A DNA stretch of 64,000 nt. Source: an uncultured Prevotellaceae bacterium. GTDB lineage: Bacteria; Bacteroidota; Bacteroidia; Bacteroidales; Bacteroidaceae. Below the pieces are notes generated by a model that did no database searches, was not told the origin of the DNA, and saw only the letters and a program-made list of their open reading frames with translations. Made by a program: the position numbers and the translations under genes. This document shows, in pieces, positions 1-64,000 of this stretch (the first letter of the stretch is position 1; each line of letters opens with the position of its first letter). The DNA lies in NCBI GenBank assembly GCA_900318115.1, contig ONJJ01000001.1, positions 62,001 to 126,000 on the forward strand, in the 5' to 3' direction.

Positions 1-1
1 A

Positions 2-292
2 GCCTCGGACTACTATGGTACTGTGGACTACTTCCTCTTCGATACCCGCAGCCCCATGCCCGGAGGAAGCGGTCATCAGTTCGACTGGAACATCCTACGT
101 GCCTACAATGGCCCCATTCCTTTTCTTCTCAGCGGAGGCATCGGTCCGGACGACCTGCTCCGCCTACGCGAGTACCATCATCCCCGCTGCGTCGGCTTCG
201 ACCTCAATTCGCGATTTGAGATTGAACCCGGCCTGAAAGACCCTGCACTCCTCGCCACATTCATCAACACATTAAAAAATCATCCACAATGA
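2..292 (+). CDS. trpF: Phosphoribosylanthranilate isomerase, C-terminal part
   Basis: This is the last 96 codons of a gene cut by the window start, open in frame from base 2. TrpF carries out the Amadori-type isomerisation of phosphoribosylanthranilate in tryptophan synthesis. The visible part has the family's C-terminal phosphate-binding half of the (beta/alpha)8 barrel: a DTR...GGSG loop (FDTRSPMPGGSGHQFDW), then FLLSGGIGPDD, then GFDLNSRFE. The stop codon overlaps the trpA start as ATGA, so the two genes are translationally coupled at the end of a trp operon. Confidence 0.93.
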   Translation, partial: ASDYYGTVDYFLFDTRSPMPGGSGHQFDWNILRAYNGPIPFLLSGGIGPDDLLRLREYHHPRCVGFDLNSRFEIEPGLKDPALLATFINTLKNHPQ

Positions 293-1068
293 ACCGCATC
301 CAAGCACTTTTCGCCCGCAAACCTCAGGGCATCCTCAGCCTCTACTTCTGCGCCGGACACCCAACCCTCGACTCCACAGCCCCCATCATTCGCACCCTTG
401 CTTCCGGAGGCATCGACATGATAGAAATCGGCATCCCCTTCAGCGACCCTATGGCCGACGGCCCTGTCATTCAGGATGCCGCCACCAAGGCTCTGCGGAA
501 TGGCATGACGCTGAAGCGGCTGTTCGCACAGCTCGAGGACATCCGCCACGATGTCGATATCCCCCTCATCCTCATGGGCTATCTGAACCCCATCATGCAG
601 TTTGGCTTCGAGGCGTTCTGCCAGCGGTGCCGGCAGGTGGGCATAGACGGTGTCATCATCCCCGACCTCCCCTTTGCAGACTATCTCCATGACTACAAGC
701 CCATTGCAGACGCCTATGACCTGCGCATCATCATGCTCATCACCCCTGAGACCACGGACGAACGCATTCGCTTCATCGACGAGCACACCAACGGCTTCAT
801 CTACATGGTTTCCAGCGCAGCCACCACAGGAGCCCAGCGCGAGTTCGATGCCCGTAAACAGGCTTACTTCACCCACGTCAGCGACCTCCATCTGCGGAAT
901 CCTCGCATGATTGGTTTCGGAATATCGAACCATCAGACCCTCGCTTCGGCCCAGCAGAACGCCGCCGGTGCCATCATCGGCAGCAAGTTCGTTGCTCTTC
1001 TCGATCAATACCACGACCCGCACATCGCCCTCGCCCGTCTCCGGGAAGTACTGAGCGAACAGCCGTAA
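289..1068 (+). CDS. trpA: Tryptophan synthase alpha chain
   Basis: The protein has 259 aa, the normal length for TrpA. It cleaves indole-glycerol phosphate to indole and glyceraldehyde-3-phosphate and passes indole to TrpB. The catalytic acids are Glu46 in MIEIGIPFSDP and Asp57 in MADGPVIQ. The segment VSSAATTGAQ matches the phosphate-binding loop near residues 175-185, and GFGISNHQT and GAIIGSKFV complete the barrel. It is the last gene of the trp run: a hairpin follows at once, then a convergent gene. The trpB gene must lie upstream of the window or elsewhere. Confidence 0.96.
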   Translation: MNRIQALFARKPQGILSLYFCAGHPTLDSTAPIIRTLASGGIDMIEIGIPFSDPMADGPVIQDAATKALRNGMTLKRLFAQLEDIRHDVDIPLILMGYLNPIMQFGFEAFCQRCRQVGIDGVIIPDLPFADYLHDYKPIADAYDLRIIMLITPETTDERIRFIDEHTNGFIYMVSSAATTGAQREFDARKQAYFTHVSDLHLRNPRMIGFGISNHQTLASAQQNAAGAIIGSKFVALLDQYHDPHIALARLREVLSEQP

Positions 1069-1079
1069 CTGGCAGATAT

Positions 1080-1119
1080 TAAGAGAGAGAGGGGCGGCGC
1101 AGGCCGTCCCTCTCTCTTG
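1080..1119 (+). terminator. Bidirectional hairpin after trpA
   Basis: A purine-rich arm (AAGAGAGAGAGGGGCGGC) is followed by a near-perfect complementary arm (GCCGTCCCTCTCTCTT) across a four-base loop. It sits between the trpA stop and the convergent phosphorylase stop, so it probably ends transcription from both sides. The downstream T-run is short. Confidence 0.6.
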
Positions 1120-1146
1120 TTGTGTTTATAAGAATGGATTTGCAGA

Positions 1147-3714
1147 TCAGGTGTTATACCACTTGACGTAGCAGAAGTCCTGGCGGTGGGGCAGCAGGTC
1201 GTTCTTGGGATAGATGCGGTAGGCAATCTTGAAGGAGCCTGCGTTGTTGATGGTGTGAGTGACGTGGAAGGTGTAGAGGTTTCCTTCGCGCTTCACGACC
1301 TCCAGGGGTTCCACATTATAGATATGGTCCTCGCCTTTCTTGTCGGTGTGGAGCGTCACGAGTTCCACGCCGATGGCGTTGTCGAGTCCAGCCTCGTCGA
1401 CGACGAGGTTGATGTCGTACTTGGTGCCAGCTTCGATGCGGCCGACGACGAGAGCCTCGCACTTCTCTGCGCTGACCACGCGCACGCTGTCCCAGCGCTC
1501 TGCCACAGCTTCCTTCCACAGGGCTATTTCCTTGGCCAGGGCGTTGTCGTTAGCCTGGAGCTTGTGGGAGCGGGCAGCCATGCGGGTATAGAACTTGGTG
1601 TAGTAGTCGTCGAGCTGACGCTTCATGGTGTAGTGAGGAGCAATGCGGGCGATGCTGTTCCGGATAACCTGAATCCATGAAGGGCTGTAGCCCTTGGCGT
1701 TGCGGGCGTAATAGGTGGGCATGATCTCGTTCTCGAGCAGGCTGTAGATGGTGGCAGCATCGAGCTGATCCTGATAAGCCTGGTTCTCGTAGGTACGCTT
1801 CTCGGTGAGAGCCCATCCGGCGCCTTCACGATATCCTTCCAGCCACCATCCGTCGAGCACACTGAGGTTGACGACACCATTCATCAGTGCTTTCTCACCG
1901 CTGGTGCCGGAGGCTTCGAGCGGACGTGTCGGGGTGTTCATCCAGATGTCCACGCCGGAGATGAGGCGACGTGCAAGCTGCATGTCGTAGTTCTCGAGGA
2001 AGATGATCTTGCCGAGGAACTCCGGACGCTGCGAAATCTCGTAGATCTTCTTGATGAGTCCCTGACCAGCACCGTCTGCAGGATGAGCTTTACCGGTGTA
2101 GAGGAACTGCACGGGGTAGTTGGGGTTGTTAACGATCTTCTCCAGTCGCTCGAGGTCGGTGAAGAGGAGGTGTGCACGCTTGTAGGTGGCAAAGCGACGT
2201 CCGAAGCCGATGAGCAGGGCGTTGGGGTTGATCTTGTCCATGAGGCTGACGACGCGGCTGGGGTCGCCCTGGTTCTTCAGCCAGCTGTCGCGGAACTGTT
2301 CGCGGATGTAGTCAATGAGCTTGGTCTTCAGGGCCATGCGGGTGTCCCAGATTTCCTTGTCGCTGACGTCGTAGATGGCGTGCCAAATCTCCTCGTTGCT
2401 TTGGTCGGCGAGGTGTTCGGGCGAGAAGTGCTTGGCATAGAGCTTACGCCATTCCGTAGCGCACCAGGTGGGGAAGTGTACACCATTGGTGACGTAGCCC
2501 ACGTGGCTCTCTTCGGGGAAGTAGCCCTTCCAGATGTTGGAGAACATCTTCTTGGAGACCTCGCCGTGAAGCCAGCTGACGCCGTTGACCTCCTGGCAGG
2601 TGTTGCAGGCGAAGGTGCTCATACAGAAACGCTCGCCATGGTCGTCGGGGTTCTGACGGCCCATGCCGATGAACTCATCCCACGTGATGCCAAGCATCTG
2701 AGGATAGCCGCTCATGTACTTGCCAAAGAGGCCTTCGTCGAAGTAGTCGTGACCGGCGGGCACAGGAGTGTGAACGGTGTAGAGGGAGCTGGCGCGGACA
2801 AGTTCCAGGGCTTGGTTGAAGGTCAGGCCCTCCTTGACGTAGTCCACCAGACGCTGGACATTGCAGAGTGCAGCGTGACCTTCGTTGCAATGATAGATGT
2901 CCTTCTTGATACCGAGTTTCTTCAGCAGCAGCACACCGCCGATGCCGAGGAGAATCTCCTGCTTCAGGCGATTCTCCCAGTCGCCGCCGTAGAGGGCGTG
3001 AGTGATGGGGCGGTCGTACTCAGAGTTCATGTCGTTGTCGGTGTCGAGCAGGTAGAGCTTGACGCGGCCGACATTCACACGCCAGACGTAAGCGTGAACC
3101 TGATAGTTCATGTAGGGCACGTCGATGACCAGCGGCAGGCCGTCCTTGTCCATCTGCTGTTCGATGGGCAGGCTGCCGAAGTTCTGTGCTTCGTAGTTGG
3201 CAATCTGCTGACCGTCCATACTGAGGGTCTGGGTGAAGTAGCCGTAGCGGTAGAGGAAACCTACGGCCACCATGTCCACGTTGGAGTCAGATGCTTCCTT
3301 GACATAGTCACCGGCGAGGATGCCCAGACCGCCAGAATAAATCTTCAGTGCCTGGTTCAGGCCGTACTCCATGCAGAGGTATGCCACGCTGGGACGATCC
3401 TTGCGGGGCTCCACGTCCATGTATGTGCGGAACTCCTTATAGACATCATTCATTTTCTTGATGATGGCCTTGTCCTTGGCGAGCTCAGAGAGTTTCTCGT
3501 AGGAGATGCGCTCGAGCATCATGACGGGATTCTGACCGCATTCCTCGTAGAGCGCGGGGTCGAGATGTGTGAACAGGCTGCGGGCGCTGTGGTTCCAAGC
3601 CCACCACATGTTGTGGGCCAGTTCCTCCAACTTGTTGAGCTCTTCGGGGATGTTGCTCTTGACGACAACGGGTTTCCACTGAGCTTCGTTGGCATTGCTT
3701 GCTTTGATAATCAT
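1147..3714 (-). CDS. glgP: Alpha-glucan (glycogen) phosphorylase, GT35
   Basis: The protein has 855 aa. It degrades glycogen or maltodextrin to glucose-1-phosphate in the cytoplasm with pyridoxal phosphate. The N-terminus ([21 protein letters not shown]) is the DUF3417 segment of the alpha-glucan phosphorylase subgroup rather than of the E. coli GlgP/MalP subgroup. The PLP lysine is Lys608 in [11 protein letters not shown], and this loop has Glu where many relatives have Met. The upstream neighbour on the same strand is a glycogen synthase 147 bp away, so synthesis and breakdown are encoded together. That gap holds a GAGTCT/AGACTC hairpin near 3767-3782 that might tune expression. The start is the first ATG ([15 protein letters not shown]), the usual form in Bacteroidales. 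Confidence 0.93.
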
Positions 3715-3861
3715 ATTATTATTTCTCTTTTGAGTGGTTTGATATTTAATTCTATGTTGAAAGATATGAGTCTGCCGAGACTCCTGTTATATAGATGTTT
3801 CTTCGGGGAGGAAAGTGAACCCGGGAGTTGTCGGCTTCCCCTCGGGGAAATCCTTGTCGCC

Positions 3862-5619
3862 CTATTGCCGGTTCCTCTCGGCGGCACGCTGGAGTGCAAT
3901 AGCGTACGCCTTGCGATAGTGCTGGAAGAAGTTCTTCCAGAGAGCTTCCCCGGCCAGGGCGACAGCAGCCTTGCGCGCAGCATCCACCTGTTTTCCGGTG
4001 AGAGCGGCATAACCCAGGATCTCGTTGGCGATGCGGTCGGCCACTTCGTCATAGTTGTAGTCCGTGCGCAGGATGACTTCCACGCCGTCCGTGTCCAGAT
4101 GACAATGCGCGGTATCACCGTCCTTTGGTCCACCTGCAGCAGTATTGCGTCTCTGTGCCTTCAGTTCCTCGGCCCAGACGCCAAAACCAGCCAGGGTGGT
4201 GGTGAGGCAGGGCACATGGAAGGCCACGGATTCCAGCGGCGTATAGCCCCAGGGTTCGTAGTACGAGGGATAGGCCGTGAGGTCCAGGCCAGGCAGCAGT
4301 TCGTAGTAGTGGAGGTCAAAGATGCCGTCGGCGCCGTCGAGGTAGCAAGGGATGAACATCACCTTCACACGGTCTTCCGGCAGGTTCTGGAATCCACGCT
4401 GGCGAAGGAAGTTCGTGGCGGGGTCGCTCCAAGGTTCATGCAGCACGTGGGTGATGAAGGGATCGGCAAGAGGTTGCTTGCCGCCGGAGGCAGCGTCAGC
4501 AGCCACATCGTCCGAAGCCGGTGCCTGGAGTGCAGCCTTCAGGTCCTCTCGGGGTCCGGCCTGCCAGGCGGGCACTTCCACCAGGGCGAGCACAGGGTGC
4601 TGCAGCTCCGCGGCATGGTCACGCAAGCGAGCTATGCCTTCGAGATAGACGTCTATGCCCTTGTTCTTCCACTCATAGCGACCACTGGTGCTCACGATGA
4701 GCGTATCGTCCGGAAAAGTGGTACCCATCAGCGCCCCGGCCACTTGGAAGATGCGGCGGCGCGCACGGCGGCGCGCAGCGGTGTACTTCTGCCCTTTCGG
4801 CACGAAATCCATCTCGAAGCCGTTGGGGAGCACCACATCGGGCTGCTTGTCCAGCAGTTCGGCACACTCGCGGGCGGTGACGTCGCTGACAGTAGTGAAG
4901 CAATCTACGTGGTGGGCCGTCTGCCGCTCTATGCTATGCTTGGACTGCACGTTCAGTTCGTCGGCCATCTGGTTGCCGTTGTAGGCAAAAAGGTAGTCGT
5001 AGAGGGGTTTGCCGTTGCCGGCAATGCTGCGTCCGATGGTCGTGGCGTGGGTGGTGAAGATGGTGGCTATGGCAGGTACATGCTTCTGGATATAGAGGGC
5101 TCCGAGACCCGTCATCCACTCGTGGGCCTGATAGACCACGCGCGGCTGGGGGCTGTCGGCATCCACGCGGAGGTAAAAGGCGTAGAAACTCTCCACCACT
5201 CGTCCGGCAGCATAAGAGAACATAGAGGCCTCGTCGTAATCGCCGTAGGCATGCAGCGAGTCCACGCCGTAGTCGCGCCAAAGCGCTCCGTATAGATCAT
5301 CCTTGATGGCATAGAACGGGGTGAAGTCCACCAGCACAGCAATGGGCCGGCCGGGAATGTTCCAGCGACCGACGCGTATTACCAACGCCTCGCGTGCGGC
5401 CTGCTTGCGCCAAGCAGCCAACAACTTCTTATCTTCTACGAAAAGGGGATTCTCTTTGTCCTGCCAAAAATCCGGTCCGATGAAGACGACATGGTCACGC
5501 ATGACATCTTGCATGGTCTTAGCACGAGTGGAGAGCACCGTATAGATGCCTCCTACTTTATTGCAGACTTCCCAACTGGATTCAAATATGTAATCGGGAA
5601 GGAGGTTACCTTGAATCAT
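3862..5619 (-). CDS. Glycogen synthase, GT3 type
   Basis: The protein has 585 aa. It resembles eukaryotic-type glycogen synthase (GT3), the form found in Bacteroidetes, and not the bacterial GlgA (GT5). It would extend alpha-1,4-glucan from a nucleotide-sugar donor. Near the N-terminus it shows FESSWEVCNKVGGIYTVLSTRA, typical of GT3. Near residues 415-430 it has YPSYYEPWGYTPLES, which carries the glutamate of the C-terminal donor-site motif. It precedes the phosphorylase on the same strand and has its own Bacteroidetes promoter about 60 bp upstream. Donor preference (UDP- or ADP-glucose) cannot be read from sequence. Confidence 0.9.
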   Translation of the reverse strand: MIQGNLLPDYIFESSWEVCNKVGGIYTVLSTRAKTMQDVMRDHVVFIGPDFWQDKENPLFVEDKKLLAAWRKQAAREALVIRVGRWNIPGRPIAVLVDFTPFYAIKDDLYGALWRDYGVDSLHAYGDYDEASMFSYAAGRVVESFYAFYLRVDADSPQPRVVYQAHEWMTGLGALYIQKHVPAIATIFTTHATTIGRSIAGNGKPLYDYLFAYNGNQMADELNVQSKHSIERQTAHHVDCFTTVSDVTARECAELLDKQPDVVLPNGFEMDFVPKGQKYTAARRRARRRIFQVAGALMGTTFPDDTLIVSTSGRYEWKNKGIDVYLEGIARLRDHAAELQHPVLALVEVPAWQAGPREDLKAALQAPASDDVAADAASGGKQPLADPFITHVLHEPWSDPATNFLRQRGFQNLPEDRVKVMFIPCYLDGADGIFDLHYYELLPGLDLTAYPSYYEPWGYTPLESVAFHVPCLTTTLAGFGVWAEELKAQRRNTAAGGPKDGDTAHCHLDTDGVEVILRTDYNYDEVADRIANEILGYAALTGKQVDAARKAAVALAGEALWKNFFQHYRKAYAIALQRAAERNRQ

Positions 5620-5677
5620 CTAATAAAATAAAACGTATTTACGCTATGCCACAGGGGCCCTTTCTTAATTTTGGGCG

Positions 5678-5685
5678 CAAAGGTA
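5678..5685 (-). promoter_or_regulatory. Bacteroidetes -7 element for glycogen synthase
   Basis: The minus strand reads TACCTTTG, a perfect TAnnTTTG box, about 58 bp upstream of the synthase start. A TTGG that could serve as the -33 contact lies about 20 bp further upstream, near 5705-5708. Confidence 0.7.
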
Positions 5686-5770
5686 CGATTTTCCGGCTTT
5701 ATTTCCAACGAAATAGAAAAAAAAGTTTGCCAAGAGGACGATTCTGCAGTGCTAAATTGACTTAGGACAT

Positions 5771-8700
5771 TCAGTTGGATGCACAAAACATCAACCTGAT
5801 GGGACCTATCAAGCCCGAGGGGACGGGTTGCCAGCCGGCGTAGGAAGAGTTCTTGTACTGCAAATTGACCATGTTGATTTCTTCGAATCTTCGCCAGGGA
5901 ACCTGCTGCCGATCCAGCTCAGCAATGCGGTTGGCAGGCAGATTAGTGACCTCGATGCGCAAGTTGTTGATACCCGCACGAAGGCAGGAGGTCGGAACGG
6001 CCAACACGAAGGGAACCGCCCAGCAGCAACCAAGGTCATAGCCATTGAGCCATACACGCGCACTCTCACGAACGTCGCCCAAATCCAGCACACACTCCGA
6101 GCAGGAAGCCTTCTCTGTCGGAATCTCGAAGGCACATTCGTAGATGCCCGTTCCCATCAGCTGCTGCGTGGTGTCGTCCAATCGTTCCCACGTTCCGATT
6201 CTTTCCAGTTGATAGACTGAAGCAGGCCGGGGCACACAGGTGGAATCGAAGCGAAGCGTCCAAGGAACTTCGTCCAGACGAATCTCAGAACACGTACGGA
6301 CGTGTTGGCCATCACGTCCGTACGTGTGGCCCATCATGTACGGCCGTTCCGGTAATTGCCGACTACCTTCCTGCGGGGCATCGAACGTCTGCAGGATGAG
6401 CGACTGCCCAGAGCGCAGCACCACGTCAAGGCCATTCTCCGAGAAACGGGCGGCATAGCGCTCACCCGTCAGAGGGTCGTACCAGCAAGCATCACTGCAC
6501 TCGCGTGCCAGCGGGACAGACTGATGAAGGTCTTCGGGTGTCAGGTTGGCGATGAAATAATGATAGCCCAGCGGGTTGCGGCGGCGAATCATCTTCAGGC
6601 GGTACCGGGACTTGAGCGCTTCGGGCTGTGCGTGGCGGGTAAGTTCTGCGGCAGAAAGGCCGCGAACGATGGGTGCGCCCTGTGCCCGGAGGCTGTCGAG
6701 ATGCAGCTGCAAAGCATTCGAGACAAGGTAGTCGTCGGGCAGTACCAGGGCCCTATAAGTAGTACCGGCAGCTGTGCGCAGGCACCCGTCTGCATAAGTA
6801 GTCGAGAGGAGGTAGCGCTCACTGATGTAGTCGCAGTCGAATCCCAAGGAGTCGATGGTGAGGATGGCGCGGATGAACTCCGGAGCACGTCGGGCCATGG
6901 AATGAATGTCGAACTGCATCAGCCGATGCCGTGTGTCCCTCTGCCACATATCCCTCACGGGCAGCAACACCAGGAAGTCATTATCAGGCTGGCCCCACTG
7001 TAGGTAACGCTGGCAACGCTCGATGTAGCTGAGCAGACCTGGGGCATCGCGCCAGATGGTATTCGTGGGCGACATATCCATCGAGGCGTAGAAGTGCCAG
7101 CCAGGCCAGGGGGCGGACTGCGGGGAATAGCAGGTGCCGTGGAAGAAGACGCGATTGACTCCGGCACAGAACATCAGGTCCAGGTCAGGTTTCATCTGCG
7201 AGAGGCTGGTGCGGAAGTGCTCTGTCAGCCAGGTGAACGTCTCGGAACTGGCCAAAGGCTTGCCCGTGATGTGAGCTGCCGAGGGGGCGTATTTGAGCAT
7301 CGAGAGGTCGGAGTCATTCCGACGTGTGTTACCCGCGTCGGTGCGCAGCCCTTTGATACCGAAATCCGTGAGGCCGAAGCCCTCAATCTCCGGGATGTCC
7401 ACGGCTGCGTAGATATCGATGAGGTTGGCAGGCGAACCATGCGCCTGATTGCGCACTTGCACGCCGTGGCTGTGGGCCCAGGCAGTCCATTGCTCGGTAA
7501 AGTTCTTCAGCAAGAGGTCGGACAGGGTCTCGCGGTAGTCGGCAATGACCCGAGGGTTGCCATCCACGAATTCAGGCAGATGGTCCTCCAGCCGATAGCC
7601 ACGTCGGCGGGCAAATTCCGCCAGGAGTGTTGGTGTCCAGTCGGCACCGTAAACCTCATAGCTGTCGTTGAAGAAGGTGGCAGGCCACGGAGTGCCCGAA
7701 GCGGCAAAGGCGGAGTCGAAGCGCTGGAGGTAGTGAGCTACGGCCAAGGAGTCGAAATGGTCGATGACCCAGCCTTCCCCACCCGGTGCCGCTCGCTTCA
7801 CGCGCTGCAGGGTGCGGCTCTGGAAAAGGGCAATGACGCGCCGCTGACCTCTCACAGAAGTAGGAAAATCTCTCTGGACAAGGAGTCGGGCACGCTCTCG
7901 TTCGCGAGGCGGAGCCTGCAGCCTTAACGCCGGCAACCGACTGGCAGACACCAACGTGTCCACGACAACGACCTTGCAGGCAGCCTCGCTCAGAGGTACC
8001 TCCGGTCCTCCGAAGGGCCAGCCCGTGCCGCAGTTCATGTCCACCTGAATGCCCTGTCGCCTGCCTTCTTCCTCGCAGAGTCGCAGCATCTTCATCCATT
8101 GCGGCGAGAGGAAAGGGATATTGTTCTGCCTGTTGCCCTGAACGCCATAGATTGGGGTGATCTCCACGGCTCCCAGGCCGTGGCTGGCATACTCCTGCAG
8201 GCTCCAACGGAGATTCGCCTCGTCCACCGCCGAACCCAACCACCACCAACGGGTGCCCGCCTTAGCGGTGGAGGTCACGGGCGGGCCGGGCAGAAAAGGG
8301 TGACCGTTGAAGGTGCAGCGGTGTACTTCGCACGAATCGATGAGCGATGGCTCGAAAGACGGGTGAGGCTCGCGGATGCGCAAATCCTCAAAACGAAAAT
8401 GATGCAGGCGGTATTTGTCGGACGTCCCGACGTCGAAGAAACGGCGACAATGCATATCGATGTCGCGGATGGTGATGTCATGGCATTGCGACAGAGGCAT
8501 GTCCGCACGATGCTCGGGCTTATAGAACTGTGTCCATGGCCTGACGGAAAGGAAGCTTCCGCAGTTGCCCGTGAGCCGCTCGACGACCAGGCGCTCGTAG
8601 TGCTGGGGAGTGTCGGGGCGCATCTTCAGCCAGAGCACCCTCGAGGCCTGGTCCACCTGGCAATCGCGCAGGATGATGTTCCAGTCGTGCAGGCTCTCGC

Positions 8701-9634
8701 TACCCAATGTGAGGCAACCGTGGACGAATCCATACTTACATTGCTGGATGATGATGTTGTAGGAAGGTCCATTGCGCGGGTCCTTGTCAGCCCAGGTGCC
8801 CTTGCCTCCCTTGATGACCACGGCATCGTCGTTCACGCTGATGCGGCATCCATGGACGAGCACGTCGTGGCAGACATCGAGATCCAGGGCATCGCTGCTC
8901 GGGGCCTTGGAGTCGGCCGGCTCATGCGGGGCATAGATGGTGCAACCCAGGTATTTCACATGGTGGCAGCGGTAGAGATGGTTGGTCCAGAAACCGCTGT
9001 TGATGAGGTGGACGTCCTGCACGTGGACGTTGCTGCAATTGGAGAGGAAGACCAGCCGTGGCCGCAGGGCTTCGAGATTTGTGCAATCGGGATTGAAGCG
9101 GCGCCGGATCCAGAACTCCTCCCAGAAGCGCAGTCCGTTGCCATCGATGGTGCCAGGACCCGTGATGGTGAAGCCGTCGAGCCCTTCACCATTTACGAGG
9201 GCCGCGAAATACTTCAGCGACTGGCCTTCCATGCGAGAATCCAGAAGGGGATAGTGGCGAATATCATCAACTCCCTTCAGGCGCGCGCCCCGCTCGAGCA
9301 GAAGATGAGTGCCCGGCCGGAAGAAGAGCGATCCGGAGAGGAACACGCCACGCGGAATGACCACAACTCCCCCACCCTCGCGCGCAGCAAGATCGATAAC
9401 GGCCTGGAGCTGTGAGGTCTGGATGAGCGTGGAATCGCGGCAGACACCATGGCGGGTGACTACATAGCGGCGCCCAAGGCTGGAGGGATCCACGCGAGTG
9501 GTGTCCGCGAACCATGACGGAATAGTCGTGCCATCGGGCCACTTGTCGGCAGCAGATGCCGCAAAGGTGGTCTGCAGCACCCCAGTCCACAAGAGGAGCA
9601 CCCCAAAGAGGAGTCTTATTCTTTTTCTGTTCAT
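5771..9634 (-). CDS. Secreted GH28-GH106 fusion (rhamnogalacturonan hydrolase)
   Basis: The protein has 1287 aa with an N-terminal signal peptide (about residues 1-28). Residues ~60-445 form a GH28-type right-handed beta-helix: SSDALDLD (247-253), VNDDAVVIKGG (267-277), a retained HG pair at 305-306 before GSES, and WLKMRPD in place of the RIK motif. From residue ~461 (TRWWWLGSAVDE, then GAVEITPIYGVQG and CGTGWPFGG) the rest matches the GH106 alpha-L-rhamnosidase family to the C-terminus. GH28 members attack galacturonosyl bonds and GH106 removes alpha-L-rhamnose, so one polypeptide could take apart the rhamnose-galacturonate backbone of rhamnogalacturonan I. It diverges from a GH105 gene across a 221-bp shared control region. 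The domain calls come from motifs. Exact bond specificity is inferred. Confidence 0.85.
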   Translation of the reverse strand: MNRKRIRLLFGVLLLWTGVLQTTFAASAADKWPDGTTIPSWFADTTRVDPSSLGRRYVVTRHGVCRDSTLIQTSQLQAVIDLAAREGGGVVVIPRGVFLSGSLFFRPGTHLLLERGARLKGVDDIRHYPLLDSRMEGQSLKYFAALVNGEGLDGFTITGPGTIDGNGLRFWEEFWIRRRFNPDCTNLEALRPRLVFLSNCSNVHVQDVHLINSGFWTNHLYRCHHVKYLGCTIYAPHEPADSKAPSSDALDLDVCHDVLVHGCRISVNDDAVVIKGGKGTWADKDPRNGPSYNIIIQQCKYGFVHGCLTLGSESLHDWNIILRDCQVDQASRVLWLKMRPDTPQHYERLVVERLTGNCGSFLSVRPWTQFYKPEHRADMPLSQCHDITIRDIDMHCRRFFDVGTSDKYRLHHFRFEDLRIREPHPSFEPSLIDSCEVHRCTFNGHPFLPGPPVTSTAKAGTRWWWLGSAVDEANLRWSLQEYASHGLGAVEITPIYGVQGNRQNNIPFLSPQWMKMLRLCEEEGRRQGIQVDMNCGTGWPFGGPEVPLSEAACKVVVVDTLVSASRLPALRLQAPPRERERARLLVQRDFPTSVRGQRRVIALFQSRTLQRVKRAAPGGEGWVIDHFDSLAVAHYLQRFDSAFAASGTPWPATFFNDSYEVYGADWTPTLLAEFARRRGYRLEDHLPEFVDGNPRVIADYRETLSDLLLKNFTEQWTAWAHSHGVQVRNQAHGSPANLIDIYAAVDIPEIEGFGLTDFGIKGLRTDAGNTRRNDSDLSMLKYAPSAAHITGKPLASSETFTWLTEHFRTSLSQMKPDLDLMFCAGVNRVFFHGTCYSPQSAPWPGWHFYASMDMSPTNTIWRDAPGLLSYIERCQRYLQWGQPDNDFLVLLPVRDMWQRDTRHRLMQFDIHSMARRAPEFIRAILTIDSLGFDCDYISERYLLSTTYADGCLRTAAGTTYRALVLPDDYLVSNALQLHLDSLRAQGAPIVRGLSAAELTRHAQPEALKSRYRLKMIRRRNPLGYHYFIANLTPEDLHQSVPLARECSDACWYDPLTGERYAARFSENGLDVVLRSGQSLILQTFDAPQEGSRQLPERPYMMGHTYGRDGQHVRTCSEIRLDEVPWTLRFDSTCVPRPASVYQLERIGTWERLDDTTQQLMGTGIYECAFEIPTEKASCSECVLDLGDVRESARVWLNGYDLGCCWAVPFVLAVPTSCLRAGINNLRIEVTNLPANRIAELDRQQVPWRRFEEINMVNLQYKNSSYAGWQPVPSGLIGPIRLMFCASN

Positions 9635-9740
9635 GATACGGAGATGTTATTCTCTTGCTTCAGAGATGATAATCCATCCTTTGGAGACATTTCGTCTTTC
9701 TTCCAAGATGTATTCCCATCTTTCTGAGTTATTTTCGACG

Positions 9741-9748
9741 CAAAAATA
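9741..9748 (-). promoter_or_regulatory. Candidate -7 element for GH28-GH106
   Basis: The minus strand reads TATTTTTG in the intergenic space shared with GH105. It would give a leader of about 100 nt. No clear TTTG box lies at the expected upstream distance. Confidence 0.45.
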
Positions 9749-9822
9749 AGGAGTATTGGCCGAAAAACCATCGAAGAAGAAAGTTTTTTTACTCTACACG
9801 CTCCGCTATCAGTATTTTTATC

Positions 9823-9830
9823 TATTTTTG
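9823..9830 (+). promoter_or_regulatory. Candidate -7 element for GH105
   Basis: TATTTTTG lies 25 bp before the GH105 ATG, back to back with the minus-strand promoter of the fusion enzyme. The -33 box is not obvious, which is common for activated carbohydrate genes. Confidence 0.55.
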
Positions 9831-9855
9831 TCCCGAAAACAGAAAGGATTAGAAG

Positions 9856-11019
9856 ATGAAACGTGCCATTCTCAACCTCTTCGTGACCTTGGTCATCCTC
9901 GCAGGACACGCACAAGTGCCTCTGTCCCCACCAGAGTATTCGCCCGAACGTGTTCTGCAGACAGCACGCCTGGTCAACAGCTACTTTATGCAGAAGCATC
10001 CCGACCCGACGACACCTACGAATGTGAGGCGGCAGCGCTCCAGCAACCTTTGGACGAGGGCGGTCTATTACGAAGGACTCATGGCCCTGTACGCCATCGA
10101 TCCCGACACCGCTTACCTCAACTATACCGACAGCTGGGCGGAATTCCACCAATGGACCCCGCGAGATGGAGTGCGGACGACCAATGCGGACAACCAATGC
10201 TGCGCCCAGACCTACCTCGACCGCTACATGCAGGAGCATAATGATATAATGTTCGTGCGCGTGAAGGAGAACCTGGACCACCAGATGCGGACCAAGATCG
10301 GCTGGTGGACGTGGGTGGACGCCATTCAGATGGCCATGCCCGTGTACACAAAGATGTATCGCATCACGGGCGAGGAGCGCTACCTGGAACATGCCATGAA
10401 GATGTACATCTGGACACGGGACACCCTTGCGGGTGGCCTCTTCAACGAGCGTGAAGGTCTGTGGTGGCGCGATAAGGACTTTGTGCCGCCATACAAGGAG
10501 CCAGACGGCAGCAACTGCTACTGGAGCCGCGGGTGCGGGTGGGCGTATGCCGCCCTGGTCAAAGCCATGGAAGATATCAGCAGCAGACCGCTGACCAGCC
10601 GTAGCCACGGCCACCTGAAGCTGCTGAAGCGCGACTTCCGGAAGATGAGCCGCGCATTGCGTAAATGCCAGCGAACCGACGGACTATGGAATCCCAGCCT
10701 GCTCTGCCCCACAAACTACGGAGGCAAGGAACTGACCGGCTCGGCGCTGTTCCTCTACGGCATGAGCTGGGGCTTGCGCAATGGCATACTGAAGCCGCGG
10801 CACTACCTTCCCGCCTGCCACAAAGCGTGGGCAGCGATGGTGCGGGACTGCGTGCATCCCGACGGCTTCTTAGGGTATGTCCAGGGGACGGGAAAAGAGC
10901 CGAAGTCCGCACAGCCAGTCACCAGCGACCGCGTGCCGGACTTCGAAGATTTCGGTACAGGATGTTTCCTGCTCGGAGCTGCGGAGTACTACACGTTGCT
11001 GATCAGCCAGGCCAGATAA
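9856..11019 (+). CDS. GH105 unsaturated rhamnogalacturonyl hydrolase
   Basis: The protein has 387 aa with a signal peptide at about residues 1-19. It resembles the YteR/YesR family, which removes the unsaturated galacturonyl residue left by pectin or rhamnogalacturonan lyases. The (alpha/alpha)6 barrel is visible as repeated helices with TKIGWWTWVDAIQMAMPVY around residue 155 (the Trp-Asp segment that carries the catalytic acid), YWSRGCGWAYAALVKAM around residue 225, and a closing GTGCFLLGAAEYY. The gene is divergent from the GH28-GH106 fusion, which supports a joint role on rhamnogalacturonan. Its last 31 bp overlap the end of the convergent antiporter gene. Confidence 0.85.
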   Translation: MKRAILNLFVTLVILAGHAQVPLSPPEYSPERVLQTARLVNSYFMQKHPDPTTPTNVRRQRSSNLWTRAVYYEGLMALYAIDPDTAYLNYTDSWAEFHQWTPRDGVRTTNADNQCCAQTYLDRYMQEHNDIMFVRVKENLDHQMRTKIGWWTWVDAIQMAMPVYTKMYRITGEERYLEHAMKMYIWTRDTLAGGLFNEREGLWWRDKDFVPPYKEPDGSNCYWSRGCGWAYAALVKAMEDISSRPLTSRSHGHLKLLKRDFRKMSRALRKCQRTDGLWNPSLLCPTNYGGKELTGSALFLYGMSWGLRNGILKPRHYLPACHKAWAAMVRDCVHPDGFLGYVQGTGKEPKSAQPVTSDRVPDFEDFGTGCFLLGAAEYYTLLISQAR

Positions 11020-11957
11020 CCCACATAGACAGCCACGAGCACCACACCTTCCCAGCGCAGGATGGTGCGCTGTGTCTTGGCAAAGAACCAAAAGAGCAGT
11101 GCGCTGACCAGCAGCATGACGAAGTCCACGGTGCGGATACCCGTGACGTGCATCGGGGTGATGGTGGAACAGAAGCCCAAGATCCAGAAAATGTTGAAGA
11201 GGTTGGAACCGATGACATTGCCGATGGCGATGCCGCCGTTTCCCTTGCGGGCTGCCACCACGCTGGTGGCCAGTTCTGGCAGCGACGTGCCGCCTGCCAC
11301 AAGCGTCAGGCCCACCACGGCATCACTGACGCCGAGACTGCGTGCTATGGACGAGGCACCGCGGACAAAGAGCTCGCCGCCAAGTACCAGGCCTACCAAG
11401 CCGCCCACGATGAACAACGCCACCTTCCAGACGGGCATGCCCGGAGCGCTGGAGTTCTCCATAAGCGCCTCTGTCGTCTGAGGACTGGGATTGGCGATGG
11501 CAAACGTGTAGGCCATGAAGACGGCGAAGAAGCCCAACAGAGCGATGCCGTCGCTGCGCGTGAGCAGATCCTGCGGCGTAGCACTGTCCAGCGCATGGTC
11601 CGCGGCCAAGGCGATGAGCACCACGCTGGCCAGGATGGTGAACGGGATGTCCTTGTAGATGGTGGACTTGCGCACGGCGATGGGCGCGATGGCTGCCGTG
11701 ATGCCCACAATCATGAGTGTGTTGAACAGGTTGGAACCGACGATGTTACCTATACTCATGTCCGCCGAGCCCTGCAGGGCGGACATCAGGCTGACCACGA
11801 ATTCGGGCAGCGAGGTGCCGAAGGCGACCACCGTCAGGCCAATGACCATCTCGGGAATGGAGAACCGACGGGCGAGGCCCACGGAGCCGTCGGTGAGTTT
11901 GTCGGCACCAAAGAGCACGAGGGCGATACCGACGAGGACGAGAATAATGTCTGTCAC
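10989..11957 (-). CDS. Calcium/sodium antiporter (CaCA family, YrbG-like)
   Basis: The protein has 322 aa, with about ten hydrophobic segments in two inverted halves. Each half carries the alpha-repeat signature of the family: GLTVVAFGTSLPE (around residues 40-52) with GNIVGSNLFN, and GLTLVAGGTSLPE (around 215) with GNVIGSNLFN. These are the ion-binding Glu and Asn motifs of Na+/Ca2+ exchangers. It probably exports Ca2+ across the inner membrane. The 81-aa gene upstream ends 7 bp before this start, so they are likely cotranscribed. The 3' end overlaps GH105 tail to tail. Confidence 0.92.
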   Translation of the reverse strand: MTDIILVLVGIALVLFGADKLTDGSVGLARRFSIPEMVIGLTVVAFGTSLPEFVVSLMSALQGSADMSIGNIVGSNLFNTLMIVGITAAIAPIAVRKSTIYKDIPFTILASVVLIALAADHALDSATPQDLLTRSDGIALLGFFAVFMAYTFAIANPSPQTTEALMENSSAPGMPVWKVALFIVGGLVGLVLGGELFVRGASSIARSLGVSDAVVGLTLVAGGTSLPELATSVVAARKGNGGIAIGNVIGSNLFNIFWILGFCSTITPMHVTGIRTVDFVMLLVSALLFWFFAKTQRTILRWEGVVLVAVYVGYLAWLISNV

Positions 11958-11964
11958 GTGCGTT

Positions 11965-12210
11965 TTATTTTATGGAATACTTTTCTGATAGATAGTCCTC
12001 GACCTGCCGCTTCTGGTAGCTGTCGAAGTGGCGGATTTCTGGATTCTCGATGCCCGAGGGCATGAAGAAAGAACAGTTGCGTGGTGCCTGGGCGACCACC
12101 CGCTCGCGCAGTTCGCGGCAGTAGGCCACGATGGGGTTGGAGAACCATTGCATGAAGATGCCGTTCCGACATTCAAGGCAGCAGACGAAATCCGTGTTTG
12201 ACTTAGCCAT
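11965..12210 (-). CDS. Small conserved-looking protein of unknown function
   Basis: The product has 81 aa. I do not recognise the family. It has a CLEC pair near the N-terminus (VCCLECRNG, residues 9-17), a further Cys in VAYCRELRERV and a polar C-terminus, and shows no signal peptide or membrane segment. It is tightly placed between the MBL hydrolase (44 bp upstream) and the antiporter (7 bp downstream). This spacing, and the absence of a better frame among three overlapping reading frames, argue that it is real. Confidence 0.6.
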   Translation of the reverse strand: MAKSNTDFVCCLECRNGIFMQWFSNPIVAYCRELRERVVAQAPRNCSFFMPSGIENPEIRHFDSYQKRQVEDYLSEKYSIK

Positions 12211-12254
12211 GGTTGGTGTGGTGTGGAATTCTTTTTTGGAAGTGACGGTGTAGC

Positions 12255-13061
12255 TTATTCACTCAGGACGTAGATCTCGCTGGGCACCTTGCGGCGCAGG
12301 ACGTCGAGCTGGAAGTCCGAGCCGGGCACGATGCCGTAGGAGCGGAGGATGCCGCATACGGTCTTGCGCGCCAGTTCGGGATGGTTGTTCTCCTCGCTCA
12401 GATGGCAGAGCCATACGTGGCGCAGCGCGGGGCTGGATGAGTTGGCCAGCAGTTCGCCGGCCTCGGTGTTGCTCAGGTGGCCCGTGGGACCGGCAATGCG
12501 TCCCTTAAGGTATGCCGGATAGGGTCCGGCCATCAGCATTTCGTGGTCATGGTTGCTCTCGAGTACCAGGTAGTTGGCGGCTTCCACTTCCGCCTTGATG
12601 CGCTCGGTCACATGGCCCACGTCCGTGATGAGGCAGAAGCGCACACCACAAGCCTCGACGCAGTAACCCACACAGTCGAGGCTGTCGTGCGGCACGGCGA
12701 AAGGCGTTACGACGAAATCGCCGATGGTGACGGGGACGTCTTTCTCGATGATCACCTTGTGCTCTTGCCGCACTCGGGGCGACACGCAGTAGTTGCGCGC
12801 TATACCCTCATGGACCAAAGCCGTGGTGTAGATCTGCGTGCCATATTCTGCCGCCAACTTACCAACGGACTTGATATGGTCTGCGTGGTCATGCGTGATA
12901 AACACGGCCTTCATCTCATCGACGGGCAAGGCAAAAGTCTGGAAATGACGCTTCAAGGTCTTGTAGCCCAAACCGGCATCGATGAGTATGCCGCCGTTCT
13001 CAGTCCACAGGTAGTAGCCGTTGCCGCTACTGCCACTTCCTAAGCATAGAAACTTCAGCAT
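12255..13061 (-). CDS. MBL-fold metallohydrolase, YycJ/WalJ-like
   Basis: The protein has 268 aa. It carries the metallo-beta-lactamase signature THDHADH (around residues 55-61), an N-terminal CLGSGSSGNGYYL and further metal ligands in VPHDS, DVGHVTE and CHLSEENNHPE. This pattern fits the YycJ/WalJ group of cytoplasmic hydrolases, which are proposed nucleases. The true substrate is not evident. A Bacteroidetes promoter lies 26 bp upstream of the start, so it is probably the first gene of an operon with the small 81-aa gene and the antiporter. Confidence 0.85.
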   Translation of the reverse strand: MLKFLCLGSGSSGNGYYLWTENGGILIDAGLGYKTLKRHFQTFALPVDEMKAVFITHDHADHIKSVGKLAAEYGTQIYTTALVHEGIARNYCVSPRVRQEHKVIIEKDVPVTIGDFVVTPFAVPHDSLDCVGYCVEACGVRFCLITDVGHVTERIKAEVEAANYLVLESNHDHEMLMAGPYPAYLKGRIAGPTGHLSNTEAGELLANSSSPALRHVWLCHLSEENNHPELARKTVCGILRSYGIVPGSDFQLDVLRRKVPSEIYVLSE

Positions 13062-13086
13062 AGCTTCTCATTTTTTGATTCTGCCG

Positions 13087-13094
13087 CAAAGGTA
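13087..13094 (-). promoter_or_regulatory. Bacteroidetes -7 element for the MBL gene
   Basis: The minus strand reads TACCTTTG 26 bp upstream of the start codon. A -33 box is weak. Confidence 0.65.
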
Positions 13095-13157
13095 TGAAAA
13101 AAAATCGAGAAGTGCACGATGTTAATACATTTTTTATGGACTTTTTACATAAAATGG

Positions 13158-15566
13158 TCAGAATGGCAGTCCAACGGCAAAGTGGAGGTGGAGGTCGCGC
13201 TTCAAATTGGGATGAATGATGGGGAAGTGATCGCGGCCGCTCTCGTATGCGGGATTGACGGCTTTCATGCCTGCGTCGAGTCGCAGGATGAAGTATCCGA
13301 AGTTCAGTCGCAGGCCCAGTCCGTAGGCCACGGCAATCTGCTGAAGGAAGGTGTCGAAGCGGAACTGCCCGCCGGGCTGCTCCTCATAGTCGCGCAGGGT
13401 CCAAACGTTACCGGCATCAACGAACACCGCCCCGTCGATCTTCCAGAACAGATGCGTGCGCCATTCGGCATTGAGGTCCAGCTTGAGGTCGCCCGTCTGG
13501 CGAATGAAATCCACACGCCCGTCGGACCCCGTGAAGCGGCCGGGACCCAGTCCACGCACACTCCATCCGCGGACGCTGTTTGCGCCGCCCGAGAAATAGC
13601 GTTTCTCGAAGGGCAACACGCTGGAGTTGCCATACGGGATGGCTATGCCGAAGCCCGCGTGCAGCGCCAAGGAGTTGCGCTCGTCGATGTGAAAGCTCTT
13701 GGAGAAGTCAAAGTCCAGCTTAGCGTACTCCGCATAGGCGATGTTGAAGAGCGTGTAGGCGCCGAGGTCCTGGGAGTACTGAGCGCGGAAGAGGTGCGAG
13801 AGGGCATAAAGGAGGTTACCGCCGGTCTCCACAGCCAGGCGGACGCTGTAGGCATCCTGCCCCGAGTGCTGCGAGAGTGAAGTGGCCGGACGGCTGGTAT
13901 AGTGGAAGTTGTAGCCCAGGCGCATGATGAACAGGTTCTCGTAGTTGTAGCGCAGCACAGCGTTGCGACTGCTGTTGTCCCGCAGGTATTCATTCTGGAA
14001 GGTCTCGCTAATCCAGGGCATGAAGACGTAGTTGAGGTCTATGAGGTCTATGCGTTGCTGAAGGCGCTGACTGGGGCTGGTCCAGCGGTAGCGCCAGGCA
14101 GCCGTGAGCACGCGGCGGTGGAACTCCGGGCGATCCTGGGAGTCGTACATCAGCGAGGCGATGCTCTGCGCCTTAGCCCCCCGGCGGGAAAGGCGGTTGA
14201 CGAAAGGGAACATGAATTCCGGGAAGTTCAGGTTGCCTTCCACGCTGTACTCCACGTAGTTCTGGTCGGCATAGCCCTTCAGACCCTTGATGGCCTCGAA
14301 GGCGCCGCGGAGGGTCAATCCGAATTGGGTGGAACGGCGGAAGAAGTTGCGGTTCTGGTAACCCAGGCTGACGGCCGCACCGAAGTCGCCCGCAGAATTG
14401 GTGCCTTCGAGTTCCACACTGAGGCTGTTGCGCTTGGCCGAGATCATGGAGACGAAGGCCTGCAGCTGCGTGGAGTCCTCGCGCATAGGTTCCAACGAGA
14501 CGCTGGCTCCGAGCAGTGCCGAGAGCGAGGAGATATTGCTGTAGGTGGCCTGGACATCGCTCTCGCGGAACAGGGCACCCGGGTGCAGCGACGACCGGCC
14601 GAGGATGAAGTTCGGACGCAGGAAGAGCGATTTGTTCCAGTAGAAGTCTATTCCCCTGACCGACGCGCTGTCATACTCCGCCGTGCCGGCCAGCAGGCTG
14701 CGAGCATCGATGTCATAGAGATAGCTGACGCGCCCTATGCTGAAGCGGGGATGGGCCCGTAGCGTGTCGCCGAGGGAGGCGCGATAGGCCGGAATGTGCA
14801 TCGTCAGGTCCACGTCATGACTGCCGCTGAGCGTGTCAGCATCATAGCGGACCTGAGATTTGGTGAAGCGGTAGAAACCCGTGTCCTGCAGTTGATTGGT
14901 GATGCGCGAGCGCTCGCGGTCGAGGAGGTTGACATCAAAGGGGAAGATGCTGTCAGCCAAGTGCGAACTGCCCCACCCGGCCTCCACGAGGGAATCTACG
15001 ACAGGGTCCTCCACCACACGCTTGAAGGAATGGACATAATATCGCTGGCCGGGATGGATGTAGTAGTTCAGCTTCACGCGCCGCTTCTTCACTCGCTGAT
15101 TGACCTCCACCACGGCGTCGAGGTAGCCCAGGTTGCGCACCGCCGCCTGCATGTCCTCGCGACTCTGGTTGGACATCAGGGAGTCATAGACCACGGGGGC
15201 TTCGCCGATGCGCTGGATGAAGCGGTTGATGCGCCGCGTACTGTCCGTGCCGCTGAGGCAGTAGAAACCCATGGGGGCCTTGAAGAGCGAGAACCAGCGG
15301 GCGTTGGGGTGCTGACGAATGAAGCCGCTCATCTCGCCCGTGGGGATGTTCTTGTCGGAACAACGTACCGAGATATTGTCCAGCAGGTACTCGTCGTCTT
15401 CCAGGAAGCGCGTGGGCGAACAGGAGACGACCATCCACGCGAGCAACAAGACGGCCAGCCGGCGCGACCATCGCGGCAGCTGTCCTCCTTCCAGCACATG
15501 ACAGACGAGCCAGGCAGATGCGCCCAGCAAGTTTTTCCGCAGCTGTGAGGTCGAAGCCCGTCTCAT
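13158..15566 (-). CDS. tamL: Translocation and assembly module lipoprotein TamL
   Basis: The protein has 802 aa. A hydrophobic stretch leads into a lipobox with Cys49 (LLLAWMVVSCSPTRFL), followed by DDEYLLDNISV, the usual opening of mature TamL. POTRA-like segments follow, then from about residue 400 a BamA/TamA-type outer-membrane barrel (surface-antigen domain). It ends in FAVGLPF with a terminal Phe. RYFSGGANSVRGW near residue 660 is the conserved barrel motif of the Omp85 group. It should help place proteins in the outer membrane with TamB, which is not next to it. The N-terminus before the lipobox is long, so the true start may lie inside the first 30 codons. It sits 19 bp after the methyltransferase gene. 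Confidence 0.85.
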   Translation of the reverse strand: MRRASTSQLRKNLLGASAWLVCHVLEGGQLPRWSRRLAVLLLAWMVVSCSPTRFLEDDEYLLDNISVRCSDKNIPTGEMSGFIRQHPNARWFSLFKAPMGFYCLSGTDSTRRINRFIQRIGEAPVVYDSLMSNQSREDMQAAVRNLGYLDAVVEVNQRVKKRRVKLNYYIHPGQRYYVHSFKRVVEDPVVDSLVEAGWGSSHLADSIFPFDVNLLDRERSRITNQLQDTGFYRFTKSQVRYDADTLSGSHDVDLTMHIPAYRASLGDTLRAHPRFSIGRVSYLYDIDARSLLAGTAEYDSASVRGIDFYWNKSLFLRPNFILGRSSLHPGALFRESDVQATYSNISSLSALLGASVSLEPMREDSTQLQAFVSMISAKRNSLSVELEGTNSAGDFGAAVSLGYQNRNFFRRSTQFGLTLRGAFEAIKGLKGYADQNYVEYSVEGNLNFPEFMFPFVNRLSRRGAKAQSIASLMYDSQDRPEFHRRVLTAAWRYRWTSPSQRLQQRIDLIDLNYVFMPWISETFQNEYLRDNSSRNAVLRYNYENLFIMRLGYNFHYTSRPATSLSQHSGQDAYSVRLAVETGGNLLYALSHLFRAQYSQDLGAYTLFNIAYAEYAKLDFDFSKSFHIDERNSLALHAGFGIAIPYGNSSVLPFEKRYFSGGANSVRGWSVRGLGPGRFTGSDGRVDFIRQTGDLKLDLNAEWRTHLFWKIDGAVFVDAGNVWTLRDYEEQPGGQFRFDTFLQQIAVAYGLGLRLNFGYFILRLDAGMKAVNPAYESGRDHFPIIHPNLKRDLHLHFAVGLPF

Positions 15567-15585
15567 GATTCTGAAATTAAACCGT

Positions 15586-16374
15586 TCAGGACTGACGACG
15601 GCGAAATTCTGCGAGCACGATGCCCGTAGCCATCGCTACGTTCAGGCTATCCGTGGCCTTCCGCTCGGCGGGGAACGTAGGGATCAGCAGCCGGCGACGG
15701 CACGCGGCCTCCACCTCTGGATGAATGCCACGTCCCTCGTTGCCCATCACGATGACACCTGTCGGCGACAACGGGGACTGCCAGAGTACATCGCCATGCA
15801 GCGAAGTGGCATAGACGGGCACGGAATCCGGCAGGGCTGCGAGGGCTGCTGGGAGATTATTTATAATATGTACGCGCGTGCGCGAAAGACCACCCATCGT
15901 GGCCTGCACGGCCTTGGGGTTGTAGATGTCAGCCGTGGCGGGTGTGGCCCAGATGTGGTTCACTCCGAACCAATCGGCCAGCCGCACGATGGTGCCGAGG
16001 TTGCCGGGATCCTGAACGTCGTCGAGCACAATGGTGAGTTCCGAGGCCGCCGTGGCGGCGAAGTCTGCCTCGTCCGCAGGTATCTCAAAAAGTGCCAGCA
16101 CACCCTGCGGCGTCTGTTGCAGGCTGGCACGCATGAGTTCGTCGGGGGTTACGTCCACTATTCGTGACGGCTCTGCGCGTTGCAGCAGTTCTGCACACGC
16201 GGAGCGCACATCCTGGGCGACAAACAGTTGACGGAGGTTGAAGTAGCCCAGCAGTTCGCCCACCAGCTTGGGTCCCTCTGCTACGAACAATCCTTCGCTG
16301 CGACGCCCCTTGCGAGTGTCCAGCGAGCGGATAAGTTTCAGCGTAGCTTTCGTCAACATCGGCTGTTCATTCAA
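15586..16374 (-). CDS. SpoU/TrmH-family RNA 2'-O-methyltransferase
   Basis: The protein has 262 aa. It has an N-terminal substrate-binding domain (LIRSLDTRKGRRSEGLFVAEGPKLV) followed by the trefoil-knot SPOUT domain with three motifs: LDDVQDPGNLGTIVRLADWFG, IVMGNEGRGI and a closing DSLNVAMATGIVLAEFRR. It would 2'-O-methylate a ribose in rRNA or tRNA using SAM. The exact target is not readable. Its first 8 bp overlap the 3' end of the Crp/Fnr gene and tamL follows after 19 bp, so lepA, this regulator, this gene and tamL probably form one operon. Confidence 0.88.
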   Translation of the reverse strand: MNEQPMLTKATLKLIRSLDTRKGRRSEGLFVAEGPKLVGELLGYFNLRQLFVAQDVRSACAELLQRAEPSRIVDVTPDELMRASLQQTPQGVLALFEIPADEADFAATAASELTIVLDDVQDPGNLGTIVRLADWFGVNHIWATPATADIYNPKAVQATMGGLSRTRVHIINNLPAALAALPDSVPVYATSLHGDVLWQSPLSPTGVIVMGNEGRGIHPEVEAACRRRLLIPTFPAERKATDSLNVAMATGIVLAEFRRRQS

Positions 16375-16951
16375 ACTGAGCGGCGCGCACGCGGCTCAGG
16401 GTCTCCGGAGTCATCTGCAGGAAGGACGCCACATGCACCATGGGAGCCCTCAACACGATTTCGGGTTTTGTCTTCAGCAGCCTCACATAGCGCTCGGTGG
16501 CATTCTCGAAGCGCTGGCTGTCGGCGTGTTCCTGCGAGGAGATGAGGGCGTGCTCCAGGATTTTCTGGTAGAGTTGGGCCATTTCCTTGTCGGTCTCCAC
16601 GAGCTGCATGAGGCGGTCGTAGGGTATTCCGAAGACGTATGAGGTCTCCAGCCCCTCGACCATCAGTCGCGAAGGTTCCTGCTTCAGGAAACTCTCGATG
16701 CAGATGACGATGCGCCCTTCGTAGCTGAAGTGCTCCGTCACGTCGCGGCCACCTTTGTAGTAGAACTGGCGTACCATGCCCCGTTCCACATAATACATGA
16801 ATTTACAAACCTCGCCTTCTTGCATAAGTTTCTCGCCCTTGTTGACTTTGAAGGGCACAAGGATGTTCGCCAGGGTGTCCACACCCCTGGGTGTCAGCGT
16901 GCAATAGCGTCTTCCAATTTCTCGCGCGATGTCTTTTCTTTTGTCAATCAT
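16367..16951 (-). CDS. Crp/Fnr-family transcriptional regulator
   Basis: The protein has 194 aa. The cyclic-nucleotide-binding-like beta-roll is seen in VNKGEKLMQEGEVCKFMYYVERGMVRQFYYKGG (residues ~36-68). A long helix follows, then a C-terminal helix-turn-helix in VHVASFLQMTPETLSRVRA (residues ~170-188). There is no Fnr-type cysteine cluster, so it is not an iron-sulfur sensor. Its ligand is unknown. It lies 29 bp downstream of lepA and overlaps the methyltransferase start by 8 bp. Confidence 0.85.
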   Translation of the reverse strand: MIDKRKDIAREIGRRYCTLTPRGVDTLANILVPFKVNKGEKLMQEGEVCKFMYYVERGMVRQFYYKGGRDVTEHFSYEGRIVICIESFLKQEPSRLMVEGLETSYVFGIPYDRLMQLVETDKEMAQLYQKILEHALISSQEHADSQRFENATERYVRLLKTKPEIVLRAPMVHVASFLQMTPETLSRVRAAQFE

Positions 16952-16980
16952 AGTCGTTCTCCTTTCGGCAGTTTTGTCGG

Positions 16981-18765
<1,785 letters not shown>

Positions 18766-18769
18766 GCCG

Positions 18770-18801
18770 CAAAGGTAGTGCTTTTCTGTTACAAAAACAA
18801 A
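18770..18801 (-). promoter_or_regulatory. lepA promoter, probably giving a leaderless mRNA
   Basis: On the minus strand TTTG (18801-18798), 20 bp, then TACCTTTG (18777-18770) form a full Bacteroidetes promoter. Only CGGC separates the -7 box from the lepA ATG, so transcription should begin at or beside the start codon. Confidence 0.75.
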
Positions 18802-18865
18802 TATTGGAGACCTTTTTAATATAAAAAAGAAGAAGAAAGCCCAATTCTGGCGTAAAATTCCACAA

Positions 18866-18905
18866 AAGAAGGCTTCCCACACGAGTAAAAACTCATGTGG
18901 GAAGC
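18866..18905 (-). terminator. Rho-independent terminator of the winged-helix gene
   Basis: A 15-bp stem (GCTTCCCACATGAGT with its near-complement) closes over a TTTT loop and is followed on the minus strand by CTTCTTTT. It begins 24 bp after the stop codon of the 66-aa gene and insulates lepA from it. Confidence 0.85.
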
Positions 18906-18928
18906 TAAAACGTGATGTGATTCTTCAA

Positions 18929-19129
18929 TTACTTGAGGCTGAAGACGGGCTCCTTCTCGTCGCCGGCGACGGAGAGCTTGTCCTCACGCAGCAACCAACC
19001 CAGACCGAGGAAGAGTTCCTTCTCGCTCTTAGCCTTTGCTGCCTTCTTCAGTTCCTTGGCACCCATGGCGCCGTTCTCGTTCAGCGCATTCCAAATTGCG
19101 CCTGCAATAGATCCTGTGTTCTCAAACAT
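18929..19129 (-). CDS. Small winged-helix protein (DUF2582-like)
   Basis: The protein has 66 aa. It matches the small winged-helix family typical of Bacteroidetes (DUF2582): IAGAIWNALNENGAMGAKELKKAAKAKSEKELFLGLGWLLREDKL folds as helix, turn, recognition helix, then the wing SVAGDEKEPVFSLK. It may bind nucleic acid. No partner or target is known to me. It is a single-gene unit with its own promoter 79 bp upstream and a strong terminator downstream. Confidence 0.8.
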   Translation of the reverse strand: MFENTGSIAGAIWNALNENGAMGAKELKKAAKAKSEKELFLGLGWLLREDKLSVAGDEKEPVFSLK

Positions 19130-19207
19130 AATCTTTTTACTTTGAAACGTTAATTATTAACCTAAATAATGTCGCATGTCGGAGTCACCTCTTTCATTTT
19201 GACGTCG

Positions 19208-19240
19208 CAAAGGTACGCTTTTTCATTAAAAAAAGCAAAA
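19208..19240 (-). promoter_or_regulatory. Promoter of the winged-helix gene
   Basis: On the minus strand TTTTGC (19240-19235) is followed about 20 bp later by TACCTTTG (19215-19208). This is a strong Bacteroidetes promoter with a leader of about 75 nt. Confidence 0.75.
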
Positions 19241-19288
19241 AATAAAGCAAAAAGTTACACTTTAGCATGATATTTTCGATGAAAATAC

Positions 19289-19296
19289 TAATTTTG
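19289..19296 (+). promoter_or_regulatory. Candidate -7 element for fRMsr
   Basis: TAATTTTG on the plus strand, 74 bp before the fRMsr start. A -33 box is not clear. Confidence 0.5.
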
Positions 19297-19369
19297 CGGC
19301 CCGTAGGGCAAAATCAAGCCCGTTTTTGCACACCGATTTGCATATAAAAGCGATTTTCTGCGCGCACCT

Positions 19370-19867
19370 ATGGAACAGTCCTTCTCTCTCCCCGACGGGC
19401 TCACCAAAGCCCAGCAGTACAAACAATTTCTCCGCGACTACGCCCTCTTCATCGATGGCGAGACGGACCTCATCGCCGCCCTGTCCAACACCTCCGCAGC
19501 GCTGCGCGAGGCCTTCGGCTTCTTCTGGGTCGGTTTCTATCTCGTCAAGGACGCCGACTGGCTGTCGCTGGGTCCCTTCCAGGGCTCGGTGGCCTGCGCC
19601 CGCATCCGCCGGGGCCGCGGTGTATGCGGCACGGCGTGGGCCGAAGCCCGCACCCAGCTGGTTCCCGACGTGGATCTCTTCCCCGGCCACATCGCCTGCA
19701 GCTCCCTCAGCCGCTCCGAGATCGTAGTCCCCCTACTCGACCCCACCACCGCGGTCCGTGGCGTCCTCGACATCGACTCCGACCGCCTCGCCGCCTTCGA
19801 CGAGGAAGACCGGCGCGGGCTGGAGCAAGTGGTGCAGCTTCTCTGCAAGCAGATATTTCCGGAGTGA
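19370..19867 (+). CDS. msrC: Free methionine-(R)-sulfoxide reductase (GAF domain)
   Basis: The protein has 165 aa, a single GAF domain. It reduces free methionine-R-sulfoxide in the cytoplasm. The three redox cysteines of the family are present: VACARI, RGVCGTAW and GHIACSSLSRSEIVVP, in that order (around residues 80, 90 and 115). VPDVDLFPGH and the final GVLDIDSDRLAAFDEED also match. It stands alone between a minus-strand gene and a non-coding region with hairpin repeats. A role in oxidative-damage repair fits the rubrerythrin found elsewhere in the window. Confidence 0.9.
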   Translation: MEQSFSLPDGLTKAQQYKQFLRDYALFIDGETDLIAALSNTSAALREAFGFFWVGFYLVKDADWLSLGPFQGSVACARIRRGRGVCGTAWAEARTQLVPDVDLFPGHIACSSLSRSEIVVPLLDPTTAVRGVLDIDSDRLAAFDEEDRRGLEQVVQLLCKQIFPE

Positions 19868-20351
19868 ACAGCGAGGATTCTTTATCTTCAGACCGGTCAA
19901 GATTTTCGTTTTATCCACGTGGCTATACAGGTGCCTCCCCCTTCCGCACGCGTCCCAACCTCCTCCCATCAAGCCCCAAAGTTCCCCTCATCCGGCCGAA
20001 TTCTTCAGACGCAACTTGCGTCTCTACAGACGCAGCCTGCGTCTCTACAGACGCAACCTGCGTCCGCAGCGATGCAGCTTGCGTCTGAACTATTAATCTC
20101 ACATTTACAACCTCATCAGGAAGTATAAGCCAATTCACTTGACTGAGGGACAGAAGAAACAGCGTTTTTTAAGTCTTAACACGTGCGCGCAGAACTTTAT
20201 TTTATATTCGCTCTGATCGGGCTGTCCGCTGATGGCCATCTGCTCCTCGCCCTGATGGGCACTATCTGGAATGGCAGCACGCTTTTCGTCGTGCTTGAAA
20301 CTCGAAACGGGTCTGGTTTTATCTGTTTTCATATTTTTTATGAGGTTTTTA
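19868..20351. other. Non-coding region upstream of the TA module
   Basis: No gene is supported here. Several short frames are open but read through the 21-bp hairpin repeats (20006-20089) or have no family features. The base composition turns AT-rich towards 20300, at the entry to the defence island. Confidence 0.5.
20006..20089. repeat. Four tandem 21-bp palindromic repeats
   Basis: Four consecutive 21-bp units start at 20006, 20027, 20048 and 20069. Each carries an inverted repeat of the form AGACGCA-nccn-TGCGTCT. The first three are close copies and the fourth has drifted. The transcript would form a row of small hairpins just after fRMsr. Confidence 0.85.
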
Positions 20352-20382
20352 TTTGTCGATTCGGAAGTTATATGTATTTTTG
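20352..20382 (+). promoter_or_regulatory. Promoter of the Axe/Txe-type toxin-antitoxin module
   Basis: TTTG (20352-20355), 19 bp, then TATTTTTG (20375-20382) make a textbook Bacteroidetes promoter. It lies 28 bp upstream of the antitoxin ATG. Confidence 0.75.
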
Positions 20383-20410
20383 CGGCGTAAAACAAAAGAA
20401 AGATAGGATT

Positions 20411-20650
20411 ATGACAGCACTACAAATGAATGCAGAACTCTTTCGCGAGCTTAGTATCATTGCTGAAGATGAGAGCCTGATGAAGAAAGCTGTAAAGTAT
20501 CTCAAGAAGCTTGCTGCTAAGAAGCAGGCAATGGATGAGACAGAATATATCATGTCCTCACCTGCAATGGTTGAGATCCTTCGCCAAGGAGAGGAAGACA
20601 TCAAGAATGGTCTTGGCCATGTTATAAAGCTTGAAGACTTATGGAAATAA
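20411..20650 (+). CDS. Axe/RelB-type antitoxin
   Basis: The protein has 79 aa from ATG 20411. A longer open frame upstream crosses the promoter and is not used. The N-terminal helices (LFRELSIIAEDESLMKKAVKYLKKLAAKK) would bind DNA or dimerise. The C-terminal part (SSPAMVEILRQGEEDIKNGLGHVIKLEDLWK) has the usual toxin-wrapping form. Its stop overlaps the toxin start by 10 bp, the normal arrangement. It is intact although its partner toxin is broken. Confidence 0.85.
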   Translation: MTALQMNAELFRELSIIAEDESLMKKAVKYLKKLAAKKQAMDETEYIMSSPAMVEILRQGEEDIKNGLGHVIKLEDLWK

Positions 20651-20909
20651 AGTTTATGCCCAGGGCAGAGGAGGACTTGGCGTATTGGAAAGCAATAGGC
20701 GATAAGCGCATTATGAAGCGCATCACAAAGTTGCTTGCTGACATCCTTGAGCATCCCTTTACAGGCATAGGAAAACCCGAGCCATTGAATGAGAATTGCA
20801 TGGTCTTTGGAGCCGCCGCATCACCGATGAGCACCGCTTGGTTTATTCCGTTAGCGACGGCATTTTTTATGTCTATGTGCTTTCTCTGCGATTCCATTAT
20901 TCTAAATAG
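20641..20909 (+). pseudogene. Txe/YoeB-family toxin, frameshifted
   Basis: The first 52 codons read as a normal Txe/YoeB mRNA interferase (MEIKFMPRAEEDLAYWKAIG...HPFTGIGKPEPLNEN). After GAGAAT at 20791-20796 the frame is lost. Adding one T to the AATT at 20794-20797 restores ENLHGLWSRR, then ITDEHRLVYSV and LRFHYSK with a stop at 20907-20909, for a full length of 89 aa. The Arg and His of the catalytic C-terminal half lie after the lesion. Without it the frame ends at 20916 with an unrelated tail. The toxin is therefore inactive unless this is a sequencing error. Confidence 0.85.
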
Positions 20910-21003
20910 CTTTTAGGATTTCTTCTTCCAACTTGTCCACATCTAATACAGCGACCCTCTGCCCCCAAGTTGGATAACCCTTGAAATCACCTCTTTTGGT
21001 ACG

Positions 21004-21395
21004 ATGTCCATTCTCTACCAAAATCTGAAGCCAGGACGTGCAAAGCGCGATGTGGCAGCAGCCTTTGGAGTTAGTGACACCTTCTTTGTCCGTGGCTCCA
21101 CACATTGGTTTACGTCCGTAACATCTGCGCCCATCATGCCCGTCTTTGGAACAGGACATCGGGTGTACGCCCTCTGATGCCGCGCCATCCTCGTAACACC
21201 TTCATTTCTCAGCCTTCCGCAGGAACCCAACGCACCTATTTCGTTCTTGCCATCATTCGCTATTGGCTGAATCTCATCGATTCCTCCAACACGTTGACAC
21301 AAGACCTCGCTCAGCTTTTTTCCCTCTATCCGAGTGTCTATCCTGGTGCCCTTGGCTTCCCTCAATCCTGACAACAAGAAGCGTTGTGGAAATAG
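21004..21395 (+). pseudogene. Abi-family (AbiD/AbiF-like) phage-resistance gene, remnant
   Basis: Only the C-terminal part survives. Frame one from 21004 reads SILYQNLKPGRAKRDVAAAFGV. A shift near 21091-21093 leads to WLHTLVYVRNICAHHARLWNR, the signature of Abi_2 proteins, then YFVLAIIRYWLNLI and YPSVYPGALGFP. A TGA at 21369 interrupts the final QQEALWK, which ends with TAG at 21393-21395. N-terminal loss, one frameshift and one nonsense codon make it non-functional. I identify it from the motif, not from a search. Confidence 0.75.
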
Positions 21396-21436
21396 TTGGT
21401 CACTACTCATCTTTACCGTAAAGGTTATCGTATGCG

Positions 21437-22120
21437 TTAAGGTTGTGCTTTCGGCTTCCCTTCCTCAATCTTCAAACCCAAGTTATAGAGGTCGGAGATG
21501 CGTTGGAGGTCATCGACTTTGGTGCGGTTACAGATGTTGGAATAGATGTACCAGCCATCGCACTCATGCTGCCAGATGTGGCCTGGGACGGTGGGGCGCT
21601 TGTCCTTGCTAACGAGATTGTAGCCGACATGGATGATGCCAACCGCTGGGATGCGGGCTAAGCCGATTTTCCGGAGGGTATCGATGAAAGTGTCTATGGC
21701 TTGACGATGCCAGATGATGGTGCCGTCGGGGAATGTCACTCGCAACCCCTTCGTCGGGTTCTTGATTATCTTTGTTGGTTCATAAGGAGCAAGAACCTCA
21801 GGCTCCGCTTTGCTCTTCACTGGCGTGCTACTCTTAGGTGTCAGTGTCTTGGCACCCATAATCTCGCTAATCTTCGCCTTACGGCTCAGCGCCACGCTGA
21901 TAGGCTCGCCAGGGTGATACTCCACCACCAACACCAAGTCGCGCTTGATAGGTTCCAGTCGCGGCGCGATGTCATTGCTCAAAGCAGGCAGTATCTCCTC
22001 CTTGATGATACCTTCCTCCAGTTCCTCCACTTGCTGGAGAACTTCTTTATTGAGTCGCACTCCCAAATCGCGAGAGTTCTCAATGATGCTGTATAGTTTC
22101 TCAAGTATGACCATATGCAA
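21437..22120 (-). CDS. Unknown protein of the defence cluster (227 aa)
   Basis: I do not recognise a named function. Residues 1-75 are helical and charged (LYSIIENSRDLGVRLNKEVLQQVEELEEG). A Pro/Lys-rich linker follows (TLTPKSSTPVKSKAEPEV). Residues ~125-220 form a compact domain (LRVTFPDGTIIWHRQAIDTF, KIGLARIPAVG, WQHECDGWYIYSN, RISDLYNLGLKIE). This domain aligns by eye with almost all of the 115-aa protein on the other side of SIR2. It is the last gene of the minus-strand cluster, 64 bp after SIR2. An accessory role in the same system is inferred from position only. Confidence 0.75.
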   Translation of the reverse strand: MHMVILEKLYSIIENSRDLGVRLNKEVLQQVEELEEGIIKEEILPALSNDIAPRLEPIKRDLVLVVEYHPGEPISVALSRKAKISEIMGAKTLTPKSSTPVKSKAEPEVLAPYEPTKIIKNPTKGLRVTFPDGTIIWHRQAIDTFIDTLRKIGLARIPAVGIIHVGYNLVSKDKRPTVPGHIWQHECDGWYIYSNICNRTKVDDLQRISDLYNLGLKIEEGKPKAQP

Positions 22121-22184
22121 TAGTTGTTTTTAGAGTCACGAATCAATCCTCATTAATTCCCTTCCTCATGAAAGATAAATACGG

Positions 22185-23393
22185 TCATATCCCTAATTTA
22201 TTCAATAAATTTTTCCAAATATTTTCATGTAGGTCAATGTTCTCTACTCTTATAACATTAAGACCCACATCTTGCAAATTATTAGCCTTTTCATCATTGA
22301 TATTTTCGGAATTTCTACATACATACCACCCCTTTAGACCATATTTAGCGCGTTCTTTCAACAACCACCATAATACTTCTTCATCTTTCTCCAATCCTAA
22401 GCCGAAGATGAATAGATTTTTCCGAAACACAATGCTTAGCCAAGAATTATTATTGTCCCAATGATTATCTTTCAACGGATTTGTCGTCTTTTTTAATCTC
22501 GCTTGTATCTCTCGTTGTAAATTATCGTAATCAGCTTGTCCTATCCTAATGCTGTTAACATAGTAGTATAAACCATGAATATGCCAAATAGCGAAGCTAT
22601 CCCAAGGATGATTTATAGGAGATGGCGCAAAATACGTTTCAAATGGGAAACCTTCTTGGGCCTTATTGCTAGCTCCATCAGTTATTCTTGGAGATAAATG
22701 AGATAGCTTGCTTAATGAGGTATCATAATTCGTGGTCAATATTGGAGATTGTATTGCTTCTGCAACTTTTATAAAAGGAATAATCCAGTCCTTCAAAGTG
22801 TAATTATCAAAAAGGGTCTTGATAATCTGTTTAGCCGCAAAATCGTCTGTTTTTCCTTGAGCCACAATATTGATAACAATGGATCGTGCATCAAATGAAT
22901 TCGGATTGTTATTTATTCCAACAGATGCCATTATTATCTCAACTCGCGTTCTTATTTCTTTTTCTAACTGTTGTAACCTTTCATTTTTTTGATACAGACC
23001 ATTAAGATAACTCATCTTATCAATATCCCCAGATTGCGGCGAATTAGGGATGTCAATATAAGTAAAATCTTTAAACATACAGGGCTCTTCAATACTATCA
23101 ACAAGAATGGACAAATAATTGGTTGATTCTTTATGACTACGTTCAATGTCTTCACTTTCTTTTCTCAAAACAATGGAATCAAACTGTCTTGGGAGTGATA
23201 ATGTACTATTTAAACAACACTCCTTTTTTCTTGGGAATAGTTCATCCCGTACTTTCATGATTAACTCTTTCCAATCAACTTTCCCTGAAATATGCTTCTC
23301 ATGCTGCTCGTATTGATGTATTCCATTGCCTACTAGAAAGACTATGGAATCAAGATTCTGCATAACTAAAGATGAAAGTTCTTCGCACGTCAT
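22185..23393 (-). CDS. SIR2-like defence protein
   Basis: The protein has 402 aa with the SIR2 NAD-binding fold. It shows LVGNGI (20-25) in place of the GAG loop, ILTTNYDTSL (218-227) with the family Asn222, WHIHG (270-274) with catalytic-type His273, and FIFGLGLEKDEEVLW (328-342). There are no sirtuin zinc cysteines. Proteins of this kind in Thoeris and in SIR2-based abortive systems deplete NAD+ when phage is sensed. The gene is very AT-rich (about 23% GC in one 60-bp sample, against more than 50% in core genes), a sign of transfer. It follows the 115-aa gene after a 246-bp gap in which I see no gene. Confidence 0.85.
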   Translation of the reverse strand: MTCEELSSLVMQNLDSIVFLVGNGIHQYEQHEKHISGKVDWKELIMKVRDELFPRKKECCLNSTLSLPRQFDSIVLRKESEDIERSHKESTNYLSILVDSIEEPCMFKDFTYIDIPNSPQSGDIDKMSYLNGLYQKNERLQQLEKEIRTRVEIIMASVGINNNPNSFDARSIVINIVAQGKTDDFAAKQIIKTLFDNYTLKDWIIPFIKVAEAIQSPILTTNYDTSLSKLSHLSPRITDGASNKAQEGFPFETYFAPSPINHPWDSFAIWHIHGLYYYVNSIRIGQADYDNLQREIQARLKKTTNPLKDNHWDNNNSWLSIVFRKNLFIFGLGLEKDEEVLWWLLKERAKYGLKGWYVCRNSENINDEKANNLQDVGLNVIRVENIDLHENIWKNLLNKLGI

Positions 23394-23639
23394 AATTGCG
23401 TTATTATTATCATGTCATTCTTATCATTTAACCTAAAGCGTCTCGTTCTGATTTTGCAGGTCTTTGCGAGGAATCCAAACTCTTTGCAAAAATAGTAATT
23501 ATTATCAAAATATTGGCTTTTTTCTACATATTTTTTAAATTTCCTTCTCTATTATTTTTATCTTGTTCAGTTAGAACGTAGAACCGATAGACAAGACAGT
23601 CGATTAGCTTTGAAATTCTATATTGCTTTTCTGATTCTT

Positions 23640-23987
23640 TCACAACTGGCTATATTCTGAAGGTTCCTCAATTTCCACCTTAATTTTAATATTTAAAGTT
23701 TGACCAATCCTTTCCAAAAGACTCTTTTTTCCAATTGTTGATAAATGAGTGCATACAAACCCATACTTCCCAAGAGAATTCATTTGTTTTCGATTATCTC
23801 TTTTGGGAACTATTAACGGCAACCCATCAAGGGTGTACTTGTTCAGAACCGAAATCCTTGTTGGACCAATCATTTTGATAGCATTTACAAAAACGTCTGT
23901 AGCTTTTTCTCCCTTAACCATCTTGCCTTTGATGGTTACTTTGAGCTTTTTTGCTGGTGATTTCTTTCTTTTAGTTTCGTTTTCCAT
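23640..23987 (-). CDS. Unknown 115-aa protein, paralogue of the 227-aa protein's C-terminal domain
   Basis: A basic N-terminus (MENETKRKKSPAKKLKV) leads into a single domain: GEKATDVFVNAIKMIGPTRI, LDGLPLIVPKRDN, KYGFVCTH and LLERIGQTLNIKIKVEIEEP. Its pattern (K-L-V-T, A-D-F, I-G--R-I, G, L-N--I-K-E) matches residues ~125-220 of the 227-aa protein. It begins 7 bp after the methyltransferase stop, so it is translated from the same mRNA. Its function is unknown. It could be a DNA-binding or sensor subunit of the restriction system. Confidence 0.75.
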   Translation of the reverse strand: MENETKRKKSPAKKLKVTIKGKMVKGEKATDVFVNAIKMIGPTRISVLNKYTLDGLPLIVPKRDNRKQMNSLGKYGFVCTHLSTIGKKSLLERIGQTLNIKIKVEIEEPSEYSQL

Positions 23988-23994
23988 ATATATT

Positions 23995-26900
23995 CTACTT
24001 TTCTATAATTTGTATTTCATCGTTTGATAATTTGTACAATTGATATACAATTTCGTCAATCATCGATTCTTCTTCCGACGTATCGGAATGATTATTAATG
24101 CTTTTCTTTTTAATAATAATAGTTACAAGTTCTTTCAATTTTAATTGAGTGGCATTATCAATAGTTGGAATAGGCAAATTGTCTATTTCGTATCCATTAA
24201 CATTACTATTCGTGCTAAAACACCTGAAAAACCAATTGATTAGTTTTGAGTTGAGAATCCCTAATAACGCATAGATGTTTAAGCCGTTTGGAGCAAATAG
24301 ATAGTTACAAGAATTAGCTAAATAGTATCCCTCGGGAACCAATGCCATTACTATACGTATTTTATCATTTGCTCCAGTCATCCCTTGCATGGCAATACGC
24401 ATATAGTTGTGATGCTTTGACTTATCAGACTTACCATAATCCTTCAAGTATTTAACCTCATCAAGATATTCTATCTCACCTTGACTCATCTGTAGAGTAT
24501 AGTAATATCTTTGTATGGCTGCACCTTTTAGTATTATCGGATAATATCTGTTATTTGTGAAATAATCTTTATGGAATGTCATGTTGAGCTCTCCTTCAAT
24601 ACATCTCAGACCAAATTCTCTAAGTTTTGTCATTTTTATAACAATTGGAGTAAAATCTGCATTTAACCTTGGTATAGCTAGATCAACTGGATCCATAGAT
24701 TTAATCTCATCGTAATTGAATCTTGTCTTTAGACCAGATGTTTTATTTTTTTCGTCCCATATATATACGAGGAAATAATCTTTTGTTTTTCTTTTTCTTA
24801 CGATTGGAATACAAACGCTCATCTTAACACTCTCAAATACTCTTTTCTTCTTGCTGTCTCGCTCAGGAAAGGAATCAATTGATAAGAATTGTGCGTGTTC
24901 AAGAATATATTGTCTCAGATTAGTAGCCTGTCTGTCTGCCAATAAGGAATTTTGGCATATTACACACATAATGCCTTCTTCGCGGCACATGCTACCTAAA
25001 GCACTTGCTATAAATAGCTTATATGCATTTAGCTTACCTCCAAATGCTATTTTGTATTCTTTGACATCTCTCAGCTCTTTAATCTCACCAACATGGTTCT
25101 CTTGATAAACAAAATACGGCGGATTACCAATCACAATATCAAAACCACCTTGCAAGAACACATCATAGAACCAAGTATGCCAGAGGAAGAACTGGTCGTT
25201 GCCGGAGAGGTCGAGAGTGCCGAAGTCGAGGTCAATGCTTTGCTCGCGAAGTTGCTGCTTCACATTATCTATTATGCGTGCGCGAAGATCTTGCTTCTTG
25301 TGGTGGTCGGTGCAGTTGTAGTATTCATCCAACATCTTACGAAGGTCAAGACGGAAGACATCAAGCATATTGTCGAAGATGGAGAGCATACCAGACTCAT
25401 CGGCTTTCTTCTCGGTCATTGTGGAGAGGTCAACACTCTTGTATTGCTCCAACAACGAGTTGCCCTGCATGATTTTGAAGTCAAGGTTGGGTAATGCCTG
25501 AGGTGTCTCTTCATCCACGATAAGTGCGAGCCAGAAGCGGAGGCGGGCGATGTCAACGGCACCACGTTCGATGTCAACACCATAAATATTCTTCTGGATG
25601 ATGTGCTTCTTGATTTCAGCGGCTTGGTGCTGGCTGATGCCTTCGAGGGCGGTACGGCAGAGGAAGAGTTCTTTGAGCAAGCCCATGGGGAAGGCTCCTG
25701 AGCCAATGGCGGGGTCGCATATCTTGACGTCCTTTAATGCATCGTCCACTTGCTGCAAGAACTTGGCGTTGGTGCCGAGAGCATGGACATCATGAGTGGT
25801 GACGAACTGACGAATGGCTTCTTTGGTCGGTTCATCTTCAATATCTGTTTGGAGGTAGGCAATCAAGGATTCACGACACATATAGGTGACAATCTCCTTG
25901 GGCGTATAGAAAGCCCCTTTGTCCTTGTTGTCTTCCAGCAAGTTCTCGAAGATGCGGCCAAGCATTTCTGGGTCAACACCCACCTCGGCATCATCGGGAT
26001 CGTTCTCGTCGATGGTGAAATTATAGGACGCGAAGAAGTCAAGCAACGATTGCATGTATTGGGCAGGCAGGGGAAACTCCGTTTCATCTGCGGCTTCGCG
26101 CTCGAACAAGCCACCATTTAAATAAGGTACGCGTATGCGAGAACCCACGGCAGGCGACACAAGATTATTGGTACGTTCGGTGTTGAGGTCGTTGAATAGC
26201 GCTTCCAAAACGTTGTCGATAAAGTGGTCCTTATCTTTACAACTACTAAACAAGTTCTGGATGAATTCAGGGTCACCATCACCCCACTTGCCTTGAACTG
26301 GTACACCCAGCCAACCTTTCTTCTGGAGGAACTGAAGGAAGACGAGTCGGCCCATGAGTTTCTTCACGTAGTCACGCACAGCTTTTTCGGGATTTGCGAA
26401 GCGGGCGAACTGCTGCATGATGAATGCATTGGGGTTTCCTTCCTGTCGCTCTTCCCATTTGCCTCCGACCTTCACCATTCGCTTACCCGTGACGTGGAAG
26501 ATGATGTCTTCGTACTGCTGCTTGTAGCCCTTGAAGAACATATCGCCAACGGCTTCCACGGAGAAGGCTTTCGTCAGGTCTTTCAGCGAGAGAGCACTAT
26601 CGCGCAGTTTCTCGAACTGCTGAATGGCCGTGCGGCTGCGATGCCCTTCGCCCAGAAGGTAAGTGAAGCGCTTGGTGTCTGTTGACTCTTTCTTATAACT
26701 GCCATCATCGGCGAACGTCCATGATTCGCTGACATACGAGAAGCGCAACACGCTCTCGTTCTTGCGATAGCAGAACATGAATGCTCCCGCATTGCCATTG
26801 TTGCGCCAGGCCGTGAGCAGCATATCACGGATACCACGACGGTTGCGTTCGATATCCACGCTCTCTGCCAGCTCCACTTCGTAGATGCTTATGGTCTGCT

Positions 26901-27075
26901 CATCGCTGAGGGTGATAGTGCCGAGCCAGAGTGCCTGTTTGGCAAACTGGCTGCTGGTTGATACAGGGGATGGGGTGTTCCAGAACTTGACTTTATTACC
27001 GAAGATGTCATGCAGCAGCAATTGCCAGTTCTGACGGTTATAGCGAGATTCGATGATGTCTCTATACGGTACCAT
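23995..27075 (-). CDS. Eco57I-type N6-adenine DNA methyltransferase
   Basis: The protein has 1026 aa. The N-terminal ~200 residues include ITLSDEQTISIYEVELAE, which might be a nuclease-like or docking domain. Helical segments follow, then DKGAFYTPKEIV (386-397), SAM motif I in CDPAIGSGAFPMG (453-464), YGVDIERGAVDIARLR, and the adenine-methylase catalytic motif GNPPYFV (650-656). The rest is a target-recognition region ending in GYEIDNLPIPT. The gene is mosaic: codons before ~630 are moderately GC-rich and those after are about 27-33% GC. It lies 24 bp downstream of the helicase. It probably marks host DNA for the helicase-nuclease partner. Confidence 0.88.
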   Translation of the reverse strand: MVPYRDIIESRYNRQNWQLLLHDIFGNKVKFWNTPSPVSTSSQFAKQALWLGTITLSDEQTISIYEVELAESVDIERNRRGIRDMLLTAWRNNGNAGAFMFCYRKNESVLRFSYVSESWTFADDGSYKKESTDTKRFTYLLGEGHRSRTAIQQFEKLRDSALSLKDLTKAFSVEAVGDMFFKGYKQQYEDIIFHVTGKRMVKVGGKWEERQEGNPNAFIMQQFARFANPEKAVRDYVKKLMGRLVFLQFLQKKGWLGVPVQGKWGDGDPEFIQNLFSSCKDKDHFIDNVLEALFNDLNTERTNNLVSPAVGSRIRVPYLNGGLFEREAADETEFPLPAQYMQSLLDFFASYNFTIDENDPDDAEVGVDPEMLGRIFENLLEDNKDKGAFYTPKEIVTYMCRESLIAYLQTDIEDEPTKEAIRQFVTTHDVHALGTNAKFLQQVDDALKDVKICDPAIGSGAFPMGLLKELFLCRTALEGISQHQAAEIKKHIIQKNIYGVDIERGAVDIARLRFWLALIVDEETPQALPNLDFKIMQGNSLLEQYKSVDLSTMTEKKADESGMLSIFDNMLDVFRLDLRKMLDEYYNCTDHHKKQDLRARIIDNVKQQLREQSIDLDFGTLDLSGNDQFFLWHTWFYDVFLQGGFDIVIGNPPYFVYQENHVGEIKELRDVKEYKIAFGGKLNAYKLFIASALGSMCREEGIMCVICQNSLLADRQATNLRQYILEHAQFLSIDSFPERDSKKKRVFESVKMSVCIPIVRKRKTKDYFLVYIWDEKNKTSGLKTRFNYDEIKSMDPVDLAIPRLNADFTPIVIKMTKLREFGLRCIEGELNMTFHKDYFTNNRYYPIILKGAAIQRYYYTLQMSQGEIEYLDEVKYLKDYGKSDKSKHHNYMRIAMQGMTGANDKIRIVMALVPEGYYLANSCNYLFAPNGLNIYALLGILNSKLINWFFRCFSTNSNVNGYEIDNLPIPTIDNATQLKLKELVTIIIKKKSINNHSDTSEEESMIDEIVYQLYKLSNDEIQIIEK

Positions 27076-27099
27076 GATGATTTCCTATTTTACGATTTC

Positions 27100-30000
27100 C
27101 TATTGACAATTTGTTTCTTGAAAGCTCTCGGAGAGGATGATGACGGCATCGGATTCCTCCTCGGCATGCTGCGTGTCGCGATAGTAGGCGTTGTAGTGAT
27201 TGGCCATTTCGAGGATTTGCTTCAACGCTTCGTCGAAGGTCATCTTCGCCTTGCTGCCGCCGTGTCGCTGCAGGTCTTTCTGAATACGCTGCAGTCGCTT
27301 GGCGATATAGGTGATGGTGCCTCGTTCTGCAAGTTCCTTCAGCTGAACCAGCTTCAGGCGTATGTCACCATCCTCAATATGAGGCATCATGCTGTTGATG
27401 AGGCTGACGGCCGTCGTCACCTGAGCACCCAGGTTGCTGCGCTGGCTTTGGTTCTGTTCTTCCTCGTGCAGTTCCTGTTCTTTGACACGATAGAACTCCT
27501 TCACAGCCTGTTCCACGTGTTCATGGTGCTGCGCGATTCTTGCCACCGGTTTCTCTTCGGGTTGAGCCTTGAAATAGTTGAGCGCATCGAGCACGGAGAT
27601 TTCACGAACCTGTTCATCGCTGACCATATAGAAGAGTTTACGGAAGTTGGTCTTGAGGAATACCAACGTATCGTCGGATAAGGTCACTCCATCGATTTCC
27701 CGAGGCTCGCGACCCGTTCGGCTGCGTAACGATAGTCGCTCAATGCGCTTGTATTCCTTGCGGTTCTGTAGATAGAGCGTGCGCAGTTCCTCATAGAAGG
27801 GTAGTTCCAAGTTGCGGTCTTCCTGCTCGCGCTTGATCCCTTCCTTGAAGAGCTTGTCGAGGTCGCGGTCGATGATTTCCTCTGTGCTGTAAATCTGGTT
27901 GTCCTCCCCGAAGGTGGTGTGGAAGGTCTGTATCTTGCTCAATGCAATTTGGTTGAGCTTGATTTCCTTGTTGCCTTGCTCCGAGGGGTAGAACACATAG
28001 TTATAAATGGTGTCGGATTTCGAGCCAATACGGTTCACACGCCCTATGCGCTGCATCAGACGGGTGGAGTTCCACGGGGTGTCGTAGTTGATGATGATAT
28101 TGGAGCGATGAAGGTTGACACCCTCTGCCAAGACGTCGGAGGTGAGGATGATGTTGTAGTCGTTCTTCTGCTCCTTCCAGTTGGCATCGAAGTTCTCGCG
28201 GATGGTCTTAAACAGCGTACTGCGGTTGTTGGAGGAGATGACCAGCGCATCTTTGCGATTGATGCGGCGAGCCAGATATTCAATTGTATCTACCGATTCA
28301 GAGAACACCACAATCTTCCCTTCTGGATTGCGCTCTTTCCTGAAGAGCTCATGCTTCAGCAGGTCTTCGAACCGGGCAAACTTCGAGTCGTCGTCATCGT
28401 CGATGTATTCCCATTCCAACCACATGTCATCAAGCAGCTTCTGATCTTGTTGCAGCATCTCGATATACTCCGGACGGAAGTCATCACGCTTGAACACGGC
28501 GTTCTTGGGATTCGTCTCAGCCTTCTCGTTTAGTTTCTCCTCTATCTCATCATCGGTATAGCCCTTCTCGTAGAGCAGGTTGATGTCCATATCCGGCGCG
28601 ATGAAGATGCGGTCGTTCTCCCACATCTGAAGCATGTTCTCATTGGCCTGACGGAAGTTCTCCACGGATTTCTTGAAGGCATAGAAACTGCTTTCCAGTC
28701 GCTTGACCAGTCCGTTCTTTCGGATACCAGCCAAACTGCGGCTGATGAGTTCGGCATTATCATAGAGTCCGTTGGAGGCTTCTGGCTTCAGAAAGGCGAT
28801 AGCCTGATAGCGGGCGTAGGTCAAGCGTTTGTCCAGAATGTCCATTGCCTCCTTGAAGAGGGTAGCCAAGTGGGGATTCAATTCATATTCCTTCTTGATA
28901 GGTTCGGCCACCTTGGGGAAACCATGTACATCTTTATTATAGCGCGGAATGCTCTCGATGTCCGTTCGGGTACGTCTGACCGTCAGAGGCTTGATGACGC
29001 GGTCACGCACGCGCTCTGCTAGCTTCTTGAATTGCTTGACATCGAAGTTCTCCTGCTTGCGGAACTTGCGGAACTCCACAACGAGGGGTGAGAAGAACGC
29101 CGTCAGGTTGGGAACGCCATCAATGGTGCAGCGGCGCGGATCCTGAAACATCGATATCTGATAGTAAAGGTCTGCGGGAGTGTTGTTCATCGGCGTTGCA
29201 GAAATCAGCATCACCTTTTTCTTGTAGCCTGGAATGTTGCCCGTTTCCACGCGGGGCATTTTGCAGATTTCCTGCAACTGCTGGAAGGCACCGGTGGTGT
29301 GGTTGCGGAATTTATGCGCTTCATCCACCAGCACGAGGTCGTACTCATCGGCATTCCAATACTTGTAGTTGTCATCATCGAGCACTTTGCCAAGACTGCC
29401 GTTGCTGACAAAGCAGGCATACTTGTCGATGCCGAAATCCTTGAAGGTTGATATCCAGTTCTGCTCCACGGCAGGTGGATAGACCACCAGAATCTTCGTG
29501 TGGTCGCGTCCGTTCTCGATGAGGAACTTCTTGGCAATCATTGTGGCGATGACTGTCTTTCCCAGACCTACTACGTCTGCAAGGAAGAAACCGTCGTAGC
29601 GGATGAGCTTCTGATAGCCTTCGATGACAGCATCCGATTGATACTCGAACTTGTCGTACTTATCAGGCATATCGAAGGGATCGTCCTGGTCAACTTCTAG
29701 CACGCGGTCGGAGAAGTATTCCATCAGCATCTTGATGTAAAGCTCGTATGGCGTGACATCACCCTTCAGGTAGGTCTTATCGAGCGTTGCCTGATAGTCC
29801 TCGGCATTGATGGGTACTCCCTTGGCTTCTTCCCACAGCAGTTCAAACTCATGCTTGGCGAAGGCCACATCTTCGTATTGTGTTAGTTTGACGTTGAACT
29901 CATACTGCTTTTCATCGCTGATACCTAATCCGTTGCCGCTGAGGTTGCTACTGCCTGTGATGGCGGCACCGAAGGTGTGCTGGTTGTAGTTGTCAGGATA

Positions 30001-30447
30001 GAGGATATAGAGCTTGGCATGAATCTTCTTGGAGGGATGGGCGCGCAATTCCAGTTTGCCGTCCAGCATATCCTGCACCATCTGAAGCATGCCATCCTCC
30101 ACCTGCTTAGTGTAGTTGGATTGTTCGATGTCTTCCTTCAGTTTCCTTAAGCACTCCTCCTTAACCTCTTCTTCGGCGCCGAAAAATAGTTCGCCTTTCT
30201 GATGGGCACGGGCGATGTATTTATCCACGTCAATGCCTATCAGGATGCGTACCTTATTTATACTATTAAGGAACGGGCGCAAGGTAAAATAGCCTGATGC
30301 ACGAAGGAAACCAACCACGGCATCAAGGTTCTTCACTTGAGGGTTGTTCTCCAGAATACCCTCGAACTCTTTCATCAAAGTGTTCCCATCTCTATTGGTG
30401 AAGATATGGGAAGATACAGGAATGTCCTGCTGATTCATAGCAAGCAA
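27100..30447 (-). CDS. PLD nuclease-SNF2 helicase fusion
   Basis: The protein has 1115 aa. Residues ~35-215 form a phospholipase-D-type nuclease domain with one HxK motif (HAKLYIL, 143-149) and GSSNLSGNG (165-173), so it likely acts as a dimer. The SF2/SNF2 ATPase follows: VGLGKT (293-298), LVLVDEAH (371-378), LISATPMNN, then the second RecA lobe with IVVFSES, TSDVLAEGVNLH and the arginine finger region LMQRIGRVNRIG. A coiled, charged C-terminus closes it. DISARM keeps these activities in separate genes (drmC, drmD). Here they are fused and paired with a methyltransferase 24 bp downstream. The start could also be the ATG three codons later. Confidence 0.88.
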   Translation of the reverse strand: MLAMNQQDIPVSSHIFTNRDGNTLMKEFEGILENNPQVKNLDAVVGFLRASGYFTLRPFLNSINKVRILIGIDVDKYIARAHQKGELFFGAEEEVKEECLRKLKEDIEQSNYTKQVEDGMLQMVQDMLDGKLELRAHPSKKIHAKLYILYPDNYNQHTFGAAITGSSNLSGNGLGISDEKQYEFNVKLTQYEDVAFAKHEFELLWEEAKGVPINAEDYQATLDKTYLKGDVTPYELYIKMLMEYFSDRVLEVDQDDPFDMPDKYDKFEYQSDAVIEGYQKLIRYDGFFLADVVGLGKTVIATMIAKKFLIENGRDHTKILVVYPPAVEQNWISTFKDFGIDKYACFVSNGSLGKVLDDDNYKYWNADEYDLVLVDEAHKFRNHTTGAFQQLQEICKMPRVETGNIPGYKKKVMLISATPMNNTPADLYYQISMFQDPRRCTIDGVPNLTAFFSPLVVEFRKFRKQENFDVKQFKKLAERVRDRVIKPLTVRRTRTDIESIPRYNKDVHGFPKVAEPIKKEYELNPHLATLFKEAMDILDKRLTYARYQAIAFLKPEASNGLYDNAELISRSLAGIRKNGLVKRLESSFYAFKKSVENFRQANENMLQMWENDRIFIAPDMDINLLYEKGYTDDEIEEKLNEKAETNPKNAVFKRDDFRPEYIEMLQQDQKLLDDMWLEWEYIDDDDDSKFARFEDLLKHELFRKERNPEGKIVVFSESVDTIEYLARRINRKDALVISSNNRSTLFKTIRENFDANWKEQKNDYNIILTSDVLAEGVNLHRSNIIINYDTPWNSTRLMQRIGRVNRIGSKSDTIYNYVFYPSEQGNKEIKLNQIALSKIQTFHTTFGEDNQIYSTEEIIDRDLDKLFKEGIKREQEDRNLELPFYEELRTLYLQNRKEYKRIERLSLRSRTGREPREIDGVTLSDDTLVFLKTNFRKLFYMVSDEQVREISVLDALNYFKAQPEEKPVARIAQHHEHVEQAVKEFYRVKEQELHEEEQNQSQRSNLGAQVTTAVSLINSMMPHIEDGDIRLKLVQLKELAERGTITYIAKRLQRIQKDLQRHGGSKAKMTFDEALKQILEMANHYNAYYRDTQHAEEESDAVIILSESFQETNCQ

Positions 30448-30545
30448 GTGTTTTCACTAAGTTTAGTTCGTTGCCATGAACTCAGATAACAGACGGATTC
30501 CCTGACAGATACACAAACAAAGGCGCGGACGAATTGACTTCATCC

Positions 30546-30677
30546 AACGTCTTGCGGTACCTGGCAGGGAAACCTAACACTCAGAAATGAAGCAAAACGC
30601 CCACGCTATCGCATGGACGTCCGCTCGTTTTGTTCTTTCTGAGTGATGTCTTATCTACTGCCAGGTTTCCAAGACGT
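30546..30677. repeat. Long imperfect palindrome in the defence-operon leader
   Basis: Two ~53-nt arms, 30546-30599 and 30625-30677, are inverted copies. Shared blocks are AACGTCTTG, ACCTGGCAG, CACTCAGAAA and CAAAACG, in the same order and near-equal spacing, with a 25-nt loop. It lies in the likely 5' leader of the helicase operon. It may be a structured RNA, a fold-back (MITE-like) element or a regulatory site. I see no clear target duplication. Confidence 0.75.
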
Positions 30678-30770
30678 TATGAGAATAAACGGCAAACGTT
30701 TAGTTATTTCATTAAGATTTGATTGGGCTCCTTCGCTAAGGTTTCCGGCGAGTCACTATGGAGCCGCTTC

Positions 30771-30793
30771 GTGCCCTTTCGGGCACAAAGATA
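30771..30793 (-). promoter_or_regulatory. Candidate promoter and operator of the helicase operon
   Basis: The minus strand reads TATCTTTG (30793-30786), a Bacteroidetes -7 box, running directly into the perfect inverted repeat GTGCCC-gaaa-GGGCAC (30786-30771). The likely transcription start falls inside the inverted repeat, as for an operator. No clear -33 box is seen. The leader to the helicase ATG would be about 330 nt. Confidence 0.45.
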
Positions 30794-30865
30794 GACAAAA
30801 GTTATGAATCGACGTGCAGATGGGAGGAAAAAAATGAGGGTGGAGGGTGAAGAATGGGTGAATAA

Positions 30866-30953
30866 TGGGCAAATTGAGGGGGATGATGGGCAAATTGAGG
30901 GTGAATGATGGGCAAATTGAGGGGGGATGATGGCAAATTGAGGGTTCTCGCGA
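30866..30953. repeat. Tandem 21-22-bp repeat
   Basis: Four units of the form TGGGCAAATTGAGGGnnATGA start near 30866, 30887, 30909 and 30931. A lone copy lies near 31008. They have no spacers and no gene meaning that I can see. Confidence 0.8.
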
Positions 30954-31268
30954 TGTTTCTTCGGTTACAGCCGAAATGAGCTTCTTTTTGAAGCAAGAAT
31001 GGGCAAATTGAGCAGAAAACTATACCTAAAATTACGCCTTTTTGCCCTTTTTGAGGCTCGAACAGCACTTTAGCACTGCAAAAAGCACTGTAAAAGCACT
31101 TTTTAAACCAAATACAATCAGCGAATTAACACCAAAGAGTGCTAAAGTGCTGTAACATTTGAGGCATTTTTTATTTTGATAAAAACTTTGGACAGATTCG
31201 AATGTATCATGTCCTTAGGCTCGAGACGCCACGGCTTATAGCCGCATACACCACGATATACCATCCTT

Positions 31269-31400
31269 AAAGCCGCGGGGCAGGTTCCGTCGAGGCATGG
31301 TGCATCGTCCCTAAAGCCGCGGTGCAGGTTCCGCCGAAGCACGGGGAGACGCAGTCAAAGCCGCGGGGCAGGCTCCGCAGAGGCACGATGCATGAGGAAT
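31269..31400. repeat. Tandem 44-bp GC-rich repeat
   Basis: Three copies start at 31269, 31313 and 31357 with an exact 44-bp period. Each opens with AAAGCCGCGG and contains GCAGGTTCCG or a one-base variant. A decayed fragment precedes them near 31237. They lie just downstream of the flavin-reductase-like gene. Confidence 0.8.
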
Positions 31401-31443
31401 CCTCGATGGCCATTGCAGCCAAGAAATCTGTGAAATCAGAGAT

Positions 31444-32040
31444 CTATTTCTTCCAGGCATTTATGACTTCCCCAATATACATGGTGTGTATGCCTGCGGG
31501 GAAGTTCTTATACATCTTCTTGGGCACCTCGTCCTTGAACCCGTTGGGATCAAACGGCGCCACGTACATTGTCCTGCACTCTATCACCATCGTAGCCTCC
31601 GTATAGTAGGGCGTTCCGTTTGCTGTATATGCCGTGTGAAGGCCCAGTGCTTGCGCCTTGTTTCCGTCCCGGCCGCTCTTGGATCCCATATAGGTAAGAA
31701 CCTTGCTGTCTTTCACATCGAACGACATCACGGTGAAATACGCCACGCTGTCCATAAACTCCTTTGTATAGCGTTTCTCAGCCACATAGACGGTCATAGC
31801 AGGGCGCCCCCAGAGTGTGCCTATTCCTCCCCATCCGATGGTCATGGCATTGCTTTTCTGTTTGTTGCCGGCAGCCAGCAGTTGTGCGTCCCTGAACCAT
31901 TGAAAACCGTTGTCCGTGAAATCCTCTATGACATTGATGTTCTTGAATCCATGTTCTTCCTGCGCCATCGCTGGAACTGCCATGGACAGCAGTGCGGTCG
32001 CAAGCGAAACGATAAGACCTAATCTGTTCTTTGTTGCCAT
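31444..32040 (-). CDS. Exported flavin-reductase-like protein
   Basis: The protein has 198 aa. Residues 1-26 form a signal peptide ending in AMAQ. The rest resembles the flavoredoxin/flavin reductase split-barrel: SNAMTIGWGGIGTLWGRPAMTVYV (residues ~63-86) carries the FMN-binding pattern, followed by YTKEFMDSVAYFTVMSFD and MGSKSGRDGNKAQALGL. Most family members are cytoplasmic, so export is unusual. It would bind FMN and transfer electrons to an unknown partner. The 101-aa gene ends 13 bp upstream of its start. Confidence 0.75.
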   Translation of the reverse strand: MATKNRLGLIVSLATALLSMAVPAMAQEEHGFKNINVIEDFTDNGFQWFRDAQLLAAGNKQKSNAMTIGWGGIGTLWGRPAMTVYVAEKRYTKEFMDSVAYFTVMSFDVKDSKVLTYMGSKSGRDGNKAQALGLHTAYTANGTPYYTEATMVIECRTMYVAPFDPNGFKDEVPKKMYKNFPAGIHTMYIGEVINAWKK

Positions 32041-32053
32041 TGTTCTTGTTCGT

Positions 32054-32359
32054 TTATTCGTAGTATTCTATGTTTAATTCGTCACTTACGATGAAGTCCT
32101 CATGGTCGTCCTCGTAGCAATAGACAATGCGGAGTCTGCGATACGCCTCCGGCACCTTCAGCGTCTCAATGAGATGCCAGCGCGGACGGCCGAAGTCATA
32201 CGATGCGCGGTCCAGCAGCAGCCGGTTGCTGGTCCAGTCAAACTGGTAGTACCCGCCACCGATGCACTGGTCATTGCCTACCAGCAAGTCCTTGTGCTGA
32301 TTGACCATTCCCAGACGCAGGTAGCCATCCATGGTGATTATGAATTTCGGTAGTGCCAT
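32054..32359 (-). CDS. Conserved-looking hypothetical protein (101 aa)
   Basis: No function is recognised. The protein is soluble and rich in aromatic residues: MALPKFIITMDGYLRLGMVNQHKDLL, then CIGGGYYQFDWTSNRLLLDRASYDFGRPRW and a final acidic VSDELNIEYYE. Such proteins occur alone in Bacteroidales genomes as far as I recall. It is 13 bp from the flavin-reductase-like gene and on the same strand, so they may be cotranscribed. Confidence 0.65.
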   Translation of the reverse strand: MALPKFIITMDGYLRLGMVNQHKDLLVGNDQCIGGGYYQFDWTSNRLLLDRASYDFGRPRWHLIETLKVPEAYRRLRIVYCYEDDHEDFIVSDELNIEYYE

Positions 32360-32450
32360 AAGAAGCTATAAATTATTTGAAATAAACTTGCATATGGAGT
32401 CGTTTGAACAGCCATAGAAACGGCCATAGCGTCCTGTGCGAAGAATGCAC

Positions 32451-33206
32451 CTAATGCCTGACAATCACACTCCCGCTGGCCTGATGCGTGGCAAGAATGA
32501 GGACTTCTGCAATCTGCACGTGCTCAGGCGCATTGGCTGCATATACCGCCACGTCAGCAATATCTTCCCCCGTGAGAGGCTTTATACCCTTATAGACATT
32601 AGCAGCCCGCTCGTGGTCACCGTGAAATCGAGTGTTGCTGAAGTTCGTCTCGACCAATCCAGGCTTCAAGTTCGTCACTCTGACATTTGAATTTGCGACA
32701 TCGATTCGCAATCCATCTGTCAGCACCTTCACCGCCGCCTTTGTGGCACAATACACATTACCTCCGGAATAGGCCGCATCTCCGGCAACGGAACCGATAT
32801 TGATGATGTGTCCCCTGTTACGCTGCACCATTCCGGGTACCACGCATCGGGTCATTGTCAGAAGCCCTTTGATGTTTGTATCAATCATCGTTTCCCAGTC
32901 GTCAAAGTTCCCTTCATATTCAGGTTCCAGGCCAAGAGCCAAACCGGCATTGTTCACCAGGACATCTATTTCCTGCCATTCCTGCGGCAGTTCCGAGAGT
33001 GCCTTGATTGCCGCTTCGCGGTTCCTGACGTCGAAGACCAATGTCAGCACTTCAGCTCCAGTGTCCGTCAACTCTTTCCGGACTTCTGCGAGTCGCTGTC
33101 CGTTTCTTCCCGTCAGGATCAGCTTGTCGCCATTCTCTGCAAATTTTCTTGCGCAAGCCAGTCCTATTCCGCTCGTTGCGCCGGTTATCAATACAATCTT
33201 ATTCAT
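32451..33206 (-). CDS. Short-chain dehydrogenase/reductase, YdfG-like
   Basis: The protein has 251 aa from the ATG of MNKIVLITGATSGIG. The frame is open to 33236 but that would overlap the upstream gene, while 33206 follows its stop by 7 bp. The Rossmann glycine motif is TGATSGIG, followed by TGRN (suggesting NADP), NNAG, and the catalytic Ser in IGSVAGD and YxxxK in YCATK. The family includes NADP-dependent 3-hydroxy-acid dehydrogenases (YdfG). The substrate cannot be read. It is probably cotranscribed with the HD-domain gene. Confidence 0.88.
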   Translation of the reverse strand: MNKIVLITGATSGIGLACARKFAENGDKLILTGRNGQRLAEVRKELTDTGAEVLTLVFDVRNREAAIKALSELPQEWQEIDVLVNNAGLALGLEPEYEGNFDDWETMIDTNIKGLLTMTRCVVPGMVQRNRGHIINIGSVAGDAAYSGGNVYCATKAAVKVLTDGLRIDVANSNVRVTNLKPGLVETNFSNTRFHGDHERAANVYKGIKPLTGEDIADVAVYAANAPEHVQIAEVLILATHQASGSVIVRH

Positions 33207-33213
33207 AGTTTGC

Positions 33214-33843
33214 TTAATCGGTGTAATACTTCTCAAATAACTCTTTCATCCGCGCCTCATCCTCCATCATTTCCCTCAGCAGCTCCAGTCGTGCGGCATT
33301 GGGCGAATTTTCAAACCAGAGTTTCAGATAGCCGTCACGTCCGTATTTCTCATGCAGATGCTGACTCATTCTGGCATAGTGCTCCTCGGGGCTCATCTCG
33401 GGATAATGCTCCAAGCCAAACTGCACCGTACGTCGCACGATGGTTTCCGGGTCGATGAACCTGTCGGCCTCTGCCACGATGCGACCATAGATGGAGCGTG
33501 GGGGATGCCCGGAGGATGCGCGGTGGTCTTCTGCCGCCTGGGCCATGGTCTCTATCTGCTCCTCGGTGAACCATTGTCTAAGGGCAGCATCCTCCCTGAT
33601 GATGCGACCTGCTACGAGATGATGTATCTCGCGGCCTTCACAGAGGCCGGTGTCATGATAAGCTGCGATGGCAAAGGCCATATCCTTGTCCACACCCAGT
33701 TTCCCGGCCAGTTCCAGGCTCTGATCGATGACCATCGAGACATGTTCCCGCCGGTGGGCCTGGTCGAAGCCGTCGTACCGCGGAATGACAGACTTCTCCA
33801 CGTAGGCTTGCAAGGACGGTGTTACCGGGTATTTCTTTTTCAT
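33214..33843 (-). CDS. HD-domain phosphohydrolase
   Basis: The protein has 209 aa. The HD signature is visible: AHRREHVSMVI (first His), AAYHDTGLCEG (HD pair, around residues 62-64), AEDHRASSG and VAEADRFID (final Asp). It is a small metal-dependent phosphohydrolase, possibly acting on a nucleotide, of unknown substrate. It starts the two-gene unit with the SDR gene. Confidence 0.82.
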   Translation of the reverse strand: MKKKYPVTPSLQAYVEKSVIPRYDGFDQAHRREHVSMVIDQSLELAGKLGVDKDMAFAIAAYHDTGLCEGREIHHLVAGRIIREDAALRQWFTEEQIETMAQAAEDHRASSGHPPRSIYGRIVAEADRFIDPETIVRRTVQFGLEHYPEMSPEEHYARMSQHLHEKYGRDGYLKLWFENSPNAARLELLREMMEDEARMKELFEKYYTD

Positions 33844-33922
33844 AATCCTATAGCGACAAGAGTGAGGAGTGAGGGCTTAAGCAACAGTTCGTGCGTAATT
33901 TGTGCGACGTTGTGCGGGAGTT

Positions 33923-35059
33923 TCAGAGGACGCCCTTACTGGAGGGGAGCTGCATGTGATGAATGTCACGGCGCACGGCCATGCGGATGGCACGGGCCAG
34001 GGCCTTGAAGATACCTTCAATCTTGTGGTGCTCGTTTTGTCCTTCGGCCTTGATATTCAGATTCATGTGTGCTGCATCGCTGAGGCTCTTGAAGAAATGG
34101 AGGAACATCTCGGTGGGCATCTCGCCGATGCGCTCACGGTGGAACTCGGCGTCCCAGACGAGCCAGGGCCGTCCGCCGAAGTCGAGGGTCACGGAGCAGA
34201 GGCAGTCGTCCATGGGGAGTGTGAAGCCGTAGCGTTCAATGCCCCGTTTGTCGCCGAGCGCCTGCAGGAGTGCCTCGCCGAGGGCGAGGGCGGTGTCCTC
34301 GATGGTGTGGTGCTCATCTACATGGAGGTCGCCGCGTACTTGGATATCGAGGTCAATGGCTCCGTGCTTGGCTATCTGCTCGAGCATGTGGTCGAAGAAG
34401 CCGAGGCCGGTGGCGATGTGACTCTGCCCGGTGCCGTCGAGGTCGAGGGTGATGGCGATGTCGGTCTCGCGGGTGGTGCGGCGCACGGTGGCCTTGCGGG
34501 AACCTGCGTAGATGCGTTCCACAATCTTCTGCCAGTCCAAGTCATCTGAGAGTATCAACGCCTGGCAGCCGAGGTTGGCAGCGAGCTGGGCGTCGGTGGG
34601 TCGGTCGCCGATAACGTAGCTGGCAGCGAGGTTGCAGGAGCCGTCGGTGTAGGCGGCGAGCATGGCGGTTCCGGGCTTGCGGGTGGGTAGGTTGTCCTCG
34701 GGGAAGCTGCGGTCGATGAGGATGTCGTCGAAGGTGACGCCCTCGCCGGCAAGGATTTCGAGCATGAGGTTGTGCGTGGGCCAGAAGTCTTCCTCGGGAT
34801 AAGAGGAGGTGCCGAGGCCGTCCTGGTTGGACACCATGATGAAGCGGTAGTCAGTGTGCTGGCGCAGGAACCGCAGGGCGCTGATGGCTCCGGGCACGAA
34901 ATGGAACTTGGCGAAGGAGTCTATCTGTTCATCGGCCGGTTCCTGAAGAATGGTGCCGTCGCGGTCGATGAAGAGGAGTGGAAGACCCACCCCCGAATCC
35001 CTCCCGTCAGGAAGAGGAGAGGGCTGGCGCGATGAAGGTATGTCGGTAGAGGTTATCAT
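33923..35059 (-). CDS. hisB: Bifunctional histidinol-phosphatase / imidazoleglycerol-phosphate dehydratase
   Basis: The protein has 378 aa. The N-terminal HAD phosphatase has [21 protein letters not shown] and [12 protein letters not shown]. The C-terminal dehydratase has [31 protein letters not shown] and [28 protein letters not shown] with metal-binding His clusters. It performs histidine pathway steps 7 and 9. The first ~26 residues ([23 protein letters not shown] is the start) are not conserved and are encoded by a dispersed intergenic repeat. A GTG at codon 24 would give a normal-length protein, so the start is uncertain. It is last in hisGDCB, 39 bp after hisC. Confidence 0.9.
34983..35023. 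repeat. Dispersed AGACCCACCCC repeat inside the hisB 5' end
   Basis: The sequence opens AGACCCACCCCCGAATCC and ends GAGAGGG with a central CTCCCGTCAGGAAGAGGAG hairpin. It resembles the terminal inverted repeat of the element between rnfA and rnfE (50835-50991). Here it encodes roughly residues 13-26 of HisB. Confidence 0.65.
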
Positions 35060-35098
35060 GTGAAATTTGAGGGGAGGACGATGAGGGATGAGGAGGGA

Positions 35099-36148
35099 TT
35101 AGCGATATTGACGCAGTGCTCCAAGGAGGGCGTTGTTTTCGTCTGGAGTTCCGATGGTTATGCGGAGACAGTTGCCACAGAGCTGGACGCGAGAGCGGTT
35201 GCGGACGATGATTCCACGGTCCACGAGGTAGTTGTAGATGCGGTCGGCATCGGTCATCCGGGCGAGGAAGAAATTGGCATCGGTGGGATAGACAGCCTTG
35301 CAGATAGGCAGCTCGGCCACGGAGGGCAACAGATGAGCCCGCTCGTTGAGGAGCGTGGCACGCCAGAGTTCCACGTGCTGCAGGTCGTCGAGCACCTTCA
35401 GCGCCTGCTGCTGCGTGAGCAGGTTAACGTTGTAGGGGTACTTGACCTTGTTGAACAGGCCAATGATTACCTCGGAGGCGAAGGCCATGCCCAGACGGAT
35501 GGCTGCCGAGGCCCACAGTTTGGAGAAGGTGTTGAGGACGATGAGGTTGGGAAAGCGGTCGAGGTCCAGGCGGAAGGGTCGCAAGTTGGAGAAGTCGGCG
35601 TAGGCCTCATCAACGACGACGATTCCGCTGAAGGCCGTGAGAATGTGCTCGATAGCATGGCGCTCGAGGGCATTGCCGGTGGGGTTGTTGGGCGAACAGA
35701 GCCAGATGACCTTGGTATGGTCATCGGTGGCAGCCAGCAGGGCGTCGGCATCGAGCGTGAAGTCCTGGCGCAGGGCCACGGGACGATACTCCACATCGTT
35801 TATGTCTGCGCAGACGCCGTACATCCCGTAGGTGGGAGCGATGGCCACGACGTTGTCCTGACGGGGTTCGCAGAAGATGCGGAAGACGAGGTCTATGGCC
35901 TCGTCGGAGCCGTTGCCGAGGAAGATGCGTGAGGGTGCCACGCCCTTGACGAGCGCGAGCTTGGCCTTCAACTGTTCCTGCAGGGGATCGGGATAGCGGT
36001 TCAGGGGCGAGCCGTAGGGATTCTCGTTGGCATCGAGGAACACACTGGCGGCACGACCTTTAAATTCATCGCGCGCGCAGGAATAGGGTGTGAGTTTCCA
36101 GATGTTTCTCCGGACTAAGCTTTCGAGTTCTATCATAGGTGCAGTCAA
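35099..36148 (-). CDS. hisC: Histidinol-phosphate aminotransferase
   Basis: The protein has 349 aa, a PLP fold-type I aminotransferase. It shows [19 protein letters not shown] near the N-terminus, [35 protein letters not shown], the PLP lysine in [16 protein letters not shown], and [15 protein letters not shown] at the end. It converts imidazole-acetol phosphate to histidinol phosphate. Its start overlaps the hisD stop by 4 bp, so translation is coupled. Confidence 0.95.
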
Positions 36149-37440
36149 CTGTTGTTCTTAGCTAAATTCTGCCGGCGGACGGCCATGGCGTTCCTGTGGG
36201 CATCCAGCTGCTCTGCGGCCGCCATCAGCTCTACAGCCTGCCCGATGGACTGAAGCCCTTCAGGGGTGATGTGCTGATAAGTGATTTTGCGGCAGAAGGC
36301 ATCGAGGTTGACACCGCTGTAGGCCGTGGCATAGCCGTTGGTGGGCAGTGTGTGGTTGGTGCCTGAAGCGTAGTCGCCGGCGCTCTCTGGCGTGAGGTGC
36401 CCGATGAAAACGCTGCCGGCGTTAGTGACCTGGGCAGCCAGTGCCTCGGCGTCTGCGGTCTCGATGATGAGGTGTTCGGGAGCATAGCGGTTGGAGATAG
36501 CCAAAGCCTCGTCCATAGTCGCAACGAGTACCAGGCGCGAGTGGTCGAGTGCGGCTGCGGCGATTTCCTTGCGCGGGAGGACCTGAAGCTGGCGGTCCAC
36601 CTCGGCCTGAACGTCGCGGAGCAGTTGTTCGGAAGTGGTGACGAGCAGCACCTGCGAATCCACTCCGTGCTCTGCCTGCGAGAGCAGGTCGGCGGCCACG
36701 AAGACGGGGTTGGCAGTGGCGTCGGCGATGACTTCCACCTCGCTGGGACCCGCAGGAAGGTCGATGGCCACGTCGGCCAGCGAGACGAGTTGCTTGGCGC
36801 ACTGGACAAACTGATTGCCAGGGCCGAAAATCTTGTACACCTTAGGCACAGACTCCGTGCCATAGGCCATGGCACCGATGGCCTGTACGCCTCCAGCCTT
36901 GAAGACCCGAGAGACGCCAGCGATGCGAGCAGCCACGAGGATGGCGGGATTGACGGTTCCATCCGGGCGGGGAGGTGTGCAGAGCACGATCTCGCGGCAC
37001 CCAGCGATGCGGGCAGGGGTGGCGAGCATCAGAACGGTGGAGAACAGGGGTGCCGTGCCTCCGGGAATGTAGAGTCCAACCTTCTCGATGGGGACACTGC
37101 GCTGCCAGCACCGTACGCCGGGTGCGGTCTCCAGCTCGATGCCGGCATAGCGCTGTGCTTCGTGGAAGCGGGCGATGTTGGCATGAGCGAGCTCCAGCGC
37201 AGACTTCAGCTCCGGGCCGACCTGGGCCTCGGCAGCCTGAAATTCAGCCTCGGTGACGGCCAACGAGGTGAGTTCTACGTGGTCGAACTGTCGTTCGTAG
37301 TCAAGGACGGCCGCGTCGCCCTCGCGCTGAATACGCGCCAGCACCTGAGACACCAGCGCGCTGAGGTCGGCAGCATCCTTGGTAGGGCGAGTGATGAGCT
37401 CGCGTACTTCCGCATCGTTTGGGAATTTATAGATTTTCAT
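36145..37440 (-). CDS. hisD: Histidinol dehydrogenase
   Basis: The protein has 431 aa, the normal length. It oxidises histidinol to histidine with NAD+ and Zn2+. It shows [78 protein letters not shown] (zinc ligands) and [16 protein letters not shown]. It is second in the operon, 113 bp after hisG. That gap contains a 62-bp-period duplication of the hisG 3' end. Confidence 0.96.
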
Positions 37441-37456
37441 TATTATTCTATCCTAT

Positions 37457-37559
37457 CTTTTCTTTTTTCTCTTCTTCTCTTTTCTCTCTAATCAGAGCAT
37501 CATCTCTCTCTTTTCTCTCTTTTCTTTTTTCTCTTCTTCTCTTTTCTCTCTAATCAGAG
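37457..37559. repeat. Direct duplication of the hisG tail between hisG and hisD
   Basis: A 41-bp pyrimidine-rich block is repeated exactly at 37457-37497 and 37519-37559, a 62-bp period. The right copy contains the hisG stop region (AATCAGAG on the plus strand). The left copy is a silent duplicate ending in a near-identical ATGATGCTCTGA on the coding strand. Confidence 0.9.
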
Positions 37560-38405
37560 TATCATCTTCTCGATGGGAATGACGAGGATGCCCTGTGCAC
37601 CGAGGGCTTTCAGCTGCGAGATGACTTCCCAGAAGCGTTTCTCGTCGATAACGGTGTGGACGGAGTTCCAGCCGGGCGTGGCGAGTGGCATGACGGTGGG
37701 GCTCTTGGCTCCCGGCAAGACGGCGATGATCTCGTCGAGGCGCTCGGTGGGCACGTTCATCAGTACATATTTCTTGTCCTCAGCGGCCTTGACAGCTTCG
37801 ATGCGGAAGAGGAGGTCGTCGAGGACGGCCCTCTTCTCGGCAGAGAGTCCCTTGTTGGCGATGAGCAGTGCCTCGCTGTGCATGGCGACCTCGACCTCGC
37901 TGAGGTTGTTGCTCACGAGGGTAGAACCGCTGCTGACGATGTCGAAGATGGCGTCGGCCAGGCCGATTCCCGGGGAAATCTCCACGGAACCCGTGATGAC
38001 GTGGATCTCGGCGTGAACACCTTTCTCCTGAAGGTAGGAGCGGAGGATGGCAGGATAGCTGGTGGCTATCTTCTTGCCCTCGAACCACTGCACACCGGGA
38101 TAGTCGATGGCCTTGGGGATGGCCAGCGAGAGGCGGCACTTGCTGAAGCCCAAACGACGGACGACATCGGCTTCCTCGCCTCGTTCCACGAACTCATTTT
38201 CGCCCACGATACCCAAGTCGGCCACACCCGTGGCCACGGACTGTGGAATGTCGTCGTCGCGGAGATAGAGCACCTCCACGGGGAAGTTGGGCGACTGGAC
38301 AAGCAAGGTGCGCTTGCTGGAAGGTATCTTGATGCCCGCTTCGGCGAGCAGGGCCATGGTGTCTTCATACAAGCGGCCCTTGGACTGAACGGCAATGCGA
38401 ATCAT
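37554..38405 (-). CDS. hisG: ATP phosphoribosyltransferase, long form
   Basis: The protein has 283 aa, the long HisG form with its own C-terminal ACT-like regulatory domain, so no HisZ is needed. It shows IRIAVQSKGRLYEDTMALLAEAGI, VADLGIVGENEFVERG, IATSYPAILRSYLQEKGV and the phosphoribosyl loop GIGLADAIFDIVSSGSTL. The ACT part ends in LKALGAQGILVIPIEKMIL. It catalyses the first committed step of histidine synthesis and is normally inhibited by histidine. It leads hisGDCB from its own promoter. Confidence 0.95.
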   Translation of the reverse strand: MIRIAVQSKGRLYEDTMALLAEAGIKIPSSKRTLLVQSPNFPVEVLYLRDDDIPQSVATGVADLGIVGENEFVERGEEADVVRRLGFSKCRLSLAIPKAIDYPGVQWFEGKKIATSYPAILRSYLQEKGVHAEIHVITGSVEISPGIGLADAIFDIVSSGSTLVSNNLSEVEVAMHSEALLIANKGLSAEKRAVLDDLLFRIEAVKAAEDKKYVLMNVPTERLDEIIAVLPGAKSPTVMPLATPGWNSVHTVIDEKRFWEVISQLKALGAQGILVIPIEKMIL

Positions 38406-38455
38406 ATATATTTACAGATTTGCGGATTAACGATGATGGTTCTTTACATTTTTTG

Positions 38456-38463
38456 CAAAGGTA
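38456..38463 (-). promoter_or_regulatory. his operon promoter, -7 element
   Basis: The minus strand reads TACCTTTG about 50 bp upstream of hisG. A TTGC lies 19 bp further upstream, near 38483-38486. I see no His-rich leader peptide. Confidence 0.7.
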
Positions 38464-38559
38464 CGGCTAAAAACACAAAAACGCAAGCAAAATGGCAACA
38501 AAATGAAAAAAACGTCTCATTTATTTCCCTTTTTCCTTGGAGTGTATGGCAGAAGTCTA

Positions 38560-38567
38560 TACCTTTG
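38560..38567 (+). promoter_or_regulatory. Promoter of the FMN-reductase-like gene
   Basis: TACCTTTG on the plus strand with TTGG 20 bp upstream (38537-38540), 71 bp before the start codon. It lies back to back with the his operon promoter. Confidence 0.7.
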
Positions 38568-38638
38568 CAGGCACAAAATGTCCACAGGACATCTATATTC
38601 AAGGATTTATCTATCACTCATAACGGATTCAAAAGACT

Positions 38639-39256
38639 ATGAAAGTTCTACTTATCAACGGAAGCCCGCGGTCCAACGGCAACACGCGTCTGGCACTGGA
38701 AGAAGTGGCCGGGGCGCTGAACGGCGAGGGCGTGGACACACAGATCATCGACCTGGGCAAGAAGGCAGTGCAGGGCTGCATCGCCTGCGGCTACTGCGGC
38801 CGCGAAGGCAAATGCACCTTCCGCGACGACCTGTACTATCAGATAATGCGGGCCGTGAAGGACGGCATCGACGGACTGGTGGTTGGTTCACCCGTGTACT
38901 ACGGCGGCCCCAACGGCTCGCTGTGCGCGCTGCTCGACCGCGTGTTCTACTCGCTGGGTTCCTTCCTTCAGTTCAAACCGGGAGCCAGCGTGGTGGTGTG
39001 TCGCCGCGGCGGAGCATCGGCCGCCTTCGACCGCCTGAACAAGTACTTCACCATCATGAATATGCCCGTGGTCAGTTCGCAGTACTGGAATATGGTTTAT
39101 GGCCAGACACCCGGACAAGCCGCGCAGGACGAGGAAGGGATGCAGACCATGCGCACTCTGGGACGCAACATGGCCTGGATGATTAAGAAGATGAACGTCA
39201 GCGAGGAAGGTCATCCGCAGCGGGAAACTCCCGTCTGGACGAACTTCATCCGTTAG
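38639..39256 (+). CDS. Flavodoxin-fold NAD(P)H-dependent FMN reductase
   Basis: The protein has 205 aa. The phosphate-binding loop LLINGSPRSNGNTRLALEE opens a flavodoxin fold. CIACGYCGREGKC (residues ~47-59) is the four-cysteine stretch seen in iron-sulfur flavoprotein relatives, and GSPVYYGGPNGSLCALLDR is the FMN loop. It probably reduces small molecules with NAD(P)H in the cytoplasm. Its stop codon interlocks with that of the convergent GH43 gene (TTAG). Confidence 0.85.
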   Translation: MKVLLINGSPRSNGNTRLALEEVAGALNGEGVDTQIIDLGKKAVQGCIACGYCGREGKCTFRDDLYYQIMRAVKDGIDGLVVGSPVYYGGPNGSLCALLDRVFYSLGSFLQFKPGASVVVCRRGGASAAFDRLNKYFTIMNMPVVSSQYWNMVYGQTPGQAAQDEEGMQTMRTLGRNMAWMIKKMNVSEEGHPQRETPVWTNFIR

Positions 39257-40851
39257 CGGAAGTCAAACGCATCGACGTCCAACCAACCGCCGGCGCGCTT
39301 GGTGGCATAGCAGAAGAGGGCAAACTTGGACCCCATGAAGAAGCGTTGCCAGTCGAAGCGCATACGATAGTCGCCGCCGAGGGAGGTGAAGGTGGTGCCG
39401 TCGGTGCTGTAGGCAAAGGTGGCGATGTCCCGCCGCACGTTGAAGTCGCCACTGATGCGCAGCCACAGCTGGGGCGACGTGAGGGGCAGTTGCTCGACGA
39501 CTTTCTCGTCGGCCTGTGTGACCTGTTTGTTGTCGCCCTCCAACTTCACCTGCATCTCCACCAGTTCCAGCGTCAGCTTGCGCCCCGACCGACGCACGCG
39601 CAGTGCGCAGGTGCCATCGTTGAAGGCCGCGAAGCCAGCGCAGTCGCCGTCCTTCAGGTGCGAGAGGTCGAGACTAACCGTGGCGCTGCAGGTGGGACCT
39701 TGCATGCGCTGGGTGAGCGTGTTGGGAGCCAAGTACAGGTTGGGCACCACGCGGGAAGTCTTCAGGCGCAACCAGCCCGGACGTTCGGCGAGGCTCCAGG
39801 CCGCGTCCACGGGATTGTGGTTCCACTGCCAGTGCTTGCCCAGTTGCGGGGAGCTGAAGTCGTCGCTGCAGACGATGCCCGTGGAGGGCATGCCACTGCG
39901 CAGCACCCTGACGCGCTCAGGAACGCGACCATACTCATCGCCCATCTGAGGCCAACCGTCGATCCAGCGACAGGGCACGAGCGTAGGCACACGCCCCACG
40001 CCGCCGCGGTCCTGGAAGATGATTCCGTACCAGTCGCCGTCGGGCGTATCGAAGATAGTCCCCTGCCCCACCGTTCCGAAACCGCCGAACTCACTATCGA
40101 GCACCACGCGACGCTCGTAGGGGCCACGGATGTCATCAGCCCGATAGCAGACCTCATGCCGATGGCCTCCGGGAGGCCAGGCAATCATCAGCAGGTAGTA
40201 GCGACCACGATGCTTGATCATGCGGGAGCCCTCGAGCAAGCCGCGCTCGGCGGGACCTCGCTGGAAGAGCTGAACGTGCGAGTCGGGAATGACATCAGAG
40301 AGGTCTGGCTTCAGTTCCATCATCTCGCCCGTGCCGTAGATGACGTATACGCGGTCGTCGTCATCGAAGAAGAGCGAGCAGTCGTGGAAATGACGCATAC
40401 GGGAAAGCAACGTCCACTGACCTTCGATATTGGTGGTCGTATAAATATAAGTGTCGCCCACGGAGCCGCGCTCGTTGGGAGCCAGGAGAGCATAGAAGCG
40501 CCCGTTGTGGTACTTCAGCGAGGTAGCCCATTGGCCTCGGCCATAGACCGTTCCCTCCTGCAGGTCGTACTTCGGAGAGTCCGTCAGGCGGTCGAAGACA
40601 TAGCCGATGGTCTGCCAGTTCTTGAGGTCGTAGGATTGCATGATGGGGGCTCCAGGCATCAGGTGCATGGTGGTTGAAACCATATAGAAAGCATCGTCCA
40701 CGCGGATGACATCAGGGTCTGGGACGTCGGCCCAGAGCATCGGGTTCTTGACAAAAGCGCTGTCGGCATCAACAGCCAGAGCCGTTTGTGCGTCAGCAGG
40801 TGCCAGGCAGCAAAGGGAAGCCGCCAGCAGGGCGAGGGTGATTCGTTTCAT
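39253..40851 (-). CDS. Secreted GH43 glycoside hydrolase with C-terminal sandwich domain
   Basis: The protein has 532 aa with a signal peptide (residues 1-21, ending ADAQ). The five-bladed GH43 propeller carries its acidic triad in VPDPDVIRVDDAFYMV (base Asp), HDCSLFFDDDDRVYVIYGTG (middle Asp) and GLLEGSRMIKHRGRYYLL (acid Glu). From residue ~330 a concanavalin-like beta-sandwich follows, as in beta-xylosidase/arabinofuranosidase enzymes. It should remove arabinose or xylose from plant polysaccharide. It is last in a three-GH43 operon, 26 bp after the second gene. Confidence 0.85.
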   Translation of the reverse strand: MKRITLALLAASLCCLAPADAQTALAVDADSAFVKNPMLWADVPDPDVIRVDDAFYMVSTTMHLMPGAPIMQSYDLKNWQTIGYVFDRLTDSPKYDLQEGTVYGRGQWATSLKYHNGRFYALLAPNERGSVGDTYIYTTTNIEGQWTLLSRMRHFHDCSLFFDDDDRVYVIYGTGEMMELKPDLSDVIPDSHVQLFQRGPAERGLLEGSRMIKHRGRYYLLMIAWPPGGHRHEVCYRADDIRGPYERRVVLDSEFGGFGTVGQGTIFDTPDGDWYGIIFQDRGGVGRVPTLVPCRWIDGWPQMGDEYGRVPERVRVLRSGMPSTGIVCSDDFSSPQLGKHWQWNHNPVDAAWSLAERPGWLRLKTSRVVPNLYLAPNTLTQRMQGPTCSATVSLDLSHLKDGDCAGFAAFNDGTCALRVRRSGRKLTLELVEMQVKLEGDNKQVTQADEKVVEQLPLTSPQLWLRISGDFNVRRDIATFAYSTDGTTFTSLGGDYRMRFDWQRFFMGSKFALFCYATKRAGGWLDVDAFDFR

Positions 40852-40877
40852 ATCTTAAGCGGTTGGTGGTTAGTCTG

Positions 40878-42329
40878 TCACTTGTTTCGGAAGTTCCACT
40901 TGGAGTTGTCGCTGCTGAAGTCGTACTCGGCCAGCGTCGGAGTGGAGTCGGCCGCGGAATAGAGGACGTAGCGGGTGTTCAATTGTGGCTGTCCGGGGAT
41001 GCGTTTGGGCATGATGCGGAAGGTGCCATCGGTCAGCTGTTCCACGCGCCAGAGCTGTTCATCGGTCCCGTGGTATTCGGAGGTGGTCTTCACTTCGAGG
41101 TCTGCGGTGGCGGTGAGGGCACGCCCGGTGCCGGCGATGACAATCTTGAAATAGGGGTTGCTGAGGTAGCCGCCCGCCTCGTCCACAGGTGTCAGGGTCC
41201 ACAGCTGATGGGGCCGGAACATATAGTCTCCGCAGCGTACAGGGATGTCGCCCTGCGGCCACGTGGCGATGACCTCCTCCAATTGCTGGTCGGGGATGAC
41301 CTTCAGCGGTTTGCTTGTGTCCATATTCCAGAAGCGCTCGCGCTCCTGCTGGATGCGCACAAAGTCCACGGCGAGCTCCAGAGCATAGCCTCGGCGCTCT
41401 GATGCAATCTCAAACGTGCCGCCGCGGAAGCGCTCGCCAGCCACAGGCCAGCCGTTCTTCCATAGCAACGGCCGGATTCCCAGCACGGAGCGTCCGCTGC
41501 GGTCGAAGTCTGCCTCGAAGTGGCACGACATGACCTCCACGCCCTCGTCGAGAATGGTGCGACCGAAGTGCCCGGGACCACAGACACGGTCGCCGGCGGC
41601 AATGACCATGCGACCGCCGCCGCGCAACATCTCGCGACCGACGTTGTCCTCATAAGGTCCCTCGACCGAGCGCGACCGCCCAACAACGATATTATAGGTA
41701 GAGTTCACGCCGTCGCAGCACGTGCCGTGGGTGCCAAGGAGGTAGTACCATCCGTCGCGGTAGATGAGGTCCGTGGCCTCGCAGTCGATGGCGATATCCT
41801 TCTCCACGTTGCCGGGCACACGATGGCCCGTGGCAGGATCGAGTTCGATGAGACGTATGGAACCGAAATAAGTACCGTAGCAGACCCAGAGACGTCCGGT
41901 TGTAGGATCAAGGAGCAAGCCGGGGTCGATGGCATCCTGATCCTCAAGGCCATCGCTGGAGCAGACCTCTACGGGAGTCGTGAAGCGGAAATCCGGCGAA
42001 CGGGGATCCAGCGAGCGGTTCCACATAGTCAGGATGCGCCCGTTGTGCCCGCCGCCCAGGCCACCTCCCGTGGCACCATATATAAATAGGTAGCGGTCGC
42101 CGATCTTCATGACGTCGGGGGCAGCACCGCCGCCGGGTCGTTCGGCACCCGAGTGCCAGGACCAGCCGTCGTCGCTGATGAGTCCTCCCCCACCCGTTCC
42201 GAAGGTGTAGTATTTGCCGTTGCACTCTGCCAGGGTCGAGGGGTCGTGGATATAGGGTTGACCGACTTGGGCCTGGGTCGTCAGAGCCTGCATCCACAGG
42301 GCTAAGAGGAAATATCTGGTTGTCTTCAT
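40878..42329 (-). CDS. Secreted GH43 enzyme with ricin-type C-terminus (arabinanase-like)
   Basis: The protein has 483 aa with a signal peptide (residues 1-20, ending TQAQ). Catalytic-domain landmarks are YIHDPSTLAECNGKYYTFGTG (base Asp), AIDPGLLLDPTTGRLWVCYGTYFGSI (middle Asp) and DCEATDLIYRDGWYYLLGTHGTCCDGVNS (Glu), the layout of endo-arabinanase-like members. Residues ~360-480 look like a lectin or carbohydrate-binding domain (HQLWTLTPVDEAGGYLSN, DEQLWRVEQLTDGTFRIMPK). It lies 6 bp after the first GH43 gene. Confidence 0.85.
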   Translation of the reverse strand: MKTTRYFLLALWMQALTTQAQVGQPYIHDPSTLAECNGKYYTFGTGGGGLISDDGWSWHSGAERPGGGAAPDVMKIGDRYLFIYGATGGGLGGGHNGRILTMWNRSLDPRSPDFRFTTPVEVCSSDGLEDQDAIDPGLLLDPTTGRLWVCYGTYFGSIRLIELDPATGHRVPGNVEKDIAIDCEATDLIYRDGWYYLLGTHGTCCDGVNSTYNIVVGRSRSVEGPYEDNVGREMLRGGGRMVIAAGDRVCGPGHFGRTILDEGVEVMSCHFEADFDRSGRSVLGIRPLLWKNGWPVAGERFRGGTFEIASERRGYALELAVDFVRIQQERERFWNMDTSKPLKVIPDQQLEEVIATWPQGDIPVRCGDYMFRPHQLWTLTPVDEAGGYLSNPYFKIVIAGTGRALTATADLEVKTTSEYHGTDEQLWRVEQLTDGTFRIMPKRIPGQPQLNTRYVLYSAADSTPTLAEYDFSSDNSKWNFRNK

Positions 42330-42335
42330 AGTCGC

Positions 42336-44372
42336 TTATTTAATGGCGGAAACGGAATAGCCGGTGACGGGGTTGCCCTGCTCGTCGATGAAACGGACAC
42401 AGAAATCGCTCAGTCCGGGGCCGTTGACAAGGGCAAAACGCAGGATGTTGCGCCCGCGGCGGAGCCGCAGACGAGGCGAGACGCCGTCGTCCTGCACCAT
42501 GCGGCGGTCGCCGGAAAGCAGCAGCACTTCCTCGTCATTGAGCCACCACATCGAAGCACCGTTGGAACCGGCGGCCAGACGCACGCCATCGATGTCCTCG
42601 GCACACTCGATGACGGCAGTGCCGCAGAAGAGGTTGCCGTAGGCCTGCTTGCCCCATCGCTCCGCGAAATGAAACAGCCGGACGTTGTAGTCGCCGCTTT
42701 CGAGGGCATACCATTTGCGCTTGCTGTTTTTTTGCAACTGCTGTGCCTCGGCAAACTTGTTGCGCAGCCAGCTGTCGGTGAACACGGTGTTGCTTCGGAT
42801 CTCCTGCGGCTCGGGTTCCATCAGTTGCCAGCGACGGATGAAGCCGTGCTCATCCGGCTTGGCGGCCGGGGCATCCGCGGCTACGGGAGTGAAGTATAGC
42901 GGTCTGTTCTTGAACTGGAGCCAATCGATGTCCAAGGCCTCACCTTCACAAGTCACGGTAACATCGTAGAGGTCACGGAGTTGAGGGTTCTGGGAGGAGC
43001 GGTCGGCTGGATTCTGCAACCATCCCTTGGGGATAAAGCTCAAGGGAAGGGCCAAGGTCAGCCATTGCCCTCGCTGGTCGCGCCGGAACGTGCCTTGCTG
43101 AGCCTCGACAGTTATAGGCATCTTCGCCACGACTTTTCCTTTTCTTTTGTCCCCACGAGGGCTGACTGCAATGCTGAGCTGTGTGTTGGCCATGGCTCGC
43201 ACGCGAGCAATGATATAAGAGTCATCGCGCAAACTGCTGAAATCCACATCGCCATAGCTCACCCACCGCCCTTTGCCGGGGAGGCTGACGTACCAGCCGC
43301 TAAAGGGGTGCAGGCTATCGACGAAGGCATTGGAGACGTCTTCGCTCATGGCGCTATAGCGGTCGAGTTCGATACGCGAGGTGGCAGCCGTCAGCCCCAC
43401 GCCACGATGCGTCGGCCGGACTTCCTGAATCGTTCCGTCTGGCAGGAAACGAACACGCTCGATGCGAGCGGAACGGCGCTTGTCCATCTGCGGAGAATAG
43501 TCGTTGTGATGATAGAAGAGGTACCACTCGCCACGAAACTGCACGAAGCTGTGGTGGTTGGTCCAGCAGCGGTTGGCGTGTTCTGCCATGAAAATGCCCT
43601 TGAAGTCCCAGGGGCCCAGCGGCGTGCGGGACATCGCGTAGGCCAACGTCTCGGTGCCATTTTCCTTACGGACCCACGGGAAGGTGAGGTAGTACCAGCC
43701 GTCGCGCTTGAAGACAAAAGGTCCTTCCTTGAAACCCTCGGGCAAGCCTTCCATCTGGCGACCGCCCGCCTGAGACGTTCCGCCCTGCGGCAGCGTCACG
43801 GTCTGGAGTTCATCGGCGAGCTCGGTCATGTTGTCCTTCAACCGGGCGCCACGGATTCCCATTCCGCTCCAGTAGATGTAGGCCTTACCGTCGTCGTCCA
43901 GGAGCACGCACGGATCAATGCCCGAGACGCCACGTATGGGTTCGGGTTCCAAGCGGAAGGGACCCGTAGGGGAATCCGCGGTGGCAACACCGATGGCAAA
44001 TCCACGGCCGCCACGAGGAGCATCCGGGAAGTAGAAATAGTAGCGACCATCCTTCGCCACGCAGTCCGGAGCCCACATCGAAAAGCCGTCGGGCTTCCCC
44101 CAAGGCACCTGCTCCTGCGAGACGATGACGCCGTGGTCCGTCCAATCCGTGAGGTTGTCGGAGGAGAACACATGATAGTCAGCCATACAGAACCAGTCCT
44201 GACGCTGACCCTCGGGAGCCGGTATGTCGTGGGAGGGATAGACGTAAATGCGATTATTGAACACTCGTGCCGTGGGGTCGGCAGCAAACTGATCACGGAT
44301 GATGGGATTCTGTGCCTGAAGCCCTGCGGCCAGACACAACATCAGATTCAGAGAAAGATACTTCGGTTTCAT
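42336..44372 (-). CDS. Secreted large GH43 enzyme with C-terminal accessory domains
   Basis: The protein has 678 aa from ATG 44372. The frame opens two codons earlier at a GTG that lies at the promoter edge. A signal peptide ends LQAQ. The GH43 triad is in ADPTARVFNNRIYVYPSHD, GIDPCVLLDDDGKAYIYWSG and FKEGPFVFKRDGWYYLTF. Residues ~360-480 resemble a carbohydrate-binding module (YGDVDFSSLRDDSYIIARVRA) and the end is a second sandwich-like domain (WWLNDEEVLLLSGDRR). It starts the GH43 operon. The -7 box ends 5 bp before the ATG, which suggests a leaderless mRNA. Confidence 0.85.
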   Translation of the reverse strand: MKPKYLSLNLMLCLAAGLQAQNPIIRDQFAADPTARVFNNRIYVYPSHDIPAPEGQRQDWFCMADYHVFSSDNLTDWTDHGVIVSQEQVPWGKPDGFSMWAPDCVAKDGRYYFYFPDAPRGGRGFAIGVATADSPTGPFRLEPEPIRGVSGIDPCVLLDDDGKAYIYWSGMGIRGARLKDNMTELADELQTVTLPQGGTSQAGGRQMEGLPEGFKEGPFVFKRDGWYYLTFPWVRKENGTETLAYAMSRTPLGPWDFKGIFMAEHANRCWTNHHSFVQFRGEWYLFYHHNDYSPQMDKRRSARIERVRFLPDGTIQEVRPTHRGVGLTAATSRIELDRYSAMSEDVSNAFVDSLHPFSGWYVSLPGKGRWVSYGDVDFSSLRDDSYIIARVRAMANTQLSIAVSPRGDKRKGKVVAKMPITVEAQQGTFRRDQRGQWLTLALPLSFIPKGWLQNPADRSSQNPQLRDLYDVTVTCEGEALDIDWLQFKNRPLYFTPVAADAPAAKPDEHGFIRRWQLMEPEPQEIRSNTVFTDSWLRNKFAEAQQLQKNSKRKWYALESGDYNVRLFHFAERWGKQAYGNLFCGTAVIECAEDIDGVRLAAGSNGASMWWLNDEEVLLLSGDRRMVQDDGVSPRLRLRRGRNILRFALVNGPGLSDFCVRFIDEQGNPVTGYSVSAIK

Positions 44373-44377
44373 GGGCA

Positions 44378-44385
44378 CAAAGGTA
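44378..44385 (-). promoter_or_regulatory. GH43 operon -7 element
   Basis: The minus strand reads TACCTTTG, then TGCCC, then the ATG. No good -33 box is seen, which would suit an activated promoter. Confidence 0.6.
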
Positions 44386-44454
44386 CGGCAATAATTCGCA
44401 GCTCACTTACTGCCATGTTTCAAAAACATTGCCAAATGTTTCCTACCCCGCCAA

Positions 44455-45066
44455 TCATTGCTGAGCCGAAGGCAAAACGGCACGATAAAGGTTGCAACCG
44501 ACAAAGTTGCCAAGCACGATGGCGAGATAGAAGAGGAGAATTTCCCAGAGATGTGACGACCAGAAATCGAGAGGGACACAAAGGTAGTAGAAGGCGTCGG
44601 CAATGCAGTGGGGGAAGCCGCACATGATGAACAAAGGAACGCCAAACAGCAAGGGCAGGTTCTTGCCCTGGCGTGCAAAGGTCACGGCCGTGGTCATGAT
44701 GAATCCGCAGCCGATGGCCAGCACGCCCCCTCGCAACGGTCCCACGGCCAGACGTCCCTCGAGCACAGCCTGGGCCGTCTGCTGAAGAGGCAAGGGTGAG
44801 CAGCGCGCGATGAGTGCCACCGCCAGACAACCCACGATGTTGCCCGCCAGAATCAGAAGCAAACTGCCGACCTCACCCTTGCGGATGAAGCCGGCAGTGC
44901 CTGTATAGAGTTTCAGACTGTAGTGTACGACCGTGAGCAGACCAAAGGCAAAGAGCACGGCACCCACAATACTTTTCTCGGCAAGATAGCCGAAACCGGC
45001 TATACCGATGCAAACACCTGCGAGGAAAGCAGAACGCAGGATTTGAACGAAATTGGACGTTGGCAT
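44455..45066 (-). CDS. Formate/nitrite transporter family channel
   Basis: The protein has 203 aa, shorter than the usual 260-280. About six membrane segments are visible. ILAGNIVGCLAVAL and IVLGNFVGCNLYRAVL are the two glycine/asparagine motifs of FNT pores, and GIGCGFIMT-like helices lie between. It likely moves formate, nitrite or a related small anion across the inner membrane. The short length reflects missing loop or terminal parts and not a frameshift. It lies 10 bp after clpC, so it is probably cotranscribed. Confidence 0.78.
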   Translation of the reverse strand: MPTSNFVQILRSAFLAGVCIGIAGFGYLAEKSIVGAVLFAFGLLTVVHYSLKLYTGTAGFIRKGEVGSLLLILAGNIVGCLAVALIARCSPLPLQQTAQAVLEGRLAVGPLRGGVLAIGCGFIMTTAVTFARQGKNLPLLFGVPLFIMCGFPHCIADAFYYLCVPLDFWSSHLWEILLFYLAIVLGNFVGCNLYRAVLPSAQQ

Positions 45067-45076
45067 GAGTATATTA

Positions 45077-47599
45077 TTAAGGATCCAGAGGCTCCAGTGT
45101 CAGTTCCTCGGCGCTGGCGGAAGTCGCATCCACTCGCACGGTCTGTCCTTCGTGGAGCTTGGCGTCGAGAATGAGCTGGCAGAAGGGATCTTCCACAGCT
45201 GTCTGCAACAGGCGCTTCAGGGGACGGGCGCCGAACTGTACGTCGTAGCCCTTGGAACCCAGCCAGGCGCGTGCGGCATCGGTGAGCTCCACGTCGTAGC
45301 CCATTTCGCGGATGCGTTTCTGCAGCGGTCGCATCTCGATATCCACGATCTTATGGAGGCTCTCTTTCGTCAGCTGGTCAAAGAAGATGATGTCATCCAA
45401 GCGATTCAGGAACTCCGGCGAGAATTGCTTCTGCAGCGTCTTGCGGATGATGCTGCGAGCGTACTCGGGGTCTGCAGCATCGCCGCTGTTGAAGCCTATG
45501 CCCTGTCCGAACTCCTTCAGCTGGCGGGTGCCCGTGTTGGAGGTCATGATAATCACGGTGTTGCGGAAATCAACGGTGGTGCCGTTGCCGTCCGTCAGGC
45601 GTCCTTCGTCCATGACCTGAAGCAGGACGTTGAAGATGTCGGAGTGAGCCTTCTCGATCTCGTCGAGGAGCACGATGCTGTAAGGCTTGCGCCTGACGCG
45701 GTCTGTCAGCTGACCGCCTTCCTCATAGCCCACGTATCCCGGAGGAGCACCCACCATGCGGCTGACGGTGTGTTTCTCCATATATTCCGACATATCAACA
45801 CGGATCAGCGCATCCTCGCTGCCAAAGAGTTCCACGGCCAGGCGCTTGGTCAGATACGTCTTACCTACGCCTGTGGGCCCCAGGAACATAAAGGTGCCGA
45901 TGGGTTTGTTGGGGTCTTTCAGTCCGACGCGCGAGCGCTGGATGGCACGCACGAGTTTGTCCACGGCGTCGTCCTGTCCCACGACACTGCCTTTGAGTGC
46001 CGCACCCAGGTTGCGCAGCCGTTCGTTCTCGCTCTCGCCTACCCTCTGCACGGGAATACCCGTCATCATCGCCACGACATCGGCAATCTCTTTCTCGCCG
46101 ATTTCCTCGCGCACCTCGCTCAGCTGGTGTTCCCAGTCCTTCTTCATCTGTTCCAGTCGCATCTGCTCATTGGCCAGCTGATCGCGGTAGTCGGCCGCCA
46201 GCTCATAGTTCTGGCGTGCAGCGGCTTCCTTCTTCAACTCGGCCAGATGATGGCAGAGTTCCTCCTTACGCAGGATGTCCTCGCTGACAGGAATATTAAT
46301 CAGATGGGAGCGCGAGCCAGCCTCGTCCAGTGCATCGATTGCCTTGTCGGGCAGGCTGCGGTCGGTCATATAGCGGTCCGTGAGCTTCACGCAGGCCACG
46401 AGGGCCTCGTCGGAGTACCGCACATTGTGGTGCTCCTCATAGCGTTCTTTGATCTGACGCAGGATTTGTACGGTCTCCTCGACACTGGTGGGGTCCACGA
46501 GCACCTTCTGGAAACGACGCTCCAAGGCGCCGTCCTTCTCGATGCTTTTCTTGTATTCATCGATGGTCGTGGCACCGATGCACTGCACCTCGCCACGAGC
46601 CAGCGCGGGCTTCAGCATATTGGCGGCATCCATGGTGCCGGCAGCGGAACCGGCACCGATGATGGTGTGAATCTCATCGATGAAGAGGATGATCTCCTTG
46701 TGTTCGTGGAGTTCATTGATAATGGCCTTCAGGCGCTCCTCGAACTGACCACGATACTTGGTGCCGGCGACCACGGCAGCCATATCCAGAACGATCACGC
46801 GTTTGTCGAACAGCAGCCGTGCCACCTTGCGCTGTACGATGCGCAGTGCCAGCCCCTCGACAATAGCGCTCTTTCCCACGCCGGGCAGGCCGATGAGGAT
46901 GGGATTGTTCTTCTTGCGACGGCAGAGGATCTGCGCCACGCGCTCAATCTCGCGTTCGCGCCCCACGATGGGATCCAGCACACCCTCCTCGGCAGCCTTC
47001 GTCAGGTCTGTGCCGAAGGTGTCCAGGGCGGGCGTGCCGCTGCCTTTGCCCTTACGGGTGCCAGCAGCAGCCTGTGCCTGAGAGCCCTGCTGTCCCGGGC
47101 GACCGCTGTCATGCAGGTCTTCTTCGTCATCATCGTCGTCCTCATCCTCGTCGGTGTAGCCGAATCCAGCCTGAGGATCCTGCTTCTGGGTGAGGGCGTT
47201 CTTCACTTGCTGATAATCCACTCCGGCTTCCGTCAACTGGCGACAGACGGACTCTTCGCCGTTGCGAAGCATTGCCAGCAGCAAGTGTTCCGTATCGGCC
47301 CACTCAGCCTGCATGGCACGCGCCTCCAGCAACATCAATTTGATGATGCGGCTGGCAGCATCGCTCAGCAGCGGGTCCTTTTGCAGTGCACCTTTCACGA
47401 CGGCACTTTCCAGGCGCTGACGCATCGCCAGGAAGTCAACTCCCAGGTTGCGCAGTATGGCGGTTGCAGTGCAGGATTCCTCGCGCATCATGGCCAACAA
47501 CAAATGCTCCGGCTCGACGACGGGGCTATGCAGACGAACGGCTTCTTCTTTGCCGAAATTCAAAATCTCAGTTATCTGTGGTGAAAGTTTGTTCTCCAT
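45077..47599 (-). CDS. clpC: ClpC-type AAA+ unfoldase
   Basis: The protein has 840 aa. Two Clp N repeats (residues 1-140) are followed by an acidic linker with a run of Asp/Glu at 150-161. AAA module 1 (GLPGVGKS at 237-244, LFIDEIHT) follows, then a UVR-type middle segment ([19 protein letters not shown]) and AAA module 2 ([19 protein letters not shown]). It unfolds proteins for ClpP. The acidic linker is unusually long and pure. It starts 80 bp downstream of tRNA-Arg, with the tRNA terminator in between. Confidence 0.94.
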
Positions 47600-47638
47600 A
47601 TATTCTCTCTTTTACCATTATGTTATTTTGGGGTTAGA

Positions 47639-47675
47639 AAGAGGCAACCTCGCTATTGTGCGCTGATTGCCTCTT
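47639..47675 (-). terminator. Terminator after tRNA-Arg
   Basis: On the minus strand AAGAGGCAA pairs with TTGCCTCTT across a 19-nt loop and is followed by a short pyrimidine run. It begins 4 bp after the tRNA. Confidence 0.65.
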
Positions 47676-47678
47676 CCG

Positions 47679-47752
47679 TGACTCCTATAGGATTCAAACC
47701 TATAACCTTCTGATCCGTAGTCAGATGCTCTATTCAATTGAGCTAAGGAGCC
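47679..47752 (-). tRNA. tRNA-Arg (anticodon ACG)
   Basis: The minus strand folds as a full cloverleaf. The acceptor GGCTCCT pairs with AGGAGTC (one G-U). The D-arm is GCTC...GAGC, the anticodon arm TCTGA-CTACGGA-TCAGA with anticodon ACG, the variable loop AGGTT, and the T-arm ATAGG-TTTGAAT-CCTAT, with discriminator A. The 3' CCA is not encoded. Confidence 0.96.
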
Positions 47753-47775
47753 AACAAATACCCTCAAAAACGCTG

Positions 47776-47807
47776 CAAAGATAGGTCTTTTCAGTGAAAC
47801 GTGCAAA
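47776..47807 (-). promoter_or_regulatory. tRNA-Arg promoter
   Basis: On the minus strand TTTG (47807-47804), 20 bp, then TATCTTTG (47783-47776), a full Bacteroidetes promoter 23 bp upstream of the mature tRNA 5' end. Confidence 0.75.
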
Positions 47808-47953
47808 TTTTAGGGCATTTTTCTTCCGAAAAAGTGACCTGCGTCAATCTCTTCGGAGGAGTCATCCGCAGATTCCCCGGAGCCAGGCGCCCCATCTTAT
47901 CATGGCAGGGGTGCCATTTGGGCCGCCAGGCGCCAGGGAACGTGGTGGCGTTT

Positions 47954-50005
47954 TTACTTCAGCAAATCCACGCTGCGCTTGACGAACCGCGTCAGTGCTT
48001 CGCCGCGCAGCAGGCCATTCTGCAAGAGTGCCAGGTCGATGAGCTGGTGTACGAGGCTGTTGCCGGCAGCATATCCAGAGAGCACTTCGCGCTTCTTGCC
48101 TTCTTCGGCTTCGATATCGTCGGAGCATTTCTTCATGTCCTCGCGCTCGGCGTCCGTAATCTCGTCGTATTTCTTCTTGTCCTGCTCTGCCTGCATCACT
48201 GCCTTGCGTGCGCGCAGACCTCTCAGCTCAGCCTCGATGGGCTTCAAGGCCTCTGCCGTCTGAGCCTCGCTGTCGGAGAGGACGCTCTTGATAAGTTCGG
48301 AGTCTGTGTTCAGCACGAGGGAATACATATCCGGCATCTCGCCGTAGAAGCCCATTCCGGGCTGGATGCGTGCCATATCCTTCATGCGACGCATGTATTC
48401 GCTCTGAGTAATCACGATAGGCATTGCGTCAGCACCCATGGCTTGTGTTTCGACATGATACGTTGTTTTGTCAGTCTTAGGCATCTGTGTCTCGAAGACG
48501 GCTGACAGATTGGCAGAGCGCTCGGCTTCCAGTTCCTCGCCCTGGGCATCGTCTTTCTGAATCAGACGGTCTATGACGTCGGAGTCCACGCGTGTGAAGG
48601 TCGTCTTCTCCAGCTTGCGCTCCAGCATCTGCACCAGCGGGGTGTCCAGCTGGCCATCCAGCAACAGCACATTGTAGCCTTTGGCGTGGGCTGCATCAAT
48701 ATACGTGTAGTGCTCATCGCGATCGGCGGCATAGAGGTACACGAGCTGGCCGTCCTTGTTCGTCTGCTGGTCCTTGATCAAAGCCTGGTACTCTTCCAGT
48801 GTGTAGTATTTTCCCTCGGTGTCCTTGAGCAGGAAGAAGGACTTAGCCTTGTCATAGAAGTCGTCCTCGGTGAGCATACCGTAGGAGATGAAAATCTTCA
48901 GGTCATCCCATTTCTCTTCGAACTCCTTGCGGTCGGTCTTGAAGAGAGAGCTCAGGCGGTCGGCCACCTTCTTGGTGATATATCCGCTGATTTTCTTCAC
49001 ATTGCTGTCGCTCTGCAGATAGGAGCGCGAGACGTTCAGAGGAATATCCGGCGAGTCGATGGTGCCATGGAGCAGCGTCAGGAAATCGGGCACGATGCCC
49101 TCCACCTGGTCGGTGACAAACACCTGATTGCAATAGAGCTGGATCTTGTTGCGCTGGAGGTCCAGGTTGTTCTTGATTTTCGGGAAATAGAGGATACCTG
49201 TCAGGTTGAAAGGATAATCCACATTCAGATGAATCCAGAACAGGGGCTCGTCTGCCATGGGGTAGAGTTGACGATAGAACGTCTTGTAGTCCTCATCCTT
49301 CAGCTCGCTGGGCTTGCGCGTCCACAGCGGCGTGGTGTCGTTCACCTGGTTGTCCTCGTCGGTGTCCTGCATCTTGCCGTCCTTCCATTCCTGTTTCTTG
49401 CCGAAGACAACGGGCACAGGCAGGAAGTGGCAGTATTTCTTCAGGAGGCCCTCAAGTTTGTCTTTCTCAAGGAATTCCTTGCAGTCTTCCGACACGTGCA
49501 TCACGATATCCGTGCCGCGGTCCTGCTTGTCGATTTCCTCCAGTGTGAACTCTGGCGACCCGTCGCAGCTCCACTTCACGGCCGGAGCATCCTGATAGCT
49601 CTTCGTCAGAATATCCACGCGGTCGCTGACCATGAACGAACTGTAGAATCCCAGTCCGAAGTGACCGATGATCGCATTGGCATCCTCCTTGTACTTATCT
49701 AGGAAGTCGTTGGCGCCGGAGAAGGCTATCTGATTGATATACTTGTCGATTTCCTCGGCGGTCATACCTATGCCGCGATCGCTGACGGTGATGGTGCCTG
49801 CTTCTGCGTCCACGCTCACGGTGACCTTCAGCTCGCCCATCTCGCCCTGGAAATCTCCCTTGCCGGCGAGGGTCTTCAGCTTCTGTGTTGCATCCACGGC
49901 GTTGCTGACAATCTCGCGGATGAAGATCTCATGATCCGAATAGAGGAATTTCTTGATGACCGGAAAAATGTTCTCGGTCGTTACACCGATATTACCTTTT
50001 TGCAT
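47954..50005 (-). CDS. htpG: Molecular chaperone HtpG (Hsp90)
   Basis: The protein has 683 aa. The GHKL ATPase domain shows FIREIVSNAVDATQKL, VSDRGIGMTAEEIDKYINQIAFSGA and IGHFGLGFYSSFMV. The middle domain has ILYFPKIKNNLDLQRNKIQLYCNQVFV and the catalytic-Arg region DIPLNVSRSYLQ. It helps fold client proteins under stress. The charged tail KKYDEITDAEREDMKKCSDD belongs to the dimerisation domain. It appears to be a single-gene unit. Confidence 0.96.
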   Translation of the reverse strand: MQKGNIGVTTENIFPVIKKFLYSDHEIFIREIVSNAVDATQKLKTLAGKGDFQGEMGELKVTVSVDAEAGTITVSDRGIGMTAEEIDKYINQIAFSGANDFLDKYKEDANAIIGHFGLGFYSSFMVSDRVDILTKSYQDAPAVKWSCDGSPEFTLEEIDKQDRGTDIVMHVSEDCKEFLEKDKLEGLLKKYCHFLPVPVVFGKKQEWKDGKMQDTDEDNQVNDTTPLWTRKPSELKDEDYKTFYRQLYPMADEPLFWIHLNVDYPFNLTGILYFPKIKNNLDLQRNKIQLYCNQVFVTDQVEGIVPDFLTLLHGTIDSPDIPLNVSRSYLQSDSNVKKISGYITKKVADRLSSLFKTDRKEFEEKWDDLKIFISYGMLTEDDFYDKAKSFFLLKDTEGKYYTLEEYQALIKDQQTNKDGQLVYLYAADRDEHYTYIDAAHAKGYNVLLLDGQLDTPLVQMLERKLEKTTFTRVDSDVIDRLIQKDDAQGEELEAERSANLSAVFETQMPKTDKTTYHVETQAMGADAMPIVITQSEYMRRMKDMARIQPGMGFYGEMPDMYSLVLNTDSELIKSVLSDSEAQTAEALKPIEAELRGLRARKAVMQAEQDKKKYDEITDAEREDMKKCSDDIEAEEGKKREVLSGYAAGNSLVHQLIDLALLQNGLLRGEALTRFVKRSVDLLK

Positions 50006-50135
50006 GATGTTTTTATTTTAATAATGTGTATAACTCTTCGTTTGGGAGGCGCACAGGGCGGCACTCCATTTTCCTCCTTGCAAAAAGCGTGCCAAAAGAT
50101 GACGGTTCACTTCAGCAGATTCCACAAATGACCTC

Positions 50136-50182
50136 AAAAAAAACATTTCGCCCCGCACATCCGGAGAAATGTGCGGGGCGAA
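50136..50182 (-). terminator. Strong terminator of the Rnf operon
   Basis: On the minus strand a 14-bp GC-rich perfect stem (TTCGCCCCGCACAT with its complement) is followed by ATGTTTTTTTTG. It starts 28 bp after the rnfA stop. Confidence 0.9.
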
Positions 50183-50210
50183 AGCGTAGAGTAAATTCCT
50201 CAACAGGTCA

Positions 50211-50828
50211 TTAGAGTCCGAAGACCTTGGCGAGGCCATTGTCCACACCACCGAAGCCCATGAAGGCCATGGCCAGCAGGCCGGCGGTGACGAGGGCGAT
50301 GGGCATTCCTTGCATCCCCTTGGGGATATCCATCATGGCCAGCTGCTCACGAACGGCAGCGAAGATGGTCAGCGCCAGTCCGAAGCCGAGGGCGGTGCTG
50401 ACGGCATAGACAACGCCGGTCAGCAGGTTGGGCTCCAGGCCCTGGGCGTTGTAGGTGCCCTGAGCCACGAGGATTGCTACACCCAGGATGCAGCAGTTGG
50501 TGGTGATCAGGGGAAGGAAGACGCCGAGCGCCTGATACAGCGCGGGAGACACCTTCTTCAGCACGATCTCCACCATCTGGACGAGGGCGGCGATGACGAG
50601 GATGAAGGCGATGGTCTGCAAATAGACCAGGTCGTACTTGATGAGCAGAATCTGGATGAGGTAGGTCACGATGGTGGCTATCGTGAGCACGAAGGCCACG
50701 GCAGCGGACATGCCCAGTGCGGTGTCCACTTTCTTCGACACACCGAGGAACGGGCAGATTCCGAGGAACTGCGAGAACACGATGTTGTTCACGAAGATGG
50801 CCGAAAAGAATATGAGTAAGTATGCCAT
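50211..50828 (-). CDS. rnfA: Ion-translocating oxidoreductase subunit RnfA
   Basis: The protein has 205 aa with six membrane helices. The opening MAYLLIFFSAIFVNNIVFSQFLGICPFLGVSKK and later TNCCILGVAI are diagnostic of RnfA/NqrE. RnfA and RnfE span the membrane in opposite orientations and share an iron-sulfur site in the middle of the membrane. The complex couples ferredoxin:NAD+ electron transfer to Na+ or H+ pumping. It is the last gene of the operon. A 157-bp MITE-like element separates it from rnfE. Confidence 0.93.
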   Translation of the reverse strand: MAYLLIFFSAIFVNNIVFSQFLGICPFLGVSKKVDTALGMSAAVAFVLTIATIVTYLIQILLIKYDLVYLQTIAFILVIAALVQMVEIVLKKVSPALYQALGVFLPLITTNCCILGVAILVAQGTYNAQGLEPNLLTGVVYAVSTALGFGLALTIFAAVREQLAMMDIPKGMQGMPIALVTAGLLAMAFMGFGGVDNGLAKVFGL

Positions 50829-50834
50829 AATAAT

Positions 50835-50991
50835 AGACCCACCCCCCTGCCCCTCCCTGTGAGGGAGGGGAGTAAGATGCTTTGACTACAAGGAGGTCTT
50901 TAGGGTCATTTCTTTAATTCGTTATACAATTGAGTACTATTCTTGACTGGTAACCGCACCCTCCCTTACAGGGAGGGTGAGGGGTGGGTCT
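50835..50991. mobile_element. MITE-like element between rnfA and rnfE
   Basis: The ends are inverted copies beginning AGACCCACCCC and containing CTCCCTGTGAGGGAGGG (left) or CTCCCTGTAAGGGAGGG (right, on the other strand). TA flanks both sides of the GACCC...GGGTC termini, as for a TA target duplication. The ~80-bp core has no gene. The right end carries the first base of the rnfE stop codon. Confidence 0.7.
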
Positions 50992-51574
50992 AGATCTTCG
51001 CTGTCTTCTTGACGATAGCAATCAGATAGCCCAGGGCGATGAAGGCACCGGGAGCGAGGACGAAGAGGAGCATGCCGTAGTTCTCGGAATAGAGCGTAGC
51101 GCCGAAGAGCTTGCCGGTGCCCAGGAGCTCGCGAATGCCGCCGAGCAGCGTCAGGGCAATGGTGAAGCCCAGGCCGATGCCCAGACCGTCGAAGATGCTC
51201 TCCACGGGACCGTTCTTGGCGGCGAAGGCTTCGGCACGGCCGAGGATGATGCAGTTCACCACAATCAGCGGGATGAACAGGCCGAGGGTCTTATAGACCT
51301 CAGGCGTGTAGGCTTGCATGAACATCTGCAGGGCAGTGACGAGGGAGGCAATCACGACGATGTACGAGGGGATGCGCACCTGGTCGGGGATGAGGTTCTT
51401 GATGCACGCGATGATGCAGTTGGAGAAGATGAGCACTGCCATGGTGGCCAGACCCATCGACATACCGTTGATGGCGCTGGAGGTGGTTCCCAGCGTGGGG
51501 CACATGCCAAGGAGAAGGACGAAGGTCGGATTTTCCTTGAGGATGCCGTTCCATAGAATCTTGATGTATTTCAT
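50990..51574 (-). CDS. rnfE: Ion-translocating oxidoreductase subunit RnfE
   Basis: The protein has 194 aa with six membrane helices. MKYIKILWNGILKENPTFVLLLGMCPTLGTTSSAINGMSMG and IPLIVVNCIILGRAEAFA are typical of RnfE/NqrD. It pairs with RnfA in the membrane core. Its TAG stop is set by the edge of the MITE-like element. About 120 bp of AATTCACAATT-type repeat separates it from rnfG upstream. Confidence 0.92.
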   Translation of the reverse strand: MKYIKILWNGILKENPTFVLLLGMCPTLGTTSSAINGMSMGLATMAVLIFSNCIIACIKNLIPDQVRIPSYIVVIASLVTALQMFMQAYTPEVYKTLGLFIPLIVVNCIILGRAEAFAAKNGPVESIFDGLGIGLGFTIALTLLGGIRELLGTGKLFGATLYSENYGMLLFVLAPGAFIALGYLIAIVKKTAKI

Positions 51575-51582
51575 ATCTTCTT

Positions 51583-51708
51583 AATTCACAATGCACAATT
51601 CACAATTCATAATTTGCTGCGCAATGCAACGCATGATAAAAAGTGCTGTTGTTCATTGTTTTATTTAACGGGTGAATAACTGTGAATTATGAATTATCAA
51701 TTATACTT
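51583..51708. repeat. AATTCACAATTC-type repeat pair between rnfG and rnfE
   Basis: TTAATTCACAATGCACAATTCACAATTCATAATT (left end shown in part: AATTCACAATTCATAATT) and, about 60 bp later, the inverted GTGAATTATGAATTATCAATTAT flank a short non-coding core. The same repeat pair brackets the four-helix-bundle gene at 53286-53775. The right part encodes the last four codons of rnfG. Confidence 0.75.
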
Positions 51709-52305
51709 TGGCTGCTGGGCAGTGGCTCCGCTTTGGCCATCCGGTGCCGAGGCGCCGGCGTAGGCGTGGAAAGCGATGTTGACGGCACGGAGGAAGGCGC
51801 GGGAAGTGATGGTGGAAGCGGTGATGGCGTCAACGTCGCCGCCATCCTTGCTGACGGTGAGTTCCTTCTCGCCGGGGTTCTTGCCGATGATGTCGCCCTT
51901 CTCGCCTTTCTGGAACCAGAAGTCGGCTTTGGCACCGAGGCCCGGGGTCTCTGCATGTTCAAGGACGGTGTAGCCCTTGATGGCACCTGCTTCGTCGAAA
52001 CCGACGAGCACCTTCAGCGTGCCGCCGAAACCGTTGGGGTCGATGGCTTGCACGGCCATACCCTTGTCCGTGGCATAGAGGATGACATCGTTGCCGTTCG
52101 CATCCTGCACGGTCTTGGTGTCTTGCACCTGGGCATCGGTGACGCCCAGTACGCTGTTGATACCCTCGGCCAGGGTACGTGCCTTGTTCTCTTCGATGGG
52201 ACCCACGGTGATCTTGTTCACGTAGGCCAATGCTCCTGCGGCAATGACCGAGATGAGGGTCAGCACACAGAGCATATTAGGAAGTGTAGATGGTAGCTTT
52301 TTCAT
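51697..52305 (-). CDS. rnfG: Ion-translocating oxidoreductase subunit RnfG
   Basis: The protein has 202 aa. It has an N-terminal membrane anchor (TLPNMLCVLTLISVIAAGALAYVN) and a periplasmic FMN-binding domain. VDAITASTITSRAF (around residue 165) corresponds to the covalent FMN-threonine motif. GFDEAGAIKGYTVLEHAETPGLG is the usual FMN-domain block. The C-terminus (QSGATAQQPKYN) is low-complexity and partly repeat-derived. Its start overlaps the rnfD stop as ATGA. Confidence 0.9.
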   Translation of the reverse strand: MKKLPSTLPNMLCVLTLISVIAAGALAYVNKITVGPIEENKARTLAEGINSVLGVTDAQVQDTKTVQDANGNDVILYATDKGMAVQAIDPNGFGGTLKVLVGFDEAGAIKGYTVLEHAETPGLGAKADFWFQKGEKGDIIGKNPGEKELTVSKDGGDVDAITASTITSRAFLRAVNIAFHAYAGASAPDGQSGATAQQPKYN

Positions 52306-53279
52306 TTCTTTACCTCCCCGAAGCGTTTAGGTTTGACATAAGTGTTGATGAGCGGTGTGAAGCCGTTCATGATGAGGATGGCGAAGCTCATACCCTCCGG
52401 ATAGCTGCCGAAGTCACGGATGAGGACGGTCAGCACGCCGATGGCGCAGCCGTAGATGAGCTGACCCTTGGCCGTCATGGGCGAGGTGACGTAGTCGGTG
52501 GCCATGAAGCAGGCACCGAGCATCAGACCGCCGGAGAGGATGACCTGAACGGGGTTGGCATAGCTGGGGTCGAGGAGATGGAAGAGCCCGGCGAGCACGA
52601 ACACCGAGGCGAGGATGCTCACGGGGATGTGCCAGGTGATGATTTTCTTCCAGAGCATGAAGCAGCAGCCCAGCAGCAGGCACAGCGCGCTGACCTCACC
52701 CAGGGAACCGCCGGTCTGACCCACGAGCATGTCGAAGGCCGAGGGGAGTTCGTTCAGCACAGAGGCATCGCCGGTCTTGATGGCTGTCTTCATGAGTGCC
52801 AGCGGCGTAGCACCCGTCTCGGCATCCACGTAGCCCAGCTGACCGCTCAGAGGCCAGGAGGTCATCTGCACGGGGAAGGAGATGAGCAGGAAGACACGGC
52901 CGACCAGTGCGGGGTTGAAGGGGTTGCAGCCCAGACCGCCAAACGTCAGCTTGCCGATGCCGATGGCCACAAGGGCTCCGATGATGATGATCCAGACAGG
53001 AAGGTTGGAGGGCAGGTTGAAGCCGAGCAGCAGACCTGTCAGCACGGCAGAGCCGTCGCAGATAGTCAGACGCTCGCGCCCCAGTATGAAGCGTGTGATG
53101 GCCCACTCAAAGAACACGCAGGCAGCCACCGACGTCAGAAGGACGATGGCAGACCCCAGTCCGAAGAAATACAGCGAAGCGATCAGCGCAGGAATCAGCG
53201 CGATGCACACGCCGTACATGTTCTTCTGCACCGAGTCGTCTCCGTGGACGTGGGGTGAAAGGGAAATGATAGGTTTCAT
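52302..53279 (-). CDS. rnfD: Ion-translocating oxidoreductase subunit RnfD
   Basis: The protein has 325 aa from the ATG of MKPIISLSPHVHGDDS, the usual RnfD opening. The frame continues upstream to a GTG at 53303, but those codons come from the AATTCACAATT repeat. It is a multi-helix membrane protein. GGLGCNPFNPALVGRVFLLISFP and later SGGLMLGACFMATDYVTSPMT are family blocks, the latter with the covalent-flavin threonine. It lies downstream of an inserted four-helix-bundle gene. Confidence 0.92.
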   Translation of the reverse strand: MKPIISLSPHVHGDDSVQKNMYGVCIALIPALIASLYFFGLGSAIVLLTSVAACVFFEWAITRFILGRERLTICDGSAVLTGLLLGFNLPSNLPVWIIIIGALVAIGIGKLTFGGLGCNPFNPALVGRVFLLISFPVQMTSWPLSGQLGYVDAETGATPLALMKTAIKTGDASVLNELPSAFDMLVGQTGGSLGEVSALCLLLGCCFMLWKKIITWHIPVSILASVFVLAGLFHLLDPSYANPVQVILSGGLMLGACFMATDYVTSPMTAKGQLIYGCAIGVLTVLIRDFGSYPEGMSFAILIMNGFTPLINTYVKPKRFGEVKK

Positions 53280-53285
53280 TGTCAT

Positions 53286-53325
53286 TTTCAATTCACAATT
53301 CACAATTCATAATTCACAATTGATA
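53286..53325. repeat. Left AATTCACAATTC repeat flank
   Basis: Four near-identical 9-10-bp words (AATTCACAATT, CACAATTCATAATTCACAATTG) lie directly upstream of rnfD and downstream of the four-helix-bundle gene. Confidence 0.8.
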
Positions 53326-53366
53326 CTTTTGCGAACAAAATTCGTGACTGTGAGTAATAAAGTTAT

Positions 53367-53729
53367 TCAATTATTTCCTTTGGTTGTATTAACAATCGCT
53401 GTGAGTAGCTTATTCAATTCTTTGCAATCCTTATCCAAACTTTCATATTGCTGCTGATTGATATACTCTGTTTTATAGAGTAATTCAAGCCAGAAATCAG
53501 CCTCATTAGCTTCCTTCAGTGCTACTTTCATCTTATGAATAAAATCATCCCTGCTTTCAGCATGTTCTGCTTCTCTGATGTTGGCGCCAATACTGGTTCC
53601 GCATTTTATTGTTTGGGTACAGATCGGTTGTTCAACAAACGTCATTTTCTTAACAAGAAACTTGACAAGATTCACAATCCGAACCGCAAAGTCCATACTC
53701 TTCTGCTTCACTATATTGTCTGTCTTCAT
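53367..53729 (-). CDS. Four-helix-bundle protein (S23/IVS-type) inserted in the rnf operon
   Basis: The protein has 120 aa. It matches the four-helix-bundle family first seen in 23S rRNA intervening sequences: a basic start (VRIVNLVKFLVKK), CGTSIGANIREAEHAESRDDFIHKMKVALKEANEADFWLELL, and LNKLLTAIVN. Its role is unknown, possibly RNA binding. It is AT-rich, unlike rnfC and rnfD on either side, and is bracketed by AATTCACAATT/GAATTATGAATT repeats, which suggests insertion as a cassette. It keeps the direction of the operon, so it does not obviously block transcription. Confidence 0.85.
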   Translation of the reverse strand: MKTDNIVKQKSMDFAVRIVNLVKFLVKKMTFVEQPICTQTIKCGTSIGANIREAEHAESRDDFIHKMKVALKEANEADFWLELLYKTEYINQQQYESLDKDCKELNKLLTAIVNTTKGNN

Positions 53730-53740
53730 CGCACAGTAAC

Positions 53741-53775
53741 AATTATGAATTTTGAATTATGAATTTTGAATTGAA
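53741..53775. repeat. Right GAATTATGAATTTTGAATT repeat flank
   Basis: Three GAATT-type words in a row lie between the four-helix-bundle start and the rnfC stop. They are inverted relative to the left flank at 53286-53325. Confidence 0.75.
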
Positions 53776-53779
53776 CTAT

Positions 53780-55150
53780 TTACTTCTTGCTGATGGCCTC
53801 CATGTGGCGTGCCTTGATGATGCCCATGACGGTCTGCTTGGCGACGCGGATGTTGTCGAGCAGCGGACGGTTGCTGGGGCAGGTGAAAGCGCAGGAGCCA
53901 CATTCGATACAGGAGGTGACGTCGTTCTTCTCGCAACCGTCCCAGTCCTTCAGGCGGGTGTAGGAAGCGAGGAGGTAGGGCTCCAGACCCATGGGGCAGG
54001 CACTCACGCACTTGGCACAACGGATACAGGGCGAGACCTCGCCGCGGCGGCTCTCCTTCCGGGTCATCAGCAGCAGGCCGCTGCTGCCCTTCGTGACGGG
54101 CACCTCCAGCGACATCAGGGCGCGACCCATCATGGGACCACCGCCGATGATCTTACCGGTATCTTCAGGCAGACCGCCGGCCTCGTCGATGAGCTGTTGC
54201 ATGGGTGTGCCGATGCGGGCGAGGAAGTTGGAGGGTCGAGCAACGCTTTTGCCCGTGACCGTTATGATACGTTCAATCAGCGGCTTATTCTTCGTCACAG
54301 CCTCGTAGATGGCATACACCGTACCCACGTTCTGCACGATGGCACCGACGTTGATGGGCAGTGCGGGAGGTGCCGGCACCTGACGTCCGATGACGGCGTC
54401 GATGAGCTGTTTCTCACCACCCTGCGGATATTTGACCTTCAGGGGCACGACCTCTATGCCGGGGTACTGAGCAGCCTTCTCCTTCAGCAGGTTCTGCATG
54501 AGGGCTATGGCATCGGGCTTGTTCATCTCGATGCCGATATAAGCCTTGGGGCAATTGACGGCGTGCTTGATGAGCTGAATACCCACGAGGATCTGTTCGG
54601 GCTTCTCGAGCATCAGGCGATGGTCGGCGGTCAGGTAGGGTTCGCACTCGACGGCGTTGACGATGATGGCCTCGGCCTTGGTTCCGGGAGGAGGCATGAG
54701 CTTCACACCCGTGGGGAAGGTGGCACCACCCATGCCGACGATGCCGGCAGCTTTGATGCGGTTGACGACCTCCTCGGCGGTGATGCCTCCGAGGTCCTTC
54801 ATGGTGACGAGTTTGTCGGAACGGTCGATGGTCTCCAGCCATTCGTCGCCTTCCACGTCCACGATGACAGCCATACGGCGTGTGCCGCTGCTGTCGAGCA
54901 CGGCATCGACCTTGTTGACCTTGCCGCTGACGCTGGAGAAGACAGGAACGCTGAGACCCTTGCCGGCTTCGCCCAGCAGTGTGCCGACCTTCACCTCATC
55001 GCCTTTCTTGACGACAGGAACGGCCGGGGCACCGATGTGCTGGAACATCGAGAAGACGGCCTGCTTGGGGAGCGCAGCCACACGGATGGGCTCAGCAGCA
55101 GAGAGTTTGTTTTCGGCGGGATGAACACCGCCTATCTTGAATGTCTTCAT
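53780..55150 (-). CDS. rnfC: Ion-translocating oxidoreductase subunit RnfC
   Basis: The protein has 456 aa from the ATG of MKTFKIGGVHPAEN. The frame opens five codons earlier only at a TTG. It carries the NADH/FMN site (AAGIVGMGGATFPTGVKL, NAVECEPYLTADHRL, GGEKQLIDAVIGR) and two [4Fe-4S] clusters near the C-terminus (CIRCAKCVSACP, CIECGSCAFTCP). It is the NADH-binding face of the complex. Confidence 0.94.
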   Translation of the reverse strand: MKTFKIGGVHPAENKLSAAEPIRVAALPKQAVFSMFQHIGAPAVPVVKKGDEVKVGTLLGEAGKGLSVPVFSSVSGKVNKVDAVLDSSGTRRMAVIVDVEGDEWLETIDRSDKLVTMKDLGGITAEEVVNRIKAAGIVGMGGATFPTGVKLMPPPGTKAEAIIVNAVECEPYLTADHRLMLEKPEQILVGIQLIKHAVNCPKAYIGIEMNKPDAIALMQNLLKEKAAQYPGIEVVPLKVKYPQGGEKQLIDAVIGRQVPAPPALPINVGAIVQNVGTVYAIYEAVTKNKPLIERIITVTGKSVARPSNFLARIGTPMQQLIDEAGGLPEDTGKIIGGGPMMGRALMSLEVPVTKGSSGLLLMTRKESRRGEVSPCIRCAKCVSACPMGLEPYLLASYTRLKDWDGCEKNDVTSCIECGSCAFTCPSNRPLLDNIRVAKQTVMGIIKARHMEAISKK

Positions 55151-55185
55151 GATTATATTTGACAATTTTATTACGATTTTACGAT

Positions 55186-56184
55186 TTAGGCTTGCGCTTC
55201 GGGAGAGGCGGGCGTAGCGGGCTTCTCAGCAACGGGCGTAGCGGGCTTCTCAGCGGGTTTCTCAACAGGAGCAGCAGGTTTCTGTGTAGTTGGAGCTGCG
55301 GGCTTCCCGGAGGAACTGGTCTCCTCTCCCTTTGGGGAGGTGGGGAGGGGGCTCTTCCTTGGCGGGAAGTTGAAGGCGTGGATGGCATTCTGCGGGCACT
55401 CCTCCTCGCACTTGCGGCAGAGCTTGCACTTCTCGGCGTCGATGTAAGCGAGGTTCTGGTCCACGGTGATGGCTTCGAACTTGCAGACCTTCACGCACTT
55501 CTGGCAGGCGATGCAACCTACGCTGCAGGCCTTGCGCGTTTGGGCGCCCTTGTCCTTGTTGTTGCACAACACCACAACACGGCGGTTCTTCAGACCCTTC
55601 AGGCGGATCTCGATCACGCCGCGCGGACAAGCCTTGGAGCACGCACCGCAGGCGGTGCACTTCTCCTCGTCGACCTCCGGCAGGCCCGTCTCGGGATTCA
55701 TGTGGATGGCGTCGAACTGGCAGGCGGCCACGCAGTCGCCACAGCCCAGACAGCCAAAGGCACAGGCCGTCTCGCCCGAACCCAGCATTTGCTGGACACG
55801 GCAGCTCTGAGCGCCGTCGAACTCGGCAATGCGAGGACGGCTCTCACACGTTCCGTTGCACCGGACAACGGCAACCTTGGGGGCGCTGGCCTCGGCTTTC
55901 ATTCCGAGGATGTCAGCCACCTTCTCCATCACGGGCTGTCCGCCCACGGGGCAGAGCAGTCCTTCGAGCGAGCCTTTGTCGGCTGCCTTCACGCAGGCTC
56001 CGGCAAAACCAGAGCAGCCGGGGAAGCCGCAGCCGCCGCAGTTGGCCTGAGGCAGCACTTCAGCCACCTTGCCGATGCGCTCGTCTTCATGAACAGCGAA
56101 CTTCTTGGCTGCCAGGAACAGGATCAGTGCTGCCACCAATCCGATGCCTCCAAGAACAATCACTGCAATCAGGATTACATTCAT
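55186..56184 (-). CDS. rnfB: Ion-translocating oxidoreductase subunit RnfB
   Basis: The protein has 332 aa. One N-terminal membrane helix is followed by a [4Fe-4S] domain (NCGGCGFPGCSGFAGAC) and then ferredoxin-type clusters: CLGCGDCVAAC, CTACGACSKAC, CIACQKCVKVC and CKLCRKCEEEC. It takes electrons from ferredoxin. Residues ~275-332 are a Pro/Ala/Lys/Thr tail (PAEKPATPVAEKPATP), partly encoded by a dispersed hairpin repeat at 55319-55355. Confidence 0.93.
   Translation of the reverse strand: MNVILIAVIVLGGIGLVAALILFLAAKKFAVHEDERIGKVAEVLPQANCGGCGFPGCSGFAGACVKAADKGSLEGLLCPVGGQPVMEKVADILGMKAEASAPKVAVVRCNGTCESRPRIAEFDGAQSCRVQQMLGSGETACAFGCLGCGDCVAACQFDAIHMNPETGLPEVDEEKCTACGACSKACPRGVIEIRLKGLKNRRVVVLCNNKDKGAQTRKACSVGCIACQKCVKVCKFEAITVDQNLAYIDAEKCKLCRKCEEECPQNAIHAFNFPPRKSPLPTSPKGEETSSSGKPAAPTTQKPAAPVEKPAEKPATPVAEKPATPASPEAQA
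55319..55355. repeat. Dispersed hairpin repeat coding for part of the RnfB tail
   Basis: CTCCTCTCCCTTTGGGGAGG followed by TGGGGAGGGGGCTC is a palindromic word of the type found between genes in Bacteroidetes. Here it is read in frame as KSPLPTSPKGEE. Confidence 0.55.
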
Positions 56185-56237
56185 AAATTGTTAGAGTTTA
56201 TTAGTTAAAGAGTTATTTAATTCCAATGATTCTCTCA

Positions 56238-56666
56238 TCAGGCCGATGGAACTTTGAGCCGGAACGAGAAGCGCGACTGCAGGCGGCGGCGGAAAAACAG
56301 ATAGACGACGAGGTAGTACAGCACCACCGTCAGCAACGCCCACAACGCACCCTGCGTCTCGCTGCCCGAGAGCCAAGTGCTGACAAACAGCGCAGGCAGG
56401 AGCAACAGCAGAGGCAGGCCGTAGGCGATGATGGCTGCCCGGCGGCCGTCGGCGAGGCGCCCCTCGAGCACCACCTCCTGCCCCACCCTGTAGCGCGAGG
56501 CATCCGACGTCAGGACGTCCACCAACTTCTCCTTGGCCTCGGCACTGGAGCACATCTGCTTCGCAGCACAACCGGCACAAGCGGACGACTGCAGGATGCG
56601 CACGCAAACACACTCGCCCTCAACCGATTGCACCACGCCGTCGTGGCTGATTATCTGATGATTCAT
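56238..56666 (-). CDS. rseC: RseC/MucC-like SoxR-reducing protein
   Basis: The protein has 142 aa from the ATG of MNHQIISHDGVVQ. The frame reaches 56753 but that lies upstream of the promoter. It has an N-terminal cysteine cluster (SSACAGCAAKQMC, residues ~28-40), a short beta domain and two membrane helices (YGLPLLLLLPALFVSTW, LLTVVLYYLVVYLFF). Such proteins often precede rnfB and are linked to SoxR reduction by Rnf. It is the first gene of the operon. Confidence 0.85.
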   Translation of the reverse strand: MNHQIISHDGVVQSVEGECVCVRILQSSACAGCAAKQMCSSAEAKEKLVDVLTSDASRYRVGQEVVLEGRLADGRRAAIIAYGLPLLLLLPALFVSTWLSGSETQGALWALLTVVLYYLVVYLFFRRRLQSRFSFRLKVPSA

Positions 56667-56701
56667 ATCGTTTTTGTCACCTATGCTTTGCAAAATCGGC
56701 A

Positions 56702-56709
56702 CAAAGGTA
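56702..56709 (-). promoter_or_regulatory. Rnf operon promoter, -7 element
   Basis: The minus strand reads TACCTTTG, 35 bp upstream of the rseC ATG. It decides the shorter rseC start. The -33 box is weak. Confidence 0.65.
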
Positions 56710-56986
56710 ACATATTTTAATGAGGTACCCACGCGCGAGCGCCACAAATCCACAATCTTTCACAAAGTTTAACAAACCGAAATTCCCGTCAGCCTCTCCT
56801 CCGTAGGCCTGCAGAGCATAAACTTGTTACTGAGTCCACTTGAAAAAGTCAAATGTTTCACGCTGGCACGCCCTTCGGGGGCGTTATCCATTTCATACGT
56901 TTTCTACTATTTCGAGTGGACTCTTTACTTAAGTTTCGAAAGTATGTTAACTGCAAACACCGCAGCACCCCAAAGAGCGTCTGAGG

Positions 56987-57147
56987 AGATTGCTGTGAGT
57001 GTCGGAAGGAGATAGCTGAGAATGCCAGAGGAGATAGCTGTGAATGCCAAAGGAGATAGCTGTGAATGCCAGAGGAGATAGCTGTGAATGCCAGAGGAGA
57101 TAGCTGTGAGTTCTATAGGAAGTAGCCGAGAATGCCAGAGGAGGCGG
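56987..57147. repeat. Tandem 22-bp repeat
   Basis: GAGATAGCTGTGAATGCCAGAG or close variants recur every 22 bp (units at 57009, 57031, 57053, 57075 and 57097), with decayed copies at both ends. Confidence 0.85.
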
Positions 57148-57178
57148 CAAGGGAACTTCTCTCAACACCTTCTTGACA

Positions 57179-57392
57179 CGCAACCTCGCAACCTCGCAAC
57201 CTCGCAACATTTTTGTTTTGCTCATCGCAGCAGGGAGCCTCATTATGATTATATATTTATATAATATATAATATATATTATATATTATATAAAATTAAGT
57301 TACATTCTTAAATCCATCTCCTGTCCGTCCCAGAGAATGGAAAAACATAAATGTTGCGAGGTTGCGAGGTTGCGAGGTTGCGAGGTTGCGAG
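57179..57392. repeat. Inverted pair of 8-bp tandem tracts
   Basis: CGCAACCT repeats 3.75 times at 57179-57208 and GTTGCGAG repeats five times at 57353-57392. They are reverse complements separated by 144 bp containing an AT-only palindrome, so the strand could form a ~30-bp stem. Confidence 0.85.
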
Positions 57393-57408
57393 TCCCTAAT
57401 AGAAAGCA

Positions 57409-57439
57409 AGAAGGCGCGGCTTCACAGCCACGCCTCTTG
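57409..57439 (-). terminator. rpsP terminator
   Basis: On the minus strand GGCGTGGCT-gtga-AGCCGCGCC, then TTCTTGCTTTC. It begins about 45 bp after the rpsP stop. Confidence 0.75.
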
Positions 57440-57479
57440 TATGTTTGTTTGGAAAGAAGTATATTTTTGGAAGTTGGGT

Positions 57480-58031
57480 TTAAGCTTCTGCCGGAGCCTC
57501 CTCTGTTGCGGGTTCTTCAGCAGCAGCCTCAGCCTTAGCGGCAGCCTCGGCCTCTGCCTTCGCAGCAGCCTCAGCAGCCTTCTTTTCGGCTACTTTCTTA
57601 GCGATCTCTTCATTGGTCTTCTTCTCTGCTTCGAGTGCGGCGGCAGCAGCAGCCTTCTTCTCAGCGGCGACCTTTTCTTCAATAGCCTTCAGGCCTTTCT
57701 GCTTGTCGGCCTTCCATGCATTGAATTTGATTTGTGCGGTTGCTTCGTCGAAAGCGCCCTTCTTGACTCCACCACGGAGGTGCTTCATGAGGTAAACGCC
57801 TTCATCGGAAAGGATGTTGCGCACGGTGTCCGTGGGCTGTGCGCCCGTCTCTACCCAGTAGAGAGCACGATCAAATTTCAAATCTACAGTGGCTGGATTG
57901 GTGTTGGGGTTGTAGGTACCAATCTTCTCTGTAAACTTACCGTCGCGCGGAGCTCTTACATCGGCAACGACAATGCTGTAGAAAGCGTAGCTCTTACGGC
58001 CGTGGCGTTGCAGTCTGATTTTAGTTGCCAT
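57480..58031 (-). CDS. rpsP: 30S ribosomal protein S16 with long Ala/Lys/Glu tail
   Basis: The protein has 183 aa, about twice the ~80-90 aa of most S16. The core is residues 1-88 ([69 protein letters not shown]). The tail (residues ~100-183) is coiled-coil-like and rich in Ala, Lys and Glu ([24 protein letters not shown]). Extended S16 is common in Bacteroidetes. It is monocistronic with a full promoter and a terminator. Confidence 0.94.
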
Positions 58032-58091
58032 AAATGTTTAATAATGAGTTAATAGGTTTGAAATTATGCTGCCATCTCGTGACAGCGGGCG

Positions 58092-58123
58092 CAAAGGTAC
58101 TACTTTTCTGCGAACTGACCAAA
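58092..58123 (-). promoter_or_regulatory. rpsP promoter
   Basis: On the minus strand TTTG (58123-58120), 20 bp, then TACCTTTG (58099-58092). The leader is about 55 nt. Confidence 0.78.
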
Positions 58124-58256
58124 TTTTCCTCTGATTATTTGCACACAGGCCTCGTTTTTTCGGCAAAAAGGCTCCGAAGAATTACTGATTATCAGGAGCG
58201 TGAAGGAACAATTCACGGACAAAGGAGAGGGACGGACGAAAAAAATCGGATATTTT

Positions 58257-58288
58257 TTTGGTGGTTTGGCAGCTTTTCCGTATCTTTG
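58257..58288 (+). promoter_or_regulatory. Promoter of the Omp28-like pair
   Basis: TTTG (58257-58260), 20 bp, then TATCTTTG (58281-58288), 31 bp before the ATG. It rules out the upstream in-frame start at 58200. Confidence 0.78.
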
Positions 58289-58319
58289 CAGCGTGAAAAT
58301 CTTAAAATACGATAAAACT

Positions 58320-60167
58320 ATGAAGCAACTCTACTCTACCTTACTCATGACCTTAGTGCTGGCGGGTTTGTCCTGCAGCCAGAGCCAAGCTCAAATCACC
58401 ACGGGGAAAACCTACGTGGGCTATGCCAAATACGACGACCAGATTTGGGAGTACGACGGCCTCTCGCTGGACTTCGACGCCAAGGTGGGCTGTGCCATCC
58501 TGCTGACGCGCGACATGATCGAGCCCTACATCGGAGGGACCATCACCGGGATGCGCGTGGGATGGGACACTTCGACGCAGACGGGCAGCTACGAAGGGTT
58601 TGTGCGCGCCACGTTCAACGGCGAGGACCTGACGAGCAGCAAGGCGACCACCGTGCGCTACAACTACAGCGCCAGCGACCCCGGATGGAACAACCTGACA
58701 CTGACGAAATGGGAGATTCCGGAGGATGTGGAGCAGCTCGTGGTGGGCTTCACCACACGCCTGAAGAAGGGCGTCTGCGCCATTCCTATGCTCTATCCCC
58801 ACGAGACGCCCCACAGCTGCTACCTCTGGGTGGACGGCGACTACGACCTGCAGGGGAATCCGCGCTGGGTGGACATGAAAGACAGGGGCATCCTGCCCAT
58901 TCTGCTGACCATCCAGGACACCAAGGGCGAGTTCAACTACGTGCCCGTCATCACCAGTTTCATGGACAACGGCGTGATGCTGACGGAGGAGGCCTCCGAC
59001 TGCCTGATTCGCATCAAGAACCAGGGTTCCCAAGCCATCAACTCCGTGGAAGTGACCTCCACGCAGGGCGAGCAGACCTACAGCAAGCGGGTGTCGCTCT
59101 CCAAGGCCGTGAAGCCCGGCTTCACGAGCGGAACGATCATGATGCCTCTCTACTGCTTCCGCAGCGGCGAGGTGGAGCTGAGCATCACGCAGGTGAATAA
59201 CAAAGCGGTTTCGAAGCCCTGCTCGCACGTCACCAACGTCATCGGCATCCCCGCGGACGTGGCCCGACAGTACACCCGCAGGCCACTCATTGAATACTAC
59301 GAGTCGGAGAACAGCTACATGTCGCCCCGATACTACGACGAGATCGTGTACCCCACCCTGCGTTCGAGGCTGGGCAGAGTGACCTACGTCAGCCAGCACA
59401 TGGATGATCAGTTCATGACTGGCGAGGACGATGCCACGCACCTGGCGCTGCAGCTGAGCGACAACGACTCGTCGGCCGTCAGTATTCCCGCCATGACCAT
59501 CGACCGCGCCATCAGCACGGAGAACATCCTCTACCAACAGAATTCTGCCTGGAATGCGATGTTCAGCGTCCTCTACGACCCCTATGCCTCTCAGGCGTAC
59601 GAAGCCGCCCTGCGGCGTCCGACCTTCGTCAGCGTGCAGGCTGCCGGCAAGCTGCAGCAGGACCTGGCGACACTGAGCGTGGAGGTCAACGGCGACGTGG
59701 CGAAAGATGTGTTCGCCGATGGCGAGCAGCCCAGGCTGACCGTGTACCTGATGGAGCGGGACGTGTTCAGCGACAGCCAGCTCTTCTGGACCGACGAGGA
59801 AAAAGAGGAGACCAAGGGCCAATACGTTCACGCCAATGTCATCCGCGAAATACTCTCTGACCCCGACGGCGACGAAATCACCAACGGAGGCGACTTCGCC
59901 AAGACCTACCAGACGGAGCTCGACCCCTCGTGGCAGCTGGAGAGCCTGTATCTGGTGGCCTTCGTACACCGCGGCAGCAAGCAGGGCGGAAAATACATGC
60001 ACGTGCTGAACAGCTGCGAGGGCGAGCTCGACATCACGGTGGGCGTGAAGGACGTCGAGGGCAAGATGCAACAGGGAACAGATGCTCTCTTCGACCTCAC
60101 CGGCCGCAAGGTCCGGGGTACGGGACACGGAATATTTATCTTGAACGGCAAAAAAATCATAAGATGA
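58320..60167 (+). CDS. Secreted Omp28-related protein, cysteines lost
   Basis: The protein has 615 aa from ATG 58320, with a signal peptide (residues 1-25, ending SQAQ). Residues ~30-310 are beta-rich. The segment RPLIEYYESENSYMSP (321-336) aligns with [17 protein letters not shown] of the next protein, with Ser332 and Ser335 where the neighbour has CxxC. VTYVSQHMDD and ALQLSDND continue the match. The C-terminus is [25 protein letters not shown] in form, like the short sorting or end domain of Bacteroidetes secreted proteins. It overlaps the next gene by ATGA. Confidence 0.78.
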   Translation: MKQLYSTLLMTLVLAGLSCSQSQAQITTGKTYVGYAKYDDQIWEYDGLSLDFDAKVGCAILLTRDMIEPYIGGTITGMRVGWDTSTQTGSYEGFVRATFNGEDLTSSKATTVRYNYSASDPGWNNLTLTKWEIPEDVEQLVVGFTTRLKKGVCAIPMLYPHETPHSCYLWVDGDYDLQGNPRWVDMKDRGILPILLTIQDTKGEFNYVPVITSFMDNGVMLTEEASDCLIRIKNQGSQAINSVEVTSTQGEQTYSKRVSLSKAVKPGFTSGTIMMPLYCFRSGEVELSITQVNNKAVSKPCSHVTNVIGIPADVARQYTRRPLIEYYESENSYMSPRYYDEIVYPTLRSRLGRVTYVSQHMDDQFMTGEDDATHLALQLSDNDSSAVSIPAMTIDRAISTENILYQQNSAWNAMFSVLYDPYASQAYEAALRRPTFVSVQAAGKLQQDLATLSVEVNGDVAKDVFADGEQPRLTVYLMERDVFSDSQLFWTDEEKEETKGQYVHANVIREILSDPDGDEITNGGDFAKTYQTELDPSWQLESLYLVAFVHRGSKQGGKYMHVLNSCEGELDITVGVKDVEGKMQQGTDALFDLTGRKVRGTGHGIFILNGKKIIR

Positions 60168-61945
60168 GAAACGTCCTCTACACCTTATTATATATAATGG
60201 CCCTGCTGTGGAGCGCCGGAACAGCAGCCCAGGTGCCTTACAGCTACGCACCCGGCACGGTCACTCCAGAGGAATTGTCGGCGCTGGGCGGCAACAAGAG
60301 CCAGTTCGTCCAGGGCCTGGTGCTCTTCGACTGCGCGGCAGACCCCGCGCTGGCGCGGATGAAGGGTCGCAGCATCAAGGGAGTCCGCTGTTATCTGCGG
60401 GCAGACTACAAGCAAGCCCGCCAGAAGCGCTCGGGAATCCTCGCCTGCTCCGGCTCGCCGGGTAACCTCGTGCAGATCACCTACGCGGACTTCCAGGAAG
60501 GATGGAACGACGTGATGTTCGACCAGCCCCTGACAATCGGCGAAGAGAAGATCTACCTGGGAGTGCAGGTCTATGAGACACTGGGCACTCCCTACCCTCT
60601 CGTGACCTACGCAGCAGCCACCGTGCCGCAGTCCTGCCTGGTGAACCAGGGCAAGAAGTCGTGGGAGGAATACAACGACCGCGGCACACTGCTGATTGCA
60701 GCCCTGCTGGACGACGATGCCGCGGACTGCCTGGAGCGCACCGCCTATGCGCAGAACACCGCCCACCCGCAGACCGTGGCTCCGGATGCGGACTTCACCG
60801 GGGGGCTGTACCTCCACAACTTCTCGGCGACGCCGATCACGACCCTGAAGATTGCCATGCAAGGGGCTGGCGCCACCACCCCCACCTATCGGGAGATTCA
60901 GCTGACGGAGCCCATTGGGGCCTACGGCAGCACCGTCGTCACCGCTCAGCTGCATTCAGGGCTGACCGAGGGGACGAGTGTCGCCTGGAGCGCCACGGTG
61001 GCCGAGATCAACGGCACGGCAGCCCAGGCAGGACGCCCCGGGACGACTCCTCTCTACGTCACCTACGACAACTTCATCCGCACCCCTCTCGTAGAAGAAT
61101 TCACCAGCCAGCGCTGCATCAACTGCCCGCAGATGGCATACTTCCTCGAGAAGGCGCTGGATGAGCACGAGGGCGAGGTGATCTATGTCTCGCACCACAG
61201 CGGCTTTGCCAAAGACGCTTTCACGAGCGCCGCCGACGAGGCGGTGGTGTACGTCTTCGGGGGCTACGAGAACGAATACAACCCCGCCATCATGTACAAC
61301 CGCGCCGTGTTCGAGGGAGAGAACACCATCGTGCAGGGCATCCGCGACATGTCGCCAGAGCCCTATCTCGTAGCCCTGGACATCGCTGCCGACATGCCTG
61401 CCATGGCTGAGGTGAACATCGAGGCCGCTACCGACGAAGTACAGGTCAGCGGACGTGTGGCCCGCGACCTCGTCGGCAAGCCTCTGTATATCTCCTGCTA
61501 CCTGGTGGAAGACGGCATCACCACCAACAACTATCCCCAACTGGGAATGGACGACGCCGACGCACCCGCTGACCTGAAGGAGGTGTTCCGCCACAACGGA
61601 GTCATCCTGCACTCGTTCACGAAGGACGCTGTCGGCGACCTGCTGGAAGTGCAGCCCGACGGGAGGTACACGGTCACCTACCCCGTCGTGGAGAAAGAAG
61701 GCTTCGGAGGCACGGGGCGCCGGATTGTGGCACTCATCCACAAGGTGAACAAGAACAACCTGCGCGAGAACGGCGTGCTGAATGCAGCCCAGGTGTCGGT
61801 CGTGCCCACTGGCGTGGAGGCAATAAAAGACGGACAGCCGACTGGAAGTCAACTGTCCGCAGTGTTTGATCTCGCTGGCCGGAAGGTGATGTCGCCGCAA
61901 CGCGGTCTGTACATCCGCCACGGCCGCAAGGTGCTGGTCCGTTAG
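60164..61945 (+). CDS. Secreted Omp28-related protein with thioredoxin-like CxxC
   Basis: The protein has 593 aa from ATG 60164, with a signal peptide (residues 1-22, ending TAAQ). The thioredoxin-like part starts [23 protein letters not shown], with CINC at 318-321, followed by [17 protein letters not shown] and IMYNRAVF, as in the Omp28 family of Porphyromonas. It ends [26 protein letters not shown], a sorting-type tail. It may be a surface or periplasmic redox or adhesin protein. The upstream gene is a paralogue. Its stop interlocks with that of rubrerythrin. Confidence 0.82.
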
Positions 61946-62490
61946 CCGAAATAACGCTTGTACAGGCCCTGGAAGCCCTGTCCGTGGCGAGCCTCGTCCT
62001 TGGCCATCTCATGAACGGTATCATGGATGGCATCGAGGTCGAGTGCCTTGGCCTTCTTGGCAATAGCCATCTTGCCGGCACAAGCACCGGCCTCGGCCTC
62101 CATGCGCTTCTTCAGGTTCGTCTTGGTGTCCCAGACGCACTCACCCAGAAGCTCTGCAAAGCGGCTGGCATGATCGGCCTCCTCGAAAGCGTAGCGCCTG
62201 AAAGCCTCAGCAATCTCAGGATAGCCCTCGCGGTCGGCCTGCCGTGCCATGGCAAGATACATACCGACTTCGGAGCACTCGCCCACAAAGTTGGAACGCA
62301 GCCCCTCGAGGATCTCGGGATCTACATCCTTGGCGACTCCGATGACGTGTTCTGTGACAAACTGCAGACCTTCGTCTTCCTTCAGTTCCTTGAACTTGCT
62401 GGCGGGTGCTTTGCACTGCGGGCAGCGCTCGGGGGGTTCGGGACCTTCGTGGATGTAACCACATACGGTACATACAAATTTCTTGGTCAT
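61942..62490 (-). CDS. Reverse rubrerythrin
   Basis: The protein has 182 aa. The rubredoxin domain comes first ([10 protein letters not shown]...CPQCKAP, residues 7-28), the reverse of classical rubrerythrin, and the diiron four-helix domain follows with [41 protein letters not shown] and [12 protein letters not shown]. It reduces hydrogen peroxide in anaerobes. It is a single gene with an AT-rich leader and an inverted repeat about 67 bp upstream. Confidence 0.92.
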
Positions 62491-62556
62491 AGTTTTGAGT
62501 TGAATTAAGAGTTAAAAAAGAGTTAAGTTGAAATAAGAGTAGAGTTTCTCTGTGTC

Positions 62557-62576
62557 ACGGACGCGTATTCGTCCGT
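62557..62576. promoter_or_regulatory. Inverted repeat upstream of rubrerythrin
   Basis: ACGGACG-cgtatt-CGTCCGT is a perfect 7-bp inverted repeat, 9 bp on the gene side of a TTACTTTG-like box at 62585-62592. This position would suit an operator or a leader hairpin. Confidence 0.4.
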
Positions 62577-62667
62577 TCGTGGGTACAAAGTAAGCACAAA
62601 TTCATCTTATAAGCAAGTAAAAAGGAGAAAAAGTCGCAAAAAGAATGCAGATTTCAGCAAGAATCGC

Positions 62668-62675
62668 TATCTTTG
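62668..62675 (+). promoter_or_regulatory. nadE promoter, -7 element
   Basis: TATCTTTG on the plus strand, 33 bp before the nadE ATG. The -33 box is unclear. Confidence 0.65.
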
Positions 62676-62708
62676 CACCGCAAAACAAGGATTAAAAGAC
62701 ACGCTCCT

Positions 62709-64000
62709 ATGAATTATGGATTCGTCAAAATCGCCACTGCCGTGCCCGAAGTGCGCGTGGCCGACCCGAAGTTCAACACTCAGCAAATCGAGAACCTCGT
62801 CATCCAGGCCGAGGGCCGTGGCGTAGAAATCATCTGCCTGCCGGAACTCTCCCTGACGGGCTATTCCTGCGGCGACCTCTTCGGTCAGCAGCTGTTGCTG
62901 GACGAAGCTGAGATGGCTCTTATCAACCTGATGAACTTCTCGCGCTCGCTGGACATCATCACCATCGTGGGACTGCCCGTGAGCTACAACGGCATGCTGC
63001 TGAACTGCGCTGCCGTCATCCAGAAAGGCAGGATCCTGGGACTGGTTCCGAAGACCTTCCTGCCGAACTACCAGGAGTTCTACGAACGCCGTTGGTTCGC
63101 CAGCGCCATCGAGATTCCGGCCGACGCCACGGTATGGCTCTGCGGGCAACAGGTGAACCTGAGTTCCCGCATGCTCTTCCGCACTCCCACCTGCACCTTC
63201 GGCGTGGAGTTGTGCGAGGATCTCTGGGCGCCAATCCCTCCCTCGTCTGAACTGGCACTGCGCGGCGCAGAGATCATCTTCAACCTCAGCGCCGACGACG
63301 ACGTGGTGGGCAAGCTCAGCTATCTCAACCAGCTGCTGCGCCAGCAAAGCGCCCGCTGCATCGCCGGCTATGCCTACGCTGCGGCAGGATTCGGCGAGAG
63401 CACGCAGGACGTCGTGTACAGCGGCAAGGCCATGATTCTGGAGAACGGCACCCTGCTCGCTGCTGCCGAGCCACACAGCCTCAAGGGACAGCTGGTAGAG
63501 AGCGAAGTGGACGTGGAACGACTGCGCACTCAACGACGCATAAATACCACTTTCGGGATGAGCCAGGGAATGATGAACCGAAAGGCGGAACAGCCCTACA
63601 GGGTCATTGACTCGGCCCTCATCACCACCCGCGACTTCGAGCTCACGCGCCACGTGAATCCTGCCCCATTCGTTCCGCAGGGAGCCCAACTGGACGAACG
63701 ATGCGAGGAGATTTTCGCCATTCAGACGGAAGGACTGGCAAGACGATTGCAGCACGTAGGGACGAAGACGGCTGTCCTGGGTATTTCTGGAGGATTGGAC
63801 TCCACGCTGGCGCTGCTGGTCACGGTGCGCGCCTTTGACCTCCTGGGCCTGGACCGGCGGGGCATCGTGGGACTGACGATGCCTGGCTTCGGCACCAGCG
63901 AACGAACCTACAACAACGCCTGCGACCTGATGCACGAGCTGGGCATCACCTCGCAAGAAATCAACATAGCCAAGGCGGTGACCCAGCACTTCGAGGACAT
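62709..64000 (+). CDS. nadE: Glutamine-dependent NAD+ synthetase, N-terminal part
   Basis: The gene runs off the window end. About 430 codons are visible of a family usually ~640-680 aa. The N-terminal nitrilase-type glutaminase has its triad in LPELSLTGY (Glu), VPKTFLPNYQEFYE (Lys) and VELCEDLWAP (Cys). The synthetase domain starts near residue 340 with the ATP pyrophosphatase loop LGISGGLDSTLALL. It makes NAD+ from deamido-NAD, ATP and glutamine. The start ATG follows a TATCTTTG promoter. Confidence 0.93.
   Translation, partial: MNYGFVKIATAVPEVRVADPKFNTQQIENLVIQAEGRGVEIICLPELSLTGYSCGDLFGQQLLLDEAEMALINLMNFSRSLDIITIVGLPVSYNGMLLNCAAVIQKGRILGLVPKTFLPNYQEFYERRWFASAIEIPADATVWLCGQQVNLSSRMLFRTPTCTFGVELCEDLWAPIPPSSELALRGAEIIFNLSADDDVVGKLSYLNQLLRQQSARCIAGYAYAAAGFGESTQDVVYSGKAMILENGTLLAAAEPHSLKGQLVESEVDVERLRTQRRINTTFGMSQGMMNRKAEQPYRVIDSALITTRDFELTRHVNPAPFVPQGAQLDERCEEIFAIQTEGLARRLQHVGTKTAVLGISGGLDSTLALLVTVRAFDLLGLDRRGIVGLTMPGFGTSERTYNNACDLMHELGITSQEINIAKAVTQHFED

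What the first reader, a model, noticed from the sequence alone, without database searches (positions are those of the whole stretch)
21437..30447. Composite defence cluster: PLD-SNF2 helicase, adenine methyltransferase, SIR2 and two paralogous accessory proteins
Seen: five minus-strand genes, three tightly spaced (24 and 7 bp) and two more after 246 and 64 bp, with a methyltransferase (NPPY, DPAIGSG), a helicase with a PLD nuclease (HxK, GSSNLS), and a SIR2 fold (TTNYD, HIHG). Known: DISARM uses a methyltransferase, an SNF2 helicase and a PLD protein, and SIR2 proteins drive NAD+ depletion. Inferred: this may be a compact restriction module (no drmA/drmB) with a built-in SIR2 suicide arm. The five-gene combination is not one I can name.
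Basis: partly seen in the sequence, partly recalled or inferred. Interest (0 to 1): 0.72.

Follow-up and report, generated by a model that had tools for sequence, protein, structure and literature searches.

The report
Restriction operon with swappable defence genes
A gut-type bacterium carries a DNA-cutting defence operon whose target-recognition part and neighbouring suicide-type gene (here a SIR2 protein) sit in a block that differs between close relatives, which suggests that bacteria refit one defence chassis with different weapons.

Summary
The five genes are real and placed as described, but they are not one fixed system. A PLD-SNF2 helicase and an Eco57I-type adenine methyltransferase form a conserved pair. 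In a subset of Bacteroidales a third gene of no known family (S227) closes the operon: of 61 S227 loci with enough upstream sequence, 43 have the pair upstream. Between methyltransferase and S227 lies a variable slot, empty in 14 of 52 loci, otherwise holding S115 (a one-domain paralogue of S227), SIR2, TIR, AbiGi, DUF2971, YhcG, HNH and other genes, 75 of 84 ORFs co-directional. Of 81 locus pairs with alike cores, 79 lose DNA homology in the target-recognition part; in 73 it ends just behind the NPPY codons, and it resumes at the S227 start in 54 of the 63 pairs where that edge could be measured. Target-recognition domain and cargo (window about 22115-25113) thus behave as exchangeable modules. 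The SIR2 is one such cargo; it recurs in one other of the 52 slots, and TIR genes take its place elsewhere. Leftover methyltransferase tails suggest stacked cassettes. That SIR2 depletes NAD+ as a backup to restriction is inferred. Toxin-restriction coupling is in print; the fixed edges and the S227 family appear new.

The parts
27100..30447 (-). PLD (HKD-type) nuclease - SNF2 helicase, 1115 aa (HEL)
   Evidence: HxK..GSxN, Walker A and DE[AS]H pattern in 40 of 41 long HEL ORFs of the loci, window included; the one miss (L093) is cut by the locus start
23995..27075 (-). Eco57I-type N6-adenine methyltransferase with C-terminal target-recognition domain, 1026 aa (MT)
   Evidence: no ExK conserved at 90% in aa 1-330 of 30 sequences, window included
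25114..27075 (-). constant part of MT up to the NPPY motif
   Evidence: MT aa 1-560 97% and HEL 96% identical to L046; DNA homology ends here
23995..25113 (-). exchanged part of MT behind NPPY (target recognition), low G+C
   Evidence: 34% over 119 aa to L046, 79% to L118; G+C 0.26-0.42 from codon 600 on against 0.49-0.53 before
23640..23987 (-). S115: single-domain paralogue of the S227 C-terminal domain
   Evidence: also directly upstream of S227 or further cargo in L047, L049, L052, L058, L063, L118 and the partial loci L060, L085
23547..23605 (-). remnant of a methyltransferase 3' end between S115 and SIR2
   Evidence: blastn to methyltransferase 3' ends of L062 (1.9e-9), L048 (1.5e-4), L051 (5.2e-4), and to a like piece behind S227 in L047 (1.2e-5); not found by the tail profile
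22185..23393 (-). SIR2-like protein, 402 aa, cargo gene
   Evidence: SIR2_2 1.5e-4; homologue in the same slot of L062, E 2e-131
21437..22114 (-). S227 family protein, last gene of the operon (start codon at 22114)
   Evidence: no Pfam, PADLOC or NCBIfam match at E<=0.1, no PDB sequence match below E 0.47; relatives
22115..25113 (-). exchangeable stretch: target-recognition domain + S115 + SIR2
   Evidence: against 7 of 8 near relatives long homology stops at window 25108-25114 and resumes at 22106-22109; L062 also matches in the SIR2 and L049 over 51 bp of S115; the eighth, L118, matches through target domain and S115

Best explanation
A restriction-modification chassis with an exchangeable slot. 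Shown: helicase and methyltransferase form a conserved pair; in a subset of Bacteroidales a third gene (S227) closes the operon; what lies between the methyltransferase NPPY codons and the S227 start (target-recognition domain plus 0 to 6 ORFs) is unlike between close relatives, sometimes as one block, sometimes the cargo alone. In the window it holds a target-recognition domain with S115 and, behind a leftover methyltransferase tail, a SIR2 gene, so two cassettes appear stacked. Inferred: the methyltransferase marks self DNA, the PLD-SNF2 protein translocates and cuts unmarked DNA, S227 and S115 are accessory subunits of restriction complexes (contact to DNA or protein), recombination in the conserved flanks refits target and cargo, and the SIR2, like the TIR cargo elsewhere, depletes NAD+ as a backup when restriction fails or is blocked.
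For: Pair: MT in 16 of 295 class genomes, the own one included; of the 16 MT loci fetched from the other 15, HEL lies beside or near MT in 15, the sixteenth (L023) ends at its contig end. Slot: 52 loci with MT and S227, 38 with ORFs of 60 aa or more, 75 of 84 ORFs co-directional, first ORF within 33 bp of the MT stop in 28 of 35. Exchange: 81 pairs among 31 loci with core DNA at least 70% alike; 79 without homology in the target part; left edge 0-30 bp from the NPP codon in 73 of 79; right edge within 25 bp of the S227 ATG in 54 of the 63 measurable. Window against L046: 92% DNA identity up to the NPPY codons, about 3 kb without blastn match, 90% from the S227 start. G+C of 47 loci: MT first half 0.445, MT last third 0.336, slot 0.345 (n 34), S227 0.446; Wilcoxon 7e-14 and 1e-10. 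NAD-linked cargo: SIR2 in window and L062; TIR in L044, L094, L105 and, as two ORFs, L099. Tail pieces behind cargo: window, L062, L051, L093 twice. S227 also follows Type I HsdR (L092, L116, L117, L120), and its C-domain is fused to HSDR_N in L181.
Against: The pair works without S227 in most genomes: of 344 order genomes 58 have HEL (E<=1e-40) and 11 an S-family match, and only G000 and G400 have both in one locus; G170 has a divergent pair below the HEL limit. G489 has HEL 89% alike and no S227, while its left edge is the same. 18 of the 61 S227 loci lack a full pair. The SIR2 is in 2 of 52 slots. Same target domain with different cargo (L044/L109) and same SIR2 with different target domain (L062/window) show that the modules are not locked together. 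Pairs are not independent; five pairs with L118 lose homology 273-295 bp before NPPY and L100/L102 113 bp behind it. The tail-profile control (stretches behind S227) also hit one locus, L047. Some slot ORFs may be spurious. No activity was tested.
Confidence: 0.72

Rival explanations
1. Recombination landing pad without functional tie: conserved flanks make the stretch between methyltransferase and S227 a place where any defence gene may ride along; the SIR2 works alone.
For: Cargo is very diverse (50 clusters among the 79 ORFs); 14 of 52 slots are empty; like cores carry unlike cargo and like cargo goes with unlike target domains. SIR2 relatives occur away from HEL/MT.
Against: 75 of 84 ORFs run with the operon and most begin within 33 bp of the MT stop. 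Where Pfam names the cargo it is mostly of defence, toxin-like, restriction or recombinase families; GNAT is an exception. Pairs with like target domains share cargo more often, 5 of 21 against 36 of 1305, Fisher 3e-4, pairs not independent.
Confidence: 0.4
2. A fixed five-gene system in which S115, SIR2 and S227 are obligate subunits.
For: All five in one tight cluster in the window.
Against: Of 52 loci only the window has all five; S115 without SIR2 in 8 loci, SIR2 without S115 in L062, S227 directly behind MT in 14.
Confidence: 0.04
3. S115 and S227 are antitoxins or regulators that keep the cargo toxin silent.
For: S227 follows the cargo; S115 precedes SIR2, DUF2971 or AbiGi cargo in window, L047, L063.
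Against: S227 is present without cargo, with unrelated cargos and behind Type I HsdR; its domain is fused to HSDR_N.
Confidence: 0.1

Closest known systems
PrrC embedded in EcoprrI, a Type I RM locus with a guardian toxin (PMC12707154, PMC3506569, passages read)
   Same: a suicide-type gene inside a restriction operon, acting when restriction is inhibited
   Different: other core (PLD-SNF2 + Eco57I MTase), SIR2 instead of an anticodon nuclease, a slot with fixed edges, S227; activation not tested here
DUF499-centred BREX-related Type-2 systems, overlapping the Hma label (PMC12839542, sections 28 and 35 part 1 and passages read)
   Same: HKD nuclease-Swi2/Snf2 helicase with N6-methyltransferase; backup effectors in the loci
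   Different: no DUF499 match in the genome
CxC-ABC ATPase/PbeABCD systems (PMC10853773, passages read)
   Same: HKD nuclease fused to an SF2 helicase, with a DNA methylase and a small protein
   Different: no ABC ATPase among the five genes by Pfam; DndE not searched
DISARM
   Same: SNF2 helicase and methyltransferase; PLD domain
   Different: DrmD model 139.6 bits against a cut-off of 610; no MZB match in the genome
PADLOC candidate C3a139 (HKD+Snf2)
   Same: best PADLOC match of the helicase, 1.6e-43
   Different: a candidate label; the output names no partner genes

Membership tests
DISARM | drmB with DUF1998/MZB (that PF09369 is this domain is recalled) | tested here: not met
   0 matches in the own genome, found in 8 of 14 control genomes; genome 87% complete
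DISARM | DrmD-type helicase at the curated cut-off | tested here: not met
   139.6 bits against 610
BREX-related Type-2 (Hma) | HKD-Swi2/Snf2 helicase and N6-methyltransferase | tested here: met
   PLDc_2 itself below cut-off
BREX-related Type-2 (Hma) | DUF499 ATPase | tested here: not met
   PF04465 0 matches in the own genome, found in 1 of 14 controls
BREX-related Type-2 (Hma) | DUF3780 gene | not tested
   no search made
Type IIG restriction enzyme | nuclease motif in the methyltransferase chain | tested here: inconclusive
   no ExK conserved at 90% in aa 1-330 of 30 sequences; several PADLOC IIG models match MT, best 7.2e-74
Thoeris | ThsA-type SIR2 with a TIR (ThsB) partner | tested here: not met
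   the SIR2 matches no PADLOC model at 0.1; no TIR among the five genes
SIR2-type NADase effector | Asn and His motifs of the active site (recalled) | tested here: met
   TTNY and IHG in window and L062; of 7 other relatives, 5 carry ING and 2 (L186, L187) IHG
SIR2-type NADase effector | NAD+ hydrolysis | not testable with these tools
   needs an assay
Restriction operon with embedded guardian (PrrC-like) | toxin-type gene inside the restriction operon | tested here: met
   gene order and spacing; that SIR2 is a toxin is inferred
Restriction operon with embedded guardian (PrrC-like) | activation by inhibition of restriction | not testable with these tools
   needs phage experiments

The most novel reading that the evidence does not exclude
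The S227 family is a dedicated adaptor, shared by PLD-SNF2/methyltransferase and Type I restriction systems, that couples the restriction complex to whichever suicide effector sits in the slot, so that one recombination step refits both what the enzyme recognises and what happens when it fails.
Probability: 0.18. Interest if true: 0.85.

Novelty: new variant of a known kind. Interest (0 to 1): 0.6.

Why it matters
That restriction systems carry toxin-like genes, Sir2 among them, and displace one by another is in print (PMC3506569, passages read). What is added is a place where the swap can be measured base by base: edges at a catalytic motif and at the start codon of an unannotated gene, target specificity and effector within one stretch, and fossils of earlier cassettes. 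If SIR2 and TIR cargos prove to fire when restriction is blocked, this is a natural series of effectors on one chassis for testing how restriction and abortive infection are coupled.

Tried and rejected
SIR2 scan of viral contigs: 2 pattern hits, no relative. SIR2 by phmmer against PDB sequences: nothing at E<=1. S227 family against Pfam, 49 members: scattered hits of 1-2 members, best E 0.023; against PDB sequences: best E 0.47. Folds: S227 model mean pLDDT 76, S115 86.5; PDB best E 0.51 and 0.60; BFVD best E 0.078, probability 0.97, a methyltransferase of Bodo saltans virus, TM 0.56 by query: a lead only. First regular expression for the PLD motif was too strict (11 of 43 passed) and was widened. 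My label HsdS for L116:1625 is a guess that looks wrong (the sequence resembles DUF1016 proteins; not scanned). First slot count (36 loci with 79 ORFs, 16 empty) missed the S115 of L118 and merged a later methyltransferase tail in L093; one search corrects both. A first correction set the MT stop too early in about 16 loci and is not used except for its list of tail pieces. Literature searches for this slot or for S227 gave the toxin-coupling and BREX papers and, in the listings and passages seen, nothing describing it; the library holds open-licence papers only. Rows dropped: 19 of 80 S227 loci with too little upstream sequence; 5 of 52 loci from the G+C table; L118 from alignment A5. The G400 and G580 contigs have the lengths of the contigs behind L066, L122 and L069 and are taken as the same records.
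Full report
What is there. Five minus-strand genes lie at the stated coordinates and spacings. In operon order: HEL (PLD-SNF2 helicase), MT (Eco57I-type adenine methyltransferase with a TaqI_C-like target-recognition end), S115, SIR2, S227. Pfam supports helicase and methyltransferase strongly, PLD and SIR2 weakly. S115 and S227 match no Pfam, PADLOC or NCBIfam model at E<=0.1. They are paralogues: S115 corresponds to the C-terminal domain of S227.

The core pair. Of 295 genomes of the class 16, the own one included, had an MT relative at E<=1e-40. Of 16 MT loci fetched from the other 15 genomes, 15 have HEL beside or near MT, in several with other genes between; L023 ends at its contig end. 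Of 344 genomes of the order 58 had HEL. The best PADLOC match is a candidate, C3a139 'HKD+Snf2'. The genome gives no DUF499 and no MZB match, so the cluster meets the definition neither of the BREX-related (Hma) systems nor of DISARM.

The slot. 52 loci hold MT and S227: window, L042, L044 and 49 of the 80. 14 have no ORF of 60 aa between them; in 13 of these 14 MT stop and S227 start are at most 49 bp apart, in L110 95 bp. The other 38 hold 84 ORFs, 75 on the operon's strand; 7 of the 9 others belong to L071, L075 and L123, where a target-recognition piece and a resolvase-family gene lie inverted (Pfam for L071; the others by cluster). Cargo named by Pfam or PADLOC: SIR2 (window, L062), TIR (L044, L094, L105), DUF2971 (L046, L047), AbiGi (L063, L104), Abi_alpha (L104), YhcG/DUF1016 (L078, twice in L093), HNH (L103, L121), Mrr (L105; L102 just below cut-off), AAA_21 (L095), an AAA protein resembling AriA/GajA (L121), GMT-wHTH and DUF5131 (L086), GNAT (L103); by cluster with these: AbiGi in L105, TIR as two ORFs in L099, HNH in L105 and L115. 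Many others match nothing. S115 lies in the slot in the window, L047, L049, L052, L058, L063, L118 and the partial loci L060 and L085.

The exchange. Against L046 (record named uncultured Prevotellaceae) the window is 92% identical in DNA from before HEL to the NPPY codons, has no blastn match over the next 3 kb, and is 90% identical from the S227 start. Seven of 8 near relatives show these edges within a few bases; L062 also matches within the SIR2 and L049 over 51 bp of S115; L118 keeps target domain (79%) and S115 but has another S227. Among 81 pairs (31 loci) with core DNA at least 70% alike, 79 have no homology in the target part. The left edge lies 0-30 bp from the NPP codon in 73 of 79 (median +11, quartiles 11 and 14); the six others are five pairs with L118 and L100/L102. 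The right edge could be measured in 63 and lies within 25 bp of the S227 ATG in 54; the nine others range from -1214 (L104/L105, which share cargo) to +91. Pairs are not independent. Target part and slot have lower G+C than the flanks. Homology that stops at a conserved motif could in principle reflect fast divergence behind it; the jump from 97% to 34% protein identity within one gene, followed by unrelated genes, argues for replacement.

Stacking. Between S115 and SIR2 the window has 59 bp that match methyltransferase 3' ends, and the match to L062 runs on into the sequence before the SIR2 of L062. In L062 a methyltransferase tail lies directly before S227, L051 has one in its slot, and L093 has two, one behind each of two YhcG genes. 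L083, L089 and L124 hold tail pieces without a methyltransferase recognised upstream. In a control, stretches behind S227, one locus (L047) also had such a piece. The simplest history for the window: a cassette of target domain plus S115 (as in L118) was placed before an older tail plus SIR2 (as in L062).

Mechanism. Known families suggest methylation of self by MT and cleavage by the PLD of HEL; all of this is inferred here. The SIR2 keeps the Asn and His motifs; of seven relatives outside the slot five have ING and two IHG. With TIR in the slot of other species, a NAD-depleting backup is the most likely role; a link to restriction failure is by analogy with PrrC in EcoprrI (passages of PMC12707154 and PMC3506569). 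PMC3506569 already states that many Type I and III systems include Sir2 and other toxin-like domains and speaks of repeated toxin displacement; PMC12839542 describes backup nuclease effectors inside BREX and related loci. The general idea is thus known. Not met in the searches made: the S227 family, the fixed edges, target domain and effector in one exchangeable stretch, and the tail fossils.

Noticed in passing
window 20641-20916 (+) and 20183-20650 (+): YoeB-like toxin gene matching only the first 48 of 80 profile positions, beside an ORF with a sub-threshold DUF2683 match: looks broken.
   Followed up: partly
window 21105-21371 (+): Short ORF with 15 residues like the end of Abi_2 (E 6e-4, below cut-off), next to S227 on the other strand: perhaps a remnant.
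   Followed up: partly
L071 4970-10001, L123 4767-10001, L075 8530-9918: Inverted target-recognition piece and resolvase-type gene between MT and S227; inverted repeats of 324 and 331 nt in L071 and L123 (L075 not searched): probable specificity switch by inversion.
   Followed up: partly
L066 9516-10543; L180 7576-8606: N-terminal fragment of HEL directly followed by S227: decayed systems (taken as the same contig).
   Followed up: partly
L092, L116, L117, L120: S227 relative behind a Type I hsdR.
   Followed up: partly
L083 4398-7142, L089 1137-6199, L124 7854-8078: Methyltransferase tail pieces behind a GmrSD-type gene (L083), behind Sacsin/helicase-type genes (L089) and before a Schlafen-type gene (L124), no methyltransferase recognised.
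   Followed up: partly
L183 7296-7964: Two S domains in tandem in one protein, no HEL or MT in the stretch.
   Followed up: no
L037, L038, L045, L184, L185: SIR2 relatives with ING in place of IHG.
   Followed up: no
L086, L115, L122; L044 3833-5377: Genes alike to the AlbA-type gene before HEL in L044, lying between HEL and MT in L086, L115 and L122.
   Followed up: no
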